From Frankia sp. AgB32 (lineage in GTDB: Bacteria > Actinomycetota > Actinomycetes > Frankiales > Frankiaceae), in contig NZ_JALKFX010000021.1 of NCBI RefSeq assembly GCF_023243045.1, positions 10,512-67,571 on the forward strand: DNA of 57,060 bases, written 5' to 3'. Below, piece after piece: positions 1 to 57,060 of the stretch (its first letter is position 1; every line of letters begins with the position of its first letter). The position numbers and the translations under genes were made by a program. Under the pieces are notes generated by a model, which worked only from the letters and a program-made list of their open reading frames with translations, had not been told where the DNA came from and made no database searches.

Positions 1-103
1 CCCGGGGCCGCCGGGGGGGGGGGCCCGGGCCGGGGGGGGGGGGGGAACCCCCCGGGGGGGGGGGGGGGGGGCGGCCGGGCCGGGGGGGGGCGGCGGGCCG
101 GAC
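1..103. other. G/C homopolymer artefact at window start
   Basis: Almost pure runs of G with a few C. No coding pattern or repeat unit is visible. The texture is the same as at about 47504-47690 and 51900-52005, where it breaks genes, so I read it as low-quality or gap-filled assembly. Any left end of the integrated element that lay here cannot be read. Confidence 0.8.
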
Positions 104-111
104 AGCCGGTC

Positions 112-486
112 TCAGAGGCCGGTGAGGCGCGCGTTCGCGTTGCGGTCGTAGTAAGCGGCCTTGTACCAGCACCGCACCCGCTCCACCCCCTGCTCGTCGC
201 GGATCACCGACCAGCGTGGGTCCTCGCGCGAGACCTCTCGGATCCAGCCGGCCGGGAGGGTGGCGTGGCGGAACAGGGGATCGCCGTCGACCGGATCGCC
301 GAGGACGAACCCGAGGTCGGTCCACACCTGCTCGTCGGCGGGGTGCAGGTTGACGGGCAGGAGGTCGGATGCGGCGAGCTGCTCGCCGCCGGCCGCTTCC
401 ATGTCCTCGGTGTAGGCGGCGGGACCCATGCCTTCGGCTCCGAGTAGGTGGGTGAAGGGGTCGCGCCGGGCGGTGTTCTCAACCAT
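112..486 (-). CDS. Phage-type hypothetical protein
   Basis: A 124-residue soluble protein of unknown function. It starts at ATG (484-486). The middle reads as a compact alpha/beta fold with a conserved-looking core (LPAGWIREV, WSVIRDEQGVERV) and ends in an aromatic, basic patch (WYKAAYYDRNANARL). I recall similar small proteins in actinophages and Streptomyces integrated elements, but no function. It is the last leftward gene visible, 113 bp after the preceding gene, so it is probably the distal member of the transcription unit that starts at 2754. There is no signal peptide or membrane segment. Confidence 0.6.
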   Translation of the reverse strand: MVENTARRDPFTHLLGAEGMGPAAYTEDMEAAGGEQLAASDLLPVNLHPADEQVWTDLGFVLGDPVDGDPLFRHATLPAGWIREVSREDPRWSVIRDEQGVERVRCWYKAAYYDRNANARLTGL

Positions 487-599
487 GATCGCTCCGTTCG
501 GTGGTGGTGTGCCTGCCGGCCCGGGGACGGGGTGGGACCGGGCCGGCAGGCGGAAGGACCGCCGCCCTACACGGGGGAGGGGAAGGGCGACGGTCGAGG

Positions 600-1145
600 T
601 CAGAGAGGGTTGCCGGCCCCGTCGTGGTCGCCGTCCCGCGCGCAGTGGCAGATGGACCCCGACGGCCCGCCAGAGCCGGGGTCGTAGCTGGCCAGCCAGT
701 GCCCCGACCCGGGTTCCCGCTCCTGGCCGGAAGCCGGTTCCGCCGGCCCCCAGTGGTCGAGGATCAGGCCCGGGTCGTGCATCTCGTCGTCCCGGTCGGC
801 GACCGCAAGCAGCGCCTCACCCAAGGCCCGCGCCACGCCGAAGTTGCCGAGCACCAGGACGGCGCCGATCGTGTCGTCGTCCCAGCCCGGGAGGACGACA
901 CGGATCTGTCCGCGCGGGTCGAAGCGGTGGAGCTTTCCCGCGTCGGGATCGTCGCCGAGCCCCTGCGGCCAGTCCTCCGGTCCGGCCACGTCGACGACGG
1001 AGAATCGGAGGTAGGGAGCGGGGAACAACGGGCCCAGGTTCCTGATCGTGATCGTGTGGCCGGTGGCTTCGGCGGTGAGGTCGGCGGCCCGGCCGGTCAG
1101 GTGCTCGCAGTCGACGGTGGTGTCCCTGCGGTCGGTGTCGGTCAA
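600..1145 (-). CDS. Hypothetical protein, element operon
   Basis: A 181-residue acidic protein. I do not recognise the family. The start is probably TTG at 1143-1145, because it overlaps the TGA of the upstream small gene (TTGA), the same coupling seen through this operon. The central part (DPRGQIRVVLPGWDDDTIGAVLVLGNFGVARALGEALLA) looks like an ordered helical domain. The C-terminal 40 residues are Gly/Ser/Asp-rich and end in CHCARDGDHDG, possibly a metal site. It lies in the leftward operon with the XRE/zinc protein at 2092-2754. Confidence 0.5.
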   Translation of the reverse strand: MTDTDRRDTTVDCEHLTGRAADLTAEATGHTITIRNLGPLFPAPYLRFSVVDVAGPEDWPQGLGDDPDAGKLHRFDPRGQIRVVLPGWDDDTIGAVLVLGNFGVARALGEALLAVADRDDEMHDPGLILDHWGPAEPASGQEREPGSGHWLASYDPGSGGPSGSICHCARDGDHDGAGNPL

Positions 1146-1276
1146 GATGCGGATTCCCCCGTGGGTGTTTCGGGCTGTGGGAGGTTGGCGGCTTCCGGGT
1201 CAGGGTCAACGCCCTTCCCGCCTCGGCGCCGGCACGGTGCGCCGGCGCCGAGGCAGAGCACGCACGCGGCGTTCAC
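1142..1276 (-). CDS. Very small Cys-containing protein
   Basis: A 44-residue reading frame beginning at GTG (1274-1276), which overlaps the TGA of the preceding small gene (GTGA). Its own TGA overlaps the TTG of the next gene. The N-terminus carries CVLC plus a third Cys in GAPC, which could form part of a zinc site. The rest is charged and disordered. The support is the pair of coupled overlaps, not homology. Confidence 0.4.
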   Translation of the reverse strand: MNAACVLCLGAGAPCRRRGGKGVDPDPEAANLPQPETPTGESAS

Positions 1277-1404
1277 CGGGGCGTCGGGCAGGGCTTGCCG
1301 GTGGCGTGCGCGCTGGCAGCGGACACCACGGCGCCCTTGGGTACCCAGACGGTGCCGCGGCACTTCGGGCAGTTCGCGATCGTCGCGCCGTCGAGGCCGC
1401 TCAC
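1273..1404 (-). CDS. Small zinc-ribbon-like protein
   Basis: A 43-residue protein starting at GTG (1402-1404) in a GTGA overlap with the membrane-protein gene upstream. A CPKC knuckle is followed by a hydrophobic strand (GTVWVPKGAVV) and a C-terminal PCP. This is a minimal one-knuckle or degenerate zinc ribbon. It is one of several tiny Cys-rich proteins of the element. Function is unknown. Confidence 0.45.
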   Translation of the reverse strand: MSGLDGATIANCPKCRGTVWVPKGAVVSAASAHATGKPCPTPR

Positions 1405-1591
1405 CGGGCGGCCCAGCCGACGCCGAGAGCGAACCCGACGGGAGCCGCGAGGAACAGGGCGACGCCGAGGAGGAGGGTCCAAGCGGCCAGGCCCCACCAG
1501 CGCGGCCGGCGGCCGAACGGCGGCGGGACCGGGGGCAGCTCCTCGGCCGGCAGGCCGGTGAGGAGGAACGGCAGACTGTCGGGGCCGATCA
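1401..1591 (-). CDS. Small inner-membrane protein
   Basis: A 62-residue protein starting at ATG 1589-1591, which overlaps the stop of the upstream gene (ATGA). A Pro-rich cytoplasmic head (about residues 1-30) is followed by one long hydrophobic stretch (WWGLAAWTLLLGVALFLAAP and beyond), enough for one or two membrane passes, and a basic end. Superinfection-exclusion and membrane-anchored regulatory proteins of phages can look like this, but that is inference. No family is recognised. Confidence 0.5.
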
Positions 1592-2095
1592 TGTGTTCAC
1601 CGCCGGCGGGGTTAGGGCGTGCAGCGGCGCGAGGAGACCGTCCAGCTCGACCGCCGGCACGTCCCAGGCGATGGTGGTCAACGTGAGTCGAATGTTGCGC
1701 CACCGGGTCGCGATCTTTACGTGGACGGGCGCGCCGTCCTCCGTCGAGGGGACCGCGGTGAACGTGTCGACGGCGACGGCGAGCTGGCCGGCGACCGCGG
1801 CCAGGGCGGCGATGCGGGCGGCGGGTGTTGCCGCCCCGATGATGAGCACGTCCGCGTAGGCGGCACCGGTGACACTGGTCGTCACGGTCAGGGTGACCAG
1901 CGGATCGAGACCGTCCTCCACCTCGGCCAAGGCGCGGAGGAAATCGCCCCGCTTCGGGGTGGGTGTGCGGGTCGGGGTGGGCGTGTAGGCGCGGGTGCAG
2001 GCGCATCCGGAGGTCCGGCAGCCGTCCGCGCGGTGATTGTGGACCTGATGCAGGCAGGTGCCGCACCAGACGCCGCCCTCGTCGATGGCGCTCAC
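1589..2095 (-). CDS. Hypothetical protein with N-terminal zinc ribbon
   Basis: A 168-residue protein. Residues about 10-35 carry a Cys/His cluster (CGTCLHQVHNH, then C-x5-C-x-C) that should bind zinc. A Thr/Pro linker follows, then a roughly 110-residue alpha/beta domain rich in Ala, Val and Thr with no recognised motif. The ATG (2093-2095) overlaps the TGA of the upstream XRE/zinc gene, and its own stop overlaps the next ATG, so translation is coupled both ways. The zinc ribbon suggests nucleic-acid or protein contact inside the element's regulatory operon, but the function is unknown. Confidence 0.55.
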   Translation of the reverse strand: MSAIDEGGVWCGTCLHQVHNHRADGCRTSGCACTRAYTPTPTRTPTPKRGDFLRALAEVEDGLDPLVTLTVTTSVTGAAYADVLIIGAATPAARIAALAAVAGQLAVAVDTFTAVPSTEDGAPVHVKIATRWRNIRLTLTTIAWDVPAVELDGLLAPLHALTPPAVNT

Positions 2096-2754
2096 TGGCT
2101 CACGTGCCCGTCACCGTCGTCGATCACCTTGGCGGTGTTGAAGTCGCCCGCGCCCCACGGGCAGTCGCATTCCAGGCAACCGACACCGTCGCCGTGGCTG
2201 GTGACGAGGTGCTCGCAGTGGCAGGTGCGGGTGCCGCCCGCGGCGACGTGGACCACCGGGATGGGCATGGTCCGGGCGTAGCCGGCGGGATGACCATCGG
2301 TGCCGCACGGCGCCAGGGGCGGGCGGGCGGCGATCCGCTGCCGGTCCGCCCGGAGGACGTCGGCGAGCGCCCGGCGCAACGTCGGGGAGTTCGAGTCGAT
2401 GCCACGGAGTCCCGCGAGGCGCCGCGCCGCTACCGCGATGTCGTCGACGGTGACGGGCACTGGGGTTGGGATGTCCACGGTGGTCAGGAGCCATCTTGGC
2501 CAGGGGGTGGCCTCGGCCTGCGCTAGGGGGATACCTAGTGCGGACGCGAGCGCGACCTGAGCGATGCGGTTGGGCGTGACTCCCCGGTGGGCCCAGCGCC
2601 ATACCTTCTGGCGTTCAGCGGCCATGTCGCGGACGCCCAGCTGCCAGGCGTGGGCGGCGACGAGTTCGGCAAGATCCCGGTAGGTCCATCCGCGTTGGGC
2701 GCGGACCACGTCAAGGGGGTGGATCGGCCCCTCGGGTGATGGGTTTGGTGACAT
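2092..2754 (-). CDS. Helix-turn-helix protein with C-terminal zinc cluster
   Basis: A 220-residue protein. I chose ATG at 2752-2754 (MSPNPSPEG) because it lies shortly behind the promoter carrying the shared palindrome at 2858-2877. The N-terminal 70 residues resemble an XRE/Cro-type helix-turn-helix (WTYRDLAELVAAHAWQLG, then AERQKVWRWAHRGVTP and a recognition-helix-like stretch). The C-terminal 50 residues hold a Cys/His-rich zinc cluster (CHCEHLVTSH, then CLECDC). It is the first gene of a leftward chain of 4-base overlaps and probably a DNA-binding regulator of the element. No homologue is recognised. Confidence 0.6.
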   Translation of the reverse strand: MSPNPSPEGPIHPLDVVRAQRGWTYRDLAELVAAHAWQLGVRDMAAERQKVWRWAHRGVTPNRIAQVALASALGIPLAQAEATPWPRWLLTTVDIPTPVPVTVDDIAVAARRLAGLRGIDSNSPTLRRALADVLRADRQRIAARPPLAPCGTDGHPAGYARTMPIPVVHVAAGGTRTCHCEHLVTSHGDGVGCLECDCPWGAGDFNTAKVIDDGDGHVSQ

Positions 2755-2845
2755 AAGGTCTCCCTTGCAGTTACGGCCGTCCGTTCGTGATCTCTGTCCA
2801 GGGGATCGAGCGGGCGGCCGTTTTGCGTCCGTGCCACAACAGTAC

Positions 2846-2880
2846 CACTGATTCATGAAACAGCAAATCTGCTGTTTCGC
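2846..2880 (-). promoter_or_regulatory. Promoter with palindromic operator, site 1
   Basis: Positions 2858-2877 form an inverted repeat (8-bp arms AAACAGCA/TGCTGTTT around AATC). It is followed on the minus strand by TTCATGA and a -10-like TACTGT at the right spacing from TTGCTG inside the palindrome. It lies upstream of the leftward gene that starts at 2754. It is the most diverged member of the five-site operator family. Confidence 0.6.
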
Positions 2881-2881
2881 G

Positions 2882-3163
2882 TCAACGCCTCCGCCGACGG
2901 GGTTGCTCTGCGGCCCGCTGCTCCTGCCACACCGCCAGAGCCCCCCGACACCGGACGCACGGCCGCACCGCATCCCTCGCGACCGGAACACCCCGCCGGG
3001 CCCGGTCCACCACCCGGACCTCGACCATTCCCCGGTCACACGCCGGGGCCTCCGGGAAATCCGGGTCCTCGTTCCGGTGGGTGCAGGTGCAGCCCGGCGT
3101 CCCGCAGTGCCCGGCCTCGATATCGGCCCGGGGAATCGCCCGGGGCATCACGGACACGGTCAC
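2882..3163 (-). CDS. Small Cys/His zinc-binding protein, paralogue A
   Basis: A 93-residue protein. It starts at GTG 3161-3163 behind a good ribosome site (GGGAGGTG). It has a CGTPGCTCTH cluster, then CDRGM, then CVRC near residue 75, consistent with a double zinc knuckle. The same plan (C-x3-C-x-C-x3-H, CDRG, C-x2-C) is repeated in the neighbour at 3242-3559, so the two are local paralogues. Arg-rich ends suggest nucleic-acid binding. It has its own operator-bearing promoter (3180-3199). No named family is recognised. Confidence 0.6.
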   Translation of the reverse strand: MTVSVMPRAIPRADIEAGHCGTPGCTCTHRNEDPDFPEAPACDRGMVEVRVVDRARRGVPVARDAVRPCVRCRGALAVWQEQRAAEQPRRRRR

Positions 3164-3179
3164 AGCGCACCTCCCACGA

Positions 3180-3199
3180 ATCAGCAGATCTGTCTTTAA
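3180..3199 (-). promoter_or_regulatory. Palindromic operator, site 2
   Basis: On the minus strand this reads AAAGACAGATCTGCTGAT, containing the 12-base core ACAGATCTGCTG found exactly at sites 3, 4 and 5. It sits 17 bp upstream of the GTG of the 2882-3163 gene. Confidence 0.6.
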
Positions 3200-3241
3200 A
3201 CGATACGACGATCCGTGAAATGCGGCTAGGAGGTATTGCGG

Positions 3242-3559
3242 TCAGGACGCGGTCGGATGCTCCTCAACCACCGCGCGAGCGGCGGCGCGGGATTTCGCGT
3301 GTGCCGCGCACACCGGACAGCGGGCCACCGCACCGCCGTCGACCTCGACGCCCTCCTGAAAGGACTGGCCTGCGGAAACAACCCCGCCGGTACGGCTGCC
3401 TGGCGCCGGGGTGGTGAATCCGCGGTCGCACGACCGCGGGCCATCCGGGTCGTGCGGGCAGGGACATCCGGGCGTCGGGCAGGCCCCGGAATCCCACCGC
3501 GAACGAGGTGCGCCAGGGGGCCGGCGGCGCAGGGGGAGAACCTGCGCGGTGCCGGTCAC
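3242..3559 (-). CDS. Small Cys/His zinc-binding protein, paralogue B
   Basis: A 105-residue protein starting at GTG 3557-3559, overlapping the TGA of the SLOG gene (GTGA). It repeats the pattern of its neighbour: CPTPGCPCPHD, then SCDRGF, then CPVCAAH. The linker between the last two clusters is about 35 residues. It is the last gene of the leftward unit that starts at 5383. The family seems specific to integrated elements of actinobacteria, but that is recollection and not a search. Confidence 0.55.
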   Translation of the reverse strand: MTGTAQVLPLRRRPPGAPRSRWDSGACPTPGCPCPHDPDGPRSCDRGFTTPAPGSRTGGVVSAGQSFQEGVEVDGGAVARCPVCAAHAKSRAAARAVVEEHPTAS

Positions 3560-3936
3560 GATTCGCGCCAGACATGCAGTTCGATACCGGCGTCGAGCGC
3601 GAGACGGGCGCACCCGGTGGCACCAGCGGACCGGTTCCGGATGAAGGCCAGGCACACGTCGGCGCCCACCTGGACCATCTCCGCGCTGCGGATCATCCCG
3701 GAGCGTTTCTTGAGTCGGTCCCAATCCGCGGGGTGTTCCTCGGAGACGACGGGGTGGCCGTCGGCGCGCGCAGTTTCGGCCCAGCGCTCGGCGATCAGGT
3801 CGGCGCCGGTGGGGCACGCGCCTTGGACGACTACCAGGCCGGCCGGGCCGGCGCGGCGCAGCCGGCTGTCGAGCGCCCAGTAGATCAGGGCGGCGTTCCG
3901 CCAGTCACGGGAACCGGTGATCAACACTCTCATCAT
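3556..3936 (-). CDS. SLOG-fold protein, DUF2493/YspA-like
   Basis: A 126-residue protein with the DUF2493 signature: an N-terminal strand and loop RVLITGSRDW, a middle GACPTGADLIAERWA, then HPADWDRLKKRSGMIRSAEMV and VGADVCLAFIRN. This is a Rossmann-like SLOG domain expected to bind a nucleotide or nucleotide-derived ligand. Single-domain versions are common in phages and in conflict-associated loci. It starts MMRV at 3934-3936, coupled to the upstream zinc-ribbon gene by an ATGA overlap. Its ligand is unknown. Confidence 0.8.
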   Translation of the reverse strand: MMRVLITGSRDWRNAALIYWALDSRLRRAGPAGLVVVQGACPTGADLIAERWAETARADGHPVVSEEHPADWDRLKKRSGMIRSAEMVQVGADVCLAFIRNRSAGATGCARLALDAGIELHVWRES

Positions 3937-4112
3937 GCCTCCAGGGCAGTGATTCCCGACGGCAGTGGGACCCGGCAGCCGGGGCACACGGGCCAGCCGC
4001 GGGCCGGATTCGACGTCTGATGCCGGCAGCGAACGCACGGGGCCCACAGCGGGCGGGCGCGGGCCTCCTCCGGGGGCTCCGATGCGGCCGGGGCGGCCTC
4101 GGGCGCGGTCAC
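3933..4112 (-). CDS. Small zinc-ribbon protein
   Basis: A 59-residue protein starting at GTG 4110-4112 in a GTGA overlap with the stop of the replication-type gene. An acidic, Pro/Ala-rich head is followed by CVRCRHQTSNPARGWPVCPGC, a clear two-knuckle zinc ribbon with CxxC at both ends. The size and position directly behind a replication-type protein fit an accessory factor, but no function is known. Confidence 0.55.
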   Translation of the reverse strand: MTAPEAAPAASEPPEEARARPLWAPCVRCRHQTSNPARGWPVCPGCRVPLPSGITALEA

Positions 4113-5383
4113 GACGCCTCCCGGGCGCTGATCGTTGCGGCGTGCCCGCGTGCGGCGTCGAGGTCCCAGTCGTGATCGTCGAGCCAGGCCCCGAGGATCT
4201 GCGCGGCGAGCCGGCTCGCCGGCTTTTTCCGCTGGCCGGTGAGTTCTCCGACCACGGACAGGCCGAGCGCATCCCGCGCGCCCTCGATGCGCTGGTGTCG
4301 CTCGGCCCGCCGCGCGGACGCCTCCCGGGTGTCCTGCCGTTGCTGCGCGGCCAGCTCGGCCGCGTCCGCCTCGCAGCCGGGGCAGCGTTCGCCCGGCGCG
4401 ATGTTGACCTTGTGCGTGATGCACGTCGCCGGGGACGGCGTCGCACGGGCCAGCGCGTCGGCAGCACGGCGCCACCGGGTGCAGCCGCGGCACGAGCAGC
4501 GAGCCGGGCCCTGCGGCAGCACGTCCACCTTCAGCCGCTTGCCGAGGAGCGCGGCCGGGCGCCGCATGTCGGGCAAGTCCGCGGCCAGATGCTCGGCGAG
4601 CGCGGGCGCCGGCCAGCCGCGGGCGAGCGCGGCAGCGATTGCCGGGCGGATGGCGTGTAGCTGCTCGGCGTCGAGGCGGGCGGCCTCGGCGACGGGGCCG
4701 ACGACCGCGTCGACGACCGCGTCGTGTTCTTCGGGTGCTTGTTCTTCCTGTGGATCTTCCCCACCACCACCCGTCTCGGGAGCCAGTGCGAGCGGCGCGG
4801 GCGCCTGCGCGGGTGGTGGTGGAGAAGGTCTCTTAGGTCTGGAAGAAGTAATGGGGGGCGCTGCGCCCCTACCCGTGGTGTTCTGCGCCCCTACCTGTGG
4901 GTGTTCTGCGCCCCTACCTGTGGCGTCCTGCGCCCCTACCTCGATGGGGGATGCTGGGGGCGCGGCGCCCCCACCTTGAGCGGGCTTCTTCGCTTTCTTG
5001 CGGGGCTCCGGGGTGACCGGCTGAGGCATGCCGTTCAGCCCGGGGAGCCCGAGCCGGTACCAGGTGCGCGTGCCGTTCGCCCGCGCGTCGGCCGGGTCCG
5101 GACGGTGCCGGATGATCCACGCCAGCGACTCCAGGTCTTCCAGGGCACGGCGGACGGTGGACCGGTCCAGGCCGGTCAGCGCGGCCAGTTCGGTCAGCGA
5201 GGGCGTGACGTCGGCCGAAAGGGTCCCGGTCTCGACGTCGGCGCGGGCGAGCAGGGCGGCCATGACGAGGCGGCAGGTCGACGTCAGCGGAGCGAAGGCG
5301 AGGATCCAGCGGCGGTTCGGGTCGTCGCGGTGGTCGCGGAACACGGCCCGCTCGATCTGCCATTTGATCGCGGGCTCGGTCAT
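4109..5383 (-). CDS. Helix-turn-helix replication-type protein
   Basis: A 424-residue protein. Residues 1-115 form a winged helix-turn-helix domain (TPSLTELAALTGLDRSTVRRALEDLESLAWI) of the kind at the N-terminus of phage and element replisome-organiser proteins. Residues about 125-210 are low complexity with repeated VGAQ.ATGRGA units and a Pro tract. Residues 250-400 are helical with a Cys cluster (CSCRGC, then CPGC). Many Streptomyces elements carry such a protein in the replication position, so initiator or organiser is the best guess. It heads a leftward unit of four overlapping genes (to 3242). Start is ATG 5381-5383. Confidence 0.65.
   Translation of the reverse strand: MTEPAIKWQIERAVFRDHRDDPNRRWILAFAPLTSTCRLVMAALLARADVETGTLSADVTPSLTELAALTGLDRSTVRRALEDLESLAWIIRHRPDPADARANGTRTWYRLGLPGLNGMPQPVTPEPRKKAKKPAQGGGAAPPASPIEVGAQDATGRGAEHPQVGAQNTTGRGAAPPITSSRPKRPSPPPPAQAPAPLALAPETGGGGEDPQEEQAPEEHDAVVDAVVGPVAEAARLDAEQLHAIRPAIAAALARGWPAPALAEHLAADLPDMRRPAALLGKRLKVDVLPQGPARCSCRGCTRWRRAADALARATPSPATCITHKVNIAPGERCPGCEADAAELAAQQRQDTREASARRAERHQRIEGARDALGLSVVGELTGQRKKPASRLAAQILGAWLDDHDWDLDAARGHAATISAREAS
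4856..4946. repeat. Tandem repeat inside the replication-type gene
   Basis: About four imperfect copies of a 24-30 bp unit centred on TGCGCCCCTACC, encoding VGAQ..TGRGA repeats of the linker of the 4109-5383 protein. Such arrays can be just a flexible linker, or iterons if the origin lies inside the gene. Confidence 0.6.
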
Positions 5384-5476
5384 CGGCTACCCCCGACGAG
5401 GGTGCCGGATGCGGTATCCGGGGCGCCGAGGGGCGCGCGGGCATGCGAGCATGGAAGTATCACGATGTGCTGCCTC

Positions 5477-5492
5477 TTGTTGGTCTGAACAA
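5477..5492. promoter_or_regulatory. Inverted repeat upstream of the replication-type gene
   Basis: TTGTT-n6-AACAA lies about 95 bp upstream of the ATG at 5383. It differs from the shared operator, so this unit may have a separate control. The -35 and -10 boxes are not clear. Confidence 0.3.
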
Positions 5493-5560
5493 CAGGGGTG
5501 GTGCGGCGTCGCAGTAGTCCCGCGCCAACGGGTGCGACGCATTGCTGGCCGGCAGGTGAA

Positions 5561-5588
5561 CGGCCAGGCGGTTGGCTCCGCCTGGCCG
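5561..5588 (-). terminator. Hairpin terminator after 5661-5951 gene
   Basis: A perfect 11-bp stem (CGGCCAGGCGG) with a 6-base loop TTGGCT, 73 bp downstream of the stop of the leftward 5661-5951 gene. There is no long U tract, as is usual in actinobacteria. The loop and 3' arm resemble those of the hairpin at 6037-6069. Confidence 0.6.
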
Positions 5589-5660
5589 GGATCCTCCCGG
5601 CCGACCAGACCATACACTCGGCCCGCCGCCCCGCGAGCTGGGCACATCCGTTCGATTCGC

Positions 5661-5951
5661 TCATGCCTCGACCCACCCGAGCAGGCCCTCGATGTCCTCC
5701 GCGGGCACCGCGGCGGCGAGCGCGATGACAAGGCCGACGAGCCGCTGCGGATTGGCCGACGCCAGCGTCCGCACGAGCGCGGCCACCGCGACCGTCCGGC
5801 CGTCATGCACCAAGTCTCGGACTTGTTCGGCATCGGCGATCGCGCGCATTCCACTGAGCCCCGGGTCGACCGGTCCGGCACCAGTCCCTGGTGAAACGGC
5901 CGCGATATGGCCGTCACACATCCGGGCATCAGTGCCCGGTGTTCGTCGCAT
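5661..5951 (-). CDS. Small hypothetical helical protein
   Basis: A 96-residue protein. I chose ATG 5949-5951 (MRRTPG) because a purine-rich GAGAAAGAG stands upstream; ATG ten codons later is an alternative. The C-terminal half is a regular amphipathic helical domain (RAIADAEQVRDLVHDG, VAALVRTLASANPQRLVGLV). Hairpins on both sides isolate it as a single-gene unit, unlike its overlapping neighbours, so it may be a separately expressed control or accessory protein. No family is recognised. Confidence 0.45.
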   Translation of the reverse strand: MRRTPGTDARMCDGHIAAVSPGTGAGPVDPGLSGMRAIADAEQVRDLVHDGRTVAVAALVRTLASANPQRLVGLVIALAAAVPAEDIEGLLGWVEA

Positions 5952-6036
5952 CCGCGATATGCTCTTTCTCGGAAAGGCGACCGTAAGGCCGCAGTGAATG
6001 GTTGGACACATCGATCTGCTAATCGGTGATCGCGCG

Positions 6037-6069
6037 AATGGCCCGGCTGGGTGGCTCCGCCGGGCCATT
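6037..6069 (-). terminator. Hairpin terminator of the methyltransferase operon
   Basis: A perfect 11-bp stem (AATGGCCCGGC / GCCGGGCCATT) with an 11-base loop, starting 10 bp downstream of the last gene of the leftward 8910-6079 unit. The stem ends in ATT, giving a short U run on the minus strand. Confidence 0.7.
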
Positions 6070-6078
6070 TGCCATCCG

Positions 6079-6888
6079 CTAACCGTCCGGTGGCTCCTCC
6101 CGCGCGAGGAACTGCGTGCACGCCGGCCAGCTCGCCCGCAGATCGGTCGCTGGCCCACGAGTCGCGTTCAGCCGGCACTTCCGATACCGGCCGTGCTCGA
6201 AGAACCGCAAACACCCCCCGCAGGTCTTCCCGTCGCTTTCGGGCAGCAGGCGATGTCCCGAGACCGGATGCACTCCGCTCGCGAGCGCATCCTGTTTCCG
6301 GGCGGTTCTGTGCCGTTGCGCCGACAACGGTTTCGGACCTGGCGCGCACGGCTCGTCGCCGAACATGTCGAGCTGTCTCGGCCGCTGCTCGCCGGCGAGG
6401 TCCTGACGGACGGCCGTGTGCGGCTCGCGCTCAGGCGGCGCGTCGTCCAACGCGATGCCGTCCACGAGCACACCAACCCAGTCGCAGGACACACCCGCCG
6501 TGCCGCGGTGGAACGCGAACCTGCCCCGGGGCGTCAGGCCAACCTGCTCCCGGCACCCCGGGCACATCGCCGTCGGCCGCCCCGACCGCACCCGGGCACG
6601 CCGTCTCGCGGCCTGGGCCTCAACCCGGCGTCGACAGCGCTGCACCGCCCGGCACTCCGACTTCGAGCAGTACCAGCGCTCATCCGGCCGGCGCCCGCGA
6701 CCAGGGGGGACCGGTGCGCCGCATCCGCCGGCGCACGGCCGCGGGTCGGTCAGCAGGTACACCCGACGTCGCGGCGGGCTTCCCTCGCACGGCGTGCCGT
6801 CGCCGTCGGTGTGGCTGTGGACCTGTCTGTCGCGGCGGACCGCGCAGGAACGGCCGCACGTCGGGCAGTCCCGGCGGGGATCGGTCAC
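6079..6888 (-). CDS. Multi-zinc-finger phage-type protein
   Basis: A 269-residue protein starting at GTG 6886-6888, which overlaps the TGA of the methyltransferase (GTGA). At least four Cys clusters are visible: CPTCGRSC near the N-terminus, CAGGCG, YCSKSEC, and a C-terminal block TCGGCLRFFEHGRYRKCRL followed by RASWPAC. That last block is typical of small actinophage zinc proteins. Basic, Arg-rich segments between the clusters suggest nucleic-acid binding. It is the last gene of the methyltransferase/HNH unit, so it may assist DNA modification or nicking. The function is not known. Confidence 0.6.
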   Translation of the reverse strand: MTDPRRDCPTCGRSCAVRRDRQVHSHTDGDGTPCEGSPPRRRVYLLTDPRPCAGGCGAPVPPGRGRRPDERWYCSKSECRAVQRCRRRVEAQAARRRARVRSGRPTAMCPGCREQVGLTPRGRFAFHRGTAGVSCDWVGVLVDGIALDDAPPEREPHTAVRQDLAGEQRPRQLDMFGDEPCAPGPKPLSAQRHRTARKQDALASGVHPVSGHRLLPESDGKTCGGCLRFFEHGRYRKCRLNATRGPATDLRASWPACTQFLAREEPPDG

Positions 6889-8234
6889 CGGATTTGCGCC
6901 GTGGATGCCCCGGTCTTCAGGCCGGATGCGGCAGCGATGCAATGCGCGGCGAGCAGCGGCGGCACCGCGTCCCCGACCTGCCGGAACCGCGCGGTCCTCG
7001 AACCGCGGAACGGGTAGTCGGCCGGGAAGCTCTGCAGGATCGCCGCCTGCTCGACCGTGATGCGAACGGAGTCCTTCTCGAACTGGGATTCGCCCTTGTC
7101 GCGGTCCTTGTGTCCCGGCCGGCCGAGCCGCGGGTCACCCTGGACGGTGGTCGCGGGCCGCTCTCGCACCCACGACACGTCGTTCAGCCGGCCGCCGAAG
7201 AACAACGTGCCCGCCGGCTGGTCAAGGTCGCGGACGGCGGCGTTCGCCTGGTTGCCGTTCCGGAGCCGCCACTCGACACCGGCCGAGTTGTGCCCGAACG
7301 CCATCGTCGGCGCCGGCTCATCGATCTGGCGGACGGCGGCGTTCGCCTGGTTGCCGGCGCGCAGCTCCCAGCGGCCGGCGTTCGCGACCGGCGTCGGCGC
7401 GGGCTGGTCGCGGCGGTGTTCGATCGGGATGCGGCCGGCGGCGGTCTCGCAACTCGGCTCCGTCCGTAGCGTCCACCCCGTGGCATAGCTGCCGCCCTGG
7501 CCGTACGCCCAGCGCGGCGCGCGGTTCCCCGCGACGGTCTGGGCCGGCCGGTCGACGCCGGTCATGCCGAGCGCCTCGGCCATGGGCACCCACCGGCGCA
7601 GGGGACCCGCGCCGAACAGGTCGGTGCCGCCCGCAGGCATGTGTGTGTGTGTGGGAACAGGTGGTTCCACCGGGCCGTCCACGGATGCCAGTAGCAGCGC
7701 GCGGACCCGAGTCTGGGGGACGCCGTAGTCGGCGGCGTTCAGCGTCCCGGTCCACGTCGACCAGCCGGCGGCACGGAGCGCGGCGGCGCAGGTCTCCCAC
7801 ACGGCGAGCGCGGGGGGGACTTGCTCCCAGACCATCCACCGGGGTCGGGCTTCGAGTGCCCACCGCAGCGGTTCGACGATCAGCAGCGAGCGGGGGTCCG
7901 CCGCGGCGACGGCGAGGGAGGCGCGGGAATCGACGCCGCGTGCAAGGTCAGCGATGGCCCGCCAGACCAGCGGCAGGTCGCGCCGTCCCCCACCGCGGCC
8001 CGCCATCGAGAACGCCTGGCAGGGAGGTGAGAACAGTAGGCCGTCCAGACGGCCGGCCATGCGGGTCGGGTCCACCTGGGCGACGTCGGCGCGGATGGTG
8101 CGCAGGCCGGCGGCTGCGCGGGTGGCGCAGGCGGCGGAGTCCCACTCGAAGCCGATCGGATCGAGGCCGAGCATTCGCGCGCCGAGGTCGAAGCCGCCAG
8201 GTCCGGCGCATCCGTCGACCACGAGGCCCGTCAT
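6885..8234 (-). CDS. DNA (cytosine-5-)-methyltransferase
   Basis: A 449-residue C5 methyltransferase. Visible motifs in order: I (VVDGCAGPGGFDLG, SAM binding), IV (LLFSPPCQAFSMAG, with the catalytic Pro-Cys), VI in the variant form WEQV, VIII (YGVPQTRVRALLLAS), IX (RPAQTV) and X (QVGDAVPPLLAAHCI). The region between VIII and IX contains two copies of a Q-A-N-A-A-V-R unit, the likely target-recognition part. ATG 8232-8234 overlaps the HNH stop. No restriction partner is obvious apart from the HNH gene, so it may be an orphan protective methylase. The last dozen residues come from a stray IS end (6897-6925). Confidence 0.9.
   Translation of the reverse strand: MTGLVVDGCAGPGGFDLGARMLGLDPIGFEWDSAACATRAAAGLRTIRADVAQVDPTRMAGRLDGLLFSPPCQAFSMAGRGGGRRDLPLVWRAIADLARGVDSRASLAVAAADPRSLLIVEPLRWALEARPRWMVWEQVPPALAVWETCAAALRAAGWSTWTGTLNAADYGVPQTRVRALLLASVDGPVEPPVPTHTHMPAGGTDLFGAGPLRRWVPMAEALGMTGVDRPAQTVAGNRAPRWAYGQGGSYATGWTLRTEPSCETAAGRIPIEHRRDQPAPTPVANAGRWELRAGNQANAAVRQIDEPAPTMAFGHNSAGVEWRLRNGNQANAAVRDLDQPAGTLFFGGRLNDVSWVRERPATTVQGDPRLGRPGHKDRDKGESQFEKDSVRITVEQAAILQSFPADYPFRGSRTARFRQVGDAVPPLLAAHCIAAASGLKTGASTAQIR
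6897..6925. repeat. Relic IS605 left-end sequence in the methyltransferase tail
   Basis: These 29 bp are identical to 13397-13425, the left end of the second IS605-type element, including most of its subterminal hairpin (tetraloop TTCA). At 6925 the match stops before the stem closes. No transposase lies beside it. On the minus strand it encodes part of the methyltransferase C-terminus. Confidence 0.6.
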
Positions 8235-8653
8235 GCCGCGTCCCACGAGTGCCGCATCAGCCCGAGGGTTTCGGCCACGAGAGGGTTAGCGTGAGCGTGA
8301 TCATGGCACGCCCGACACAGCAACACGATGTTGTTCGGGTCGGCCGGGTCACCGCCCCTGGAACGCAACAGCGGCTCATGCCCGTCCTCGCCGAGCCCGG
8401 TGCACACCCCGTCGATTCGGGCGCGACACCACGGGTCCTCGTCGACCATCGCGCGCAGGACAGCCGCACGCTTCGCGAACACGGCCCGTGCGCGGGCCCG
8501 GCTGGCCGCCGACTGTTGCACCGGCCCAGAGGCCGCGAGCTGTGCACGTCGTTGCGGCGTCGCGGTGCGGGCGAGCGGCGCCCGGGTGGTGAGCGGCGTC
8601 CGCCGGGCCGGGCTGGCGCCGCGCTGGAGCGGGGTCCGCCGGGGGAGGCTCAC
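8231..8653 (-). CDS. HNH endonuclease
   Basis: A 140-residue protein starting at GTG 8651-8653, overlapping the stop of the HTH gene (GTGA). The N-terminal half is basic and repetitive (Arg/Thr/Ser). The C-terminal half is an HNH fold: WCRARIDGVC for the first Cys pair, DGHEPLLRSRGGDPADPNNIVLLCRACHDHAH for the His, Asn and His of the nuclease plus the second Cys pair. HNH proteins of this size serve in phage packaging, homing or restriction. Coupling to a C5 methylase makes a restriction-like or nicking role possible, but there is no proof. Confidence 0.8.
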   Translation of the reverse strand: MSLPRRTPLQRGASPARRTPLTTRAPLARTATPQRRAQLAASGPVQQSAASRARARAVFAKRAAVLRAMVDEDPWCRARIDGVCTGLGEDGHEPLLRSRGGDPADPNNIVLLCRACHDHAHANPLVAETLGLMRHSWDAA

Positions 8654-8910
8654 CGGCCGTCGCCGTCGGCCACGATCGGGACGAGGGCGACCTGCATCCC
8701 GATCGTGGCCGCGACCCGGGTAACGGTCCCCAGCGACAGGTTGACCGGGTCCCGGCGGCCCTTCATCAGGCGGATGTACGTGGACGGAGAGAGGCCGAGG
8801 AGATCCTGTGCGGCGTAGTTGGTGGTCACGCCTCTGTGCTGGAGCCAGCGGCGGATCCCGGCCGCGAGCTCGTCCCGGAGCTGGGCGGTTTGGAGGGTGG
8901 GCGAGGCCAT
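8650..8910 (-). CDS. Small XRE-type helix-turn-helix regulator
   Basis: An 86-residue DNA-binding protein: a helical start (LRDELAAGIRRWLQHRGV), a helix-turn-helix (NYAAQDLLGLSPSTYIRLMKGRRDP), then NLSLGTVTRVAATIGMQVALVPI, the XRE/antitoxin-like tail. ATG is at 8908-8910. It is the first gene of the leftward unit with the HNH and methyltransferase genes, and the operator palindrome (site 3) lies just upstream, so autoregulation of a modification unit in the manner of a controller (C) protein is a reasonable inference. Confidence 0.7.
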   Translation of the reverse strand: MASPTLQTAQLRDELAAGIRRWLQHRGVTTNYAAQDLLGLSPSTYIRLMKGRRDPVNLSLGTVTRVAATIGMQVALVPIVADGDGR

Positions 8911-8920
8911 GACAGCAGAA

Positions 8921-8952
8921 TAGCGCCTTCATGAATCAACAGATCTGCTGAT
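8921..8952 (-). promoter_or_regulatory. Promoter with palindromic operator, site 3
   Basis: ATCAACAGATCTGCTGAT at 8935-8952 is an 18-bp palindrome with a single mismatched pair. It is preceded by TTCATGA and lies over the likely -35 region of the promoter for the 8910 gene (-10-like TATTCT at about 8918-8923 on the minus strand). Confidence 0.65.
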
Positions 8953-8996
8953 AGTGCGCCCTGTTCAAACCCTCATGATCCGTTGTGGTGCCGGCG

Positions 8997-9182
8997 TTAC
9001 TCCCCGGCAGCCGCGCGCACCGCAGCGGCCACCGCCGCATCCCACCCGTCCCGGAACGTGACCCGCCGCGCCGCCGGCACCGACGGAGGGATCTCCGGCG
9101 GCGCCCCGACCAGCGCGACGACGGCGGCCAGGCGCCGCCGCAACTCCGACTCCGGCGGACGCTCCTCCACCCGGCCTTCCAC
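8997..9182 (-). pseudogene. 3' fragment of a gene interrupted by IS605-type element 1
   Basis: About 61 codons in frame up to TAA at 8997, ending FRDGWDAAVAAAVRAAAGE. The reading frame runs straight out of the right end of the IS element. It may be the C-terminal part of the membrane-protein gene left at 10931-11226, or a separate small gene whose start was displaced. A GTG two bases after the IS end could still start translation. Confidence 0.45.
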
Positions 9183-9340
9183 TTGACGTCCTCTCCGCCC
9201 TGAAGGGCGGAGATTCCCGCCTGCTACACCCGGGTGAGGGTGAGCTTCGGGTGGGTTCCCGCTTCGTCGCGCGGCGCCGGCACGGGTGCCGGTCTTACCT
9301 GCGCTCCACGGGCAGACACCGCCAGTCCGGCGGCCAGCGC
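9183..9340 (-). ncRNA. Probable omega (reRNA) of TnpB 1
   Basis: In IS605-type elements the 3' end of tnpB plus the right end encode the guide RNA of TnpB. Here the right end has a strong hairpin and terminates at GACGTCAA. The guide would be the following host bases (GTGGAAGGCCGGGTGG). The 5' limit is a guess. Confidence 0.45.
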
Positions 9341-10429
9341 GACATTGACCGCCGCGTTCACATCCCTGTCGTGCACCGACCCGCACGCCGCGCACGTCCA
9401 CTCCCGGACCGCGAGCGGCTTCGGACCGTCCTTCACCCCGCAGGCCGAACACACCTGCGACGTCGGCTCGAACCGGCCGATCCGCACGAACTGCCGGCCG
9501 TGCCGTTCGGCCTTGTACTCCAGCATCGCGACGAACGCCGACCAGCCGGCGTCGTGCACCGACTTCGCCAGCCGCGTACGGGCAAGCCCCTTGACCGCCA
9601 GGTCCTCGACGGCGACCGCTTGGTTCTCGCGGATCAGCCTGGTGGAGAGCTGGTGGTGGAACTCGCGGCGCGCATCGGCCACGCGGGCATGCGCCCGAGC
9701 GACCTTCACCCGGGCCTTGGCCCGGTTCTGGGAACCCTTCTTCTTGCGGGATAGATCCCGCTGGGTCTTCTTCAGTCGCTTCTCCGCACGCCGCAGGAAC
9801 CGCGGGGAGGCGATTTTCGTGCCGTCGGAGAGGACCGCGAAGTGTGTCAGCCCAAGGTCGATACCGATCTCGGTGGGCGTGCCTGGCAGTGTCTCCTGCG
9901 GGCCGGTCTCCACGACGAAGCTCGCGAAGTACCGGCCCGCACTGTCCCGGACCACCGTCACCGACGACGGTGTTGAGGGCAACCGGCGGGACCAGCGCAC
10001 CTGAACGTCGCCGATCTTCGGCAGACGCAGCTTCCCGCCGGGAGTGATCGACCAACGGGCGTTCGCGGTGAACCGGACCGTTTGCCGGGTGTCTCGCTTC
10101 GACTTGAACCGCGGCGGACCCATTCGGGGGCGTTTCCCGGCCAGCCCGTCGAAGAAGTTCCGGTAGGCCGCGTCGAGGTCGCGTAGGGACTGCTGAAGGA
10201 TCACTGCGGACACTTCGGCGAGCCAGGCCCGTTCGGGGGTCTTCTTCGCCTCGGTGATCAGCAGCTTCGACAGGTCCCCGGTCTTCGGGAATGCCAACCC
10301 CGCCGCACGGGCGTCCTCCCGGGCGCGGAGGCCGTCGTTGTACACCACCCGGGCACACCCGAACGCCCGGGCCAGCGACTCGCGCTGCCCAGGACTCGGG
10401 TAGAGCCGGAAGCTGTACCGAAGCTGCAC
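9224..10429 (-). CDS. tnpB: TnpB RNA-guided nuclease of IS605 family
   Basis: A 401-residue TnpB. The RuvC-like nuclease is intact: the first Asp in EIGIDLGLTHFAVLSDG, the Glu in VAVEDLAVKGLA, the four-Cys zinc ribbon (CSACG, then CAACG) and the final Asp in HDRDVNAAVNVA. The N-terminal helical domain begins LRYSFRLYPSPGQRESLARAFG, typical of the family. Length is standard. It starts at GTG 10427-10429, back to back with tnpA (22 bp apart). TnpB cuts the DNA matching its omega RNA guide, next to the target motif, favouring element retention. It appears functional. Confidence 0.92.
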   Translation of the reverse strand: MQLRYSFRLYPSPGQRESLARAFGCARVVYNDGLRAREDARAAGLAFPKTGDLSKLLITEAKKTPERAWLAEVSAVILQQSLRDLDAAYRNFFDGLAGKRPRMGPPRFKSKRDTRQTVRFTANARWSITPGGKLRLPKIGDVQVRWSRRLPSTPSSVTVVRDSAGRYFASFVVETGPQETLPGTPTEIGIDLGLTHFAVLSDGTKIASPRFLRRAEKRLKKTQRDLSRKKKGSQNRAKARVKVARAHARVADARREFHHQLSTRLIRENQAVAVEDLAVKGLARTRLAKSVHDAGWSAFVAMLEYKAERHGRQFVRIGRFEPTSQVCSACGVKDGPKPLAVREWTCAACGSVHDRDVNAAVNVALAAGLAVSARGAQVRPAPVPAPRDEAGTHPKLTLTRV

Positions 10430-10451
10430 ACCCCAAGTCTACCCTTGGTCT

Positions 10452-10868
10452 ATGGCAGCCGATCTCAACATTCGCACTGGCAGGCACTGCGTTTTCGCGT
10501 TGCACGCCCACTTGGTTTTCGTCACGAAGTACCGGCATCGCGTCTTCGACGATCAGCACCTGACCCGCCTGGAAGAGATCATGCGGATGGTGTGTGGCGA
10601 CTTCGAAGTCGAGCTGGTCGAGTTCAACGGCGAACGCGACCACGTCCACCTCCTCGTCAACTTCCCGCCGAAGGTCGCCCTGTCGAAGCTGGTGAACAGC
10701 CTGAAAGGGGTGTCGTCGCGGCGGATGCGCCAGGAATTCCCCGAGCTGGCGCGGCACTACTGGCGGGCGAACCGGCTGTGGTCCGGGTCGTACTTCGCCG
10801 GATCGGTCGGTGGCGCGCCCCTGGACGTGCTCCGCCGGTACATCGAGGAGCAGGCCCGTCCGGCGTAG
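10452..10868 (+). CDS. tnpA: IS200-like Y1 transposase TnpA
   Basis: A 138-residue HUH-type single-strand transposase. It has the HUH motif in ERDHVHLLVNFPP and the catalytic tyrosine in VLRRYIEEQ. The body AHLVFVTKYRHRVFDD is the typical IS200 start. It is complete and of normal length. It cuts and rejoins single-stranded ends at the subterminal hairpins, probably at the lagging strand. It could also mobilise element 2, which lacks tnpA but has the same right end. Confidence 0.92.
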   Translation: MAADLNIRTGRHCVFALHAHLVFVTKYRHRVFDDQHLTRLEEIMRMVCGDFEVELVEFNGERDHVHLLVNFPPKVALSKLVNSLKGVSSRRMRQEFPELARHYWRANRLWSGSYFAGSVGGAPLDVLRRYIEEQARPA

Positions 10869-10931
10869 GGCACGCTCAGGCCGCAGGGCGGCCTTCCCGC
10901 GCGGCCCTTCACCCCCGGCCTGAAGGCCGGA

Positions 10932-11226
10932 GCACTGGGCCGCAACCTGGTAGCGCTCGACGCCGCCGCGGTGGACGCGGTGGCCGACTGGACCACCAGA
11001 ACCACGCCCAGAACGCCGCCGCACCCGCGCTGAAACCGGCCAGCGCACGATGGCCAGTAGACCAATACAGTGCCGCCGATGCCGCGTAGACGCATGCCAG
11101 CCACAGCCCGAACGTCGCGTCGAGCAGGCGTTTCGGAACGCCCCGTGCGAGGTTCCCGACGTAGAGGCCGATTAGCGCGAAGTCGGCGGCGCTCAGCGCG
11201 CGCGCCAGTTCAGGGACGCCGGTCAA
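10932..11226 (-). pseudogene. Membrane protein gene truncated by IS605-type element 1
   Basis: About 98 codons from a possible TTG at 11224-11226 run into the left end of the IS, which supplies a premature stop at 10909. The product has three hydrophobic segments (about residues 8-25, 33-50 and 57-75: ADFALIGLYVG, TFGLWLACVYAASAALYW, AGFSAGAAAFWAWFWW) followed by an Arg/Pro-rich tail. It was probably a small polytopic membrane protein of the element with a C-terminal cytoplasmic part now at 8997-9182. It overlaps the upstream gene by about 17 bases. Confidence 0.5.
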
Positions 11227-11500
11227 GGTCCACTCCGATCGTGACAATCGGTCCGGCCGTACCGATGGCCCGGCCGAGGGGAGACGCCGGCCGGCACCGC
11301 TCCGCGATCGAGCCGGCGGTGACGCACACCAGCCCGGTCGGCGCCGGCGGGCCGTCCGCCGGCGGGATGACGAGGAGGACCAGCGCGGACACGGCGGCGG
11401 CCAAGCCGACACCGCCGGTGATGGTGATGCCGGGCGTCAGGCACGCCGGCCAGCCGGCCCGCGGGCGCGGTACCCGCGGCACCCGATGCCTACCGCCCAC
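11210..11500 (-). CDS. Small membrane or secreted hypothetical protein
   Basis: A 96-residue protein. The start is uncertain; GTG 11498-11500 inside the end of the upstream gene is my choice. One hydrophobic segment (GVGLAAAVSALVLLVIPPA) follows a basic head, so it would sit in the membrane with a C-terminal domain of about 50 residues (LVCVTAGSIAERCRPASP) holding two cysteines, perhaps outside the cell. It is part of the tightly packed leftward unit. No family is recognised. Confidence 0.45.
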   Translation of the reverse strand: MGGRHRVPRVPRPRAGWPACLTPGITITGGVGLAAAVSALVLLVIPPADGPPAPTGLVCVTAGSIAERCRPASPLGRAIGTAGPIVTIGVDLDRRP

Positions 11501-11720
11501 CGGGCACCCCCCTACCCAGCGGCGTCCGGGCACCATCGCGGACGGCCGGGTGGACGTCACCCCAGAACCCGGACTGCCAGTCCACCGCCGGCGCCGGCCG
11601 CACCGGTACCGCCCGCCGCTCGGGATGCGCGGTCAGGAGCACCACGTACAACACCGTCGGCATGACCGCCACGAGGAGTAGCGCGACGCCCAGCAGGAAC
11701 CCGCGCACATCCCGGCTCAC
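11490..11720 (-). CDS. Single-pass membrane protein, hypothetical
   Basis: A 76-residue protein starting at GTG 11718-11720, in a GTGA overlap with the upstream stop. A short basic N-terminus (VSRDVRG) precedes one strong transmembrane helix (FLLGVALLLVAVMPTVLYVV). The 45-residue tail is Pro/Arg-rich, likely periplasmic or external. The layout fits a small phage-type membrane protein such as a spanin-like or exclusion factor, which is inference only. Confidence 0.5.
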   Translation of the reverse strand: MSRDVRGFLLGVALLLVAVMPTVLYVVLLTAHPERRAVPVRPAPAVDWQSGFWGDVHPAVRDGARTPLGRGVPGGR

Positions 11721-11974
11721 AGGACACCCCGCCGGCCGGCGTCCTCCCGGGCGCGGGCCACCTGCGCCCGCGCGAACCCGACGGATCGCTCCAGCTTGAT
11801 GAGGTCGTCGGCGAACTCGTCGAGCAACTCGGGGGGCAGGCTGTCGAAACCGGGGTGTGCCCGGAACGTGAACACTGCGGCGCGGGCGGCGTCGATGGCC
11901 GCGCGAAGTTCGGCTGTCGGGCCGGCCCCGCCGGCCGGGGACTGCCCGGCCGGCGGGGTGGGGGTGGCGTTCAC
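11717..11974 (-). CDS. Small helical hypothetical protein
   Basis: An 85-residue protein with a GTG start (11972-11974) overlapping the stop of the upstream gene. A Pro/Gly head is followed by two long helices (TAELRAAIDAARAAVFTFRAH and PELLDEFADDLIKLERSVGFARAQVARAREDAG), which could form a helical hairpin or a dimer. It is cytoplasmic, without motifs. Function is unknown. Confidence 0.5.
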   Translation of the reverse strand: MNATPTPPAGQSPAGGAGPTAELRAAIDAARAAVFTFRAHPGFDSLPPELLDEFADDLIKLERSVGFARAQVARAREDAGRRGVL

Positions 11975-12555
11975 GACGCGGCCTCGACTCGCACGACCTT
12001 GACACGGTCCGGCAGGGGCTCGCGGGTCCGGCAGTCCTCGAACTCCACTCCGAGGTTCGCCATGGCCCCGGTCCGATATGTCGAAATGCTGGCGATGGCC
12101 GCGAACCTGCCCACCAGAAGCTCCACCACCTCCCGGGTGACCTGCTCGGGCACGTCAATCTCGCCGGTCTCCGGGTCCATTCGCAGCGCGTCGGCGAGGC
12201 GTCCGCGCATCCGCGGGTGGTCCCACGAATCCCGAGTGACGCGCTCGCGGGCCGCGCGCCAGCCGGCCGGGTGGACGAACCTGCGGGCCTTCCACCCGAA
12301 CAGGCCCAGGGAGCGTCGGGCGAGCACACCCCGGGCCGTACCGAGCTTCTGGACGGCATCGTCCGCGGTGCCCATGAGCTCGATGACCTCGGCGAGCTTC
12401 GGCCCGTCGGGCAGCAGGTCCGCGTTCTCGGCGAGCGCCTCGGCCATCGCGGCGATGGTGCCGAGGGCCGCGTGGACGTCCGACCATGACAGCGCCGAGG
12501 CCGGCGGCTCGACCGGTGCGGCGGACGCCTCCACCGCGACGTTCTCCGTGCCCAT
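11971..12555 (-). CDS. Hypothetical element protein, 194 aa
   Basis: Starts at ATG 12553-12555 (MGTENVAVE). It consists of an N-terminal helical part (DVHAALGTIAAMAEALAENADLL, LAEVIELMGTADDAVQKLGTARG) and a C-terminal half with a basic aromatic patch (FGWKARRFVHPAGWRAARERV) and alternating strands (VEFEDCRTREPLPDRVKVVRVE). I do not recognise the family. It is the largest protein between the winged-helix gene and the truncated membrane gene, and its stop overlaps the next start. Arg-rich helices suggest DNA or protein binding. Confidence 0.5.
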   Translation of the reverse strand: MGTENVAVEASAAPVEPPASALSWSDVHAALGTIAAMAEALAENADLLPDGPKLAEVIELMGTADDAVQKLGTARGVLARRSLGLFGWKARRFVHPAGWRAARERVTRDSWDHPRMRGRLADALRMDPETGEIDVPEQVTREVVELLVGRFAAIASISTYRTGAMANLGVEFEDCRTREPLPDRVKVVRVEAAS

Positions 12556-12557
12556 CC

Positions 12558-12755
12558 TCAGTTCCCCCGTTCGATGGTGGTGGGGCTCCATCGGCGGCCG
12601 TCCGAGTGGACGATCCCGCCCTGCTGGAGCCGGTACAGGGCCGTCCGCACCTCGGCGGGCGGCAGGCGCAGCGCGGCGGCGAGCATCCGGGCGCGCACCG
12701 GCCGCCCCGCGAGTTCGACGGCGAGGAGTAACGCCCCCACCTGGCCGGCCGTCAC
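12558..12755 (-). CDS. Small winged-helix protein
   Basis: A 65-residue protein starting at GTG 12753-12755, overlapping the upstream stop. The whole length fits a minimal winged helix: helix 1 (AGQVGALLLAVELAG), helices 2 and 3 (RARMLAAALRLPPAEVRTALYRLQQGG) and a wing (IVHSDGRRWSPTTIE). Comparable mini-winged-helix proteins act as excisionases or local regulators. It stops 2 bp before the next ATG. Confidence 0.55.
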   Translation of the reverse strand: MTAGQVGALLLAVELAGRPVRARMLAAALRLPPAEVRTALYRLQQGGIVHSDGRRWSPTTIERGN

Positions 12756-13015
12756 GCGAGTGGCTCGACGAGTCGTTCGACCCGCTCACGGGACATGGGC
12801 TCTGGTCCCTCCCAGTCGATGTGGCCGGCGGCGCGCATCGTGGCCGCGAGTGACTCGATGGCATTCCGGTTAGCCCGCATCGCCTCGCCCACGGTCATCA
12901 GGCGCAGTAGAACCTCGTTACCGTCGAGGTCCGTGACGGCGATCGGGTTGCCTCGCAGTGCGCTGATCAGGTCGTGGTTGGTGAGCGCTACGACGGGCCG
13001 GTTCTGGGCGCTCAA
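12752..13015 (-). CDS. Hypothetical element protein, 87 aa
   Basis: I chose TTG 13013-13015, which overlaps the upstream TGA (TTGA), in line with the pattern of the unit. The N-terminal half has a short strand-rich part (ISALRGNPIAVTDLDGNEVLLRLM). The rest is helical (GEAMRANRNAIESLAATMRAAG, SRERVERLVEPLA). It has no known motif. A later start is possible. Confidence 0.45.
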   Translation of the reverse strand: MSAQNRPVVALTNHDLISALRGNPIAVTDLDGNEVLLRLMTVGEAMRANRNAIESLAATMRAAGHIDWEGPEPMSRERVERLVEPLA

Positions 13016-13230
13016 CGCGCGTTCCCCGATGCCCGGCGGGTGACGGTCACCCGCGCCGCTGGCGCGAGAGGCACCACTCGGTTGGCGGTCGGGACCAGCC
13101 ACCACAGGCCGTCCCGTCGCGGCTGGCCGGTGACGGCCGCCTGGCGCGGCTGGTGCTCGACGGCGATGATGACGTCGCCCTGCTCGATGTTCTCGGCGGC
13201 GAGGCTCAACGCCACCCGGGAGCCGATCAT
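13012..13230 (-). CDS. Small beta-rich hypothetical protein
   Basis: A 72-residue protein starting at ATG 13228-13230, coupled by ATGA to the broken zinc gene upstream. It has strands and turns (SRVALSLAAENIEQGDVIIAVEH, GLWWLVPTANRVVPLAPAARVTV), suggesting a small beta barrel or SH3-like fold. No function can be given. Confidence 0.5.
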   Translation of the reverse strand: MIGSRVALSLAAENIEQGDVIIAVEHQPRQAAVTGQPRRDGLWWLVPTANRVVPLAPAARVTVTRRASGNAR

Positions 13231-13396
13231 CGTGCGTTCTCCAAAGTGCGAAGGTCTCGCTTGAAGTGGCGAAGGTTCACCGGCGGCCGGTAGCAGCCCA
13301 CGCAGGGCTGGGTCGCGCCCGCCCAGGTGGGGGTTTCGCCGGCTCCCCGACACTCCCGGCACACCCCGGGCTCGAACCGGCGGTCACCGAGGAGTC
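13227..13396 (-). pseudogene. 3' fragment of a zinc-ribbon gene cut by IS605-type element 2
   Basis: The last 55 or so codons of a leftward gene, ending at TGA 13227. They contain CRECRGAGETPTWAGATQPCVGC, a clear zinc ribbon, and a basic C-terminus. The reading frame continues into the left end of element 2, so its start is lost. The other half may be the gene fragment at 14719-15048. Confidence 0.55.
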
Positions 13397-13484
13397 CGCC
13401 GTGGATGCCCCGGTCTTCAGGCCGGGGAGGAAACGGCGCCTCACGCTGGAACACATACGCGGATCCTTTCGGTAGAATGATGCC

Positions 13485-14678
13485 ATGTCCCGCTACCGGC
13501 TTTATCCGACCGCCGATCAGGCGGCCGTGATGGGCGAGCATTGCGGGCATGCACGCTATGTGTGGAACCTGGCCGTGGAACAGCGAGCGTGGTGGAATCC
13601 GCGCCGCGGGCCGGCACCGGGCTATGCGGAGCAGAACCGACAGTTGACCGAAGCGCGCCGCGCATTCGACTGGCTTGCGGCGGGCAGTATCATCGTTCAG
13701 CAGCAGGCGCTGCGGGACTTCTCCACCGCCATGGCCAACTTTTTTCGCGGCTCCCATCGGAAACCGGGTTTTCGGAAACGCGGCCGGTCCGAAGGGTTCC
13801 GGATCGTCGCCGTGAAAGCCAGTGACGTCCGGCAGGTCAACCGCCGCTGGTCCGAGCTGCGTGTGCCGAAGGTCGGCTGGGTACGGTTCCGCCGATCCCG
13901 CGCCGTTCCCGACGCGAAGTCGTATCGGATTACTCGGGATCGTGCGGGCCGCTGGCATGTCGCGTTCGCCGTCGCACCCGCACCGATCGACCCGCCTGGC
14001 ACCGGCGAGGTGGTGGGGGTCGACCGTGGCGTGGCCGTGTCGGCTGCGCTGAGCGGCGGGGAGCTGCTGGCCTGCCCCGGTCTGCGACCCGCCGAGGCCG
14101 CCCGGCTGGTCCGTCTGCAACGCCGGCTCGCCCGCGCGAAACGCGGCAGCAACCGGCGGGCCCGATTGAAGGCCCAGATCGCCCGACTGAAGACCCGGGA
14201 GGCTGACCGGCGGAAAGACTGGGTCGAGAAAACCTCCACCGATCTCGCGCGGCGGTACGACGTGATCCGCGTCGAGGACCTGCGGGTGAAGAACATGACC
14301 CGGTCGGCCCGGGGCACCGTCGAAGCACCTGGGAAGAATGTGCGGCAGAAAGCCGGGCTGAACCGCGCGATCCTCGGTGCCGGCTGGGGCCTGCTTGTTC
14401 AACGCTTGGAGCAGAAAGCCCCCGGTCGGGTCGAGAAGATCCCGGCCGCTTTTACGAGTCAGCGTTGCTCGGCCTGCGGGCATGTGGCGCCCGGGAACCG
14501 CGAGAGTCAAGCGGTATTCCGGTGCGCAGCCTGCGGCCACACGGCCAACGCTGACGTGAACGCAGCGGTGAATATCGCGGCCGGACGGGCCGTGACTGCG
14601 CGGGGAGGCGCGGCGTTGGCCGTGCCCGTGAACCGCGAACCTCAACACTGCGCACCTCCTCTTCTGGTGGGTGTGTAG
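13485..14678 (+). CDS. tnpB: TnpB RNA-guided nuclease of IS605 family
   Basis: A 397-residue TnpB, clearly distinct in sequence from the copy at 9224-10429. The nuclease residues are intact: Asp in VVGVDRGVAVSAALSGGE, Glu in IRVEDLRVKNMT, the zinc ribbon CSACG then CAACG, and Asp in NADVNAAVNIAAG. It starts at ATG 13485 (SRYRLYPTADQAAVMGEH). A TAGAAT-like -10 (13472-13477) lies 7 bp before it, so transcription may be nearly leaderless. It should still act as an omega-RNA-guided nuclease. Confidence 0.92.
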   Translation: MSRYRLYPTADQAAVMGEHCGHARYVWNLAVEQRAWWNPRRGPAPGYAEQNRQLTEARRAFDWLAAGSIIVQQQALRDFSTAMANFFRGSHRKPGFRKRGRSEGFRIVAVKASDVRQVNRRWSELRVPKVGWVRFRRSRAVPDAKSYRITRDRAGRWHVAFAVAPAPIDPPGTGEVVGVDRGVAVSAALSGGELLACPGLRPAEAARLVRLQRRLARAKRGSNRRARLKAQIARLKTREADRRKDWVEKTSTDLARRYDVIRVEDLRVKNMTRSARGTVEAPGKNVRQKAGLNRAILGAGWGLLVQRLEQKAPGRVEKIPAAFTSQRCSACGHVAPGNRESQAVFRCAACGHTANADVNAAVNIAAGRAVTARGGAALAVPVNREPQHCAPPLLVGV

Positions 14679-14718
14679 GAGTTGGAATCCCCCGCCTTCA
14701 GGCGGGGGAGGACGTCAA
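14560..14718 (+). ncRNA. Probable omega (reRNA) of TnpB 2
   Basis: The tnpB 3' end plus the right end with its hairpin, closing at GACGTCAA. The downstream guide would be the interrupted host gene (CGTGACCACGAGTTCC). The 5' limit is not visible from sequence. Confidence 0.45.
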
Positions 14719-15048
14719 CGTGACCACGAGTTCCGAGCCGCAGTCACAGGTGACGTCGAGCGGGAGAGGGCACCGGCCGTCGCGGTGGTCGGGGACCTCT
14801 TCGATCTGCACGGGGATCGGCGCCAAGACGACCAGATCCTCGTAGTCCGGGAACGGCTCGTTACCGCAGCCGGAACAGGCGATGACCACCGACCCCTCGA
14901 CGATCGTCATCTGCCAGCGGTGGTCACCGGGACCGGCCGGGCAGGGAGTAGTCGCCGTTGGCTCTGGCGTCCGGAAAAGGTCCAGTGGGGTGGGGACTTC
15001 CCCGGCCGCCGTGATGGCGGCCGGGGAGCCCTGGGTGCTGCTGGTCAT
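14719..15048 (-). pseudogene. 5' fragment of an element gene cut by IS605-type element 2
   Basis: Begins at ATG 15046-15048, overlapping the ATPase stop (ATGA), and runs 110 codons before entering the IS. The intact part has a helical, Pro-rich head, a zinc-knuckle-like CSGCG after a strand (GSVVIACSGCG), then LVVLAPIPVQIEEVP and CDCGSELVV. The IS provides a stop at 14698. If the fragment at 13227-13396 is its other half, the original protein had about 165 residues and two zinc sites. Otherwise only a few C-terminal residues changed. Confidence 0.5.
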
Positions 15049-16442
15049 GCCGCCGGGCCGTTCTCGGCGGCGGGGGCCTGGCCCTCGTCGAGCAGGGGGA
15101 CCGATGCCGGGTCCACCCCGGGCGGCAGAGGCCCGCCGGTGAGGAGGTCGACATCAGCACCGGTCGCGTGGATCTTGGCGATGACCGTCAGCGCCTCGGC
15201 CTCGGTCAGCGCCAGCGTCGACTCCAGATCGTTCCTGCCGCTGATCCGGGTGACCGCGATGAGCTGCTCATCGGGGTCCGTGACGTGCCGGGCCTTGAGC
15301 AGGTCCAGAAGCTGAAGCGTCGTCTTCTCGCTCGCGAACCCGAGCGCGCGGCGGCGGCCCAGGATCAGGCCGCGGACGTGCGCGGCACCTCCGCCGGTGA
15401 GCGCACCGGACTTCTCCTTCGCGTCGACGGACATCAGCGCGTCGGCGAGGCGTTCAAGGGAGTCCGCCTCCGCGACGGCGACGGCGAACTTCCGCACCAG
15501 TTGCAAGTCCGGCTGGTTGGTCCGGTGCGCCGGAGCCGATCGGTTGGCCTGCCGCTGCACACCCGCCGGACGCTGCTCCGCAGTCGAAGCCGCAGCGCTA
15601 CCCCGTTCTTCTGCGGTCAGTTCCCCGCCGGTCGTCGGTCGCAGGTCGCGCACGTCCGCTGTCTGCGGGTCGTACCGCAGCTTCGTGAAGATCAGCCATT
15701 CGAGGAGGTGGGCGTCAGCCTCTGTGGCGGCTACCTTTTCCGGCCGGTCCCGCCCGGGGCGGATTCCGGCGTGGACCGATCGGGCGCCGATGATCTGCGG
15801 CGGCCCGGTCCGGTCCATCCGCAGCCACACAGTCGCGTCGTAGGCCAGGGACTTGTGCCCCTCGACCTTGTAGTCCTTCTTCCCCTCGACCGGCCGGCCG
15901 CCCTCGACCGCTGCAACCTCGCCGCCCCGGGCGATCATGACGACGATCCCCGGGAACATCAGGAGTTCGGTCATCACCCGCCGGTAGCGGGCCTTGGCGT
16001 CGTTCCACAGGTCCATCGACACGACGACCTCGTCGTCCGGACCGGCCTTGCGGCGGCCACGTGCCCGGTTCGCCGCCCAGTCGGCGAGTCCCCCCCACAG
16101 GTCGCTACCGGTGTCCATGACCAGAACCGTCGGTAGCTCGCCCGCGTCGGCGGCCCGCCGCGCCTCGGCCTTCGCGGCGCGAACCTGGCCGAGGATCGAC
16201 GCATAGGTGCCGTCATGCTCGACGACCTCGTAGCGGGCGCCGGGCCATGACCCGTACTCGTCCGCGCTGCCCTCGCCGAGGTCGAACCACAGTGTCCGGC
16301 CGACCTTCCCGGAGGACGACAGAATCACCGCGGCAGTCGTTTTCCCGCTTTTTTCCCCGCCTTCGACCAGGACGAGGGGGTAGGAGACACGGCCGGTGGG
16401 CTTGCGGGTCTGGAGCTGCGGGGGAGCTGCTGGCGCGCTCAT
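15045..16442 (-). CDS. RecA-fold ATPase, AAA_24/Sak4-like
   Basis: A 465-residue P-loop ATPase. Walker A is VEGGEKSGKTTAAVIL near residue 27 and Walker B is PTVLVMDTGSDLWG near 110. The ATPase core ends near residue 250. The last 200 residues are Ala/Glu-rich with a helical tail (LERLADALMSVDAKEKSG, LALTEAEALTVIAKIHA). Phage proteins of this kind (AAA_24, Sak4 relatives) act in single-strand annealing and recombination-dependent replication. ATG 16440-16442 overlaps the stop of the XRE gene. The recombinase role is family inference. Confidence 0.75.
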   Translation of the reverse strand: MSAPAAPPQLQTRKPTGRVSYPLVLVEGGEKSGKTTAAVILSSSGKVGRTLWFDLGEGSADEYGSWPGARYEVVEHDGTYASILGQVRAAKAEARRAADAGELPTVLVMDTGSDLWGGLADWAANRARGRRKAGPDDEVVVSMDLWNDAKARYRRVMTELLMFPGIVVMIARGGEVAAVEGGRPVEGKKDYKVEGHKSLAYDATVWLRMDRTGPPQIIGARSVHAGIRPGRDRPEKVAATEADAHLLEWLIFTKLRYDPQTADVRDLRPTTGGELTAEERGSAAASTAEQRPAGVQRQANRSAPAHRTNQPDLQLVRKFAVAVAEADSLERLADALMSVDAKEKSGALTGGGAAHVRGLILGRRRALGFASEKTTLQLLDLLKARHVTDPDEQLIAVTRISGRNDLESTLALTEAEALTVIAKIHATGADVDLLTGGPLPPGVDPASVPLLDEGQAPAAENGPAA

Positions 16443-16822
16443 GCCTGCACCCCCGTACGGGGGGTGCGGTGTGCCGCGGGTGTGCCCGTGGCGCTATGCT
16501 GCCGAACTGGACCCATTGTTTCTCCGTTGTCGATGGGGTCAGGGGGACCACCCGGATGCGACCCGGGCGGTTCCCCGCATTCGTTTCCTGGCCGTGGCGT
16601 GTCCCAGCCAGGGCCGAGCAGGTCCGCGATGGCCTGCCGGCGGGACAGCGTGCTCCGGTGCCCGCCCTCCATCAGGCTCACCATTTCCTGGGTGATCCCT
16701 AGGTCGGCGGCGAGGTCTGCCTGCCGTAGGCCAGCCCGCATCCGTGCCTCACGTAGCCGCCCGCCTGTGTCCTGGCGGGCCCGTGCATGGGGTGCCGGTC
16801 TGTCTGCCGCGTACCGATCCAC
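16439..16822 (-). CDS. XRE-family regulator, first gene of the long leftward operon
   Basis: A 127-residue protein starting at GTG 16820-16822. It has an Arg-rich lead, then a textbook XRE helix-turn-helix (GGRLREARMRAGLRQADLAADLGITQEMVSLMEGGHRSTLSRRQAIADLLG) and a Pro/Gly-rich tail. A promoter with -35 TCGACA and -10 TATACT (minus strand) overlaps operator site 4, and transcription would start almost at the GTG. It faces the rightward HTH gene at 16967 across a 144-bp control region, like a phage immunity switch. Confidence 0.75.
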   Translation of the reverse strand: MDRYAADRPAPHARARQDTGGRLREARMRAGLRQADLAADLGITQEMVSLMEGGHRSTLSRRQAIADLLGPGWDTPRPGNECGEPPGSHPGGPPDPIDNGETMGPVRQHSATGTPAAHRTPRTGVQA

Positions 16823-16966
16823 ACCAGCGAGTATAACAGAATCAGCAGATCTGTCGATCCATGATTCACATAGGTATATGTGCGGAGTCCGCGCTGCACT
16901 GCTGCTGTTGTGCGCGTCGCGGTCAGCAGGTGTCCCTCGTATAACAGACTCCGCTATGATGTGATC
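16823..16966. promoter_or_regulatory. Divergent control region with operator site 4 and a second weaker site
   Basis: Site 4 is ATCAGCAGATCTGTCGAT (16841-16858), lying between a -35 (TCGACA) and a -10 (TATACT) on the minus strand. The ten bases GTATAACAGA occur twice in direct orientation (16831-16840 and 16939-16948). The second copy begins a degenerate operator (16940-16959) overlapping the -10 TATGAT of the rightward gene at 16967. Confidence 0.65.
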
Positions 16967-17368
16967 ATGAGTTTTGCCGGCCTCCTCCGGGCCCGCCTCG
17001 GCACGGGGCCTGGCCAGTACAAGACATATGGCGCCATGGCCAAAGCGCTCGACTGCGGCAATGCGATCTACAACTGGAGCTCCGGCCGCACCGAACCGCG
17101 CGGTGGAAATCGGGAAATGCTCCGGCTAGCGGAGATACTCGGCTACACCCGCGAGGAGGCCATCGCCAAAATCGCCGAGGATGATCTGGAACCGGCCGGC
17201 CGGACCACCGAACAGGTCCTCCGGGAGGATCTGCATATGCCGGACGATGTCGTCGTCCGCTTCCTGCCCGGGGGCGATCTCGCTCAGGGCGATCCGGCGA
17301 CCTGGAGCGAGGTCTGGGGCGCGGCGCTCCCGGTGATGAGCGCTCTACTCCGTCGGCGCGACGACTAG
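16967..17368 (+). CDS. Helix-turn-helix protein, candidate element repressor
   Basis: A 133-residue protein starting at ATG 16967. Residues 15-65 form a helix-turn-helix (YKTYGAMAKALDCGNAIYNWSSGRTEP, then REMLRLAEILGYTREEAIAKIAED), followed by a 60-residue domain with acidic and hydrophobic patches (VLREDLHMPDDVVVRFLPGGDL). It is the only regulator in the element read rightward from the divergent switch, the position of a phage immunity repressor. I infer that it may bind the ACAGATCTGCTG palindromes. Confidence 0.6.
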   Translation: MSFAGLLRARLGTGPGQYKTYGAMAKALDCGNAIYNWSSGRTEPRGGNREMLRLAEILGYTREEAIAKIAEDDLEPAGRTTEQVLREDLHMPDDVVVRFLPGGDLAQGDPATWSEVWGAALPVMSALLRRRDD

Positions 17369-17582
17369 TTCCCGACTCACGTCGAGTGTGACGCTCCGTT
17401 ACATATGCTCCGTGCTGGGCGGATTCGATAGGATTTGTCGTCACGCACCGCATCTGGACGATTTTTTTCTGACAACGGACAAACATTCCGGTCTCGTCGG
17501 CCTTGCCGCCATCCCACGGTGCCGCATAAATATCACTCCCTGTACGTGCATATGACGTTGCACGTGAGATGGGGGAATGTAG
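17369..17582 (+). promoter_or_regulatory. Relatively AT-rich leader of the 17583 gene
   Basis: There is no gene here. The stretch is less GC-rich than its neighbours, with a T7 tract (17462-17468) and an inverted repeat CGTGCA-n8-TGCACG (17546-17565) just before a strong ribosome site (GGGGGA). The inverted repeat may be an operator for the 17583 gene. No clear -35/-10 pair can be fixed. Confidence 0.4.
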
Positions 17583-17927
17583 ATGATCGCGATCGTCATG
17601 GGGCCAGCTGCGATGCACGAGGCCGCCACGCTCATCGGCCGGCCACCGATAGCCGTGATCATCCTGGTGAACGCGGCCAGGGTCGTCCTCGACGTCCTCG
17701 ACCGCACCGCCACCCGAGCCACCGGCGGCTACTGGTCCTGGCCCGACATCACCATCACCGTGGGCGAACAGGATCCCGACGGCGCCGCCGAGCTGGTCCG
17801 CCGCATCGCCCAGGCCCTCGACCTCGATTCCGACGAGGTCGACGACATCGGCCGGCACCTGCTCCGTGACCTACGGGTGACCGTCGACCCCGGGCGACCC
17901 GGTGACCAGGAGTCCTGTCCGGCCTGA
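17583..17927 (+). CDS. Hypothetical element protein, 114 aa
   Basis: Starts at ATG 17583 after GGGGGA. It has a hydrophobic N-terminal third (MIAIVMGPAAM, PPIAVIILVNAARVVLDVL), a WSWPDITITVGEQD strand and a C-terminal helical, acidic half (GAAELVRRIAQALDLDSDEVDDIGRHLLRDL). It could be a peripheral membrane or dimeric regulatory protein. It stands between the repressor-like gene and the excisionase in a rightward series, so it probably belongs to the lysogeny or integration control module. No homologue is recognised. Confidence 0.5.
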   Translation: MIAIVMGPAAMHEAATLIGRPPIAVIILVNAARVVLDVLDRTATRATGGYWSWPDITITVGEQDPDGAAELVRRIAQALDLDSDEVDDIGRHLLRDLRVTVDPGRPGDQESCPA

Positions 17928-17928
17928 C

Positions 17929-17975
17929 ATGAAATAACAGATCTGCTGTTTCGCGATTCATGCATATGGTAGACA
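17929..17975 (+). promoter_or_regulatory. Promoter with palindromic operator, site 5
   Basis: AAATAACAGATCTGCTGTTT (17932-17951) carries the shared 12-base core. A -10-like TATGGT follows 16 bases after CTGCTG. It would control the excisionase and integrase genes to the right. Confidence 0.65.
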
Positions 17976-18039
17976 TGTCTCGTGCGGTCCTGACCTGTCC
18001 AGGTCGGTCGAGGAGGGGCCCACAGGGAGGGCTGTCTAG

Positions 18040-18345
18040 ATGTCTCGGAATTTGGCTGGCGCGGACGAGGCGTGGACCGCCGAGCGGATCGCCGCTCTCG
18101 GCCCGACCACCGACGTACCGACCACTGCATCGATCCTCGGGGTCAGCGGCTGGACGGTCTACGAGGAGATCAAAAAGAGCAGGTGGAAGACGACCCGCGT
18201 GCTGCGACTCGGCCGCATCATCAAGATCCCGACGTATGACCTCCTGAACTTCCTCTACCCGGGCCACGTCCAGGCAGCACCCGCCGCAGGCCCGGCAGCC
18301 CACGCACCCCTGGCCGCTGTCGGCTCCTCGCTGGCACCGGCGTAG
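18040..18345 (+). CDS. Excisionase-type helix-turn-helix protein
   Basis: A 101-residue protein with a MerR/AlpA-type helix-turn-helix (TTASILGVSGWTVYEEIKKSRW) and a short wing (TTRVLRLGRIIKIPTYDLLNFL), then a Pro/Ala tail. Proteins like this, directly upstream of a tyrosine integrase, are usually excisionases (Xis) that bend attachment-site DNA. The start is ATG 18040. It ends 3 bp before the integrase start, so they are co-transcribed from the operator-controlled promoter at 17929-17975. Confidence 0.75.
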   Translation: MSRNLAGADEAWTAERIAALGPTTDVPTTASILGVSGWTVYEEIKKSRWKTTRVLRLGRIIKIPTYDLLNFLYPGHVQAAPAAGPAAHAPLAAVGSSLAPA

Positions 18346-18348
18346 GCA

Positions 18349-19878
18349 ATGGCCCCGCACCGGAAGTGCTCATGCCGGGACCCGCAGACGAAGCGCCTCC
18401 TGGGCAAGAAGTGCCCAGACCTGGCGAAGAAGGGGCACGGGGCGTGGCATGCCCGCTACGAGGCCCCGCCCGGCCCCGACGGGAAGCGCCGCCAGCCTTG
18501 GATCGGCCCGTACAAGACCGAGAAGGAGTGCAAGGAAGCGCTCGCCAAGGCCGTCGCTAAGGTGGCGGGCAGTCCAACCCGCACCGAGGACACCAAGACC
18601 AAGGTTCGCGCGTACTTCGATCAGCGGCACGAGTGGCGCCGCAGCGAAGCGGCCACCGGCGCCGGGCTCAAACCGAAGACCCTCGCCGCCGAGCGGGAGG
18701 CGATCGACCTCTACATCAACCCTGGCCTTGGTCATCTCCCGATGGTGGGGCTCACCGACCAGCACATCCGCGACCTGTACGCCGCGATGCGACTGATCAA
18801 CCGGGACGGCGAGACCGGCGGCGAACACGCCGAGCTCCTGCGTCGCCTCACCGCCGCGCGGGCAACGCGCCCTGATGGCCGGCGGTTGCATACCCGGCCG
18901 ATCTCGGAGGCCCGGATCCGCCGCGTCCACGCCGTCCTCACTGGCGGCCTGAACGACGCCGTTCTCCTCTCGGGGATCATCGACCGCTCACCAGCGGTAG
19001 GTGTGTTCCGGACGAGGGGCGGCGGCCGGCGGTTCGTGCGTATCCGCCCGTTGCTGTGGACGGACGAGCGAGTCGAGCGATGGGAGGCCACTGGCCACAT
19101 TCCGGGGCGGGTGATGGTCTGGACCCCGACCCAGACCGGGAACTTCCTCGATTTCTCCGAGGCATGCAACGAACGCCTGCACGCCCTGTTCCACCTGGAT
19201 GCCTACTGGGGGCTGCGCCGCGGGGAACTCGTCGGCCTGGAGCGGTCCGAGGTGAGTCTGGCGCGACGGTGGATGCACGTCCGCCAGTCGCAGGCCGAAG
19301 ACGACCTCGACGACACGAAGAGCGATGCCGGGGATCGGCACATCACCTACGACGAGGGCACCGCGGCGGTCCTGCGGTCGGAGCGGACCCGCCAGTCCGC
19401 TGAGCGCTTGCACTGGGGCGAGGCGTACCAGGATTCCGGCCGATTCTTCAGCTACGAAGACGGACGGGCGTTGAAGCCGGGCAATGTCTCGGAGCGCTTC
19501 GGCGCGGCCATCACGCGGTACGGGGCGATCCGGAGCCGGCTCGCCGAGGGCTGGACCGAGCAGAAGATCGCAGGACGCTACCGGGTGCCGGTCGCGGCGG
19601 TCCGTATTGCCGCGGTGATGCCGTTGCCGCCGATCCGGTTCCATGACCTGCGTCATGGTGCGGCCACGATGCTGCTCGCGGCCGGCGTCGACATGAAGCT
19701 CGTCGCGGACGTGCTCGGGCACGCCAGCGCGAACTTCACGCGCGACGTGTACGCGGTCGTCGCCGGGGAGTTGGCGGAGGCGGCGGCGGTGGCGATCGAG
19801 GCGTTCGTACCGCGCCGGAATCGGCGCGAAGCCGTTCGTGCCATCAATGTGCCAGCAACCGGCGAAATGCGATCTTGA
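18349..19878 (+). CDS. int: Tyrosine site-specific integrase
   Basis: A 509-residue phage-type integrase. The N-terminal zinc-like/basic part (CSCRDPQTKRLLGKKC) and an AP2-like arm-binding region precede the SAM-like core-binding domain. The catalytic domain holds the first Arg in YWGLRRGELVGLE, HDLRHG for His-x-x-Arg, LGHAS for the second His, and the nucleophile Tyr in FTRDVYAVV. It stops 46 bp before the 3' end of tRNA-Ser, which is the expected target. All catalytic residues are present, so it should be active. Confidence 0.92.
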   Translation: MAPHRKCSCRDPQTKRLLGKKCPDLAKKGHGAWHARYEAPPGPDGKRRQPWIGPYKTEKECKEALAKAVAKVAGSPTRTEDTKTKVRAYFDQRHEWRRSEAATGAGLKPKTLAAEREAIDLYINPGLGHLPMVGLTDQHIRDLYAAMRLINRDGETGGEHAELLRRLTAARATRPDGRRLHTRPISEARIRRVHAVLTGGLNDAVLLSGIIDRSPAVGVFRTRGGGRRFVRIRPLLWTDERVERWEATGHIPGRVMVWTPTQTGNFLDFSEACNERLHALFHLDAYWGLRRGELVGLERSEVSLARRWMHVRQSQAEDDLDDTKSDAGDRHITYDEGTAAVLRSERTRQSAERLHWGEAYQDSGRFFSYEDGRALKPGNVSERFGAAITRYGAIRSRLAEGWTEQKIAGRYRVPVAAVRIAAVMPLPPIRFHDLRHGAATMLLAAGVDMKLVADVLGHASANFTRDVYAVVAGELAEAAAVAIEAFVPRRNRREAVRAINVPATGEMRS

Positions 19879-19924
19879 ATTAAGGTAGGTGTCTCGAACA
19901 AATGTTCAAAACTCCTGTTGGGGG

Positions 19925-20015
19925 CGGAGGCTCCGGGATTTGAACCCGGGAGGGGGTTGAAGCCCCCAACCGCATTAGCAGTGCGGCGCCATAGACCGGA
20001 CTAGGCGAAGCCTCC
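19925..20015 (-). tRNA. tRNA-Ser (GCU anticodon), attachment target
   Basis: A 91-nt class II tRNA on the minus strand. Acceptor GGAGGCT pairs with AGCCTCC. The anticodon stem CCGCA/TGCGG holds loop CTGCTAA, so the anticodon is GCU (serine AGC/AGU). There is a long variable arm (GGGGGCTTCAACCCCC) and a TpsiC arm GGGTTCAAATCCC. CCA is not encoded. Its 3' end faces the integrase. Confidence 0.95.
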
Positions 20016-20156
20016 CAACGTGCGTGCCCATCATAGCGTCTCCACTCAGGGTGCGAACGCGCCGGGTACGGCGGGATGCGCGCGGCGTGGATCACAGCTT
20101 CGGTCGGCGAGCCCGGCTGCACCGCCACGGGGCTCGACGGGTCAGTGACGGGGCGG

Positions 20157-22553
20157 TCAGCCCGGGGCCGTGCTGACCGCAGCCGGGTCGGTCCGGGCGC
20201 CGTCCGCCGCCGGCGGCGAGACGACACCGGCGGCGCTGCCGGCCGCCTCGGGGCGCCCGCCAAGCGCGGTGAGGACCGCCCGCGCGATCTCGCCGCGGCG
20301 GGACGCGTCCGCCACCGGTGTGCCGTCGGACTCGCGCAGGTAGAAGGCGTCGACCACGTCGAGTCCCAGCGTGGCCACGATCGCCGTGGCGACGTTGAGC
20401 CGCAGCGCGGACAGTTCTCGGACGATCCGGAACAGCACTCCGGCCCGGTCGGGGGCACGGACCTCCAGCACGGTGGTCGCGCCCAGATCGTCGAAGATCA
20501 CCTGGGGTGGTCCGGGAGTGGTCCAGTGCTTCACGCCGGCGTAGTCGCGTTCCCGGGCGGCCAGCCGTTCGGCGATGTCCACCGTGCCGGCCAGGGCGGC
20601 GCGCAGGTCGGCCAGCAGCTTGGCCCGGTCCGGCACCCGTCCGTGCGACGCGGCGACGGCGGCCTGCAGCAGCGCGCGGCCGTCGTGACTGCGGGCGGAG
20701 GCCCGGCGGATGTCGAGTCGGTTCATCGCGAGGATTCCCGCGGTGATGGCCAGCAGGCCGACGTGGTCCGCAGTGACGACGACGACCTCGAACATCCCTT
20801 CGTCGGGCAGCGGGTTGACCTGGACGACGTGCTCCTCGGTCAGGCCGAGCAGGCCGCGCTGGCGGTCGTCGAGGCGGGGCGGGCAGGGCACCCGTTCGCC
20901 GTCGAGCAGCGCCCGGGCGCGGGTGACCAGGTCGCCGATCAGCCGGGCCTTCCAGGCGTTCCAGGCACTGGGCCCGGTGGCGCGGGAGTCGGCCTCGGTC
21001 AGCCGGTGCAGCAGGGTGAGGACCCGGTCGCTGCCGACGGCGGCGGCGACCGCCTCGATGGTGGCCAGGTCGTCGATGTCGCGCCGGGTGGCGGACTCAC
21101 CGAGCAGCAGGTGATGGCGCACCATCGCGACGAGCACGGCGACGTCGTCGGGAGGCAGGCCGAGCCGTGGGCCGATCAGCCGCACCTGTTCGATCCCGGC
21201 GTCGGTGTGGTCGCCGGGAAAGCCCTTGCCGATGTCGTGCAGCAGCGCGCCGAGCAGGAGCAGGTCCGGCCGGTCGACCTCGCGGGTGAAGGCGGCGGCC
21301 CGAGCCGCGGTCTCCATCAGGTGCCGGTCGACGGTGAAGCGGTGGTACGGGTTGCGTTGCGGTCGGCTGCGCACCGCCGCCCACTCGGGCAGCAGTCGGA
21401 CGAGCAGGCCGACCTGGTCGAGGGACTCCAGCACGCCGACGGCGGCGTCCCCGGTCGCCAGCAGCGCGACGAGGGCGTCGTGGGCGGCGGGTGGCCACGG
21501 TGTCGGCATCTGCGGCGCCTCGCGGGCAAGCCGGTCGATCGCGTAACGGCCCAGGGGCAGGCCGGTGCGGGCCGCCGCGGCGGCGACGCGCAGCACGAGG
21601 ACCGGGTCCTTCGCCGGTTCGACGTCGAGGGCGAGCTGGATCTCGCCGCCCTGGTCGATCACGCCTTCGTCGAGGGGGCGTCGCACGGGCCGGCGGCCGG
21701 GGCGCCAGGAGGTGTTGCGCAGCCCGGCCGCGGTCCGGTACCAGGTCGCGTCCCAGGCCCAGGAGATGGTCCGGCCGGCGTCGGCGACGGTGTGGGCGAG
21801 CGCCATCGAGTCGGGGTGGCCGAGCGCTTCGGCGACGGCCGTGCCGTCCTGGAGCAGCAGCCGGTCCTGCGGGCGGCCGGCGCTGAGCCGGCGGATCTCG
21901 CCGCGGACGTCGAGCAGTACCCCGGCGGCGGCGAGAACGCGCTCGGAGGGCACCTCGGCCACCCAGGCGGCGGCGAGGGCACGCAGGGCGTCGACGTCGC
22001 GCAGCCCGCCGCGCGACTCCTTGACGTCGGGTTCCAGCAGGAAGGCCACCTCGCCGAGCCGCGCGGCCCGCTCGGCGACGGCGGCGGCAAGCTCGGGCAG
22101 CCGTTTCGGCGCGCGGGTGCGCCAGCGGGTGCGGGCGCGGCTGGACAGTTCGCGGCTGAGGCTCTCGTCGCCCGCGACATGGCGGGCGTCGAGCAGGCCG
22201 AGCGCCGCCTTGAGGTCGTCGTCGGCGACAGCGACGGCTTCCTCGATGGTTCGCACGCTGTGGTCGAGCCCGACGCCGGCATCCCACAGTGGGTACCAGA
22301 GGGCGTCGGCGACGGCGGAGACGTCGTGGCGGCGGCCGTCGTGGACGAGGACCAGGTCGAGGTCGCTGCCGAAGGCCGGCTCGGCCCGGCCGTAGCCGCC
22401 GACCGCGATGAGGGCGATCCCGGAGCCGGGTTCGCCGAACAGTTCGGTGAGCACGTCGTCGGCCAGGGCGGTGAGCTGACGGCGCAGCTCGGCACCGGTG
22501 GCCGCCGGCAGCGGCTCGTGACGACCGCGCAGGACGTCGAGGCGGTCCTTCAT
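20157..22553 (-). CDS. glnD: PII uridylyltransferase / uridylyl-removing enzyme (GlnD)
   Basis: A 798-residue bifunctional nucleotidyltransferase controlling PII. In order: nucleotidyltransferase domain (GGYGRAEPAFGSDLDLVLV near residues 52-70), a helical linker, HD hydrolase domain (LLLGALLHDIGKGFPGDHTDAG near residues 430-450) and two C-terminal ACT domains (EVVVVTADHVGLLAITAGIL, LEVRAPDRAGVLFRIV) that sense glutamine. In actinobacteria the modification is usually adenylylation. It is the third gene of amtB-glnK-glnD, 292 bp after glnK, with strong hairpins in the gap. Start ATG 22551-22553. Confidence 0.93.
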   Translation of the reverse strand: MKDRLDVLRGRHEPLPAATGAELRRQLTALADDVLTELFGEPGSGIALIAVGGYGRAEPAFGSDLDLVLVHDGRRHDVSAVADALWYPLWDAGVGLDHSVRTIEEAVAVADDDLKAALGLLDARHVAGDESLSRELSSRARTRWRTRAPKRLPELAAAVAERAARLGEVAFLLEPDVKESRGGLRDVDALRALAAAWVAEVPSERVLAAAGVLLDVRGEIRRLSAGRPQDRLLLQDGTAVAEALGHPDSMALAHTVADAGRTISWAWDATWYRTAAGLRNTSWRPGRRPVRRPLDEGVIDQGGEIQLALDVEPAKDPVLVLRVAAAAARTGLPLGRYAIDRLAREAPQMPTPWPPAAHDALVALLATGDAAVGVLESLDQVGLLVRLLPEWAAVRSRPQRNPYHRFTVDRHLMETAARAAAFTREVDRPDLLLLGALLHDIGKGFPGDHTDAGIEQVRLIGPRLGLPPDDVAVLVAMVRHHLLLGESATRRDIDDLATIEAVAAAVGSDRVLTLLHRLTEADSRATGPSAWNAWKARLIGDLVTRARALLDGERVPCPPRLDDRQRGLLGLTEEHVVQVNPLPDEGMFEVVVVTADHVGLLAITAGILAMNRLDIRRASARSHDGRALLQAAVAASHGRVPDRAKLLADLRAALAGTVDIAERLAARERDYAGVKHWTTPGPPQVIFDDLGATTVLEVRAPDRAGVLFRIVRELSALRLNVATAIVATLGLDVVDAFYLRESDGTPVADASRRGEIARAVLTALGGRPEAAGSAAGVVSPPAADGARTDPAAVSTAPG

Positions 22554-22704
22554 GGGCGTCCTCCTCGGCGGCGGGCGGCCCGGCGGGCCAGGGCGCCCGG
22601 TTCACGGTCGGAACCGGGCGCGGAGCCGTAGCCGGATGTGCCCGGTACGCATGGGCGCGGCACCGCGCCGTTGACCACGCGGTGCCGCCTCATGTGCTGA
22701 TGAT

Positions 22705-22797
22705 GCTGGACGTTCTCAGAGTGCCGAACGTCCAGCGGAGGAACTGCGTTGCTGGTGCTGGTGCGCGTCGCGTGTCGGCGGGTGCGACACGCGACGC
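22705..22797 (-). terminator. Two strong hairpins between glnK and glnD
   Basis: Reading leftward from glnK, the first hairpin has a perfect 13-bp stem (22765-22777/22785-22797, 7-base loop) and the second an 11-bp stem (22705-22715/22726-22736, 10-base loop). They could terminate or attenuate transcription into glnD, or protect the amtB-glnK mRNA. The 292-bp gap shows no gene. Confidence 0.6.
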
Positions 22798-22845
22798 CGG
22801 CCACCGCGGCGAGGTCACCGGGTGATGACCGCGCCGCCGCGGCGG

Positions 22846-24473
<1,628 letters not shown>

Positions 24474-24577
24474 GTCTCTCCTGTCATCCCCCCGCGCGGT
24501 GCGCGGATGCGCTCACCCGGTCCCCGGCCACGCTGCTCTCGTCCCGGATCCTCGGGTCCGAAGAGTCGGCAAGATCT

Positions 24578-24615
24578 GTTCCGAATCTGTGTCTTAGCTG
24601 TTTCTTACGTGTGAA
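24578..24615 (-). promoter_or_regulatory. GlnR box upstream of amtB
   Basis: On the minus strand: TTCAC-n6-GAAAC-n6-GACAC-n6-GGAAC, four half-sites in the exact spacing of the actinobacterial GlnR consensus (GTnAC-n6-GAAAC twice). It lies 105 bp upstream of the amtB ATG. The glnR gene is in the same window (50335-51078). Confidence 0.85.
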
Positions 24616-24737
24616 ATCGCTAAATTGGGCGCCCCGTGGCCCGTTCCGGCCGTCTCTCGGTGGGTGGTCGGAGACTCTCCGCCTGGTTCGGCGTGCTTCC
24701 GTGACTGTACAACTGCGAATAGTTACGGTCCGGCGGT

Positions 24738-26258
24738 GTGAGCAGCGTCCCTACGGAGGGCTGGCATCACGTCGCCGGCGAACCGCAATCCGAGACCCGC
24801 CACTACGACGCCGACGCCGGGAGCGGCTCCGAAGGACCCGCCAGTGGGGCTGGAACACCGGCCCTGATCCCAGCACCACGGACGCCATTGCCACCGCCCA
24901 ACTCATCGCTCTCGGTGCCACTGTTGTCGCCCTTGTCGGCAACAGCCCCGCAATCCCCGCAATCCCCATCTTCGGCGCCTTCGTCAATGCCGTCGGCCGC
25001 GCCCTTGTTGTCACCGTTCTCGCCGCTGGTGCCGTTGCCGGCGCCGAGGACGCGGTTGCGGCCGGGACGCGCGGACGGCCGCGGCGCCCGGCTGGCCAGG
25101 CCGCTCACGGCGGCCCTGGCGGGGCTGCTGCTGGCCGGGTCCGCGGCCCTCGCCGTGCCGGCCGGCGTCGCGTGGGGGACGCCGTCGTCGACGTCGTCGA
25201 GCCTGGACGCCGTGCGGGCCGAGATCGATCGAACCCGGGCCGCGCTCGACGAGTCCACCCGGCAGACGGCGCGGGCCGCCGAGGACTTCGACGCCGGGCG
25301 AATCCGGCTCGCCGCGGCGCAGCGGGCCGCGGCGGCCGCGGCCGAACGGGTCGGCCGGGCCGATGACGCGGTGCGCGCGGCCGCGGACCGCCACCGCGGG
25401 CTGGCTGTGTCGGCCGAGAGCGCCGGCGGCCTGCGGGACCTGTCCCTGCTGCTGACCGGCGACCCCCGGCGCGTCCTCGACCGGATGGGCGCCGTGGACG
25501 CGCTGGCCCGCCGACAGCGCGTGGCGGACAGCGGGCTACGGCTGGCCCGGCTTGACCTGACGCAGGCGCGGCAGGAGGCGGATGCGGCTCTCGCCGACCA
25601 GAAGAAGATCATCTCCGATCTCGGCGAGCGCAAGCGGTCCATCGAGGCGGCCGCGGATCATCAGCACGATCTGCTGAACCAGTTGAGTGCGCGGTTCGCC
25701 GAGCTGGAGCAGAGGGCCAGAGCGGAGGCCGCGGCCGCGCGTCGGGCCGAACAGGCGGCGCGGGCCGCTGCCGCTGCCGCCGCGGCCCGCGAGGCCGCTG
25801 CCGAACAGGCCCGCTACCAGCAGCAGGCGGGTGCCGCCGCGGCCGCCGGGCGGGATTTCGCCGCGACTCCGGTGGCGGCGGCGCCCGCCGCGCCGGCACT
25901 CGGCAGCGGTGGTGCGTCGACGGCGGTGCGGGAGGCGTACGCGCAACTGGGCAAGCCGTATGTCTGGGGAGCGGAGGGGCCGAACACCTTTGACTGCTCC
26001 GGGCTGACCCAGTGGGTCTGGCAGAAGGCCGGCGTCGCGCTCAGCCACTACACCGGGTCTCAGTGGAACGAGGGGCGCCGGGTGAGCCGGGCGGAGCTGC
26101 TGCCGGGCGATCTGGTCTTCTTCGACGCGGATCTTGGTCACGTCGGCATCTATGTAGGTGCCGGAAAGATGATCCACGCCCCCCGCACCGGCGAGGTGGT
26201 GCGGGTCGAGAACGTGTGGTGGTCGAGCTTCCAGGGCGGGGTGCGACCAGGGGGCTAG
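24738..26258 (+). CDS. NlpC/P60 cell-wall peptidase (RipA-like)
   Basis: A 506-residue predicted exported peptidoglycan hydrolase. A long Ser/Pro-rich head precedes a membrane/signal segment (LTAALAGLLLAGSAALAVPAG near residue 130), then coiled coil (about 160-350, Ala/Glu/Arg heptads), then the NlpC/P60 domain: catalytic Cys in NTFDCSGLTQWVW, His in LGHVGIYVG and a polar third residue in MIHAPRTG. The plan matches RipA/PcsB-type division peptidases regulated by their coiled coil. The start GTG 24738 is uncertain; the extra 130-residue head before the signal is unusual, and an internal start is possible. Confidence 0.85.
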   Translation: MSSVPTEGWHHVAGEPQSETRHYDADAGSGSEGPASGAGTPALIPAPRTPLPPPNSSLSVPLLSPLSATAPQSPQSPSSAPSSMPSAAPLLSPFSPLVPLPAPRTRLRPGRADGRGARLARPLTAALAGLLLAGSAALAVPAGVAWGTPSSTSSSLDAVRAEIDRTRAALDESTRQTARAAEDFDAGRIRLAAAQRAAAAAAERVGRADDAVRAAADRHRGLAVSAESAGGLRDLSLLLTGDPRRVLDRMGAVDALARRQRVADSGLRLARLDLTQARQEADAALADQKKIISDLGERKRSIEAAADHQHDLLNQLSARFAELEQRARAEAAAARRAEQAARAAAAAAAAREAAAEQARYQQQAGAAAAAGRDFAATPVAAAPAAPALGSGGASTAVREAYAQLGKPYVWGAEGPNTFDCSGLTQWVWQKAGVALSHYTGSQWNEGRRVSRAELLPGDLVFFDADLGHVGIYVGAGKMIHAPRTGEVVRVENVWWSSFQGGVRPGG

Positions 26259-26310
26259 GCCGTGGGCGAGGGGCGTCGTCCGAGTCTGGACGACGCCCGG
26301 TGGTGACGGT

Positions 26311-27000
26311 TCAGCGGTCGACGTAGACGAGCGCCGCCGTGCTGCGGCTGATTTCCGCGTCGGTGTCGCCGTTCGGCGTCACGATGCGGATGATGTCCCC
26401 GCGGGAACCCGGCATGACCTGGGCCCCGGGCACGATCGCGGCGTCCTGGAGCCGGCGCATGGCGGTCTCGTCGGTCTGCAGCCGCTCGGAGATCCAGCTC
26501 ACCGTGACCGGCAGGCCGCCGTCCGCGGTCGCGCGGTCGGCGGAGGCCAGCAGACTCACCGGCGCGTTGGTGGGCTGAGCGCTCTCCCGGTTCTGCGCGG
26601 GCGGGATCTCGTTGCCGAACGGGCAGCGTTTCGGATCGCCGAGCAGCACGGTGAGGCGAGCCTCGACCTCGTCGGAGATCACATGCTCCCAGCGGCATGC
26701 CTCGTTGTGCACCAGGGCCCAGTCCAGCCCGATGACCTTGGTGAGCAGGAGCTCCGCAAGCCGATGCTTGCGCATCACCGCGGTCGCGCGCAGCAACCCC
26801 TTCTCGGTGAACTGCACGGTGCGGTCGTCCGCGAGGGACACGAGACCCTCGTTGGCCAGGCGAGCGGTGGACTCGCTGGCGGCCGGCGCGCTGACGTGCA
26901 GCCGCTCCACGAGGCGCGCCCGTAGCGGGGGGATGCCCTCTTCCCTCAGTTCGTACAAGGTCCGGAGGTACATCTCGGTACTGTCGATCAGTCCAGTCAC
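26311..27000 (-). CDS. DtxR/IdeR family metal-dependent regulator
   Basis: A 229-residue regulator starting at GTG 26998-27000 (TGLIDSTEMYLRTLYEL). The N-terminal winged helix (LVERLHVSAPAASESTARLANEGLV) is followed by the dimer and metal domain with all ligands of both sites: His and Glu in HRLAELLL, His in VHNEACRWEHV with Cys, Glu and His. The C-terminal SH3-like domain is present (ADGGLPVTVSW, GAQVMPGSRGD). It resembles IdeR, so iron-dependent repression is likely; manganese (MntR-type) is less likely because the Cys ligand and SH3 domain are present. Confidence 0.9.
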   Translation of the reverse strand: MTGLIDSTEMYLRTLYELREEGIPPLRARLVERLHVSAPAASESTARLANEGLVSLADDRTVQFTEKGLLRATAVMRKHRLAELLLTKVIGLDWALVHNEACRWEHVISDEVEARLTVLLGDPKRCPFGNEIPPAQNRESAQPTNAPVSLLASADRATADGGLPVTVSWISERLQTDETAMRRLQDAAIVPGAQVMPGSRGDIIRIVTPNGDTDAEISRSTAALVYVDR

Positions 27001-27168
27001 CGGTCTCCTTCGTCTGTTCCAGAGTACGCCGCACCCATCGGATGCAAGAGCCATGTGTCCTTTGGCGACCGTGTCGGTTGTCCGCCGACCGGCACGCCGC
27101 CGAGCGCGGCCCGAGGACCGCGCTCACCCGTCCCGGCCCTGTCGGTGCCCCGCACTAGAATCGTCGTC

Positions 27169-27393
27169 ATGAGCACGACCCAGATCGCACCTGAGACGTC
27201 GGACACCAGTACTGATGAGGGCGACGACCACTCCCATTACGCTCGTCGGGAGGAGATCGTCCGGGCTTCCATCGAGGGCGGGCGGGTCACCGCGCTGTGC
27301 GGTTACCGGTTCGAACCCGTTCGGGACCCCTCCCGTTACCCGATCTGCCCCAAGTGCAAGGAACTCGTGGAGATGGCCCAGCAGTTCGGCTGA
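27169..27393 (+). CDS. DUF3039 family protein
   Basis: A 74-residue conserved actinobacterial protein of unknown function. The conserved part reads HYARREEIVRASIEGGRVTALCGYRF, then DPSRYPICPKCKELVE. The Cys of LCGY and the CPKC knuckle probably bind zinc. ATG 27169. A TAGAAT -10-like box lies 6 bp upstream, so the mRNA may be leaderless. Confidence 0.85.
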   Translation: MSTTQIAPETSDTSTDEGDDHSHYARREEIVRASIEGGRVTALCGYRFEPVRDPSRYPICPKCKELVEMAQQFG

Positions 27394-27470
27394 CCAGCCG
27401 GCGGTTGGCCGGGAGCGGCTCCGTCGGTCGTACGATCGGCAGGCGCCTGGTTCCCGCCATGCGCGCACCT

Positions 27471-27543
27471 GCCCCAGTAGCTCAGTGGATAGAGCGACCG
27501 CCTCCTAAGCGGTAGGCCGTAGGTCCGATTCCTACCTGGGGCA
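27471..27543 (+). tRNA. tRNA-Arg (CCU anticodon)
   Basis: A 73-nt cloverleaf. Acceptor GCCCCAG/CTGGGGC, D arm GCTCAGTGGATAGAGC, anticodon stem CCGCC with loop CTCCTAA (anticodon CCU, codon AGG), T arm AGGTCCGATTCCT. CCA is not encoded. Confidence 0.95.
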
Positions 27544-27560
27544 CGTACCCCGCCTGACCA

Positions 27561-27579
27561 GGCAAGCTTCGTGCTTGCC
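27561..27579 (+). terminator. Hairpin downstream of tRNA-Arg
   Basis: A 7-bp stem GGCAAGC/GCTTGCC with a TTCGT loop, 18 bp after the tRNA. Confidence 0.5.
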
Positions 27580-28492
27580 GGCGCGGGCATGGTCGAGGTC
27601 AGTGATGCTGGACGTACTAACTACCTCCCATCGTGGGACCTTGGGGAGGGCGTGCCGGCTGCTGCTGCTGACCGGGCTCGGCTGAATCCCATGGATCTTC
27701 GGCTGGCCGGCTGGAGATCCACGCGATGACGATCGTGGGCGCTACGGCGGATGGTGGCACGCGCAAGATGACGGATGTAACCTTTCGTGGCCTTCGGGTG
27801 GCGGAAGTTACCGCGTGTGGCCGCCGGCATCCAACGCGATGATCTCTCTCCCGGGTCGTCGTGGTCGCCTTGTATGGCGCAAACCGGATGTGGACCGTAC
27901 GGAGGGGCCATGGCGTTCCCCGGGGTGCGGATAAACCGGGTCAAATGGTACGCGCCAGACCGCGATGCTCTGTGAGCGCTCACAGAAACGAGCCGTGGAC
28001 GTCGGGGCGCCGCCCCGGTGGTGAAGTCGCGCGACGCACAGTACGCCGCAGACACAAGGCTGTGACTCGGCGACCCCAACCGCGAGCCCACGACCTCCGA
28101 CGGGATGTTCGAGGCCGTGGTCCGTCGCGGCCAGGCTGTCGGAGTCCCCGACCTGGCCGGGTGCGGCGGGCCGACGCGCCCAGGCTCAGGATCAACGGCT
28201 GGGTGGCCGGATCTGACACCGATGAGGGCGCCCCGAGGTCCTGCCCGGCGTCCTCCACGCGATCAGCGCCTCGGCTCCGTCCGCAGCCGACAATCCGCCC
28301 CACGACGGGCGCGAGCACCACCTGCAAGGCGCGCGCGGGGCGGCCCGTGCCGCATGCCGGCCCGATCGGCCCGCTTGCCGAGCTTCGCCCGCTGCCGGTT
28401 TGCGATGCTGTACAGGTGATTCCGGGGTGGCGTGTGACGCGACGGTTACCGCAGGCCGAGAGGCGGCGCCCGTCGGCGCGGGTGTGCCCGGC
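27580..28492. other. About 900 bp without a convincing gene
   Basis: Open frames exist on both strands but none shows actinobacterial third-position GC bias together with a sensible protein. No RNA or repeat is recognised. It may contain decayed sequence left after tRNA-associated insertion, and the promoter of the 28493 gene near its right end. Confidence 0.4.
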
Positions 28493-29746
28493 ATGAGCAC
28501 CTCCGGCGGTGGCGGCGCCGACGAGCCGGCGAATGCGGCGGTGGGCAAGGCCAATCCCGCATACAGCGTGACGGTTCGGGTGCCGGGCACCGCGCGGGCC
28601 GCCATCGACGCGGTGATCGCCGCCGGTCCGGGTGAGATCACCTGCTACGCGGACGAGCCGGATCCCGCCGGCCGGCGGATCACTCTCGACGCGGACAGCG
28701 GCCCGACGCTGACCTGGCTGGTTCAGGCTCTGCGCCGTCAGCTCGGCACGGATCTGTTGCAGACGGAGGATCCGGTCTTCGCGGTGGCGTCGACCGGCAA
28801 GCTCACCCAGTCGCTGTGCGCGTCGGTCACCACCGGCCACGACCTGGCCCTGCTGGACGCCGATGCCGACCGACGGGTCATCCGGCACCTGGCCCGACAC
28901 CCGACGCACACTGACCTGTTCACCGGGCGGCCGCGGCGGGTCGCCCTGGTCACCGACGCCAGTGCCGTGCTGGACTTCGAGCCCCTCACCGCCGAGGCCG
29001 CGCTGCCCGCGGTGGAGTCGCAGGCGGTGCATCTGCACCGGGCGACCGGGCTGGACGTCATCCCGATGCCCATCGCCGCCCGGGATGCCGGCGAGCTGCG
29101 CCTCGCCATCGCCATGCTGGCGCCCGGCTTCGCCGCCACGGTGCTGGTGCACACCCGGGTCAGCCACGTGGACGCCGTTCGCGCCGCGCCCACCGTGGCC
29201 GGGACCGCGGCGCTGCTGGACACCCTCAACGACGGCCTCGCCGTCGCCGCGACCGCGGCGATCATCAATCATCTCCGCGGGCGGCGGGTGCGACCGGGTG
29301 CGGCCCGCGTGGCCGTGGTGGATCCGGCCCGCGGCGGCGACCTGGCCGGGCTGCTGCTCGCCGCCGGAATCCGTGACCTGACGCTTTACGATCCACTCGC
29401 CTGCGGGATCCAGCCGCTGCACCGGATGGCGGCCGATCTCGACCTGGTGGTGGATCTCATCGGCCTGGCGTCGCCTCCGGCGGGCGCACCGGTGCTGCGC
29501 ATCCGGCCGCAGTCGCCACCGCCGCTGGCGTCGGCGGCCTTCGGACCGCGTCCGCTGCACGCGCTGCCCGGTCTGCTGTGCGCCGCCGTCCGGGCGCACC
29601 GGGTGATCACCGCGCCGGCACGGCTTGCCGCGGTGCGGGCGCTCGTCGAGCTGACTCCGGTCGGCGGGCTGTTGCCGCCGCTGGATCATCCACGGCTGAC
29701 CGCGGCAGTGGATCAGGCGGCGACCCGGGCATTGACGGAGAGCTGA
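28493..29746 (+). CDS. Degenerate malic-enzyme-like protein with N-terminal ACT domain
   Basis: 417 residues from ATG 28493. The N-terminus (YSVTVRVPGTARAAIDAVIAAGPGEITCYADE) is an ACT-type domain. Next comes the malic enzyme layout: VFAVASTGKLT, DLALLDADADRRVIRHLA, VALVTDASAVLDF, LPAVESQAVHLHRATGLDVIPMPI, APGFAATVL. The catalytic parts are gone: AYTPGV is LLDADAD, the HDDQHGTA loop is APTVAGTA, and the NAD-binding glycine motif is VVDPARGGD. It is therefore likely non-catalytic, perhaps a regulator or a binding protein. It sits alone, next to the AHBA genes. The family call rests on memory of the alignment. Confidence 0.65.
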   Translation: MSTSGGGGADEPANAAVGKANPAYSVTVRVPGTARAAIDAVIAAGPGEITCYADEPDPAGRRITLDADSGPTLTWLVQALRRQLGTDLLQTEDPVFAVASTGKLTQSLCASVTTGHDLALLDADADRRVIRHLARHPTHTDLFTGRPRRVALVTDASAVLDFEPLTAEAALPAVESQAVHLHRATGLDVIPMPIAARDAGELRLAIAMLAPGFAATVLVHTRVSHVDAVRAAPTVAGTAALLDTLNDGLAVAATAAIINHLRGRRVRPGAARVAVVDPARGGDLAGLLLAAGIRDLTLYDPLACGIQPLHRMAADLDLVVDLIGLASPPAGAPVLRIRPQSPPPLASAAFGPRPLHALPGLLCAAVRAHRVITAPARLAAVRALVELTPVGGLLPPLDHPRLTAAVDQAATRALTES

Positions 29747-30393
29747 CCCCGGGCCGCGACCATGGGGAACCCTCGGTGGGGAGCCCGTGATGGGGGCCCG
29801 CGGTGCGGACCGATCGGGTGGTGGGCGTCCGCCGCGCCGCGCCCGTTGGAATGTCGTCCGGTGAGCGTGGTCCCGGGCGGGCCCGCGGTATTCCTGCCGG
29901 ATCATGGCTGCCGGTCACCCCGGAAACATCGTCGCGCCGCGGGCACGGCTTTGTGGATGCGCGTCCGGCGGCGGGGCGGGAAGAATTTTCCGTTGGCGTC
30001 CGGAGAATCTACTGGGCCAGGGGCGCCGGGACCTGTTCGCGAAGCTCGACGGAAGAGTGCTGAACCGAGTATCGGTGACTCGTGGGTGTCGCGGCGGCGT
30101 GCGGTCGCCGAACGAACGTCGAACAATTGCGTACGACTTTCGCCGGCGGACCCTCGCGACCCTTCCCACGGTGCCCGGGTGGCGGCTGGGGGAGGTCGGG
30201 AACCTGGCTGGCCGGGCGTGGGCGGGGCGGGGCGGGGCGTTCCCGCGGCGCCAGCCGGCGGCGCGGGTACCCGCCGGCTCCCCCGTGACCCGCTGTCTGC
30301 GGAGCGGTCCGGCGGTGCGGCCGCTCGGCGACTGGCCGATGGTGGGCCGCTGGCCGGTCGGCGGACCCACTCTGCCCGGGTCGGGGGCGGGAG
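29747..30393. other. About 650 bp without a convincing gene
   Basis: GC-rich sequence with short open frames in all phases but no recognisable product. Purine tract GGGCGGGGCGGGGCGGGG near 30220 is low complexity. No terminator or RNA is assigned. Confidence 0.4.
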
Positions 30394-30837
30394 TCAGTCC
30401 GACGACGGCGGGACGAGGCGGCGCAGGGCCTGCGCGGCGAGCTCGTAGCCCAGTGCGCCGAGGCCGACCACGACCCCGCTGGCCAGCGCGGACAGGATCG
30501 ACTCATGCCGGAACGACTCGCGCGCCCAGACGTTCGACAGGTGCACCTCGATCCACGGGTTCGGGTAGTTCGCCAGGGCGTCCCGCAGGCTCCAGCCGTA
30601 CATCATCAGAGCGCCCGGATTGACGATCGCGCCGACCGATTCGTAATTGTCCTGAACGGCGTGGATCAGTTCGCCCTCTGATTCCCGCTGAATTGACACC
30701 AGCTTCCAGCCGCGGTCGGCGATCTGGCTGCCTACTGCTGATTCGATGTCGGCGAGGGTGGCGGTTCCGTATACTTCTGGCTGGCGACGGCCGAGGATTC
30801 CAAGATTCGGGCCGTTCAGAAGAAGAAGCGTGCTCAC
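30394..30837 (-). CDS. rifJ: Type II aminodehydroquinate dehydratase (RifJ-like)
   Basis: A 147-residue type II dehydroquinase. It has the NGPNLGILGRRQPEVYG start with the catalytic Arg and Tyr loop, QRESEGELIHAVQ, NPGALMMYGWSLRDAL, EVHLSNVWARESFRHESIL and GLGALGYELAAQAL. The usual NPGAYTHTS-type segment is replaced by NPGALMMYGW, a feature I associate with the AHBA-pathway enzyme, which dehydrates 5-amino-5-deoxy-dehydroquinate to aminodehydroshikimate. GTG start 30835-30837. It is divergent from the AHBA synthase gene across a 333-bp control region. A primary shikimate role is the alternative, less likely in this context. Confidence 0.85.
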   Translation of the reverse strand: MSTLLLLNGPNLGILGRRQPEVYGTATLADIESAVGSQIADRGWKLVSIQRESEGELIHAVQDNYESVGAIVNPGALMMYGWSLRDALANYPNPWIEVHLSNVWARESFRHESILSALASGVVVGLGALGYELAAQALRRLVPPSSD

Positions 30838-31170
30838 CGGACCTCATTACTGCTATTGACCGGCCTGGCCGGCCGGCGTCTGCCGGAGAATATCGCAGCG
30901 TCCGGAGGGCGCCGGCCGCGCCGGCGGACCCGCCAATGTGACCGGCACGGGTGCCTTCGGTGCCCGATAGTGGGATTATTGGTCCCACGTTGATCGGGGT
31001 GTGGCCTGGGATGGGCGGAGGGCGGACCAGCCGGAGGTGTTCTCGGAGTGCTGAGGTACCGTCCGTCGCGCACCTATCGTGCGGATTCTTCGGGCGACCC
31101 ACGGTAATGAACCACCGACGGCCGGGATCCTAACGCGAATCTATCGTCACGTGAGAAAAGGGTGGGGACC
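30838..31170. promoter_or_regulatory. Divergent control region of the AHBA genes
   Basis: Between rifJ-like (left) and AHBA synthase (right). An inverted repeat GTGGGA-n7-TCCCAC lies at 30970-30988, near the centre, and may bind a pathway regulator. An AAAAGGG ribosome site precedes the rightward ATG at 31171. No regulator gene is adjacent. Confidence 0.45.
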
Positions 31171-32337
31171 ATGAGCGGTGGAGCGCGTCGAGCGCCAGAG
31201 CTGCCGGCCTGGCCGCAGTACTCCGACGAGGAGCGCGACGGCCTGATCCGTGCCCTCGAACAGGGCCAGTGGTGGCGGATGGGCGGCAGCGAGGTCGATA
31301 GTTTCGAGCGCGAGTTCGGTGCTTATCACGGCGCGGACTACACGCTCGCGGTCACCAACGGCACCCACGCGCTGGAGCTGGCCCTCCAGGTTCTCGGGGT
31401 CGGTCCGGGCACGGAGGTCATCGTCCCGGGGTTCACGTTCATCTCGTCCTCCCAGGCGGCGCAGCGGCTGGGCGCCGTGGCCGTGCCGGTGGACGTCGAC
31501 CTGGACACGTACTGCATCGACCCGGCGGCGGTGGCCGCCGCCGTCACCCCCCGCACCAAGGCGATCATGCCGGTGCACATGGCCGGCCAGGTCTCCGACA
31601 TGGACGCGCTGGCCAAGCTCTCGGCGGACACGGGCATCCCGATCCTCCAGGACGCCGCCCACGCGCATGGCGCGCAGTGGCAGGGCCGCCGCGTCGGTGA
31701 GCTCGGCTCCGTGGCGTCGTTCAGCTTCCAGAACGGCAAGCTGATGACGGCCGGCGAGGGTGGCGCCGTGACCTTCCCGGACTCCGAGCTGTTCGAGGCC
31801 GCGTTCCTGCGGCACAGCTGCGGGCGGCCGCGCACCGACCGCCGCTACTTCCACCAGACGTCCGGGTCGAACTTCCGGCTCAACGAGTTCTCCGCATCCG
31901 TCCTGCGGGCCCAGCTCGGCCGGCTGGCCGGCCAGATCGACACCCGCGAGCAGCGGTGGCCGGTGCTCGCCGAGGCGCTCGCCGCCATCCCGGGCGTCGT
32001 CCCGCAGGGGCGGGACGAGCGCTGTGACCGCAACCCCCACTACATGGCGATGTTCCGGCTGCCGGGGATCGGCGAGGAGCGCCGCAACGCGCTTGTCGAC
32101 GCGCTGCTCGAGCGGGGCCTGCCGGCCTTCGCCGCGTTCCGGGCGATCTACCGGTCCAACGGTTTCTGGGAGACCGGGGCCCCCGACGAGACGGTCGACC
32201 AGATCGCGGGCCGCTGCCCGAACACCGAGGCGCTCAGCGCCGAGGGCATCTGGCTGCACCACCGCACCCTGCTGGGCACCGAGGCACAGATGCACGAGGT
32301 CGCGGCGGTCGTGGCCGACGTGCTGGCCGCGCAGTGA
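31171..32337 (+). CDS. rifK: 3-amino-5-hydroxybenzoate (AHBA) synthase
   Basis: A 388-residue PLP enzyme of the DegT/DnrJ/EryC1 fold that aromatises aminodehydroshikimate to AHBA and may also transaminate a UDP-keto sugar. The sequence follows RifK almost throughout: PAWPQYSDEERDGLIRALEQ, GQWWRMGGSEV, AVTNGTHALELALQV, VPGFTFISSSQAAQRLGAV, DAAHAHGAQWQG and SFQNGKLMTAGEGG with the PLP lysine, RHSCGRPR, NPHYMAMFRLPG, GLPAFAAFRAIYR. Those aromatic and FQNGKLMT features separate AHBA synthases from sugar aminotransferases. ATG 31171 is chosen for its ribosome site; a GTG three codons earlier is possible. It overlaps the next gene. Confidence 0.95.
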   Translation: MSGGARRAPELPAWPQYSDEERDGLIRALEQGQWWRMGGSEVDSFEREFGAYHGADYTLAVTNGTHALELALQVLGVGPGTEVIVPGFTFISSSQAAQRLGAVAVPVDVDLDTYCIDPAAVAAAVTPRTKAIMPVHMAGQVSDMDALAKLSADTGIPILQDAAHAHGAQWQGRRVGELGSVASFSFQNGKLMTAGEGGAVTFPDSELFEAAFLRHSCGRPRTDRRYFHQTSGSNFRLNEFSASVLRAQLGRLAGQIDTREQRWPVLAEALAAIPGVVPQGRDERCDRNPHYMAMFRLPGIGEERRNALVDALLERGLPAFAAFRAIYRSNGFWETGAPDETVDQIAGRCPNTEALSAEGIWLHHRTLLGTEAQMHEVAAVVADVLAAQ

Positions 32338-33479
32338 CGCAGCCGGTTCCGGAGTCGACCACCGGGCGCCAGGACCCCTTACGGGTCGCCGTCATCGGCC
32401 TCGGCTGGGCCGGTCGGTCGATCTGGCTGCCGCGGCTGCGGGAGCATCCCCGTTTCGTGGTGACAGCGGCTGTCGATCCCGACCCGGCCGTACGGGCCGC
32501 CGTCGGCGGGGACGACCCGGGACTCGACCTGTTCGCCGACGTGGCCGAGCTGACCGGCAGTGACGCCGCCCGCCCCGATCTCGCGGTGGTGGCGGTACCC
32601 AACCACCGCCATGCCGACGTCGCCGAGAGCCTGCTGGCCGTGGGCATACCGGTGTTCCTGGAGAAGCCGGTCTGCCTGAGCTCCGCGGAGGCCGACCGGC
32701 TGGCCGCGGCCGAGACGGCGGGCAACGCGACCCTGCTGGCCGGCAGCGCCGCGCGGTACCGGGCGGACGTCAGCCGCCTGTACGAGGTCGCGGCGGGGCT
32801 CGGCGCGATCCGCCACGTGGACCTCGCCTGGGTGCGCGCCCGCGGCATCCCCGACGCCGGCGGCTGGTTCACCCGGCGGGAACAGTCCGGCGGCGGTGCG
32901 CTCGTCGACCTCGGCTGGCACCTGCTGGACACGCTCACCCCGCTGCTGGGCAGCGTCTGGTTCCACCAGGTGGTCGGAACCACGTCGGACGACTTCGTCA
33001 ACGACGAGGCGTGGGCGGCCTCCTGGCGCCACGACGACGAGGCCGGTGGCCCCAGCCGCTCGGGCGGCGACGTGGAGGACACCGCCCGTGGCTTCCTCAT
33101 CACCGAGGAGGGCACGTCGGTGGCGCTGCGGGCGAGCTGGGCCTCGCACGAGGCCCGCGACCTGACCGCGATCACTGTCGAGGGCGCCGGCGGCACCGCG
33201 TCGCTGCGCTGCACCTTCGGTTTCGGCCCGAACCGGCAGGACCGGTCGGTGCTCACCCTGACCCGGACCGGGGAGACGACGACCGTTCCCCTGGCCGAGG
33301 AGCCGATCGGTACCGAGTACCGCCGGCAGCTCGACGTGCTGCCGGCGATGCTGGTCGACCCGGCCTCCCGCGGACGGGCGATCGCCGAGGTCCGCCCGAC
33401 GATCGCCGCGATCGAACGGCTCTACGACTCCGCACGTTCGCACCGGACGGTGCCACCGCTGGTACACGCGGGCCGATGA
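32334..33479 (+). CDS. rifL: Gfo/Idh/MocA oxidoreductase of the AHBA set (RifL-like)
   Basis: A 381-residue dehydrogenase. It has a Rossmann start (LRVAVIGLGWAGRSIWLPRL), NH in VAVPNHRHAD, the catalytic EKP motif (VFLEKPVCLSSAEAD) and a C-terminal alpha/beta domain (GGGALVDLGWHLLDTLTP). In rifamycin-type pathways this enzyme oxidises UDP-glucose at C3 so that RifK can form UDP-kanosamine. The GTG start overlaps the RifK-like stop (GTGA), so translation is coupled. It is followed 19 bp later by the phosphatase. Confidence 0.88.
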   Translation: MTQPVPESTTGRQDPLRVAVIGLGWAGRSIWLPRLREHPRFVVTAAVDPDPAVRAAVGGDDPGLDLFADVAELTGSDAARPDLAVVAVPNHRHADVAESLLAVGIPVFLEKPVCLSSAEADRLAAAETAGNATLLAGSAARYRADVSRLYEVAAGLGAIRHVDLAWVRARGIPDAGGWFTRREQSGGGALVDLGWHLLDTLTPLLGSVWFHQVVGTTSDDFVNDEAWAASWRHDDEAGGPSRSGGDVEDTARGFLITEEGTSVALRASWASHEARDLTAITVEGAGGTASLRCTFGFGPNRQDRSVLTLTRTGETTTVPLAEEPIGTEYRRQLDVLPAMLVDPASRGRAIAEVRPTIAAIERLYDSARSHRTVPPLVHAGR

Positions 33480-33498
33480 CGCCCCGCCGCTAACACCG

Positions 33499-34392
33499 AT
33501 GTCCGATTTATCGAGCCCGGGGGGGCGCGTGGGTACGGAACTGCAGGACAGGTCGGCGGCGGACGGCTTTGGCCGGACCGCGATCCCCGAGTCGGCGCCC
33601 GCCGCGGCCGGCGGCGTCCGCCGGCGAGTGGTGATCTTCGATCTCGACGGGGTGCTCGTCGACAGCTTCGGCGTGATGCGCCAGGCGTTCACGACCGCCT
33701 ACGCCGAGGTCGTCGGCGCGGGCGAGCCCCCTTTCGAGGAGTACGAACGCCATCTCGGCCGCTACTTCCCCGACATCATGCGGATCATGAATCTCCCGTT
33801 GGAGATGGAGGAGCCGTTCGTCCGGGAGAGCTACCGGCTCGCCCGCGAGGTGACGCTCTTCGACGGGGTCGGCGAGATGCTGCGGACCCTGCGGGCGCGC
33901 GGTTACGGCCTGGCGGTCGCCACCGGCAAGGCCGGACCACGAGCCCGCCACCTGCTCGGCGAGCTCGACGTCCTGCCGTTGTTCGACCATGTCATCGGCT
34001 CCGACGAGATCGCCCGGCCGAAGCCGGCGCCGGACATCGTCCTGCGCGCCCTGGACCTGCTCGGCGCCGGTCCCGAGGAGGCGATGATGATCGGCGACGC
34101 CGTCGCGGATCTCGACAGCGCCCGCGGTGCCGGAGTGCTGGCCGTCGCCGCGCTGTGGGGGGAGACGGACGGCGTCGAGCTGATCGCCGCCGAGCCGGAC
34201 GCCGTGCTGCACCGTCCCGCCGAGCTGCTGGCGCTGCTTGGTGAGCTGGAGCCGAATCCGGAACCGGGCATCCCCGGCCAACTGGTGGCCGGCCCGGCCG
34301 GGGTGCCCACGGCGCACGCGACGCGGGTCGTCATGCCGCCGACCCCGGTGACGGTGACGCCGGTCGCCCAGGGACTGCTCGCCGCCGACTGA
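33499..34392 (+). CDS. rifM: HAD phosphatase of the AHBA set (RifM-like)
   Basis: A 297-residue HAD hydrolase. Motif I is VVIFDLDGVLVDSFG, motif II is LAVATGKAG, motif III the Lys in RPKPAPDIVLRA and motif IV GDAVADLDSARGAG. A 40-residue head and a 50-residue Pro/Val tail extend the usual 220-residue fold. In AHBA biosynthesis the RifM type is a phosphatase thought to act at the kanosamine-forming stage. It is the last gene of the rightward RifK-L-M trio. The start could be the later GTG at 33529. Confidence 0.85.
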   Translation: MSDLSSPGGRVGTELQDRSAADGFGRTAIPESAPAAAGGVRRRVVIFDLDGVLVDSFGVMRQAFTTAYAEVVGAGEPPFEEYERHLGRYFPDIMRIMNLPLEMEEPFVRESYRLAREVTLFDGVGEMLRTLRARGYGLAVATGKAGPRARHLLGELDVLPLFDHVIGSDEIARPKPAPDIVLRALDLLGAGPEEAMMIGDAVADLDSARGAGVLAVAALWGETDGVELIAAEPDAVLHRPAELLALLGELEPNPEPGIPGQLVAGPAGVPTAHATRVVMPPTPVTVTPVAQGLLAAD

Positions 34393-34471
34393 CCGGGCCG
34401 TTATCCGGCCGCGACCGCCGCCTGATCGGGGCGGCCGCGGACGCCGTCGCGGGGCTGGCCGGACCGTTGGA

Positions 34472-35479
34472 TCAACCCTGCTGGCGGGCCAGCAGGATCG
34501 CGCCTGACAGTGACGAAAGGCCGCCGAGCACGGCCGCCCGCACCGGTGCGGGCGGATGGCCGGGTCGCCCGAGCGCGCGGGCCTGCTCGTCGACGGCGGC
34601 CGCGAAACCCGTCAGCCCGTCGGCGAAACCGCCGCCGATCACGGCCAGGGCCGGATGCAGCAGTTCGGTGAGGCCGACGACGGCGACGGCCGCCGCCGCC
34701 GCACTCTCCCGCACCGCCCGCACGGCCCAGTCGGTGCCGGCGAGCCACTGCGCGCGCAGCTCGGGAAAACTCACGGCATCGGCATCGGCATCGGCATCGG
34801 TGTTGGTGCCCGGGCCGGTGGTGGCGGCGGACCGGTGCCGCGCGGCGCGGCGCAGGGTCGCGGGACCGCTGGCGACGGCCTGCACGCAGCCGCGCCGACC
34901 GCAGGTGCACGGCGCCCCGTCGGCCGCAATCACCATGTGCCCGATCTCGGCCGAGCCGCGGCCGGGCCGCGGACAGTTGCGGCCGTCCAGCACGATCCCG
35001 CCGCCGACCCCGGTGCCGATCCCCAGGTACACCAGGTTCGGGCAGCCAGCCGCGGCCGCCTCGGCGAGGGCGGCGAGGTCGCCGTCGTCCGCGTACGCGA
35101 CGGCCGCGCCCGGCGCCAGGTCGCGCAGCGCTCCGTCCAGCGCGAGGCCGCTCCAGCTCGGGCGTCCCGGCCACGTCGTCACGAGGCCGGTCGGGTCCAC
35201 CGTCGCCGGCATCGCCAGGCCGACCGCGCTGATCGGACCGGCCCAGCGGGACCGCAGCGATGCGACCTGTCGGGCGAGTGCGTCGAGGTCACCCGCGGCG
35301 CTGGCCATCGGCTCCCAGCGGAACGTCGCTTCGACCGGCGTGCCTGCGCCGTCGGTCGCGTCGGACCCGTCGACCGGATCACCAGCCGGCAGCGCCGGTT
35401 CGATCCGCAGCGCGACCTTGGTGCCACCGATGTCGATGCCGAGGACACCGGCGGTCGTCGTCGGGCTGGGCGCGGGCAT
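34472..35479 (-). CDS. rifN: ROK-family sugar kinase (kanosamine kinase, RifN-like)
   Basis: A 335-residue ROK kinase from ATG 35477-35479. It has a phosphate loop (GVLGIDIGGTKVALR), the sugar-binding GIGTGVGGGIVLDG and SAEIGHMVI with the catalytic region, the zinc site CTCGRRGCVQAVASGPAT, and C-terminal ALAVIGGGFADG. In the AHBA route this enzyme phosphorylates kanosamine to the 6-phosphate. A DADADADA stretch, from a 6-bp GGCATC repeat near 34770-34800, sits in a loop. It reads opposite to RifK-L-M and is the last gene of the leftward G-I-N trio. Confidence 0.88.
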   Translation of the reverse strand: MPAPSPTTTAGVLGIDIGGTKVALRIEPALPAGDPVDGSDATDGAGTPVEATFRWEPMASAAGDLDALARQVASLRSRWAGPISAVGLAMPATVDPTGLVTTWPGRPSWSGLALDGALRDLAPGAAVAYADDGDLAALAEAAAAGCPNLVYLGIGTGVGGGIVLDGRNCPRPGRGSAEIGHMVIAADGAPCTCGRRGCVQAVASGPATLRRAARHRSAATTGPGTNTDADADADAVSFPELRAQWLAGTDWAVRAVRESAAAAAVAVVGLTELLHPALAVIGGGFADGLTGFAAAVDEQARALGRPGHPPAPVRAAVLGGLSSLSGAILLARQQG

Positions 35480-35514
35480 GGTCGTGGTCCTCCCGGATCG
35501 GTCGGGCACGGGCG

Positions 35515-36351
35515 TCAGCCGTCGTTCGCCGGGCCGAGCCCGAAGAAGGCCCGGTACAGGTCGAGCTGCTCGGCGAGCATGGGCAGTCCCGGCTGGGTGG
35601 GCAGGCCGAGCCGCTCCGCGGCGGCCAGCAGGCGGGTCCGCGCCGGTTTCATGATGATGTCCGCGACGACGCAGCCGGCGGGCAGTTCCTCGGGCCGTAG
35701 TGGCAGCGGGTCGTCGGGACGCAGGCCGAGCGGGGTGGCGTTCACCGCAAGGTCGACGTCTCGGGTCGCGGGTGTCGCGGCGAGCCTGGTGCGGCCGGGC
35801 CAGTGGGCCTCCAGCCGACGGACGAGGTCCGCGCACCTCGCCTGGTCCGGGTCGTGGACGGCCAGGCTGGCGCAGCCGGCGTCGAGCAGCGCGACCGCGA
35901 TGGCGCTGCCGGCCCCGCCGGCCCCCAGCAGGGCCACCCGTGCGCCGCGGACCCAGTGGCCGGCGGCAGCCAGCCCGCGCACGAAACCGGACCCGTCGAA
36001 GTTGTCGGCCCGCCAGCCGCCGCCGGGGGCGCGGCACAGCACGTTGGCGCTGCCGCTGATCCGCGCGGCCGTGCTCCGCTCGGCGGCGAGGGCGCAGGCG
36101 GCGACCTTGTGCGGGATCGTGACGAGCACGCCGTCCAGGTTCGCGGTGGCGGCGAGGCCCGCGAGGACGGTGGCGAAGTCGGCCGGGCGGGCGTGCACGG
36201 GCACCAGGACGGCGTCGTGCCCGAGCTGGGCGAACAGCGGGTTGAGCAGCGACGGCGCCCGCACCTGGGCCACCGGATCGCCGATGACGGCGTACAGCCT
36301 GGTGACGCCGCTGATGGGCGGCGCCGTCGGGGCGAAGGACGCCGCCGTCAC
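35515..36351 (-). CDS. rifI: Shikimate/aminoquinate dehydrogenase-like protein (RifI-like)
   Basis: A 278-residue member of the shikimate dehydrogenase family. It has the N-terminal catalytic domain with VRAPSLLNPLF (in place of the usual Ser-x-Ser), TIPHK with the catalytic Lys, DNFDGSGFVRGL with the catalytic Asp and a Rossmann motif VALLGAGGAGSAIA. NATPLGLRPDDPLPL is typical. RifI-type enzymes use aminoquinate or aminoshikimate and are not essential for AHBA. The GTG overlaps the stop of the RifG-like gene, and the RifN-like gene follows 36 bp on. Confidence 0.85.
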   Translation of the reverse strand: MTAASFAPTAPPISGVTRLYAVIGDPVAQVRAPSLLNPLFAQLGHDAVLVPVHARPADFATVLAGLAATANLDGVLVTIPHKVAACALAAERSTAARISGSANVLCRAPGGGWRADNFDGSGFVRGLAAAGHWVRGARVALLGAGGAGSAIAVALLDAGCASLAVHDPDQARCADLVRRLEAHWPGRTRLAATPATRDVDLAVNATPLGLRPDDPLPLRPEELPAGCVVADIIMKPARTRLLAAAERLGLPTQPGLPMLAEQLDLYRAFFGLGPANDG

Positions 36352-37445
36352 GCTGCCTGCTTCTGGGGCATCGCGGCGAGCGTCGCCAGCACGAGGTCCT
36401 CGGCCACGTCGGGGACGAGTTCGGGGCCGGCCGAGCCGTCGAGAACGAACGTCAGGCCGGTGTTCGTGGACTTCTTGTCCAGCCGCATCACCGTGACGAG
36501 GTCGCGAAGATCGATCCCGGCGGGCAGGGCCCAGGGCAGTCCGTAGCCGCGCACCACGTCGAGGTGCTCCGCGACCCGGTCGGGGCCGATCCGGCCGAGC
36601 GCCCCGGCGAGCCGGCCGGCGAACACCGTGCCGATCGCGACGCCCTCGCCGTGACGCAGCGCGTAGTCGGTGACCCGTTCCAACGCGTGGCCCAGGGTGT
36701 GGCCGTAGTTGAGGATGTGGCGCAGGCTGGAGTCCCGCTCGTCGCGGGCGACGACGGCCGCCTTGAGCGCCACGCTCGCCGCGATCTGCTCGGCGACCGG
36801 GCGTCCCTGCAGGTCGGGCGCGCCGATGAAGTGGGCCCGGGCAATCTCCCCGTAGCCGTTGACGCGTTCCCGGTCAGGCAGTGTGGCCAGGTAGTCGGTG
36901 TCGCACAGCACGGCGCTGGGCTGCCAGTAGGCGCCCACCAGGTTCTTGCCCGCGGGCAGGTTCACCGCCGTCTTCCCGCCGACGCTCGCGTCCACCTGGG
37001 CGAGCAGGGAGGTCGGCAGGTGCACGACGGCGACGCCGCGGTGGTAACATGCGGCCGCGAAACCGACCACGTCCGTGGTCGTGCCGCCACCGCAGGAGAT
37101 CACCACGTCGGACCGGGTCAGCCCGAAGTCGGCGAAGTGGCTGCACAGCCTCTCGACGTTCGCCATCGTCTTGTCCGCCTCCCCGTCCCGGGCGGGCAGG
37201 CGCAGCGCCGGCACCCCGGGGTCGGGGACGGCGTCGAGGGGGCGCGCGGAGATGATCGCGGCCCGCCTCGCCCCGATCCGGGCGACCACCTCAGGCAGGG
37301 TGTGGCGGACCCCGGCGCCGATGTCGATCGGGTAGCCACGCTCGCCGAGTTCGACCCGGACCCGCCGGTGGTCGGGGCCGAGCCGGTCGATGGGGCTGAG
37401 CCGGTCGATGGGGCTGAGCGGCTGACGGACGGGTGAGCCGGTCAC
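36348..37445 (-). CDS. rifG: Aminodehydroquinate synthase (RifG-like)
   Basis: A 365-residue dehydroquinate synthase-fold enzyme expected to cyclise aminoDAHP to aminodehydroquinate. It shows the NAD motif (DVVISCGGGTTTDVVGFAAACYHRG), HLPTSLLAQVDASVGGKTAVN and the zinc ligands: Glu in GYGEIARAHFI, His in NYGHTLGHALE and His in LRHGEGVAIG. The N-terminal head carries a duplicated SPIDRL from an 18-bp repeat. The start GTG 37443-37445 is the first gene of the leftward trio. As it sits with AHBA synthase, the aminated substrate is more likely than DAHP. Confidence 0.88.
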   Translation of the reverse strand: MTGSPVRQPLSPIDRLSPIDRLGPDHRRVRVELGERGYPIDIGAGVRHTLPEVVARIGARRAAIISARPLDAVPDPGVPALRLPARDGEADKTMANVERLCSHFADFGLTRSDVVISCGGGTTTDVVGFAAACYHRGVAVVHLPTSLLAQVDASVGGKTAVNLPAGKNLVGAYWQPSAVLCDTDYLATLPDRERVNGYGEIARAHFIGAPDLQGRPVAEQIAASVALKAAVVARDERDSSLRHILNYGHTLGHALERVTDYALRHGEGVAIGTVFAGRLAGALGRIGPDRVAEHLDVVRGYGLPWALPAGIDLRDLVTVMRLDKKSTNTGLTFVLDGSAGPELVPDVAEDLVLATLAAMPQKQAA

Positions 37446-37628
37446 GTGTCGTCTCCTGTTCGGCGGGTGTGGTCGGGGGCGTGGGCGCTGGTCGGCCCGC
37501 TGGCGGGGCCCGCCGTGGAGCCCTGTGCCCAGTCTGCCCGGGGGACGCGTCCGCTTCCCGAACCGGGGGAGCGGGGGAGCCGGCGGCCGAGATACGCTCC
37601 TGCGCGCGGGCTGACGGGCGTCCGAGGG

Positions 37629-37695
37629 GGGACACGCCGAGTTGGGCACGCCGAGGGGGGCACGCCGAGTTGGGCACGCCGAGTTGGGCACTCAG
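37629..37695. repeat. Tandem 14-15 bp repeat upstream of the RifG-like gene
   Basis: Five direct copies of a GGCACGCCGAGTTG unit (third copy GAGGGG) in the gap between RifG-like (leftward) and the 37882 gene (rightward), about 190 bp from each start. It may be a binding array or slipped-strand expansion. Confidence 0.8.
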
Positions 37696-37881
37696 TGTGC
37701 GGTCGATCGAAGAGGAGCCTGCTCGGGTGGCACCTACGCGCGGCAGCGGCGTCTGGTCGGCCCGGTTTTGGCCCGCGTTCGCGACAGGGCCGGCAATCTG
37801 CGTCAGGCTCGGCACCGTGGGCCGCGTCCCGGATCGCAGCACCGAGGGAACGCCGCCAGCCCGTTCGACGAGGAGTCCGTC

Positions 37882-38277
37882 ATGACCAAGCCGACCTCCG
37901 TGAACGACGCCGACGCCGGGGCGTCGCCAGCCGAGGCGGCCGGGACGCCGCCCGGCGCCGCGACGGACAGTGATGTCGCGAGCGCCGGAATCGGCAGCAC
38001 ATCAGATGATCCGTATCCGGACGGCTATTCGGACGTAACTGAGCCGGATGGTGCGGTGGGGTCCGACGACGAACTGCCCGGCGCCCGGGCGCTGTGGATT
38101 CTCGCGTTCACGTTCGCGATCGTCGGACTGTTCTTCCCGCTGGCCGGACTGATCGCGATCGGTTGCGGGGCGTTGGCCTGGCGCAGAGGCAGCGGGCGTG
38201 GTCGGACGGCGACCCTCGTCGCAATCGGTACGACGCTCGTCGGAATCATTCTTACGATCATCGTCCTCACGACCTGA
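37882..38277 (+). CDS. Two-pass membrane protein, DUF4190-like
   Basis: A 131-residue protein. An acidic, disordered head of about 65 residues is followed by two transmembrane helices (LWILAFTFAIVGLFFPLAGLIAIGCGALAW and TATLVAIGTTLVGIILTIIVLT) joined by a basic RRGSGRGR loop. The layout matches DUF4190-type membrane proteins of actinobacteria. ATG 37882 follows GAGGAG. A hairpin terminator lies downstream. Its function is unknown and a link with the AHBA genes is not evident. Confidence 0.7.
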   Translation: MTKPTSVNDADAGASPAEAAGTPPGAATDSDVASAGIGSTSDDPYPDGYSDVTEPDGAVGSDDELPGARALWILAFTFAIVGLFFPLAGLIAIGCGALAWRRGSGRGRTATLVAIGTTLVGIILTIIVLTT

Positions 38278-38330
38278 CTATTCCGTCGCCGGTCGGGACG
38301 GCGTTCACCCGACCGGTTGGCGGCACAGGT

Positions 38331-38365
38331 GAGGCCGCCCAGCTCGGGGGGTGCCGGGCGGCCTC
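38331..38365 (+). terminator. Hairpin terminator
   Basis: A 10-bp stem GAGGCCGCCC/GGGCGGCCTC, 54 bp after the stop of the 37882 gene. Confidence 0.65.
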
Positions 38366-38432
38366 GATTGATGATGACATTTAAGGTGCGTCCGGCACAA
38401 GTCTGCGGGCGGGTCGCCGGTGTGGTGTCGGG

Positions 38433-39002
38433 TCAGAGCGGCCAGGTCGCGCCATGCCGGAGCAGCGCGATCAGCAGGCCCGAGCCGGCGTCCAGGTACG
38501 CCTCGGTCGGCTCGGTGCGGTTCGGCTGGACCTGTTCGATGACGGCCCCGTGGGCCTGCGCGCCCCGCAGCGCCGCCCGCGGGTTACTGACCAGGTAACC
38601 GACGGCGAACAGGCCCTCGCCGCGCCGGTCGAGGATCTCCCGCGCGACCGTCGGGTGCGGGCCGGGCTGGATCAGTTCGACCAGGCCGGCGCCGAGGCGA
38701 CCGACCGCGATCCGGGTCCCGTCGAGCGCGACCAGCCGGCCGTGCCGCAGTGCCGGGCCGGACAGCTCACCGGACTGCCACGCCTCCACACCCAGCTCGA
38801 CGGTGTGCAGCTCGCGGGCGAGGTCCAGGTCGGCGACGACGATGGCGAAGTGGTGGAAGGTCAGGTCCGCCAGTATGGAATCGACGGCGGCGAAACCCTC
38901 CGCAGCGTACGGAGCGAATGGTCCGGACTGGAGCGCGTCGGTCGTCAGAAGACCGTCGCGGGGCGTCCGGGACCGAGGAAGAAAGACTGATTCTATTGTC
39001 AC
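38433..39002 (-). CDS. VOC-superfamily protein (methylmalonyl-CoA epimerase-like)
   Basis: A 189-residue protein from GTG 39000-39002. After a 45-residue head it shows one or two VOC beta-alpha-beta-beta-beta modules: FHHFAIVVADLDLARELHTVELGVEAW, a glutamate-containing VELIQPGPHP, then GLFAVGYLVSN and EAYLDAGSGLLIALL. Metal ligands would be His of FHHFAIV, Glu of VELI and Glu of the last block. Methylmalonyl-CoA epimerases and glyoxalases share this plan. It could serve a polyketide starter or extender supply, but this is inference. It faces the cupin gene across a short gap. Confidence 0.75.
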   Translation of the reverse strand: MTIESVFLPRSRTPRDGLLTTDALQSGPFAPYAAEGFAAVDSILADLTFHHFAIVVADLDLARELHTVELGVEAWQSGELSGPALRHGRLVALDGTRIAVGRLGAGLVELIQPGPHPTVAREILDRRGEGLFAVGYLVSNPRAALRGAQAHGAVIEQVQPNRTEPTEAYLDAGSGLLIALLRHGATWPL

Positions 39003-39129
39003 GACGCCCCCTCCGCGTCCCACCGTTATCGGGGGAGCGACGCCGATCCTAGCCGTATCAGGCCAGGCCGGCGATCGGCGGCCCCGGCCGTGGCGTGCCG
39101 ATCGGCACCGCAGGAACGATGATGCGTCC

Positions 39130-39492
39130 ATGCCTGCTTTCATCGAGAAGCCGACCATCATCGAGGCCGCGGGGAACCTGCCCAAAGTCATTCGCGAGTA
39201 TGTGGGTGCGGTGAACACCGGTACCCAGGGCATGAGCATCGCCCACATGACGAGCCCGGCTGGTTGGGTGGAACCCGGCCAACGGCCGGAGTTCGACGAG
39301 TACACGGTCGTCCTGCGGGGATCGCTGACGGTGGCGCACGACGGCGGCGCCATCGTGGTGGCGGCCGGGCAGGCGGTGCACACCGCCGCGGGCGAGTGGG
39401 TGCGCTACAGCACCCCGGACGCCGACGGCGCCGACTACATCTCGGTCTGCCTGCCGGCCTTCCTGCCGCAGACGGTCCACCGGGACGAGTGA
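39130..39492 (+). CDS. Cupin-domain protein
   Basis: A 120-residue single-cupin protein. The core has motif 1-like GQRPEFDEYTVVLRGSLTVAHDGG and motif 2-like AGQAVHTAAGEWVRYST. Metal ligands look incomplete (Glu and His present, the first His pair missing), so metal binding is uncertain. ATG 39130 is the likely start. It reads divergently from the VOC gene and is followed 78 bp later by the pirin gene. The role is unknown. Confidence 0.75.
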   Translation: MPAFIEKPTIIEAAGNLPKVIREYVGAVNTGTQGMSIAHMTSPAGWVEPGQRPEFDEYTVVLRGSLTVAHDGGAIVVAAGQAVHTAAGEWVRYSTPDADGADYISVCLPAFLPQTVHRDE

Positions 39493-39530
39493 CGGGCCGC
39501 GGCCAGCGTCGACAGCCAGGACGTGGGCAG

Positions 39531-39570
39531 GTTGGTTTCCGTTGCGCGTGCAACGTCGTACTGTCGGCAA
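39531..39570 (+). promoter_or_regulatory. Promoter of the pirin gene with inverted repeat
   Basis: GTTGC-n4-GCAAC (39541-39554) is followed by a -10-like TACTGT (39559-39564) 6 bp before the ATG at 39571. The repeat lies in the spacer, a typical place for a repressor or redox regulator. The mRNA would be leaderless. Confidence 0.45.
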
Positions 39571-40542
39571 ATGAGCGGACCCGTCTCGTCTGTCGACGTC
39601 ACCGCCGGGCTGGCCCCATCGTCCGATGCGCCGGTCCAGGACGCCGCCGCGCCGCAGGTCACCGAGGCGAGAACGGTGGAGGTGGGCGGCCTGCCGGTGC
39701 GCCGGGCGCTGCCTGGCCGGGCCCGGCGCACCGTCGGCGCCTGGTGTTTCGTGGATCACCTGGGGCCGACCGCGGTGTTGGCGACGCGGCCGGTCGAGAT
39801 CGGTCCGCACCCGCACATCGGTCTGGCCACGGTCACCTGGCTCGTGTCCGGGTGCCTGGTGCACCTGGACAGTCTCGGCAGCGACCAGGTGCTGCGGCCG
39901 GGTCAGCTCAACCTGATGACGGCCGGCAACGGCGTCGCCCATGCGGAGGTGTCCGGGGACGGGCCCGGTGCCCCAGGGTCCGGTGCTCCAGGTCCGGGTG
40001 AGCTGCACGGCGTGCAGATGTGGATCGCCCAGCCGGAGGGCACCCGGCATGGCCCGTCCGCCTTCGCACACCACGCCGACCTGCCCGCGGCCGAGTTCGG
40101 CGCGGTCGAGGCGACGGTGCTGCTCGGCGAACTCGGCGGCGTGACGTCCCCGGCCCGCACCGACACCCCGCTGGTCGGTGCGGAGCTGGCGCCGCGCGGC
40201 AACGGGGTGATACCGCTGCGGAGCAGCTTCGAACACGCCCTCGTGGTCCTCACCGGTGCCGTGCGGGTGGGCGATCGCATCCTCACCCCGGGGCGGTTGG
40301 GCTACCTGGGCGCCGGCCGTGCGGAACTCGACCTCGGGGGCGAGGACGGCACCCGCGCGATGCTGCTCGGCGGCGAGCCGTTCACCGAGCCGCTGGTGAT
40401 GTGGTGGAACCTCGTCGCGCGGTCCCGGGCCGAGATCGAGGCCGCCCGCGACGACTGGCAGGCCGGCACCGACCGCTTCGGCTCCGTGGCGACCACCGTC
40501 GCGCGGACGGTGGCGCCCCGGCCCCCGTGGTCGCCCGGCTGA
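39571..40542 (+). CDS. Pirin-like bicupin protein
   Basis: A 323-residue pirin. The N-terminal cupin contains the iron ligand region GPHPHIGLATVTWLVSGCLVHLDSLGS and the second region GQLNLMTAGNGVAHAEVSGDG; the C-terminal cupin (LVVLTGAVRVGDRILTPGRLGYLGAG, MLLGGEPFTEPLVMWWNLVARS) follows. The metal residues His, His, His and Glu of pirins appear present. Pirins act as redox sensors or quercetinase-type dioxygenases. Gly/Pro repeats (residues 130-145) are an insertion between the cupins. Confidence 0.88.
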   Translation: MSGPVSSVDVTAGLAPSSDAPVQDAAAPQVTEARTVEVGGLPVRRALPGRARRTVGAWCFVDHLGPTAVLATRPVEIGPHPHIGLATVTWLVSGCLVHLDSLGSDQVLRPGQLNLMTAGNGVAHAEVSGDGPGAPGSGAPGPGELHGVQMWIAQPEGTRHGPSAFAHHADLPAAEFGAVEATVLLGELGGVTSPARTDTPLVGAELAPRGNGVIPLRSSFEHALVVLTGAVRVGDRILTPGRLGYLGAGRAELDLGGEDGTRAMLLGGEPFTEPLVMWWNLVARSRAEIEAARDDWQAGTDRFGSVATTVARTVAPRPPWSPG

Positions 40543-40554
40543 ACCCCGGCTTCC

Positions 40555-41028
40555 TCAGAGTTTGTCGATCTGCCTGGCGATCGTGTCGACGTCGGAGTAC
40601 GTCAGGCCGACCAGGCCGACCTGCTTCCAGCGCAGCATGCCCTCGGCGTCGACGAGGAAGACCGAGCGGCGCAGCCCGAGGCCGGGTATCCCGATGCCGT
40701 ACGCCCTGACGGCGTCACGATCCGGATCGGCGAGCAGGGGGAAGCTCAGTCCCTGCTCACGCGCGAAGGCCTCGTGGCTGTCCAGGCCCTGCGGGCTGAT
40801 GCCCCACACGCGGGCACCGAGGGTGCCGAAAACCTCGATGCCCGCGGAGTAGCTGCAGAGCTGACGGGTGCAGACCGGCGTGTTGTCGCCCGGGTAGAAC
40901 GCCAGCACGACGGGATGCCCGCGCTCGGCCGCCAGCGAGCACTCGGCGTCCTGCCGCTCGCCGTCGACGAGCACGATTCCCGGCAGCGTCACATCCGGCG
41001 CCTGCTTGCCCACGGTGGGACCGGCCAT
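40555..41028 (-). CDS. Peroxiredoxin (Bcp/PrxQ type)
   Basis: A 157-residue AhpC/TSA-fold peroxidase. The peroxidatic Cys is in YPGDNTPVCTRQLC, with a second Cys five residues later that can form the intrahelical disulfide of the PrxQ type. The catalytic Arg/Thr environment and C-terminal VFLVDAEGMLRWKQVG are normal. It reduces peroxides through thioredoxin or mycoredoxin. It converges with the pirin gene (12 bp apart). It may protect cells during flavin-dependent chemistry, which is inference. Confidence 0.9.
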   Translation of the reverse strand: MAGPTVGKQAPDVTLPGIVLVDGERQDAECSLAAERGHPVVLAFYPGDNTPVCTRQLCSYSAGIEVFGTLGARVWGISPQGLDSHEAFAREQGLSFPLLADPDRDAVRAYGIGIPGLGLRRSVFLVDAEGMLRWKQVGLVGLTYSDVDTIARQIDKL

Positions 41029-41118
41029 GTCAGGCCGCCGCCCGGTGCGAGCGGAGGTCGTGGGTGGTGGAGGGCCCGAGCGTTCCCTTCTCCGGCCGCT
41101 GCGGCCGTCGGGCCGGGC

Positions 41119-41177
41119 GAGAACTGCCTGACGGGCCCAGAACTGCCTGACGGGCCCAGAACTGCCTGACGGCCCAG
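41119..41177. repeat. Tandem 19-20 bp repeat between peroxiredoxin and halogenase
   Basis: Three direct copies of AGAACTGCCTGACGGGCCC in the 189-bp gap downstream of the halogenase gene and upstream of the peroxiredoxin gene. No gene is present. Confidence 0.8.
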
Positions 41178-41217
41178 TATCGGTGCCCGAAATCGGCCGC
41201 TACGGGTTCCGAGCTGT

Positions 41218-42867
41218 TCAGAGGCTGACCGGCTCGGGTGCCCCTCCCGTGCGGGCCAGCAGGTTGTCGAGGTCGTAGGCGTACCAGCGCCGCATCGATG
41301 GCGGCGCGCTGGTGCGGCCCCACTCGTACATCCGGCGCTGCGCCTCGAAGGAACCGTCGTGCCAGCGCCGCAACACATCACCGAGCTGCAGTGGCGCCGG
41401 CAGGAACGGCGCGCCACCGAGGAGGTGGGCGAGTCGGTCGACGGCGGCGGCCGGGCTCAGCCGCCCCTCCTCGACGTCGACCATGACCGCGCTCAGCGAC
41501 TCGAACAGCGGCTGGAACTCGGGCAGATCCGGGCAGAAGGTGCCGGGGAAGGGCGAATCGAGGAGCTGGTCGAACAGCTTGTGATCGCCCGTTTCCAGAT
41601 AGCTGAAATGCGTGCCGACGATGCGGGCGATGCCGAGGTTCCAGCTCATGAACCACACCTTCGACCACGCCCGCCACAGGTCGAAGTCCCGGAACGAGAC
41701 GTACGAGCCGTGGACGAGCTTGTCGTTGACGGCCAGGACGGTCTGGTTGAGCGTGTCGATGTGGCGGAAGCGCTCCGCGGAGAAGTCGTCGTCGGCGAGC
41801 GCTGTCATCAGGGTCGGCACGAAGGCGTAGATCACCTGCATGGTGTTGGCCATGCCGCGGGAGAACAGGGCGTCGATCGCGCCGGCGGCGTGGCTCATCA
41901 TCGCCCAGCGATCACCCACGGTGTGGGTGCTGGAGTACTGGGTGCGCCCGGTCGCCACCCAGTCCCAGGCGGGGCGTGCCTCGGCGAACTGCCGGGCCAC
42001 GCTGGGGAACCGGTCCAGGAAATCGGCCCATTCCTGCTCGGCGGAGCGGCCCGGCTGGCGGGGAAAGCGCTTGGTGTCGAGGTTGAGACCGACGCTGCAC
42101 AGTGGGTTGGTGGCGTGCCGGTGGTTGTCGAAAGGGATCACCCAGAGCCAGCCGCCGTCGAAAATGTGGTGCAGGGTGCCCTGGTGCCAGCGGGTTGGCT
42201 GGCCGCTCGGGGTCGTGACGTCGTCGAACGGGAGGACGCCGACCATGTGGGTGAACAGGGTCCGCGAGCTCGTCCGGAACCGGCAGGGTTCCTCCCGCAG
42301 GCCGAAGGCGCTCGCGAGGACCGAATTGCGCCCGGACGCATCGACGACGTACCGCACCCGGATGGTCTCGCCGGTGCTGGTGGTCAGCGTCGCCGCGTCG
42401 GCGGTGAAGTCCACCCGTTCGACCTTCGTTCGCTGGCGTGGTTCCGCTCCGTAGCGGACCGCCGTGTAGAACAGGTAGGAGTCGATGTCCTGGCGGTGCA
42501 TGTGCATCTCAGGGCCGTTCGGAAACTCCGAGACGCTGCACTGGGTGACTTCTTCGGGGTCCTGGACCAGGCCGTCCCGCTGGTACACGAACCCGAAGTT
42601 TCGTTTGACGCCGCACGCGGACGTCACATGCGAGCGCACCCCCGCGAAGCTGCTGACGTGGCCGAGTTCAGGAACGTCGAAGCGCTCGGCCAGGAGCTTC
42701 AACAGGTAGGTTGTCTCGCCGATCGTCGATTCGCCGAGCGCGAACCGTGGATGAGTACCGCTGTCGACAAGTACCACGCTGTGGCCATGCCGGGCAAGGA
42801 TGTTGGCGAGTGTAGAACCGGCGATGCCACTGCCAAGGATGGCAACCGAATAGTCGTACCCACTCAT
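41218..42867 (-). CDS. Flavin-dependent halogenase
   Basis: A 549-residue protein of the tryptophan/phenol halogenase fold from ATG 42865-42867. FAD binding is in AILGSGIAGSTLANILARHG. The GEST motif is present in FALGESTIGETTYLL, and a Lys in GVKRNFGFVYQRDG is in the position of the catalytic lysine. The halogenase signature W-x-W-x-I-P appears as GWLWVIPF, and VVDASGR follows the usual fold. It needs a flavin reductase for FADH2. The substrate is unknown; phenolic or AHBA-type aromatics are plausible given the neighbours, as in ansamitocin biosynthesis. An N-terminal extension upstream is open but AT-rich and is not credited. Confidence 0.85.
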   Translation of the reverse strand: MSGYDYSVAILGSGIAGSTLANILARHGHSVVLVDSGTHPRFALGESTIGETTYLLKLLAERFDVPELGHVSSFAGVRSHVTSACGVKRNFGFVYQRDGLVQDPEEVTQCSVSEFPNGPEMHMHRQDIDSYLFYTAVRYGAEPRQRTKVERVDFTADAATLTTSTGETIRVRYVVDASGRNSVLASAFGLREEPCRFRTSSRTLFTHMVGVLPFDDVTTPSGQPTRWHQGTLHHIFDGGWLWVIPFDNHRHATNPLCSVGLNLDTKRFPRQPGRSAEQEWADFLDRFPSVARQFAEARPAWDWVATGRTQYSSTHTVGDRWAMMSHAAGAIDALFSRGMANTMQVIYAFVPTLMTALADDDFSAERFRHIDTLNQTVLAVNDKLVHGSYVSFRDFDLWRAWSKVWFMSWNLGIARIVGTHFSYLETGDHKLFDQLLDSPFPGTFCPDLPEFQPLFESLSAVMVDVEEGRLSPAAAVDRLAHLLGGAPFLPAPLQLGDVLRRWHDGSFEAQRRMYEWGRTSAPPSMRRWYAYDLDNLLARTGGAPEPVSL

Positions 42868-43166
42868 GAGAAGACCCCCAGACGCGTCCCGCGGAGAGGG
42901 CCGGCTGCATCCCCTCAAATCACAAAAGATCGTAATTATCGCAACCGGCGCACAATTCACACTTAAGCACCCTTGCGAGTGACAGGTGGCGATAAACGCG
43001 GCGACAACGACGGTGGGGTAAACAAGTGTCACAAATTGTCATGTTTGTAGGTAAATCAGAAGAATAGTCGGTTTGTTCTATTAGCTCATATTGTGCTGAT
43101 AATACTAATTAAACTAGTTTCTACCGACTTGGTCGGGCTGATCCGGATCTGCCGTGCGCCGTCGGT
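42868..43166. promoter_or_regulatory. AT-rich control region upstream of the halogenase
   Basis: No gene. The GC content falls strongly, especially 43010-43130. It contains a palindrome AAACTAGTTT (43111-43120), an inverted repeat around TGTCACAAATTGTCA (43027-43041) and several TAATA/TATTA boxes. It is by far the most AT-rich stretch of the window and reads like a strongly regulated, silencer-bound or laterally acquired promoter. Confidence 0.6.
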
Positions 43167-43382
43167 CTAGGTGTCGGCGGGGTGGTCCGCGTCGCCCTGT
43201 GTGCGGATCTCGACGGACCGGACCGACCGCCAGTTGATCAACATGGTCCGCCCGTCGGCCAGGTGGAGCTGCTCGACCTCGCAGCGGAAAACCGCCTGGC
43301 CGACCCGCCGCCGTAGCTCCGCCGGATCGGCGTCCGCCGGCAGTTCGTACGGCTGTCCATCGATCACCAGCTCAACTCTCAC
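43167..43382 (-). CDS. Small hypothetical beta-rich protein
   Basis: A 71-residue protein starting at GTG 43380-43382 (VRVELVIDGQPYELP). It has alternating strands (CEVEQLHLADGRTMLINWRSVRSVEIRT), suggesting a small beta-barrel or ubiquitin-like fold. A promoter (TTGCCA-n17-GAATCT) can be read upstream. The function is unknown, and it may be a conserved actinobacterial housekeeping protein. Confidence 0.55.
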   Translation of the reverse strand: MRVELVIDGQPYELPADADPAELRRRVGQAVFRCEVEQLHLADGRTMLINWRSVRSVEIRTQGDADHPADT

Positions 43383-43670
43383 GGCCCGAGATTCGCACAC
43401 GTGTTCGACAATGGCAAATGTCGGGGTGGACTGATCGGGTATGGCGTCCGCCGGCGGCCTCGCGCCGTCGGGCAACGCCGGTCCGCGGGCCAGGGGGGAC
43501 TGGTTGCCGGTGGCCAGACGCCGATCTGGTATCAGATGAAGCGTTCAGCCGGATTCTGGGTACCTGCGGACGCATGTCCCGGGCTCAGCGCCGGCCGCGA
43601 CCGGGTCCCGGGGCCAACCCCGGGCCAACCCCGGCGAGAGGGGGAAGAGCGTGCGGGTGGGAACGAGGAC

Positions 43671-44354
43671 GTGAGCGCCGATGCGGCCACGACGGGCGCG
43701 CCACGCTCGCCGTTCGCGCGGGTCTTCGACGACGCCCTGGTCACCGCGGGTGTCCGGGCCGACGCCGGCGAACGGGTTGCCGCCTTCGTCGATCTCGCTC
43801 GGCGCTACCAGGAGCCCGGCCGGCATTACCACACGCTGCGGCACATCGCCGAGACGACGGCTGCCCTGCGCGTGCTGATCGCCGCCGAACGTCGCTCGGT
43901 CGACGGCGACGAACAGGGGATCACCGCTGCCTGCGTGCTCGCCGTGTACTTCCACGACGCCGTCCTTGACCCGCGGATGGCCGACAACGAGCAGCGCTCG
44001 GCGGACCTGGCGGCCGCGGTCCTCGCTCGGTTGGGCTGCCCGGCGGCCGTTGGCGCGGCCGTCGCCCGGCTGGTCCTCGCCACCGCGACGCACCGGTCGG
44101 ACGAACGGGACGAGGCCCTGGTCAACGATGCGGACCTGCGGATTCTGGGCCGCCACCCGGCTGCCTACGACCGGTATGTCCGTCGGGTGCGCCGGGAGTA
44201 CGGCTGGCTGGACGACGAGCAGTGGCGCCGGGGGCGCACCCAGCTCCTGCGAGGGTTGCTCGACGGCCCCCTCTACGCCACCGTCCTGGCACGCCACGAC
44301 TGGGAGCGGCCGGCCCGCCTCAATCTCGCCCGCGAGCTGGCCGCACTGTCCTGA
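43671..44354 (+). CDS. HD-type metal-dependent phosphohydrolase
   Basis: A 227-residue predicted metal-dependent hydrolase from GTG 43671. Its family signature is YHTLRHIAETTAAL with a His-x-x-x-His, then AVYFHDAVLDPR (HD pair), then LATATHRSDERDEALVNDADLRILGR with the closing His and Asp. This is the YpgQ-like HD domain group with unknown physiological substrates, perhaps nucleotides. Residue length is typical. Its 3' end overlaps the convergent membrane-protein gene by about 35 bp. Confidence 0.85.
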   Translation: MSADAATTGAPRSPFARVFDDALVTAGVRADAGERVAAFVDLARRYQEPGRHYHTLRHIAETTAALRVLIAAERRSVDGDEQGITAACVLAVYFHDAVLDPRMADNEQRSADLAAAVLARLGCPAAVGAAVARLVLATATHRSDERDEALVNDADLRILGRHPAAYDRYVRRVRREYGWLDDEQWRRGRTQLLRGLLDGPLYATVLARHDWERPARLNLARELAALS

Positions 44355-44922
44355 CGGTGGCGACCGAGCGCCTGCCGGACCGGTCCTGGTCGGCGCGCTC
44401 CACCGCATCCCGGTCCTGACGGTCCCAGTCATGACCGTCCCGGCCGGGACGGCCCGTCGGCGGCGGATGCCGGCGGGCCCAGGCGGTCGCCAGCACGCTG
44501 GCGAGCAGCAGAGCACTGATCACCGGCCCGGTGCTGAAGTCGGTGGGCGTCGGTTGCAGCCCCGGCCAGGTCACCGCGTACAGGCACAGGGAGGCGCTGG
44601 AGCCGACGCCGATGGCCACGAGGCGCAACCGGCGCAGGATCGGCATTCCGATCACTCCGGCCGCACCGCAGGCATATCCGAACACCGAGGCGGCCAGCAG
44701 GATGCCGCCGACCGCCCACACCGCCGAGTCGGGCAGCCAACCGAGGACATCGGTCGAGCCGTTCCACCGGTAGCGCTCGCCTGGTGTTCCTGTTGGGGCA
44801 CCGGGCCAGACCAGCAGATGGACCAGCCCGTAGCAGAGCAGCACCGAACCTGCGGCGGCTGCCCCGAGCAGCCGTACGGCGTCGAGGATCGCGCGGTGCC
44901 GCCACAGCCTGGGCTGGTTCAC
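44320..44922 (-). CDS. Multi-pass membrane protein, hypothetical
   Basis: A 200-residue protein with four likely transmembrane helices (AVRLLGAAAAGSVLLCYGLVHLLVW, AVWAVGGILLAASVFGYACGAAG, LRLVAIGVGSSASLCLYAVTW, TGPVISALLLASVLATAWA) and a basic, charged C-terminal tail that overlaps the neighbouring HD gene. It begins at ATG 44920-44922, which overlaps the selA stop (TGA), so it is coupled to selA. Its function is unknown. Confidence 0.65.
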   Translation of the reverse strand: MNQPRLWRHRAILDAVRLLGAAAAGSVLLCYGLVHLLVWPGAPTGTPGERYRWNGSTDVLGWLPDSAVWAVGGILLAASVFGYACGAAGVIGMPILRRLRLVAIGVGSSASLCLYAVTWPGLQPTPTDFSTGPVISALLLASVLATAWARRHPPPTGRPGRDGHDWDRQDRDAVERADQDRSGRRSVATVRTVRPARGRD

Positions 44923-46754
44923 GATGCCCGCCCCGGAATCGAGCCACGCGGAATCGTCAACGATCGGATCGTCTCCAGAGCGCTGGTGTCTGCGGTGCTG
45001 GCGTCCCGCGCGGTGCCCGGGGGTCGGCCGTCGGCCGGATGCGGGTGGCCTGCCCCGGAACGTTCACTCCAGGGGATGTCCACCCTGGTGGTGGCGCATC
45101 CGGACTGCTCCGGCGCCAACCGGGGCGCTGCCGGCTCCATCGTCGCCTCGTCGTGGATCGACGTGCCGGGCCTGCCCGCCAGAGATGCACTGCCCGCCTG
45201 TGCGCCGTTCGCTGCCGGCGCGGCGGTGCTGGCCGGAAAGGCGGTGCTGGCCGGAAAGGCGGTGCTGGCCGGAAAGGCGGTGCTGGCCGGGACGGCAGTG
45301 CTGGCCGGGACGGCAGTGCTGGCCGGGACGGCGTCGCCAGCAGGGGAGACGGCGCCAGCAGGGGAGACGACGCCGGGGTTCGAAGGGGCGGTGCCGGCTC
45401 GGGTGGCCGGAGGAGACACAGCCGGCAACGACGGGTCCGGGGAGGGACCGGAACGGGGAACGACCGTGACGGCGGTGGGAGCGGTCGGGGGGTCGGCTGC
45501 GGCGGTGGCGCCGGCCGCGGTGGCGGCCGCGAGCACGGCGGCGGCCAGGACGGGATCGAGACCGGGCGGCACGGTTCGCAGGTCAAGCAGGCAGCAGCCC
45601 TGCTCCACGCGTCCGAGCACCGGAGGTTCGCCCCGGCGCAGCGCCACCGCGACCACCGCGTCGAGCGCGACGGCCGCGCTCGGTAGCTCGACCCCCACCG
45701 CCGGGTACCCGCACCGGCATCCACGCTCGCCGCGTACCGGCGGCGGGCCGGCGGCACCGTCGTCGACGACGGACCGGCTGGACACCGCGGACGCGGCGAT
45801 TCCGGCGCGACGCAACCAGGCCGCGAGGGTCTCGGCACGCGCGGTCAGCCTGTCCGGGTGAACGCGCAGTGCCTGCCGCACCGGCGAATCACCCTGCCGC
45901 AGGGTCGCCTCCAACGCGGCGAGGGTGAGCTTCCCGGCCTGCATCGCCCGGGACATCGGATGCCGGCGGATCCGTTCGATCAGGTCCGCGCGGCCGAGCA
46001 GGAGGCCGCATTCGGGACCACCGAGCAGCTTGTCGCCGCTTGCCAGCACCAGGCTCACGCCGCTATCCAGCCAGCTCGTGGCATCCGGCTCGCTGGCCAG
46101 CAGCGGTTCCGGCCAGAGCAGACCGGATCCGCAGTCCGCGACGAGGGGCACGGTGAAATCGGCGCAGAGTGCGGCGAGGCTGCCCACGGCGGGGCGGTCG
46201 GCGAACCCGACCACCCGGTAGCCCGTGGGGTGTACCCGCAGCACGAAACCGGTGCGCGGGCCGATCGCGTCCGCGTAGTCGCCGAGGGTGGTGCGGTTGG
46301 TGGTGCCCACCTCGCGCAGCCGGGCCCCCGCGGCGACGAGCAGGTCCGGCAGCCGGAGACCGTCCGAGGTCTCGGCCAGCTCACCTCGGCTGACGACGAT
46401 CTCGCGCCGTCCGGCCAGCGCGGCCACCGCCAGGGTGAGTCCGGCGGCGTTGGTGTTGACGACATGGACGTCGGCCGCCGCCGGCACCGCCGCGGCCAAC
46501 GCGGCGCGCGCGGTCCGGCCCCGCCGGTCCCGACGGCCGGTGTCGAGGTCGAGTTCCAGATCGGTGGTGCCGGCCGCCAGGTCCACCGCGGCGCGGGCGG
46601 CCGCTGACAGCTGCGCCCGACCAAGGGAGCCGGGCAGGAGGACTCCCGTGGCGTTGATCACCGGCCGTAGTCCGGTCGCGGTACGGGCGAGCGCCGACGG
46701 CGCCGGGACCGGGTCCGTGGCGGCGCCGAACTCGGGAGGTGCCTGGTCGACCAT
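44919..46754 (-). CDS. selA: L-seryl-tRNA(Sec) selenium transferase, with extended tail
   Basis: A 611-residue protein; SelA is normally about 430-470. The core shows VINATGVLLPGSLGRAQLSAAA, VNTNAAGLTLAVAALAGRREIVVSRGELAE, VGTTNRTTLGDYADAI, LRVHPTGYRVVGF and the PLP lysine in LASGDKLLGGPECGLLLG. It makes selenocysteinyl-tRNA from seryl-tRNA(Sec). The C-terminal 170 residues are low complexity, with six PAST units encoded by 18-bp repeats, so the tail has expanded by slippage. ATG 46752-46754 is chosen; longer upstream frames do not look coding. selB, selC and selD are not seen here. Confidence 0.88.
   Translation of the reverse strand: MVDQAPPEFGAATDPVPAPSALARTATGLRPVINATGVLLPGSLGRAQLSAAARAAVDLAAGTTDLELDLDTGRRDRRGRTARAALAAAVPAAADVHVVNTNAAGLTLAVAALAGRREIVVSRGELAETSDGLRLPDLLVAAGARLREVGTTNRTTLGDYADAIGPRTGFVLRVHPTGYRVVGFADRPAVGSLAALCADFTVPLVADCGSGLLWPEPLLASEPDATSWLDSGVSLVLASGDKLLGGPECGLLLGRADLIERIRRHPMSRAMQAGKLTLAALEATLRQGDSPVRQALRVHPDRLTARAETLAAWLRRAGIAASAVSSRSVVDDGAAGPPPVRGERGCRCGYPAVGVELPSAAVALDAVVAVALRRGEPPVLGRVEQGCCLLDLRTVPPGLDPVLAAAVLAAATAAGATAAADPPTAPTAVTVVPRSGPSPDPSLPAVSPPATRAGTAPSNPGVVSPAGAVSPAGDAVPASTAVPASTAVPASTAFPASTAFPASTAFPASTAAPAANGAQAGSASLAGRPGTSIHDEATMEPAAPRLAPEQSGCATTRVDIPWSERSGAGHPHPADGRPPGTARDASTADTSALETIRSLTIPRGSIPGRAS
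45223..45330. repeat. 18-bp coding tandem repeat in selA
   Basis: Six 18-bp units: three copies of GCGGTGCTGGCCGGAAAG, one ending in GGGACG, then two GCAGTGCTGGCCGGGACG. A diverged unit with GCCAGCAGGGGAGAC continues to about 45370. All are multiples of three, so the frame is kept (PAST repeats). Confidence 0.85.
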
Positions 46755-46892
46755 CACTTCACGTAAATTTAGTGACGCGATCCGTGAAGTCCAGGCGGGT
46801 GGCCCCCGCAACGATGTGTCTCCTCGTGTGCTTTCCAAATGCCCAGGTGACGGTGGTGGTGGGTGATGCGCGTCATCCGCCGGCCGGGTAGT

Positions 46893-47026
46893 GTCCACGC
46901 CTGAAGGGGAGTAGCCCCGCCGAGCGACCGGATCCGCGGCGCACGGCCGCTGTCACCGACTGTGTCGGTGGAGCGGTCGGCCACGGACTGCGCGCGGCCC
47001 GGATCGTCGACATACTGGCGCCCGCC
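46893..47026 (+). promoter_or_regulatory. yybP-ykoY manganese riboswitch
   Basis: The sequence carries the two hallmark loops: GAAGGGGAGTAGCC (L1, near 46905-46918) and TCGTCGACATACTGG (L3, near 47008-47022), with GCC/GGC closing stem pairs and GC-rich stems between. It lies 147 bp upstream of a TMEM165/GDT1-type exporter gene, a classic partner of this riboswitch. The Mn2+-bound form would switch the exporter on. Boundaries are approximate. Confidence 0.8.
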
Positions 47027-47172
47027 GTCCGACCAGCAGATGGTCGCCGACGCGGGTTCCCGGCGGCCGGGCCCGGCCCTCGTGGCCGGGTGGGCGAGAC
47101 CTTCGACACGGCAGGCAGCCGGGTCGAAGGCGGACTCCCGCTCACGGCCCGGCCCTACGGAGAGGTCCCGGC

Positions 47173-48011
47173 GTGAGTATCACTGCGGCACTGGTCACCT
47201 TTGGCGTGATCTTCCTGGCTGAGCTGCCCGACAAGACGATGGTCGCGAGCCTCGTGCTCGGCAGTCGGTTCCGCCCGCTGTATGTCTGGGTGGGCGTGGC
47301 CGCCGCGTTCGCCGTGCACGTCACCCTGGCGGTGGCGGCGGGCAGCGTGTTCTCCCTCCTCCCGAGCCGGATCGTGGACTCGATCACCGCGCTGCTGTTC
47401 GTCATCGGCGCCGTCCTCGTACTGCGGGAGGGCCGGGAGAGCGAGCCGGACGGCGACGGGCAGGACGAGGCCGCCGCTGCGGTCAGCGCTGCGGCGGGCG
47501 ACGGCGGGGGGCCGGGGGGGGGGCGGGGGGCGCCCCCCCCCCCGGGGGGGGGCGGGGGGGGCCCCCCCGCCGGGGGGGCGGCGGGGCGGCGCGGCGCGGG
47601 GGGGGGGGGGCGGGGCCCGCGGGGGGGGGCCGGGGGGGGGGGGGCGACGGCGGGGGGCCGGCGTCGCCCGCCCCCCGGGAGGCAGGCGACGCGAACCATC
47701 TTGGCGCATCGGGAGGTGCCGCAGCGCCAGTGGCGTTCTGGCGAGTGGCGACAACCTCCTTCGGTGTGGTGTTCCTCGCCGAGCTCGGGGACCTCACGCA
47801 GATCTCGACGGCGAACCTCGCCGCCCGCTACGACTCCCCGGTCATGGTGTGGCTCGGCGCGGTGCTGGCACTGTGGACGGTGGCCGCGCTCGCCATCGCC
47901 GGCGGGCGTGGCCTGCTCAGGGTGCTGCCGATCTCCGTGATCACCCGCGTTGCCGCCGCGGCGTTCGCGGTGCTCGCGGTGCTGTCGGTGATCGAGGCGG
48001 TGCGCGGATAG
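47173..48011 (+). CDS. TMEM165/GDT1 (UPF0016) manganese exporter, frame broken by artefact
   Basis: Two UPF0016 repeat halves. The first, from GTG 47173 (SITAALVTFGVIFLAELPDKTMVASLVLGSRF), has the Glu-Leu-Pro-Asp-Lys-Thr variant of the E-x-G-D motif and three membrane helices. The second, from about 47680 (FWRVATTSFGVVFLAELGDLTQISTANLAARY), has ELGD and three more helices. The halves are in different frames, and a G/C homopolymer block lies where the cytoplasmic linker should be, so the frameshift is almost surely an assembly error. It exports Mn2+ and is controlled by the upstream riboswitch. Confidence 0.82.
47504..47690. other. G/C homopolymer assembly artefact inside the exporter gene
   Basis: Long G runs with isolated C blocks, with no repeat unit and no coding bias. 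It separates two halves of one membrane protein and changes the reading frame. The true linker is probably shorter and acidic or Gly-rich. Confidence 0.85.
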
Positions 48012-48031
48012 GCGCCATCGGAACGCCTCGT

Positions 48032-48529
48032 TCAGCCGGCCGGGTCCGGCCTGGCGGGCCAGCGCGGATCAGCCGTGGCGAACACGAGCACGACGTCGGT
48101 GTCCGAGGAGAAGTCGACGAGTCGGGCCTCCTGGGGCAGCAGGGTCAGCGCGCGGCCCAGCTCGGCCGGCGCCGCGCCCTCGGGCACGGCCACGACCCAC
48201 CGGCGGTGTGCCAGGGCGGATCCGTCGAGGCCGGCGCCGGAGATCCGCCGCCCACCCGGCGAAACCGCCAGGTCGGGAGCCTGGGCCGGTGCGCCGGACT
48301 CGGCCGCCTCGACCAGCAGCTCCGCCAGGCGCAGTGCCTCCTGGGGCACCAACCGCAGGGCGGCTGGCGGCGCGCCGGGCATCCGGGCGTCCAGCAGCAC
48401 CAGCGGGGTGCCGGGTTCGGCGCCCGGGTGCGGCGCGATCGAGACGGCCGCGCCGTCCGTGCGGCTGAGGAAGGTGACCACCTCCGGGGGAGTGCTGCCT
48501 CCGCGGGGCCAGGGCGGGTTGATGTCCAT
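48032..48529 (-). CDS. Hypothetical protein, SseB-like
   Basis: A 165-residue protein starting at ATG 48527-48529. It has alternating strands and helices with acidic and Pro-rich loops (VTFLSRTDGAAVSIAP, LVLLDARMPGAPPAALRLV, DVVLVFATADPRWPARP). The pattern is reminiscent of SseB-type domains, but I cannot confirm it. It converges with the exporter gene (about 20 bp). It may be an ordinary actinobacterial housekeeping protein. Confidence 0.5.
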   Translation of the reverse strand: MDINPPWPRGGSTPPEVVTFLSRTDGAAVSIAPHPGAEPGTPLVLLDARMPGAPPAALRLVPQEALRLAELLVEAAESGAPAQAPDLAVSPGGRRISGAGLDGSALAHRRWVVAVPEGAAPAELGRALTLLPQEARLVDFSSDTDVVLVFATADPRWPARPDPAG

Positions 48530-48824
48530 GGTTCGACGCTCTCACCCGAGGACGTGTCATCCCATCCCGTCCGGCGGGGAGAAGACGGGAGGGACCTGTC
48601 GGGGCGGCGCCGGGTGGCGACGGTGCGTCGCCCGGACCACCGCGAGCGGGGCGACGTCGACCTGATGTGAGGAGAACCGCCTTCGGCGGGGCGGCCGGCG
48701 GGTGTGGAAGTCAGGTGGCCGGGGTACGTCCGCATCGTCGTGCTTGCCAGGGGTGCGACGCGTGGTGGGAGGCAGCCCGGCCGGCCCCCTGCGGCGCCCA
48801 GGCCGTCCGGTCGTCAACGGAGCC

Positions 48825-49181
48825 ATGGAGCCAAGTGTTCGGGTTGAGGTGACCGGCCGCGACGCCATCATCGTTCACCCAGTCGGAGAGATCGACTACT
48901 CGTCCCTGGACCCCTTGCGGGAGGCGCTGCTCGACGCCCGTATCGCCGGGGTACGGGACATCATCGTCGACCTGACGGAAGTGAGCTTCCTCGATTCACA
49001 GGGGCTCGCGGTCATTCTTTTCGCCCATCAGCGACAGCGTTCCGCGGGCGGCCGGCTGGCACTGCGCAATCCCAACGAGGACGCGCGGCGGCTGCTGACC
49101 GTCACCAATCTCAGCACCGTCATCCACGTGGATCACACCGAGACGGCGGCATCCAGCCTGGCGAGTCGCCGCGGCAGCTGA
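48825..49181 (+). CDS. Anti-sigma factor antagonist (STAS domain)
   Basis: A 118-residue STAS protein. The conserved phospho-acceptor serine is in VSFLDSQGLAVILFAH, and IVHPVGEIDYSSLDPLREALLDA, IIVDLTEVSF and LALRNPNEDARRLLTVTNL are typical. It is expected to release a sigma factor by binding its anti-sigma kinase, with phosphorylation of the Ser switching it off. ATG 48825. It stands alone, with its kinase partner elsewhere. It converges with mshD. Confidence 0.9.
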   Translation: MEPSVRVEVTGRDAIIVHPVGEIDYSSLDPLREALLDARIAGVRDIIVDLTEVSFLDSQGLAVILFAHQRQRSAGGRLALRNPNEDARRLLTVTNLSTVIHVDHTETAASSLASRRGS

Positions 49182-49193
49182 CCGCGGCCGCGT

Positions 49194-50186
49194 TCACGGA
49201 GTCGGGTCGGAGCGGGACTGCTCGGCCGAGCCGGTCCAGTGGTAGGACACATCCCGGGTGTAGGTGCTGAACCCGAGGGCGCAGTACATCCGCACGGCGC
49301 GATCGTTGTCCTCGTCCACGTACAGCAGCACCGAGTCGAGCCCCTGGTCCCGCAGGTGCCCGAGCCCGGCCAGGGTGAGCGCCCGGCCGAGCCCGGCACC
49401 GCCGGCCCCGGGCCGCACACCCACCACGTAGACCTCACCGATCGGCCCCGCGGGCCGGCCGGCCGGCGGCATCGGATCGACCTCGTGGATCTTGGTCCAG
49501 TGGAAGCCGACCAGGTGCCCGTCACGCTCAGCGACGAAGAAGCCCTTCGGGTCGAACCAGGGCTCGGCCTGCCGCCGGGTGAGGTCGTCGAGTGTCCACC
49601 GGCCCTGCTCGGGATGGTCGGCGAAGGCGGCGGCGTTCACGGCGAGCCATGCCTCGTCGTCCCGGCCGGGCTGGTAGGTCCGCAGGGTGATCCCGGCGGG
49701 TGGCTCGGCCGGCGGGAGCGCCGGCCCGGCAGCCAGCGGGCGGCGCAGTTGGAACAGCACCCTGGTCCGGGCGAAGCCGAGCCGATCGGCGAGGGACGCG
49801 GCGGCCGGCAGGTCGCCGTGGGCCCAGACGTCGAGGCGCATGGGCGCCGACCCGGCCGCCTCGGTCAGCGCGGTGGCCAGAGCGGTGCCGACACCGCGGC
49901 GCCGGTGGTCGGGATGCACCACGAGCTCGGCCTGGCCCTCGCCCGGGACGCCGCCCAGGTGCGCGTAGCCGACGAGCCCGCGTGGGCCTGCGGCCGGCGC
50001 GTCAGCGGTCCCGACCGCGAGCAGGTGACGGCCGGTGCCCAGCCGCAGGCCGGGCCGCAGCGTCAGCCGAACGTCCTCGGAGACCGGGCCGGTGCCGTCG
50101 GCGTGTTCCGCGGCGGCGAGCAGGTTCTCGATGTCGTCGACGTCCGCGCCGCTGAGCGTCGGCCGCCAGGTCAGGGAAGTCACCAC
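49194..50186 (-). CDS. mshD: Mycothiol synthase (MshD)
   Basis: A 330-residue protein with two GNAT domains, the size and form of MshD, which acetylates Cys-GlcN-Ins in the last step of mycothiol synthesis. The N-terminal GNAT has VHPDHRRRGVGTALATAL, and the active C-terminal GNAT has NAAAFADHPEQGRWTLDDL, EPWFDPKGFFVAERDGHLVGFHWTK and EVYVVGVRPGAGGAGLGRAL (acetyl-CoA loop). The neighbour glnR is on the same strand just upstream, as I recall for other actinobacteria. Confidence 0.93.
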   Translation of the reverse strand: MVTSLTWRPTLSGADVDDIENLLAAAEHADGTGPVSEDVRLTLRPGLRLGTGRHLLAVGTADAPAAGPRGLVGYAHLGGVPGEGQAELVVHPDHRRRGVGTALATALTEAAGSAPMRLDVWAHGDLPAAASLADRLGFARTRVLFQLRRPLAAGPALPPAEPPAGITLRTYQPGRDDEAWLAVNAAAFADHPEQGRWTLDDLTRRQAEPWFDPKGFFVAERDGHLVGFHWTKIHEVDPMPPAGRPAGPIGEVYVVGVRPGAGGAGLGRALTLAGLGHLRDQGLDSVLLYVDEDNDRAVRMYCALGFSTYTRDVSYHWTGSAEQSRSDPTP

Positions 50187-50228
50187 ACGACCGTATGGGC
50201 CGCACCGGGGGGCTGTCCCGCGTTCGCG

Positions 50229-50329
50229 CGCCCGATCCCCCGGGCGGGCGCCGGGGGGGATCGGGCGGCCGGGTGAATGGCCGCCCTGCCCTGGTCCGGT
50301 GTGGTTGGGGCCGGATCGGGGCAGGGCGG
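50229..50329 (-). terminator. Two hairpins downstream of glnR
   Basis: A 13-bp stem (50229-50241/50255-50267) and an 11-bp stem (50281-50291/50319-50329), both between the stop of glnR and the start of mshD. They should terminate the glnR transcript before mshD. Confidence 0.7.
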
Positions 50330-50334
50330 TGCGG

Positions 50335-51078
50335 CTAGACCCGCTCGGGCGTGCGGGCGTCGACGCGGCCGGCCGACCCGGGCGCGCCGTCCGCCAGCGG
50401 TGTGATCGACGGCGCCACGAACTTGTAGCCGACGTGCCGGACCGTGCCGATCATCGCTTCGTGCTCGGGGCCGAGCTTCGCGCGCAGCCGCCGGACATGG
50501 ACGTCCACCGTGCGGGTACCGCCGTAGTAGTCGTAGCCCCATACCTCCTGGAGCAGCTGGGCCCGGGTGAAGACCCGTCCCGGGTGCTGCGCCAGGTACT
50601 TCAGCAGCTCGAACTCCTTGAAGGTGAGCTCGAGCGGCCGGCCGCGCAGCTTCGCCGAGTAGGTCGTCTCGTCGACGGAGAGATCGCCGGACCGGATGAC
50701 ACCGGCCTCGGCGGTGCCGCCGGCGGCAGCGACCCGACCGATGGCCAGTCGCAACCGGGCCTCGACCTCGGCGGGACCCGCGGAGTCGAGGACGACGTCG
50801 TCGACTCCCCAGTCGGCGGAGACCGCGGCCAGGCCACCCTCGGTGACCAGCGCCAGCAGCGGCGTGGTGAGACCGGTGGTGCGCAGCAGCCGGCACAGGC
50901 CGCGGGCGATGACGAGTTCCCGCCGCCCGTCCACCACGATCACGTCCACAGGCGGAGCGTCCAGCAGCGCACTCGCCTCGAGCGGTGCCACCCGTACCGT
51001 GTGCGTGAGAAGGCCAAGGGACGGAAACGATTCAGCGGAGGGACCGGGGGCGTTGGTGAGCAAAAGGACGACGCTCAA
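50335..51078 (-). CDS. glnR: GlnR, global nitrogen regulator (orphan response regulator)
   Basis: A 247-residue regulator from TTG 51076-51078 with ribosome site GGAGGAG. The receiver-like domain is poor in the standard acidic pocket ([26 protein letters not shown]), as in GlnR, which works without a kinase. The OmpR-type winged helix is highly conserved ([53 protein letters not shown]). GlnR should activate amtB through the box at 24578-24615 in this window. A divergent hydrolase gene starts 127 bp away. Confidence 0.93.
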
Positions 51079-51204
51079 GACGACTCCTCCAGGGTGGTGT
51101 GGTGGGGCAGCGTCGACCCGGTGAGTATCTCGATGTCCGGCACTGGGTGTCTCACGACCGTCATGGGCATGAAACGAAGGTCGGTATGTGGGGAGGATAG
51201 CGGA

Positions 51205-51899
51205 GTGCACTACTCGGCTCCTACCGTCTACGGGATGCTGCCGACCGCCGATTCTGAGATCCTGGCCACGAGCCACGCCAGAAGGCTCGGCTCTATGCGC
51301 GGAGAGTCACATCGGCTCGCGAGTGTGCTCGTCCACGGCGTCTCCGGCTCCATGAACAGTCCCGCGTTACGGCGGATTTCGTCTGGATTGCGGGAATATG
51401 GCGGAGTCCTGGTGATGGACCTGCGGGGCCACGGGCGATCAACGGGGTGGTGCACCTTCGGCGATCGTGAGGTCTTCGACGTGGACGCCGCCGTGGCCGC
51501 GGCTCGCGGACTTGGCTACCTGCACGTTGTCACGATCGGCTGGTCCATGGGCGCGGCGGCGGTGATCCGCCAGGCGGGCCTCGCCAACACCGGCACGCTC
51601 TGTCACGGGCGGCGGCTCCGGCGCGCGCCGGACGGGGTCGTCAGCGTGAGCTCCACAAGCCGCTGGTTTGTTCGCGACACCGCGCCCATGCGGCGGATTC
51701 ACTGGTTTGCGGAACATCGCACCGGCCGAATGGTGGCGCGTGCGGCGTTACGCGTGCGTATCGATCCCCGCGCCTTCGCGCCTGTCCCACGATCACCCCT
51801 GGAGATGGTCGGTGCGATCGCACCGACTCCGCTGCTGATCGTGCACGGTCGGCGTGACCGGTATTTCACGCTGGAGCGCCCACGCGCACTCGCCGCGGC
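51205..51899 (+). pseudogene. Alpha/beta hydrolase, 3' end lost in the homopolymer artefact
   Basis: About 230 residues are visible from GTG 51205 (GGAGG eight bases upstream). The hydrolase signatures are LASVLVHGVSGSM (oxyanion loop), VLVMDLRGHGRST, the nucleophile elbow TIGWSMGAAAV and PLLIVHGRRDRYFT (the acid-residue strand). The catalytic His would lie in the missing C-terminal part. The gene is divergent from glnR. The artefact at 51900 hides the stop, so this is probably an intact gene in the real genome rather than a true pseudogene. Confidence 0.75.
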
Positions 51900-52005
51900 G
51901 GGGGGGGGGGGGGGGGGGGGCCGGGGGGGGGGGGGGGGGGGGGGGGCGCGCGCGCGCGCGGGGGGGGGGGGGGGGGGCCCCGCGGGGGGCCCCCCCCCCC
52001 CCCCC
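51900..52005. other. G/C homopolymer assembly artefact between two genes
   Basis: Runs of G, a CGCGCG stretch and a run of C. It joins the hydrolase fragment and the HDO-type protein into one false reading frame. Confidence 0.85.
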
Positions 52006-52740
52006 ACCGCCGAACTCTCGGACCTGCGCAGGCAGGTCGACGAGACGCTCGACACGCTGATCGCCAGGTTCTACGCCGAGATTCCGTACGCGGATCACCA
52101 GGCGCGCGGCGAGGAAATCAACATGGCGTACTACAAGCGCCACAACATCGAGACCATCCTGCGGCTGCGCCGCAAGCGCACGATCGACGCGCTCGCCATC
52201 GGCTACTTCACCAAGCGTGACCCGGTCCGCGGGGCCGCGTGGGCGCACTACGTCGAGGACGAGATGCTCCACGACGAGTGGTTCGCCGGCGACCTGGGCC
52301 GCGTCGGCGTGACCAAGGACGAGATCTACTCCACCGAGCCGTTCCAGGCCACCAAGCTGCTCACCGGCTACCTCCAGTACGGCATGGAGTTCGAGGGCAC
52401 GCCGCTGGCCCTGCTGTGCAGCGTCTACTTCGTCGAGTACACGACGACGGAGACCCAGCCGTCCTGGGTGAAGAACCTCGAGGACAAGCTCGGCCGGGAG
52501 AAGCTCGCCGGCGCCCGCCGCCACGTCGGCACCGACATCGAGGACGAGCACGCCGACTTCGTCTGGGGCGTGCTCACCTCCCTGGTCGCCTCCCCCGAGG
52601 ACGAGGCGAAGGTGCTGGCCCACATCAAGATCGTGGCGAACCTGTGGGTCGCCTACTTCCTCGAGCTCTACCAGGCGGTCGTGGCCCCGGCGACCAGCGC
52701 CTTCGAGGCGGCCGGCAGCCTGGCCGGACGGTTCGCCTGA
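52006..52740 (+). CDS. Heme-oxygenase-like diiron oxidase (HDO) family protein, 5' end lost
   Basis: About 244 residues are visible, the start being inside the artefact. It is all-helical with the metal-ligand pattern of the HDO group (as in CADD, UndA, BesC): Glu and His in HYVEDEMLHDEWFAGDL, Glu in FVEYTTTET, and HVGTDIEDEHADFV with Asp and His ligands. Such enzymes use diiron and O2 for C-C cleavage, N-oxygenation or desaturation of small amino acids and fatty acids. It heads a set with a GNAT-like protein, SDR, asd and ask, so an aspartate-derived substrate is the best inference. Confidence 0.75.
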   Translation, partial: TAELSDLRRQVDETLDTLIARFYAEIPYADHQARGEEINMAYYKRHNIETILRLRRKRTIDALAIGYFTKRDPVRGAAWAHYVEDEMLHDEWFAGDLGRVGVTKDEIYSTEPFQATKLLTGYLQYGMEFEGTPLALLCSVYFVEYTTTETQPSWVKNLEDKLGREKLAGARRHVGTDIEDEHADFVWGVLTSLVASPEDEAKVLAHIKIVANLWVAYFLELYQAVVAPATSAFEAAGSLAGRFA

Positions 52741-52771
52741 CCCACGCCCGTACGCACGGGGGGAACCGTTT

Positions 52772-53689
52772 ATGGCACCCGCACCACCGACAGCATCACC
52801 GGCGGACACAGCATCACCGGCGGACACAGCAGCACCAGCGGACACAGCAGCGGGCCCGGCTGTCCGGCGCAGCGTCGTCCGGTTCACCCGCGACGGCTGC
52901 CCGCTGGGCCCGTCGGAGGAACGATGGCTGCGGGAAGGCCTGATCGCGGCGTTGCCCGACCTGCGGATGGCGCAGCTTTTCGCCCTGCGCCCCGGGCTGC
53001 TGCGCGAGGCGGAACACCTGGTCGTCGGCGTCGAGCGGGACAGCGGGCAACCGGTGTCCGCACTGGGGGCGAGCTGGGAGCGCACCACCGGCGGCCGCCG
53101 GTTCCTGCACATCGGCGTCCAGTTCGTCGCGGCGACGCTGCGCGGCGGGCAGGTGTTCAGCACGAGCTGGCTCGCGTTGCTCGAGGAGGTCATCGCCACC
53201 GGGGGGTTTCCGGTGCTCTCCGCGCTGCGCACCTACAACCCGGTCGCCTACTGCGCGATGCGGGCCTACGGCGAACTGCCCGGCGCGGTGATGTACCCGC
53301 GGGTGGCGCGCCCCGCCGCGGCCACCGCGCGCCCCTGCGGGCGGGACGGATCCGTGCCTGGCGGCGGATCCGCACCCGGTGGCCGGCCGAGCGCCGGCGA
53401 CCCGGTCGACCACGATCGCGGCGTCCGGGCGCTGGCCGGCGAGATCGCGGCGACGCTCGCCCCCGGTGCCGCCTTCGACCCGGCCAGCGGGCTGCTGGCC
53501 GGCATCGGCGTCCCTCGCGACCTGTACCGCGAGCGTCCGCTCGGCGCGGACGCGGCGGTCAACGCGCACTTCGCCCGGTACACGAGCCCCGGCGATCGCA
53601 TCCTCTGCGCGGTGCACGTCCACGACCCGGCCACCGCCGACGCGATCGTCGCGAACTTCGAACGCCGCTCAGCGCGGTCCTCGACGTAA
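52772..53689 (+). CDS. GNAT-like protein of unknown substrate
   Basis: A 305-residue protein from ATG 52772. A three-fold SPADTA-like head (18-bp DNA repeat) is followed by a GNAT-like domain: QPVSALGASWERTTGGRRFLHI, VQFVAATLRGGQVFSTSWLALLEEVIATGGFPVLSALRTYNPVAYCAMRAYG. The acetyl-CoA loop is not canonical, so I give only a fold guess. The C-terminal half (GERPL-type loops, DRILCAVHVHDPATADAIV) resembles no motif I know. It follows the HDO gene by 31 bp and precedes the SDR gene. Confidence 0.55.
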   Translation: MAPAPPTASPADTASPADTAAPADTAAGPAVRRSVVRFTRDGCPLGPSEERWLREGLIAALPDLRMAQLFALRPGLLREAEHLVVGVERDSGQPVSALGASWERTTGGRRFLHIGVQFVAATLRGGQVFSTSWLALLEEVIATGGFPVLSALRTYNPVAYCAMRAYGELPGAVMYPRVARPAAATARPCGRDGSVPGGGSAPGGRPSAGDPVDHDRGVRALAGEIAATLAPGAAFDPASGLLAGIGVPRDLYRERPLGADAAVNAHFARYTSPGDRILCAVHVHDPATADAIVANFERRSARSST

Positions 53690-53699
53690 GGAGCACACA

Positions 53700-54500
53700 G
53701 TGGCAACCAGTCTGGATCTGACCGGCAAGGTAGCGGCCGTCGTCGGCGCGGCGTCGGGGATCGGCCAGGCGATCGCGATCGGCCTGGCCGAGCAGGGCGC
53801 TGTCGTCGAGTGCGCCGACGTCGACACCGTCGGCCTCGAGCAGACCGTCGCGGAGATTCTCGCCGCCGGCGGCACGGCGAAGGCCTCGACCGTCGACGTG
53901 CGGTCCTCCGCCGAGGTCGACGACCTGTTCGCCCGGGTCGTCACCGACCGCGGCAGCCTCGACATCGCCGTCGGCACCCCCGGCATCAACATCCGCAAGC
54001 CGCTCGTCGACTACACCGACGAGGAGTACACCGCCGTCACGGACGTCAACCTGCGGGGCAGCTTCAACGTCCTGCGCGGCGCCGGGCGGATCATGGCGGT
54101 GCGGGGTGGCGGCAGCATCATCGTCATCTCGTCGATCAGCAGCCGGGCGGTCGAGCCCGGCCAGGTGATCTACGCGGGCACGAAGGCCGCGCTGGCGCAG
54201 ATGGTCCGGGTGCTCGCCGCGGAGCTCGGGCCGTCCGGGGTGCGGGTCAACGCGATCGCCCCCGGTCCCGTCGAGACGGCGCTGACCGTGCCGATCCGCT
54301 CCTCCGCCCGCTGGGCGGACGCCTATTCCGAGAAGGTCGCACTCGGCCGCTGGGCGAAGCCGTCCGAGATCGCCGGCCCGGCGCTGTTCCTGGCCTCCGA
54401 CGCCGCCACCTACGTCAACGGCGAGGTGCTGTTCGCCGACGGCGGCTGGGTCGACCTCGACGCGCGTTTCGCGGACGAGAAGGCCGTCACCACCGAGTAG
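53700..54500 (+). CDS. Short-chain dehydrogenase/reductase
   Basis: A 266-residue classical SDR from GTG 53700 with AAGGAG upstream. It shows the cofactor motif VVGAASGIGQAIAIG, an Asp at the end of strand 2 (ECADVDTVG) favouring NAD, catalytic Ser in IIVISSISSR and the Tyr-x-x-x-Lys in QVIYAGTKAAL, plus the VRVNAIAPGPVETAL end. The usual NNAG motif is altered to GTPGINI. It is probably an alcohol/ketone oxidoreductase of the pathway with asd and ask. Its substrate is unknown. Confidence 0.9.
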   Translation: MATSLDLTGKVAAVVGAASGIGQAIAIGLAEQGAVVECADVDTVGLEQTVAEILAAGGTAKASTVDVRSSAEVDDLFARVVTDRGSLDIAVGTPGINIRKPLVDYTDEEYTAVTDVNLRGSFNVLRGAGRIMAVRGGGSIIVISSISSRAVEPGQVIYAGTKAALAQMVRVLAAELGPSGVRVNAIAPGPVETALTVPIRSSARWADAYSEKVALGRWAKPSEIAGPALFLASDAATYVNGEVLFADGGWVDLDARFADEKAVTTE

Positions 54501-54570
54501 TGGCGCGCCGCGCCACCGAAGCCAGGCCCCGCCGTCACCGGGGCCACACCAGTACAGGGGGGATGAAGGA

Positions 54571-55611
54571 GTGGATATCGCCGTCGTCGGCGCGACGGGT
54601 GTCGTCGGCCGAGAGGCGCTGGGGCTGCTGGAGTCCGGGTTCCTGCCGGACGTCGGGCGGGTCGTGCCGGTCGCTTCGGCGGGCTCGGCGGCCCGCGACC
54701 TGGGCGAGGAGCTCGGGCTCACGCTGAAGGTCGAGCCGGTCGTCGCGCTGGAGCAGTTCGACCCGAGCACGGTGGACGTCGCGGTGTTCAGCGCCGGCGC
54801 GCCGATCAGCATCGAGTGGGCTCCCCGGTTCGCCGCGGCGGGCGCCCTCGTCGTCGACAACAGCTCGGCGTTCCGGATGGAGGACGACGTCCCGCTCGTC
54901 GTCCCGGAGGTCAACCCGCACACCCTGCGCACCCGCCCGGCGCGCGGCATCGTGGCCAACCCGAACTGCTCGACGATCCAGCTCGTCCGGGCGCTGCACC
55001 CGCTGCGGGAGATCGGCGAGCTCGAGCGGGTCATCGTCGCCAGCTACCAGTCCGCCTCCGGCGGCGGGCTGCGCGGCCTCGGCGAGCTCGCCGACACGAC
55101 CCGGTCGCTGCTCGACGGCGCCGACCCGGCGCAGGGCACCCCGGGGAAGTTCGGTCAGCCCCTCGCGTTCAACCTGGTGCCCGAGATCGGCCTGCGTGAC
55201 GACGAGGGCCACTCGCACGAGGAACGCAAGCTGCGCCGCGAACCACGCAAGATCATGGAGATGCCGAGCCTGCGGGTCGCGGCGACCGCGGTGCGGGTCG
55301 CCGTCGTGAACGGCCACTCCGAGGCCGTGCACGTCGAGTTCGCCGACGCGGTGTCGGCGGCCGACGCGCTCGCCGCGCTGCGCGCCGCGCCGAACCTGCG
55401 CGCCTACGGCGACGACGAGGGCTACCCGATGCCGCGGTTCGTCTGCGCGTCACCGACCGAGCGCCGCCTCGTCCACGTCGGCCGGGTGCGCAGCGACCCG
55501 GACGACCCCCGCGCGCTGTGGCTGTGGGTCGTCGCCGACAACCTGACCGTCGGCGCCGCGCTCAACGCCCTGGAGATCGTCCGGCTGGCCGGCGAGAGGG
55601 CGTGGCTGTGA
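54571..55611 (+). CDS. asd: Aspartate-semialdehyde dehydrogenase
   Basis: A 346-residue enzyme that reduces aspartyl phosphate to aspartate semialdehyde. The NADP loop is VVGATGVVGREALGLL. The catalytic Cys is in VANPNCSTIQLVRAL, the Gln and active-site loop in SYQSASGGGLRGL, and the His/Arg region in GHSHEERKLRREPRKIM. GTG 54571. It overlaps the aspartokinase gene by four bases. Placement beside HDO and SDR genes, rather than with lysine or threonine genes, suggests a dedicated precursor-supply copy. A second housekeeping copy elsewhere would confirm that. Confidence 0.93.
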   Translation: MDIAVVGATGVVGREALGLLESGFLPDVGRVVPVASAGSAARDLGEELGLTLKVEPVVALEQFDPSTVDVAVFSAGAPISIEWAPRFAAAGALVVDNSSAFRMEDDVPLVVPEVNPHTLRTRPARGIVANPNCSTIQLVRALHPLREIGELERVIVASYQSASGGGLRGLGELADTTRSLLDGADPAQGTPGKFGQPLAFNLVPEIGLRDDEGHSHEERKLRREPRKIMEMPSLRVAATAVRVAVVNGHSEAVHVEFADAVSAADALAALRAAPNLRAYGDDEGYPMPRFVCASPTERRLVHVGRVRSDPDDPRALWLWVVADNLTVGAALNALEIVRLAGERAWL

Positions 55612-56828
55612 GCGGCTCGAACGGCACCGCCGGGGCGGGTGCGGCGGCGGACGTCGTCGTGCTGAAGTTCGGCGGGGCGTCGTTCGCGGCGCCGGGCGCG
55701 CACCGGCGGATCGCCGCGCACGTGGCCGGACGGCTGGGCGGCAACGCGCCGGGGCCGCGCCACGCCGTCGTGGTCGTCAGCGCGGTCGCCGGGGAGACGG
55801 ACCGGCTGTCCGCGGCGATGCGGGCGGTGAGCCCCGACCCGGACCGGGAGCTGCTCGCCGCCGCGCTGATGACCGGCGAGACCGTCAACGTGGCGCTGAT
55901 GACCGCGGCGCTGCGCGAGGCCGGGCTCGACGCGGTGCCCCTCGACGCCGCCGACACCGGCTGCGCGGGCATCGGCGAGCCCCACCACGCCGAGCTGCGC
56001 GCCATCGATCCGCGGCCGCTGCGCCGCCACCTCGCCGGCGCCCCGACGGGCACGGCGCTCGTGCTGCCGGGCGGGCAGGGCATCGGGCTCGACGGGCGGC
56101 CGGTGATGCTGGGCCGCAACAGCTCGGACCTGTCCGCGATCGCCGCCGCCATCGCCCTCCGCGCCCCGGCCTGCGAGATCTTCTCCGACTCCCCCGGCAT
56201 CTGCACCGCCGACCCGCGGCTCGTACCGGGCGCCCGTACGCTGGCGACCGTCGGGTACGACACGATGATGACGATGTCCCGGCACGGCGCGAAGGTGCTG
56301 CACCACTCCGCGGTCGACTGGGCCCGCCGGCACGGCGTGGAGATCCACTGCCGCTCGCTGCTGCCCGCCGGGAAGGTGTGCTCGGTCGTCGCGGCGGCAC
56401 CGACAAGCGATCCCGCCGTTCTCGTGCACGGCAGCGGCGCGGTGTGGGCCGGCGAGGCGAGGCTGGTCCACGCCGTGCACGCGGAGCTGACCGGGTCGGG
56501 CTCCGACGCGGTCGTCGTCCACACCTCAGGCACCTTCGGTGGTAACGGAAAAATTTGGACCGCCGACAACCGCGACGGAGACGTGGCACATCTTGTACTA
56601 GCTGACGCTGTCCGGGATCTACAGCCGAGAGGCCTGCGGCACCTCGGCGGCATGCGGCTAGTGACCACACTGTTCCCAGACGGTATACTCGAGCATCGCA
56701 TCGGGCCGTCGACGGACGCCGCCGCGGCCGCCCGAGCATTGCACGAGACGTTCTGTCGGCCTGACGTGTCGCCTCGACACACGGCCTCTATGGCGGACCT
56801 TCAGGCCGGGGACTCTGCCCTCCGCTGA
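55608..56828 (+). CDS. Aspartokinase with atypical C-terminus
   Basis: A 406-residue aspartokinase from GTG 55608, overlapping asd (GTGA). The kinase core is normal: LKFGGASFAAPGAHR, VVVVSAVAGETDRL, SPDPDRELLAAALMTGETVN, VMLGRNSSDLSAIAAAIALRA and EIFSDSPGICTADPRLV. The expected paired ACT domains are not recognisable. Instead residues 270-380 have a different pattern (VLVHGSGAVWAGEARLV, GTFGGNGKIWTADNRDGD), and composition becomes more AT-rich near 56530-56830. Loss of ACT feedback sites would make it insensitive to Lys/Thr, fitting secondary metabolism. It may also be a chimera of two coding segments. Confidence 0.85.
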   Translation: MSGSNGTAGAGAAADVVVLKFGGASFAAPGAHRRIAAHVAGRLGGNAPGPRHAVVVVSAVAGETDRLSAAMRAVSPDPDRELLAAALMTGETVNVALMTAALREAGLDAVPLDAADTGCAGIGEPHHAELRAIDPRPLRRHLAGAPTGTALVLPGGQGIGLDGRPVMLGRNSSDLSAIAAAIALRAPACEIFSDSPGICTADPRLVPGARTLATVGYDTMMTMSRHGAKVLHHSAVDWARRHGVEIHCRSLLPAGKVCSVVAAAPTSDPAVLVHGSGAVWAGEARLVHAVHAELTGSGSDAVVVHTSGTFGGNGKIWTADNRDGDVAHLVLADAVRDLQPRGLRHLGGMRLVTTLFPDGILEHRIGPSTDAAAAARALHETFCRPDVSPRHTASMADLQAGDSALR

Positions 56829-56930
56829 GTCGAGGAAACCGCTCCACGCGAGGGCATATTCCGCAAACTGATCAGCCGAAGCACATTGCGGTGGTACCTT
56901 GCGAGGGCGTCTCCAAAGCCGGAGGACTGA

Positions 56931-57020
56931 TGTCGAGAACCTGGAAGGTCGCCGTCGCGGTGCTGGCCGTCACCGCCATAGCGCAATGGCGCTTAGTTAA
57001 GCGGTCCGGGCAAGGATGAT
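56931..57020 (+). CDS. Very small membrane peptide
   Basis: A 29-residue reading frame with a good ribosome site (GGAGG six to eight bases upstream): M-S-R-T-W-K then VAVAVLAVTAIAQW and a basic end. It could be a membrane microprotein or the signal anchor of a gene cut by something beyond the window. It is supported only by the ribosome site and hydrophobic profile. Confidence 0.35.
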
Positions 57021-57060
57021 CTTCGGTGGCTGATCATGTCGGGTGCCGGTGTCTGTTGGG

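Follow-up and report, generated by a model that had tools for sequence, protein, structure and literature searches.

The five rightward genes at the right end of the window (the whole stretch of DNA analysed, 57,060 nucleotides of the Frankia sp. AgB32 contig NZ_JALKFX010000021.1) appear to form the right-hand half of a biosynthetic cluster of the RiPP type. In this reading, to which we give a probability of about 60%, a heme-oxygenase-like diiron oxidase (HDO) would replace the crocagin oxygenase, and aspartate-semialdehyde dehydrogenase (asd) and aspartokinase (ask) would feed in a C4 unit. The original prediction described the genes as a candidate undescribed pathway derived from aspartate, and all five are present on the forward strand with the short gaps and overlap that it reported. 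Judged by related loci, the larger cluster is most likely of RiPP type and probably also holds a tiny peptide gene and a gene pair, F1a and F1b, which were cut away by an assembly error.

Table 1 Features at the right end of the window (position 1 is the first nucleotide of the window)
Feature	Position	Strand	Basis
HDO, MboA class, 3' part	52006-52740	+	phmmer to MboA; invariant metal ligands
GNAT-fold protein F0	52772-53689	+	Predicted fold; tblastn in related loci
SDR oxidoreductase	53700-54500	+	Pfam adh_short_C2, 4.1e-62
Dedicated aspartate-semialdehyde dehydrogenase (asd)	54571-55611	+	NCBIfam equivalog PRK14874; linkage; clade
Aspartokinase (ask) without recognisable ACT domains; overlaps asd	~55602-56828 (start 55602 or 55608)	+	Pfam AA_kinase
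Poly-G/C assembly artefact, false join	51900-52005	.	Runs of 16-24 G or C

Because of the false join the HDO gene lacks its 5' end, and approximately its first 20 codons are either on contig C241 of the same draft genome or missing. Contig C241, which carries the other half of the cluster, stops in the HDO N-terminus after reading MNDDPRSWYLDP, likewise in poly-G/C. The segment just left of the artefact (window positions 49194-51890) maps to 1,001,849-1,004,543 in the complete genome of a relative, G038, about 1.6 Mb from the HDO gene of that genome at 2,638,988, indicating that the sequence directly left of the artefact belongs elsewhere in the genome. An alpha/beta-hydrolase-like gene to the left of HDO is part of the false join and was ruled out as a cluster member. 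In the complete relative F1b and HDO are contiguous, and the gene order F1a, tiny ORF, F1b, HDO and GNAT-fold protein is found there as well as in 30 of the 35 related loci; a 31st locus, from Nocardia, has the same genes arranged as two divergent arms. Genes encoding a DUF2817 protein (M14-type metallopeptidase) and an MFS protein also belong to the cluster in relatives.

The tiny ORF encodes a basic peptide of about 18-29 residues. Together with the F1 pair it accompanies HDO in 31 of the 35 loci, with one tiny ORF per locus between F1a and F1b; three of the four remaining loci are at contig edges and the fourth (L036) has no F1. The peptide ends in YLGTLLG in all 31 loci, and this C-terminus is unchanged across Frankia, Nocardia, Sphaerisporangium, Streptosporangiaceae and Streptomyces/Kitasatospora. 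The AgB32 version is on contig C241 and, with an assumed start codon, encodes VEKVAQKKIQVKKNDRYLGTLLG. There are 16 distinct DNA versions, in which the last seven codons show silent changes alone: pairwise differences at codon positions 1, 2 and 3 were 0, 0 and 239 over the last seven codons and 276, 125 and 395 over all 16 compared (a GTLLG ending was required of each row, which excluded none of the 31 loci). This codon pattern plus a ribosome-binding site predict that the ORF is translated. A search of 398 genomes of another phylum with the 24-base YLGTLLG DNA motif gave two matches, neither with the stop codon, and a control pattern gave seven. Because the terminal glycine lacks a C-beta, the peptide would first have to be trimmed or extended before its last residue could be attacked in the manner of the HDO MboA.

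The predicted structure of F1a, compared with the PDB, matched CgnE (Z 21.1), a dihydroxypyridine dioxygenase (20.3) and CgnB (19.8), followed by M29 aminopeptidases (13-15) and then by matches at 5.5. No match to CgnB or CgnE was seen at the sequence level when profiles of F1a (A1) and of a wider F1 set (A5) were run against PDB sequences, and neither F1a nor F1b had a credible match in Pfam. The two proteins are thus assigned the CgnB/CgnE fold, a putative assignment of fold only in which F1b is taken as a homologue of the modelled F1a. F1a residues E184, E283, E303, H313, H325 and D327 are kept in 19 of 19 aligned rows, and the H-x-D pair is absent from F1b in 17 of 17. One intact and one degenerate metal site is also the pattern of CgnB and CgnE, as given in the crocagin paper (PMC10070186). 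F1b has a Cys-Gly-Cys tail, and CxC lies three or fewer residues from the end in 32 of 34 copies. The tail was considered as a peptide core, which became unneeded once the separate tiny ORF appeared, and as a sulfur carrier, an idea that was dropped, though possible.

The HDO scores slightly below the cut-off of Pfam Haem_oxygenas_2 (28.5 versus 28.9 bits) and matches MboA (9ypi) at 1.1e-21 in phmmer. Residues E86, H89, E144, H173, D177 and H182, together with D90 and Y82, are invariant in a 20-row alignment (A4); the first six make up the 3-His/3-carboxylate diiron ligand set of the superfamily and align with the MboA ligands listed in PMC13185094. According to the same paper, MboA acts on a tripeptide, whose last residue it desaturates, and binds the C-terminal carboxylate of its substrate at Fe1. 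Only D61 of the guanidinium-binding set (N57, D61 and D139) that marks Arg desaturases/acetylenases of the MboA type is retained in the cluster HDO: N57 is replaced by an invariant K57 and D139 aligns with a nearly invariant V140. With two of these three residues replaced, the substrate of MboA cannot be assumed for the cluster HDO. No MboB-type flavin/Fe2S2 reductase domain was seen among the representative cluster proteins scanned, which are a subset of the neighbouring genes. HDOs of the cluster type are present in 11 of the 13 Frankia genomes searched, and the product may therefore matter in plant symbionts. A class-wide search for HDO and a phylum-wide search for F1a each gave a single genome beyond Frankiaceae, G101 both times, and hence the cluster seems sparse outside that family.

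Next to HDO, also in related loci, is F0, the GNAT-like protein that the original prediction had left unassigned. Its AlphaFold model (mean pLDDT 85) gave 29 PDB matches at E <= 0.001, by title GNAT-type acetyltransferases and relatives, with Z values of about 11 (best 11.6) against GNAT chains. The GNAT fold is thus supported by comparison of the predicted structure, and acyltransferase activity is only putative. Counterparts were found by strong tblastn matches in 34 of 35 related loci, with a weak match (27%) in the 35th, L036. Pfam and NCBIfam gave no match to F0, and a profile (A3) run against PDB sequences gave nothing convincing. The CoA pyrophosphate loop of GNAT enzymes has the motif Q/R-x-x-G-x-G/A. 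In the F0 stretch that would correspond to this loop, chosen by eye (for example LRGGQVF or YRNGPVF), the two small residues are not clearly kept. The SDR gene is linked in the Frankia loci and in Nocardia locus L013.

The asd protein scores 348.9 bits against NCBIfam equivalog PRK14874 (cut-off 223) and matches Pfam Semialdhyde_dh(+C); ask matches Pfam AA_kinase at 5e-40. The lack of the usual ACT domains, read as a sign of deregulated precursor supply, stood up: a scan with an E limit of 10, in which HMMER filtering removes most matches weaker than about 0.1, showed none in ask, and the same scan gave ACT in two stretches of the other ask of this genome. That ask belongs to a second asd/ask pair, on contig C195. 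Cluster-type asd genes are 2-14 kb from HDO in 20 of 24 genomes, and their sequences form one separate clade (100/99). No cluster-type asd was found near HDO in the other four genomes, those of Nocardia (L013), Streptomyces (L022 and L032) and Thiohalocapsa (L036). By clade and linkage, the cluster asd is a dedicated paralogue, and asd and ask are not the housekeeping copies. The original prediction was to be given up if they were the sole housekeeping copies and HDO was not conserved beside them; neither is the case, and the search of other genomes that it proposed gave a conserved, dedicated cluster. The set is thus dedicated, but a five-gene, aspartate-derived pathway is not supported in the form proposed: four of the 24 genomes have no cluster-type asd linked to HDO, whereas the peptide and F1 genes are present in 31 of 35 loci. 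The C4 unit may accordingly be accessory. From gene content, the core looks like the ribosomal peptide together with HDO, and aspartate semialdehyde would be supplied in most clusters but not in all.

We propose that the peptide would be bound by F1a, with its complete dinuclear metal site, and F1b, with its degenerate site and CGC tail, and offered by this pair to the diiron HDO, much as CgnA is delivered to the crocagin oxygenase by CgnB and CgnE. HDO would oxidize or desaturate the C-terminal part of the peptide, and the GNAT-fold protein and DUF2817 would protect and trim it. Aspartate semialdehyde, made by ask and asd free of feedback, would be converted to a C4 building block by the SDR in Frankia or by an Fe-alcohol dehydrogenase plus an aldehyde dehydrogenase in Streptomyces. 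The block would then be linked to the portion derived from the peptide, a step for ATP-grasp ligases in those clusters that have them. Two ATP-grasp families were found, in 17 and 6 loci, none from Frankia; the Frankia and Nocardia loci showed neither of these families, which are those of the Streptomyces clusters, and thus the joining step is without a candidate there. The product would be exported by the MFS protein and may be retrieved in Frankia by a FecCD-type importer. This product chemistry is deduced from gene content.

A tentative alternative is that the peptide is a carrier (scaffold) whose YLGTLLG end is not consumed: an amino acid derived from aspartate semialdehyde would be placed on the C-terminal Gly, oxidized by HDO and cut off by the M14-type DUF2817 protein, in parallel to pearlin or amino-group-carrier pathways, with the HDO iron binding a C-terminal carboxylate. 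A C-terminus identical in 31 of 31 loci is more in keeping with a carrier that is used repeatedly than with a product core. MboA holds such a carboxylate at Fe1 (PMC13185094), Lys57, where MboA has Asn57, would be a good match for an acidic side chain, and on an Enterobacter plasmid a gene named M14 family metallopeptidase follows an HDO. However, a peptide-ligating enzyme shared by all loci was not seen, nor was a PEARL (LanB-like) gene among the representative proteins scanned, a subset of the genes. The full route (a reusable ribosomal peptide, presentation by a pair that resembles CgnB/CgnE and has a Cys-Gly-Cys tail, HDO tailoring and M14-type release, with no PEARL seen so far), spread across Frankia, Nocardia, Sphaerisporangium and Streptomyces, is somewhat less likely still.

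Unlikely is a scheme like that of mangotoxin, in which HDO would act on a ligase-made short peptide or a free amino acid, and the tiny ORF and F1 pair would only regulate or protect. The relationship of HDO to MboA, the ATP-grasp genes of the Streptomyces-type clusters and the Enterobacter plasmid, which has HDO, M14 peptidase and MFS genes and no F1 match, all favor it. Yet Frankia and Nocardia clusters without these ATP-grasp families keep the peptide, F1a, F1b and HDO, the end of the tiny ORF has silent changes only and the F1 fold is that of peptide-binding proteins. A spare operon of the aspartate pathway, made up of asd, ask and SDR and lying beside unrelated genes, is what enzyme annotation alone would suggest, but it is hardly tenable given the housekeeping pair with ACT domains elsewhere, the linkage to HDO across genera and the separate asd clade, and is refuted as far as genomics can do so.

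Crocagin biosynthesis is among the closest known systems. PMC10070186 describes a tiny basic precursor (CgnA, 21 residues), an M29-fold peptide-binding pair with one dinuclear and one degenerate metal site, and a non-heme iron oxygenase beside the pair. A crocagin-type RiPP should have a tiny K/R-rich precursor gene within about 1.5 kb of a CgnB/CgnE-like pair, and the basic ORF between F1a and F1b in 31 of 35 loci agrees with this. The residues lost in F1b differ from those lost in CgnE, the oxygenase is an HDO rather than the 2-oxoglutarate dioxygenase CgnC and the peptide ends in YLGTLLG rather than Tyr-Trp. No 2-oxoglutarate oxygenase was seen among the conserved families scanned, and the CGC tail of F1b and the dedicated asd/ask, GNAT-fold and DUF2817 genes set this cluster apart. 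With MboA (PMC13185094) the cluster shares the HDO sequence group, metal ligands, Asp90 and Tyr82, and the ATP-grasp ligases of Streptomyces-type clusters; it differs in the replacement of N57 and D139, in its ribosomal peptide gene and in that no MboB-type reductase was noticed among the scanned genes. Thiovarsolin biosynthesis (VarO; PMC6511847) is likewise a RiPP pathway that includes an HDO; ATP-grasp and MFS genes are found in its vicinity, and its products are N-acetylated. It uses YcaO/TfuA, neither of which was among the proteins scanned here, on a different, repeating precursor peptide.

The literature searched, to which most subscription journals and supplementary files were external, contained no paper in which an HDO is paired with crocagin-like proteins, a clustered asd or the YLGTLLG motif, and within it the description of the cluster as undescribed was borne out. 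It may be listed, undescribed, in supplements (the HDO/ATP-grasp clusters of PMC13185094 or the RiPPER output of PMC10070186). Two families, the fast-growing amino-acid-oxidizing HDOs and the recently founded peptide-holding CgnB/CgnE-like proteins, meet here in one conserved cluster. The short precursor can be made synthetically, so a defined test of HDO oxidation on the pair-held peptide is possible, and the dedicated ACT-free aspartokinase is a handle for feeding and labelling. A plasmid search gave related but different settings. On plasmid L127 of P. largidicola the peptide gene is accompanied by a single F1 that ends in a CPC tail, and no match to any further cluster gene was obtained up to 15 kb away; the peptide and F1 thus seem to belong together as a unit.

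The original prediction had called five rightward genes and an aspartokinase (ask) without ACT domains, and both calls were borne out. In a scan reaching E 10, where filtering removes most matches above about 0.1, ask gave no ACT domain; the same scan detected the ACT domains of the genome's other aspartokinase, which served as the control. Elsewhere in the window, a reading frame that we take to resemble selenocysteine synthase SelA carries an unusual VPASTA-type repeat towards its C-terminus; the window has three tRNAs, none of them tRNA-Sec.

Coordinates of features in the window and on plasmids of other bacteria
Feature	Location	Strand	Assignment
SelA-like reading frame	window 44919-46757	-	
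Poly-G/C at HDO	window 51900-52005		
Other poly-G/C of the same kind	window 13-90; 47514-47644		
Five-gene run	window 52006-56828	+	
HDO-type redox enzyme	first of five	+	Pfam score just under cut-off
GNAT-fold protein	second	+	no family match in Pfam or NCBIfam
SDR	third	+	Pfam/NCBIfam
Aspartate-semialdehyde dehydrogenase (asd)	fourth	+	clear in Pfam/NCBIfam
Aspartokinase, kinase domain	fifth	+	Pfam/NCBIfam
Peptide and F1 gene, Paraburkholderia largidicola plasmid	L127 14815-16074		
Peptide and F1-like gene, Streptomyces plasmids	L128 11772-13065; L133 5790-7065		
HDO, M14 metallopeptidase, MFS, Enterobacter chuandaensis plasmid	L129 11986-14947		

Traced leftward, the reading frame of the heme-oxygenase-like diiron oxidase (HDO) enters runs of G and C. 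With sequence from L004, a Frankia relative, as lead, we reached another contig of the strain, C241, which ends at base 115027 and whose final part codes F1b, then the HDO start (MNDDPRSWYLDP), then similar poly-G/C. Aligned to L004, the two HDO pieces join at about codon 20. In the complete genome of a relative (G038), the sequence left of the artefact lies at 1,001,849-1,004,543 and the HDO at 2,638,988, so the window joins two unrelated places. The cluster of this strain is thus divided over C241 and C194, the contig carrying the HDO-to-ask half. Contig C30, whose DUF2817 and MFS genes match those of relatives, is probably a further piece. Two more poly-G/C stretches in the window likely mark further false joins or damaged genes.

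With HDO as query, 35 loci were found among 84,980 species genomes, close relatives only; gene calls came from a simple codon-usage script and were checked by tblastn. The proposed search for the same set in other genomes recovered a core across Frankia and Streptomyces-type loci. To the extent that their contigs cover it, the 10 Frankia loci share one order: genes for an ABC importer and luciferase-like proteins, then F1a, F1b, HDO, GNAT-fold, SDR, asd, ask, followed on the opposite strand by DUF2817 and MFS genes, and in G038 the cluster is unbroken. Most Streptomyces-type loci read F1a, F1b, HDO, GNAT-fold, DUF2817 and also carry an ATP-grasp ligase family (17 loci), MFS, Fe-alcohol dehydrogenase, aldehyde dehydrogenase, an AraC regulator and asd; in the extended locus of G101, asd and ask follow the AraC gene. 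By tblastn the GNAT-fold gene was matched strongly in 34 of the 35 loci and weakly in the last, L036 (Thiohalocapsa).

That asd might be only a housekeeping copy is contradicted by its linkage and phylogeny. In 20 of 24 genomes searched, drawn from the 35 loci, an asd 56-82% identical to that of the window shares a contig with the HDO, no more than about 13.5 kb from it; the remaining listed copies are 41-51% identical and distant or on other contigs. No linked cluster-type asd was found in L013 (Nocardia), L022, L032 (both Streptomyces) or L036. A 32-protein tree, built from the 20 linked asds, that of the window and 11 of the other copies, places the cluster asds together on one side of a 100/99 branch, and none of 500 shuffles was as low; the program flags L107, L108 and L109 as long branches. 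The ask gene adjoins asd in at least 12 loci and also in G101. By sequence, asd is a dedicated cluster copy and ask is ACT-free. Note that L022 and L032 have genes for an AMP-binding enzyme and an aldehyde-dehydrogenase-like protein by the core.

Between F1a and F1b lies a short ORF preceded by a good ribosome-binding site. A regular expression, written after the first examples were seen and hence a check of conservation rather than a blind search, located a single copy in each of 31 of the 35 loci, and also one in C241. All 31 read YLGTLLG, although the expression left most of the final positions open to different residues. The site is off contig in L014 and L016, which begin inside F1b, and in L020, which ends at F1a; the ORF was not found in L036, which shows no F1 match. 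In the codon comparison, for which an ending in GTLLG was required (0 of 31 rows dropped), the 16 distinct DNA versions (120 pairs) gave 0, 0 and 239 pairwise differences at the first, second and third positions of the last seven codons, all silent. Across the full 16 codons of the comparison these numbers rose to 276, 125 and 395, and thus the first part of the peptide is more variable than its end. A P. largidicola plasmid also has a YLGTLLG-ending peptide, here ahead of a single F1 gene whose product has a metal site that looks complete and ends in a Cys-Pro-Cys tail; the 15 kb around it gave no match to any other cluster gene, and this plasmid is not one of the 11 plasmid records matched by the HDO. 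On Streptomyces plasmids, more distant relatives of F1 (31%) are preceded by different small peptides that end in YGKYDRLEG. In L128 and L133 an F1-like protein follows a 40-46 residue peptide of this kind; a hydroxylase gene named GntD and NRPS-type genes are nearby, joined in L128 by a radical SAM gene.

The F1a model (mean pLDDT 80) matched crocagin CgnE (Z 21.1, 3.7 A over 287 residues), dihydroxypyridine dioxygenase (Z 20.3), CgnB (19.8) and M29 aminopeptidases (13-15), the next entry scoring 5.5. The F1 sequence profiles reached neither CgnB/CgnE nor the other fold matches, and thus the likeness is one of fold only. The CgnB dinuclear site is described as Glu161, Glu252, Glu274, His280, His291 and Asp293, and CgnE as lacking two of these residues (PMC10070186). 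In F1a, E184, E283, E303, H313, H325 and D327 are invariant in 19 rows (of 29 copies given) and, from their order and similar spacing, appear to be one-to-one counterparts. In F1b the final His-x-Asp is absent from 17 of 17 rows (of 30 copies given). Hence, as in crocagin, one site is intact (F1a) and its partner degenerate. F1b ends in CGC, CGCH or CGCT, with C-x-C at most three residues from the end in 32 of 34 copies having a C-terminus (own genome counted); in L013 CGC is set back from the end by some more residues, and L008 continues into the HDO frame.

The nearest solved relative of the HDO by sequence is MboA (E 1.1e-21), reported to make an alkyne from the C-terminal Arg of Leu-Ala-Arg (PMC13185094). 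All 20 aligned HDO rows keep the iron ligands, Asp90 and Tyr82, and the chemistry may be like that of MboA. In contrast, of the three guanidinium binders of MboA only Asp61 is kept: Lys replaces Asn57 in every row and Val replaces Asp139 in nearly all, so Arg is probably not the residue whose side chain is held. Another HDO, VarO, is described in the thiovarsolin RiPP pathway (PMC6511847).

We favor a RiPP-type pathway (probability roughly 0.6) in which the peptide would be the HDO substrate, F1a and F1b would hold it, DUF2817 and the GNAT-fold protein would trim or protect, and aspartate semialdehyde would be incorporated in the product. The main alternative concerns the peptide, which could be the product core or a reused carrier of an aspartate-semialdehyde-derived residue. 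Its invariant end and the presence of a metallopeptidase favor a carrier; no ligase is seen in all loci, which favors the peptide as core. We consider the carrier form less likely.

Within the genus, 11 of 13 genomes have a cluster-type HDO (at least 417 bits), and within the family 13 of 35 do; a class sample of 393 genomes added one outside the family, G101. A second type (about 190 bits; 38-40% identical to cluster HDOs) was found in Frankiaceae at L081-L085, L087 and L088 (G056, G268, G260, G276, G215, G331 and G284), alone in G276 and G331 and together with the main type in G056, G215, G260, G268 and G284. No F1 or YLGT-type peptide was found near these seven genes; by assigned labels, ATP-grasp genes are near four (G215, G268, G276, G284). 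These loci are possibly mangotoxin-like clusters. On the E. chuandaensis plasmid, which gave no F1 match, an HDO (52%) is followed by M14 metallopeptidase and MFS genes and, further along, a second iron-containing redox enzyme gene.
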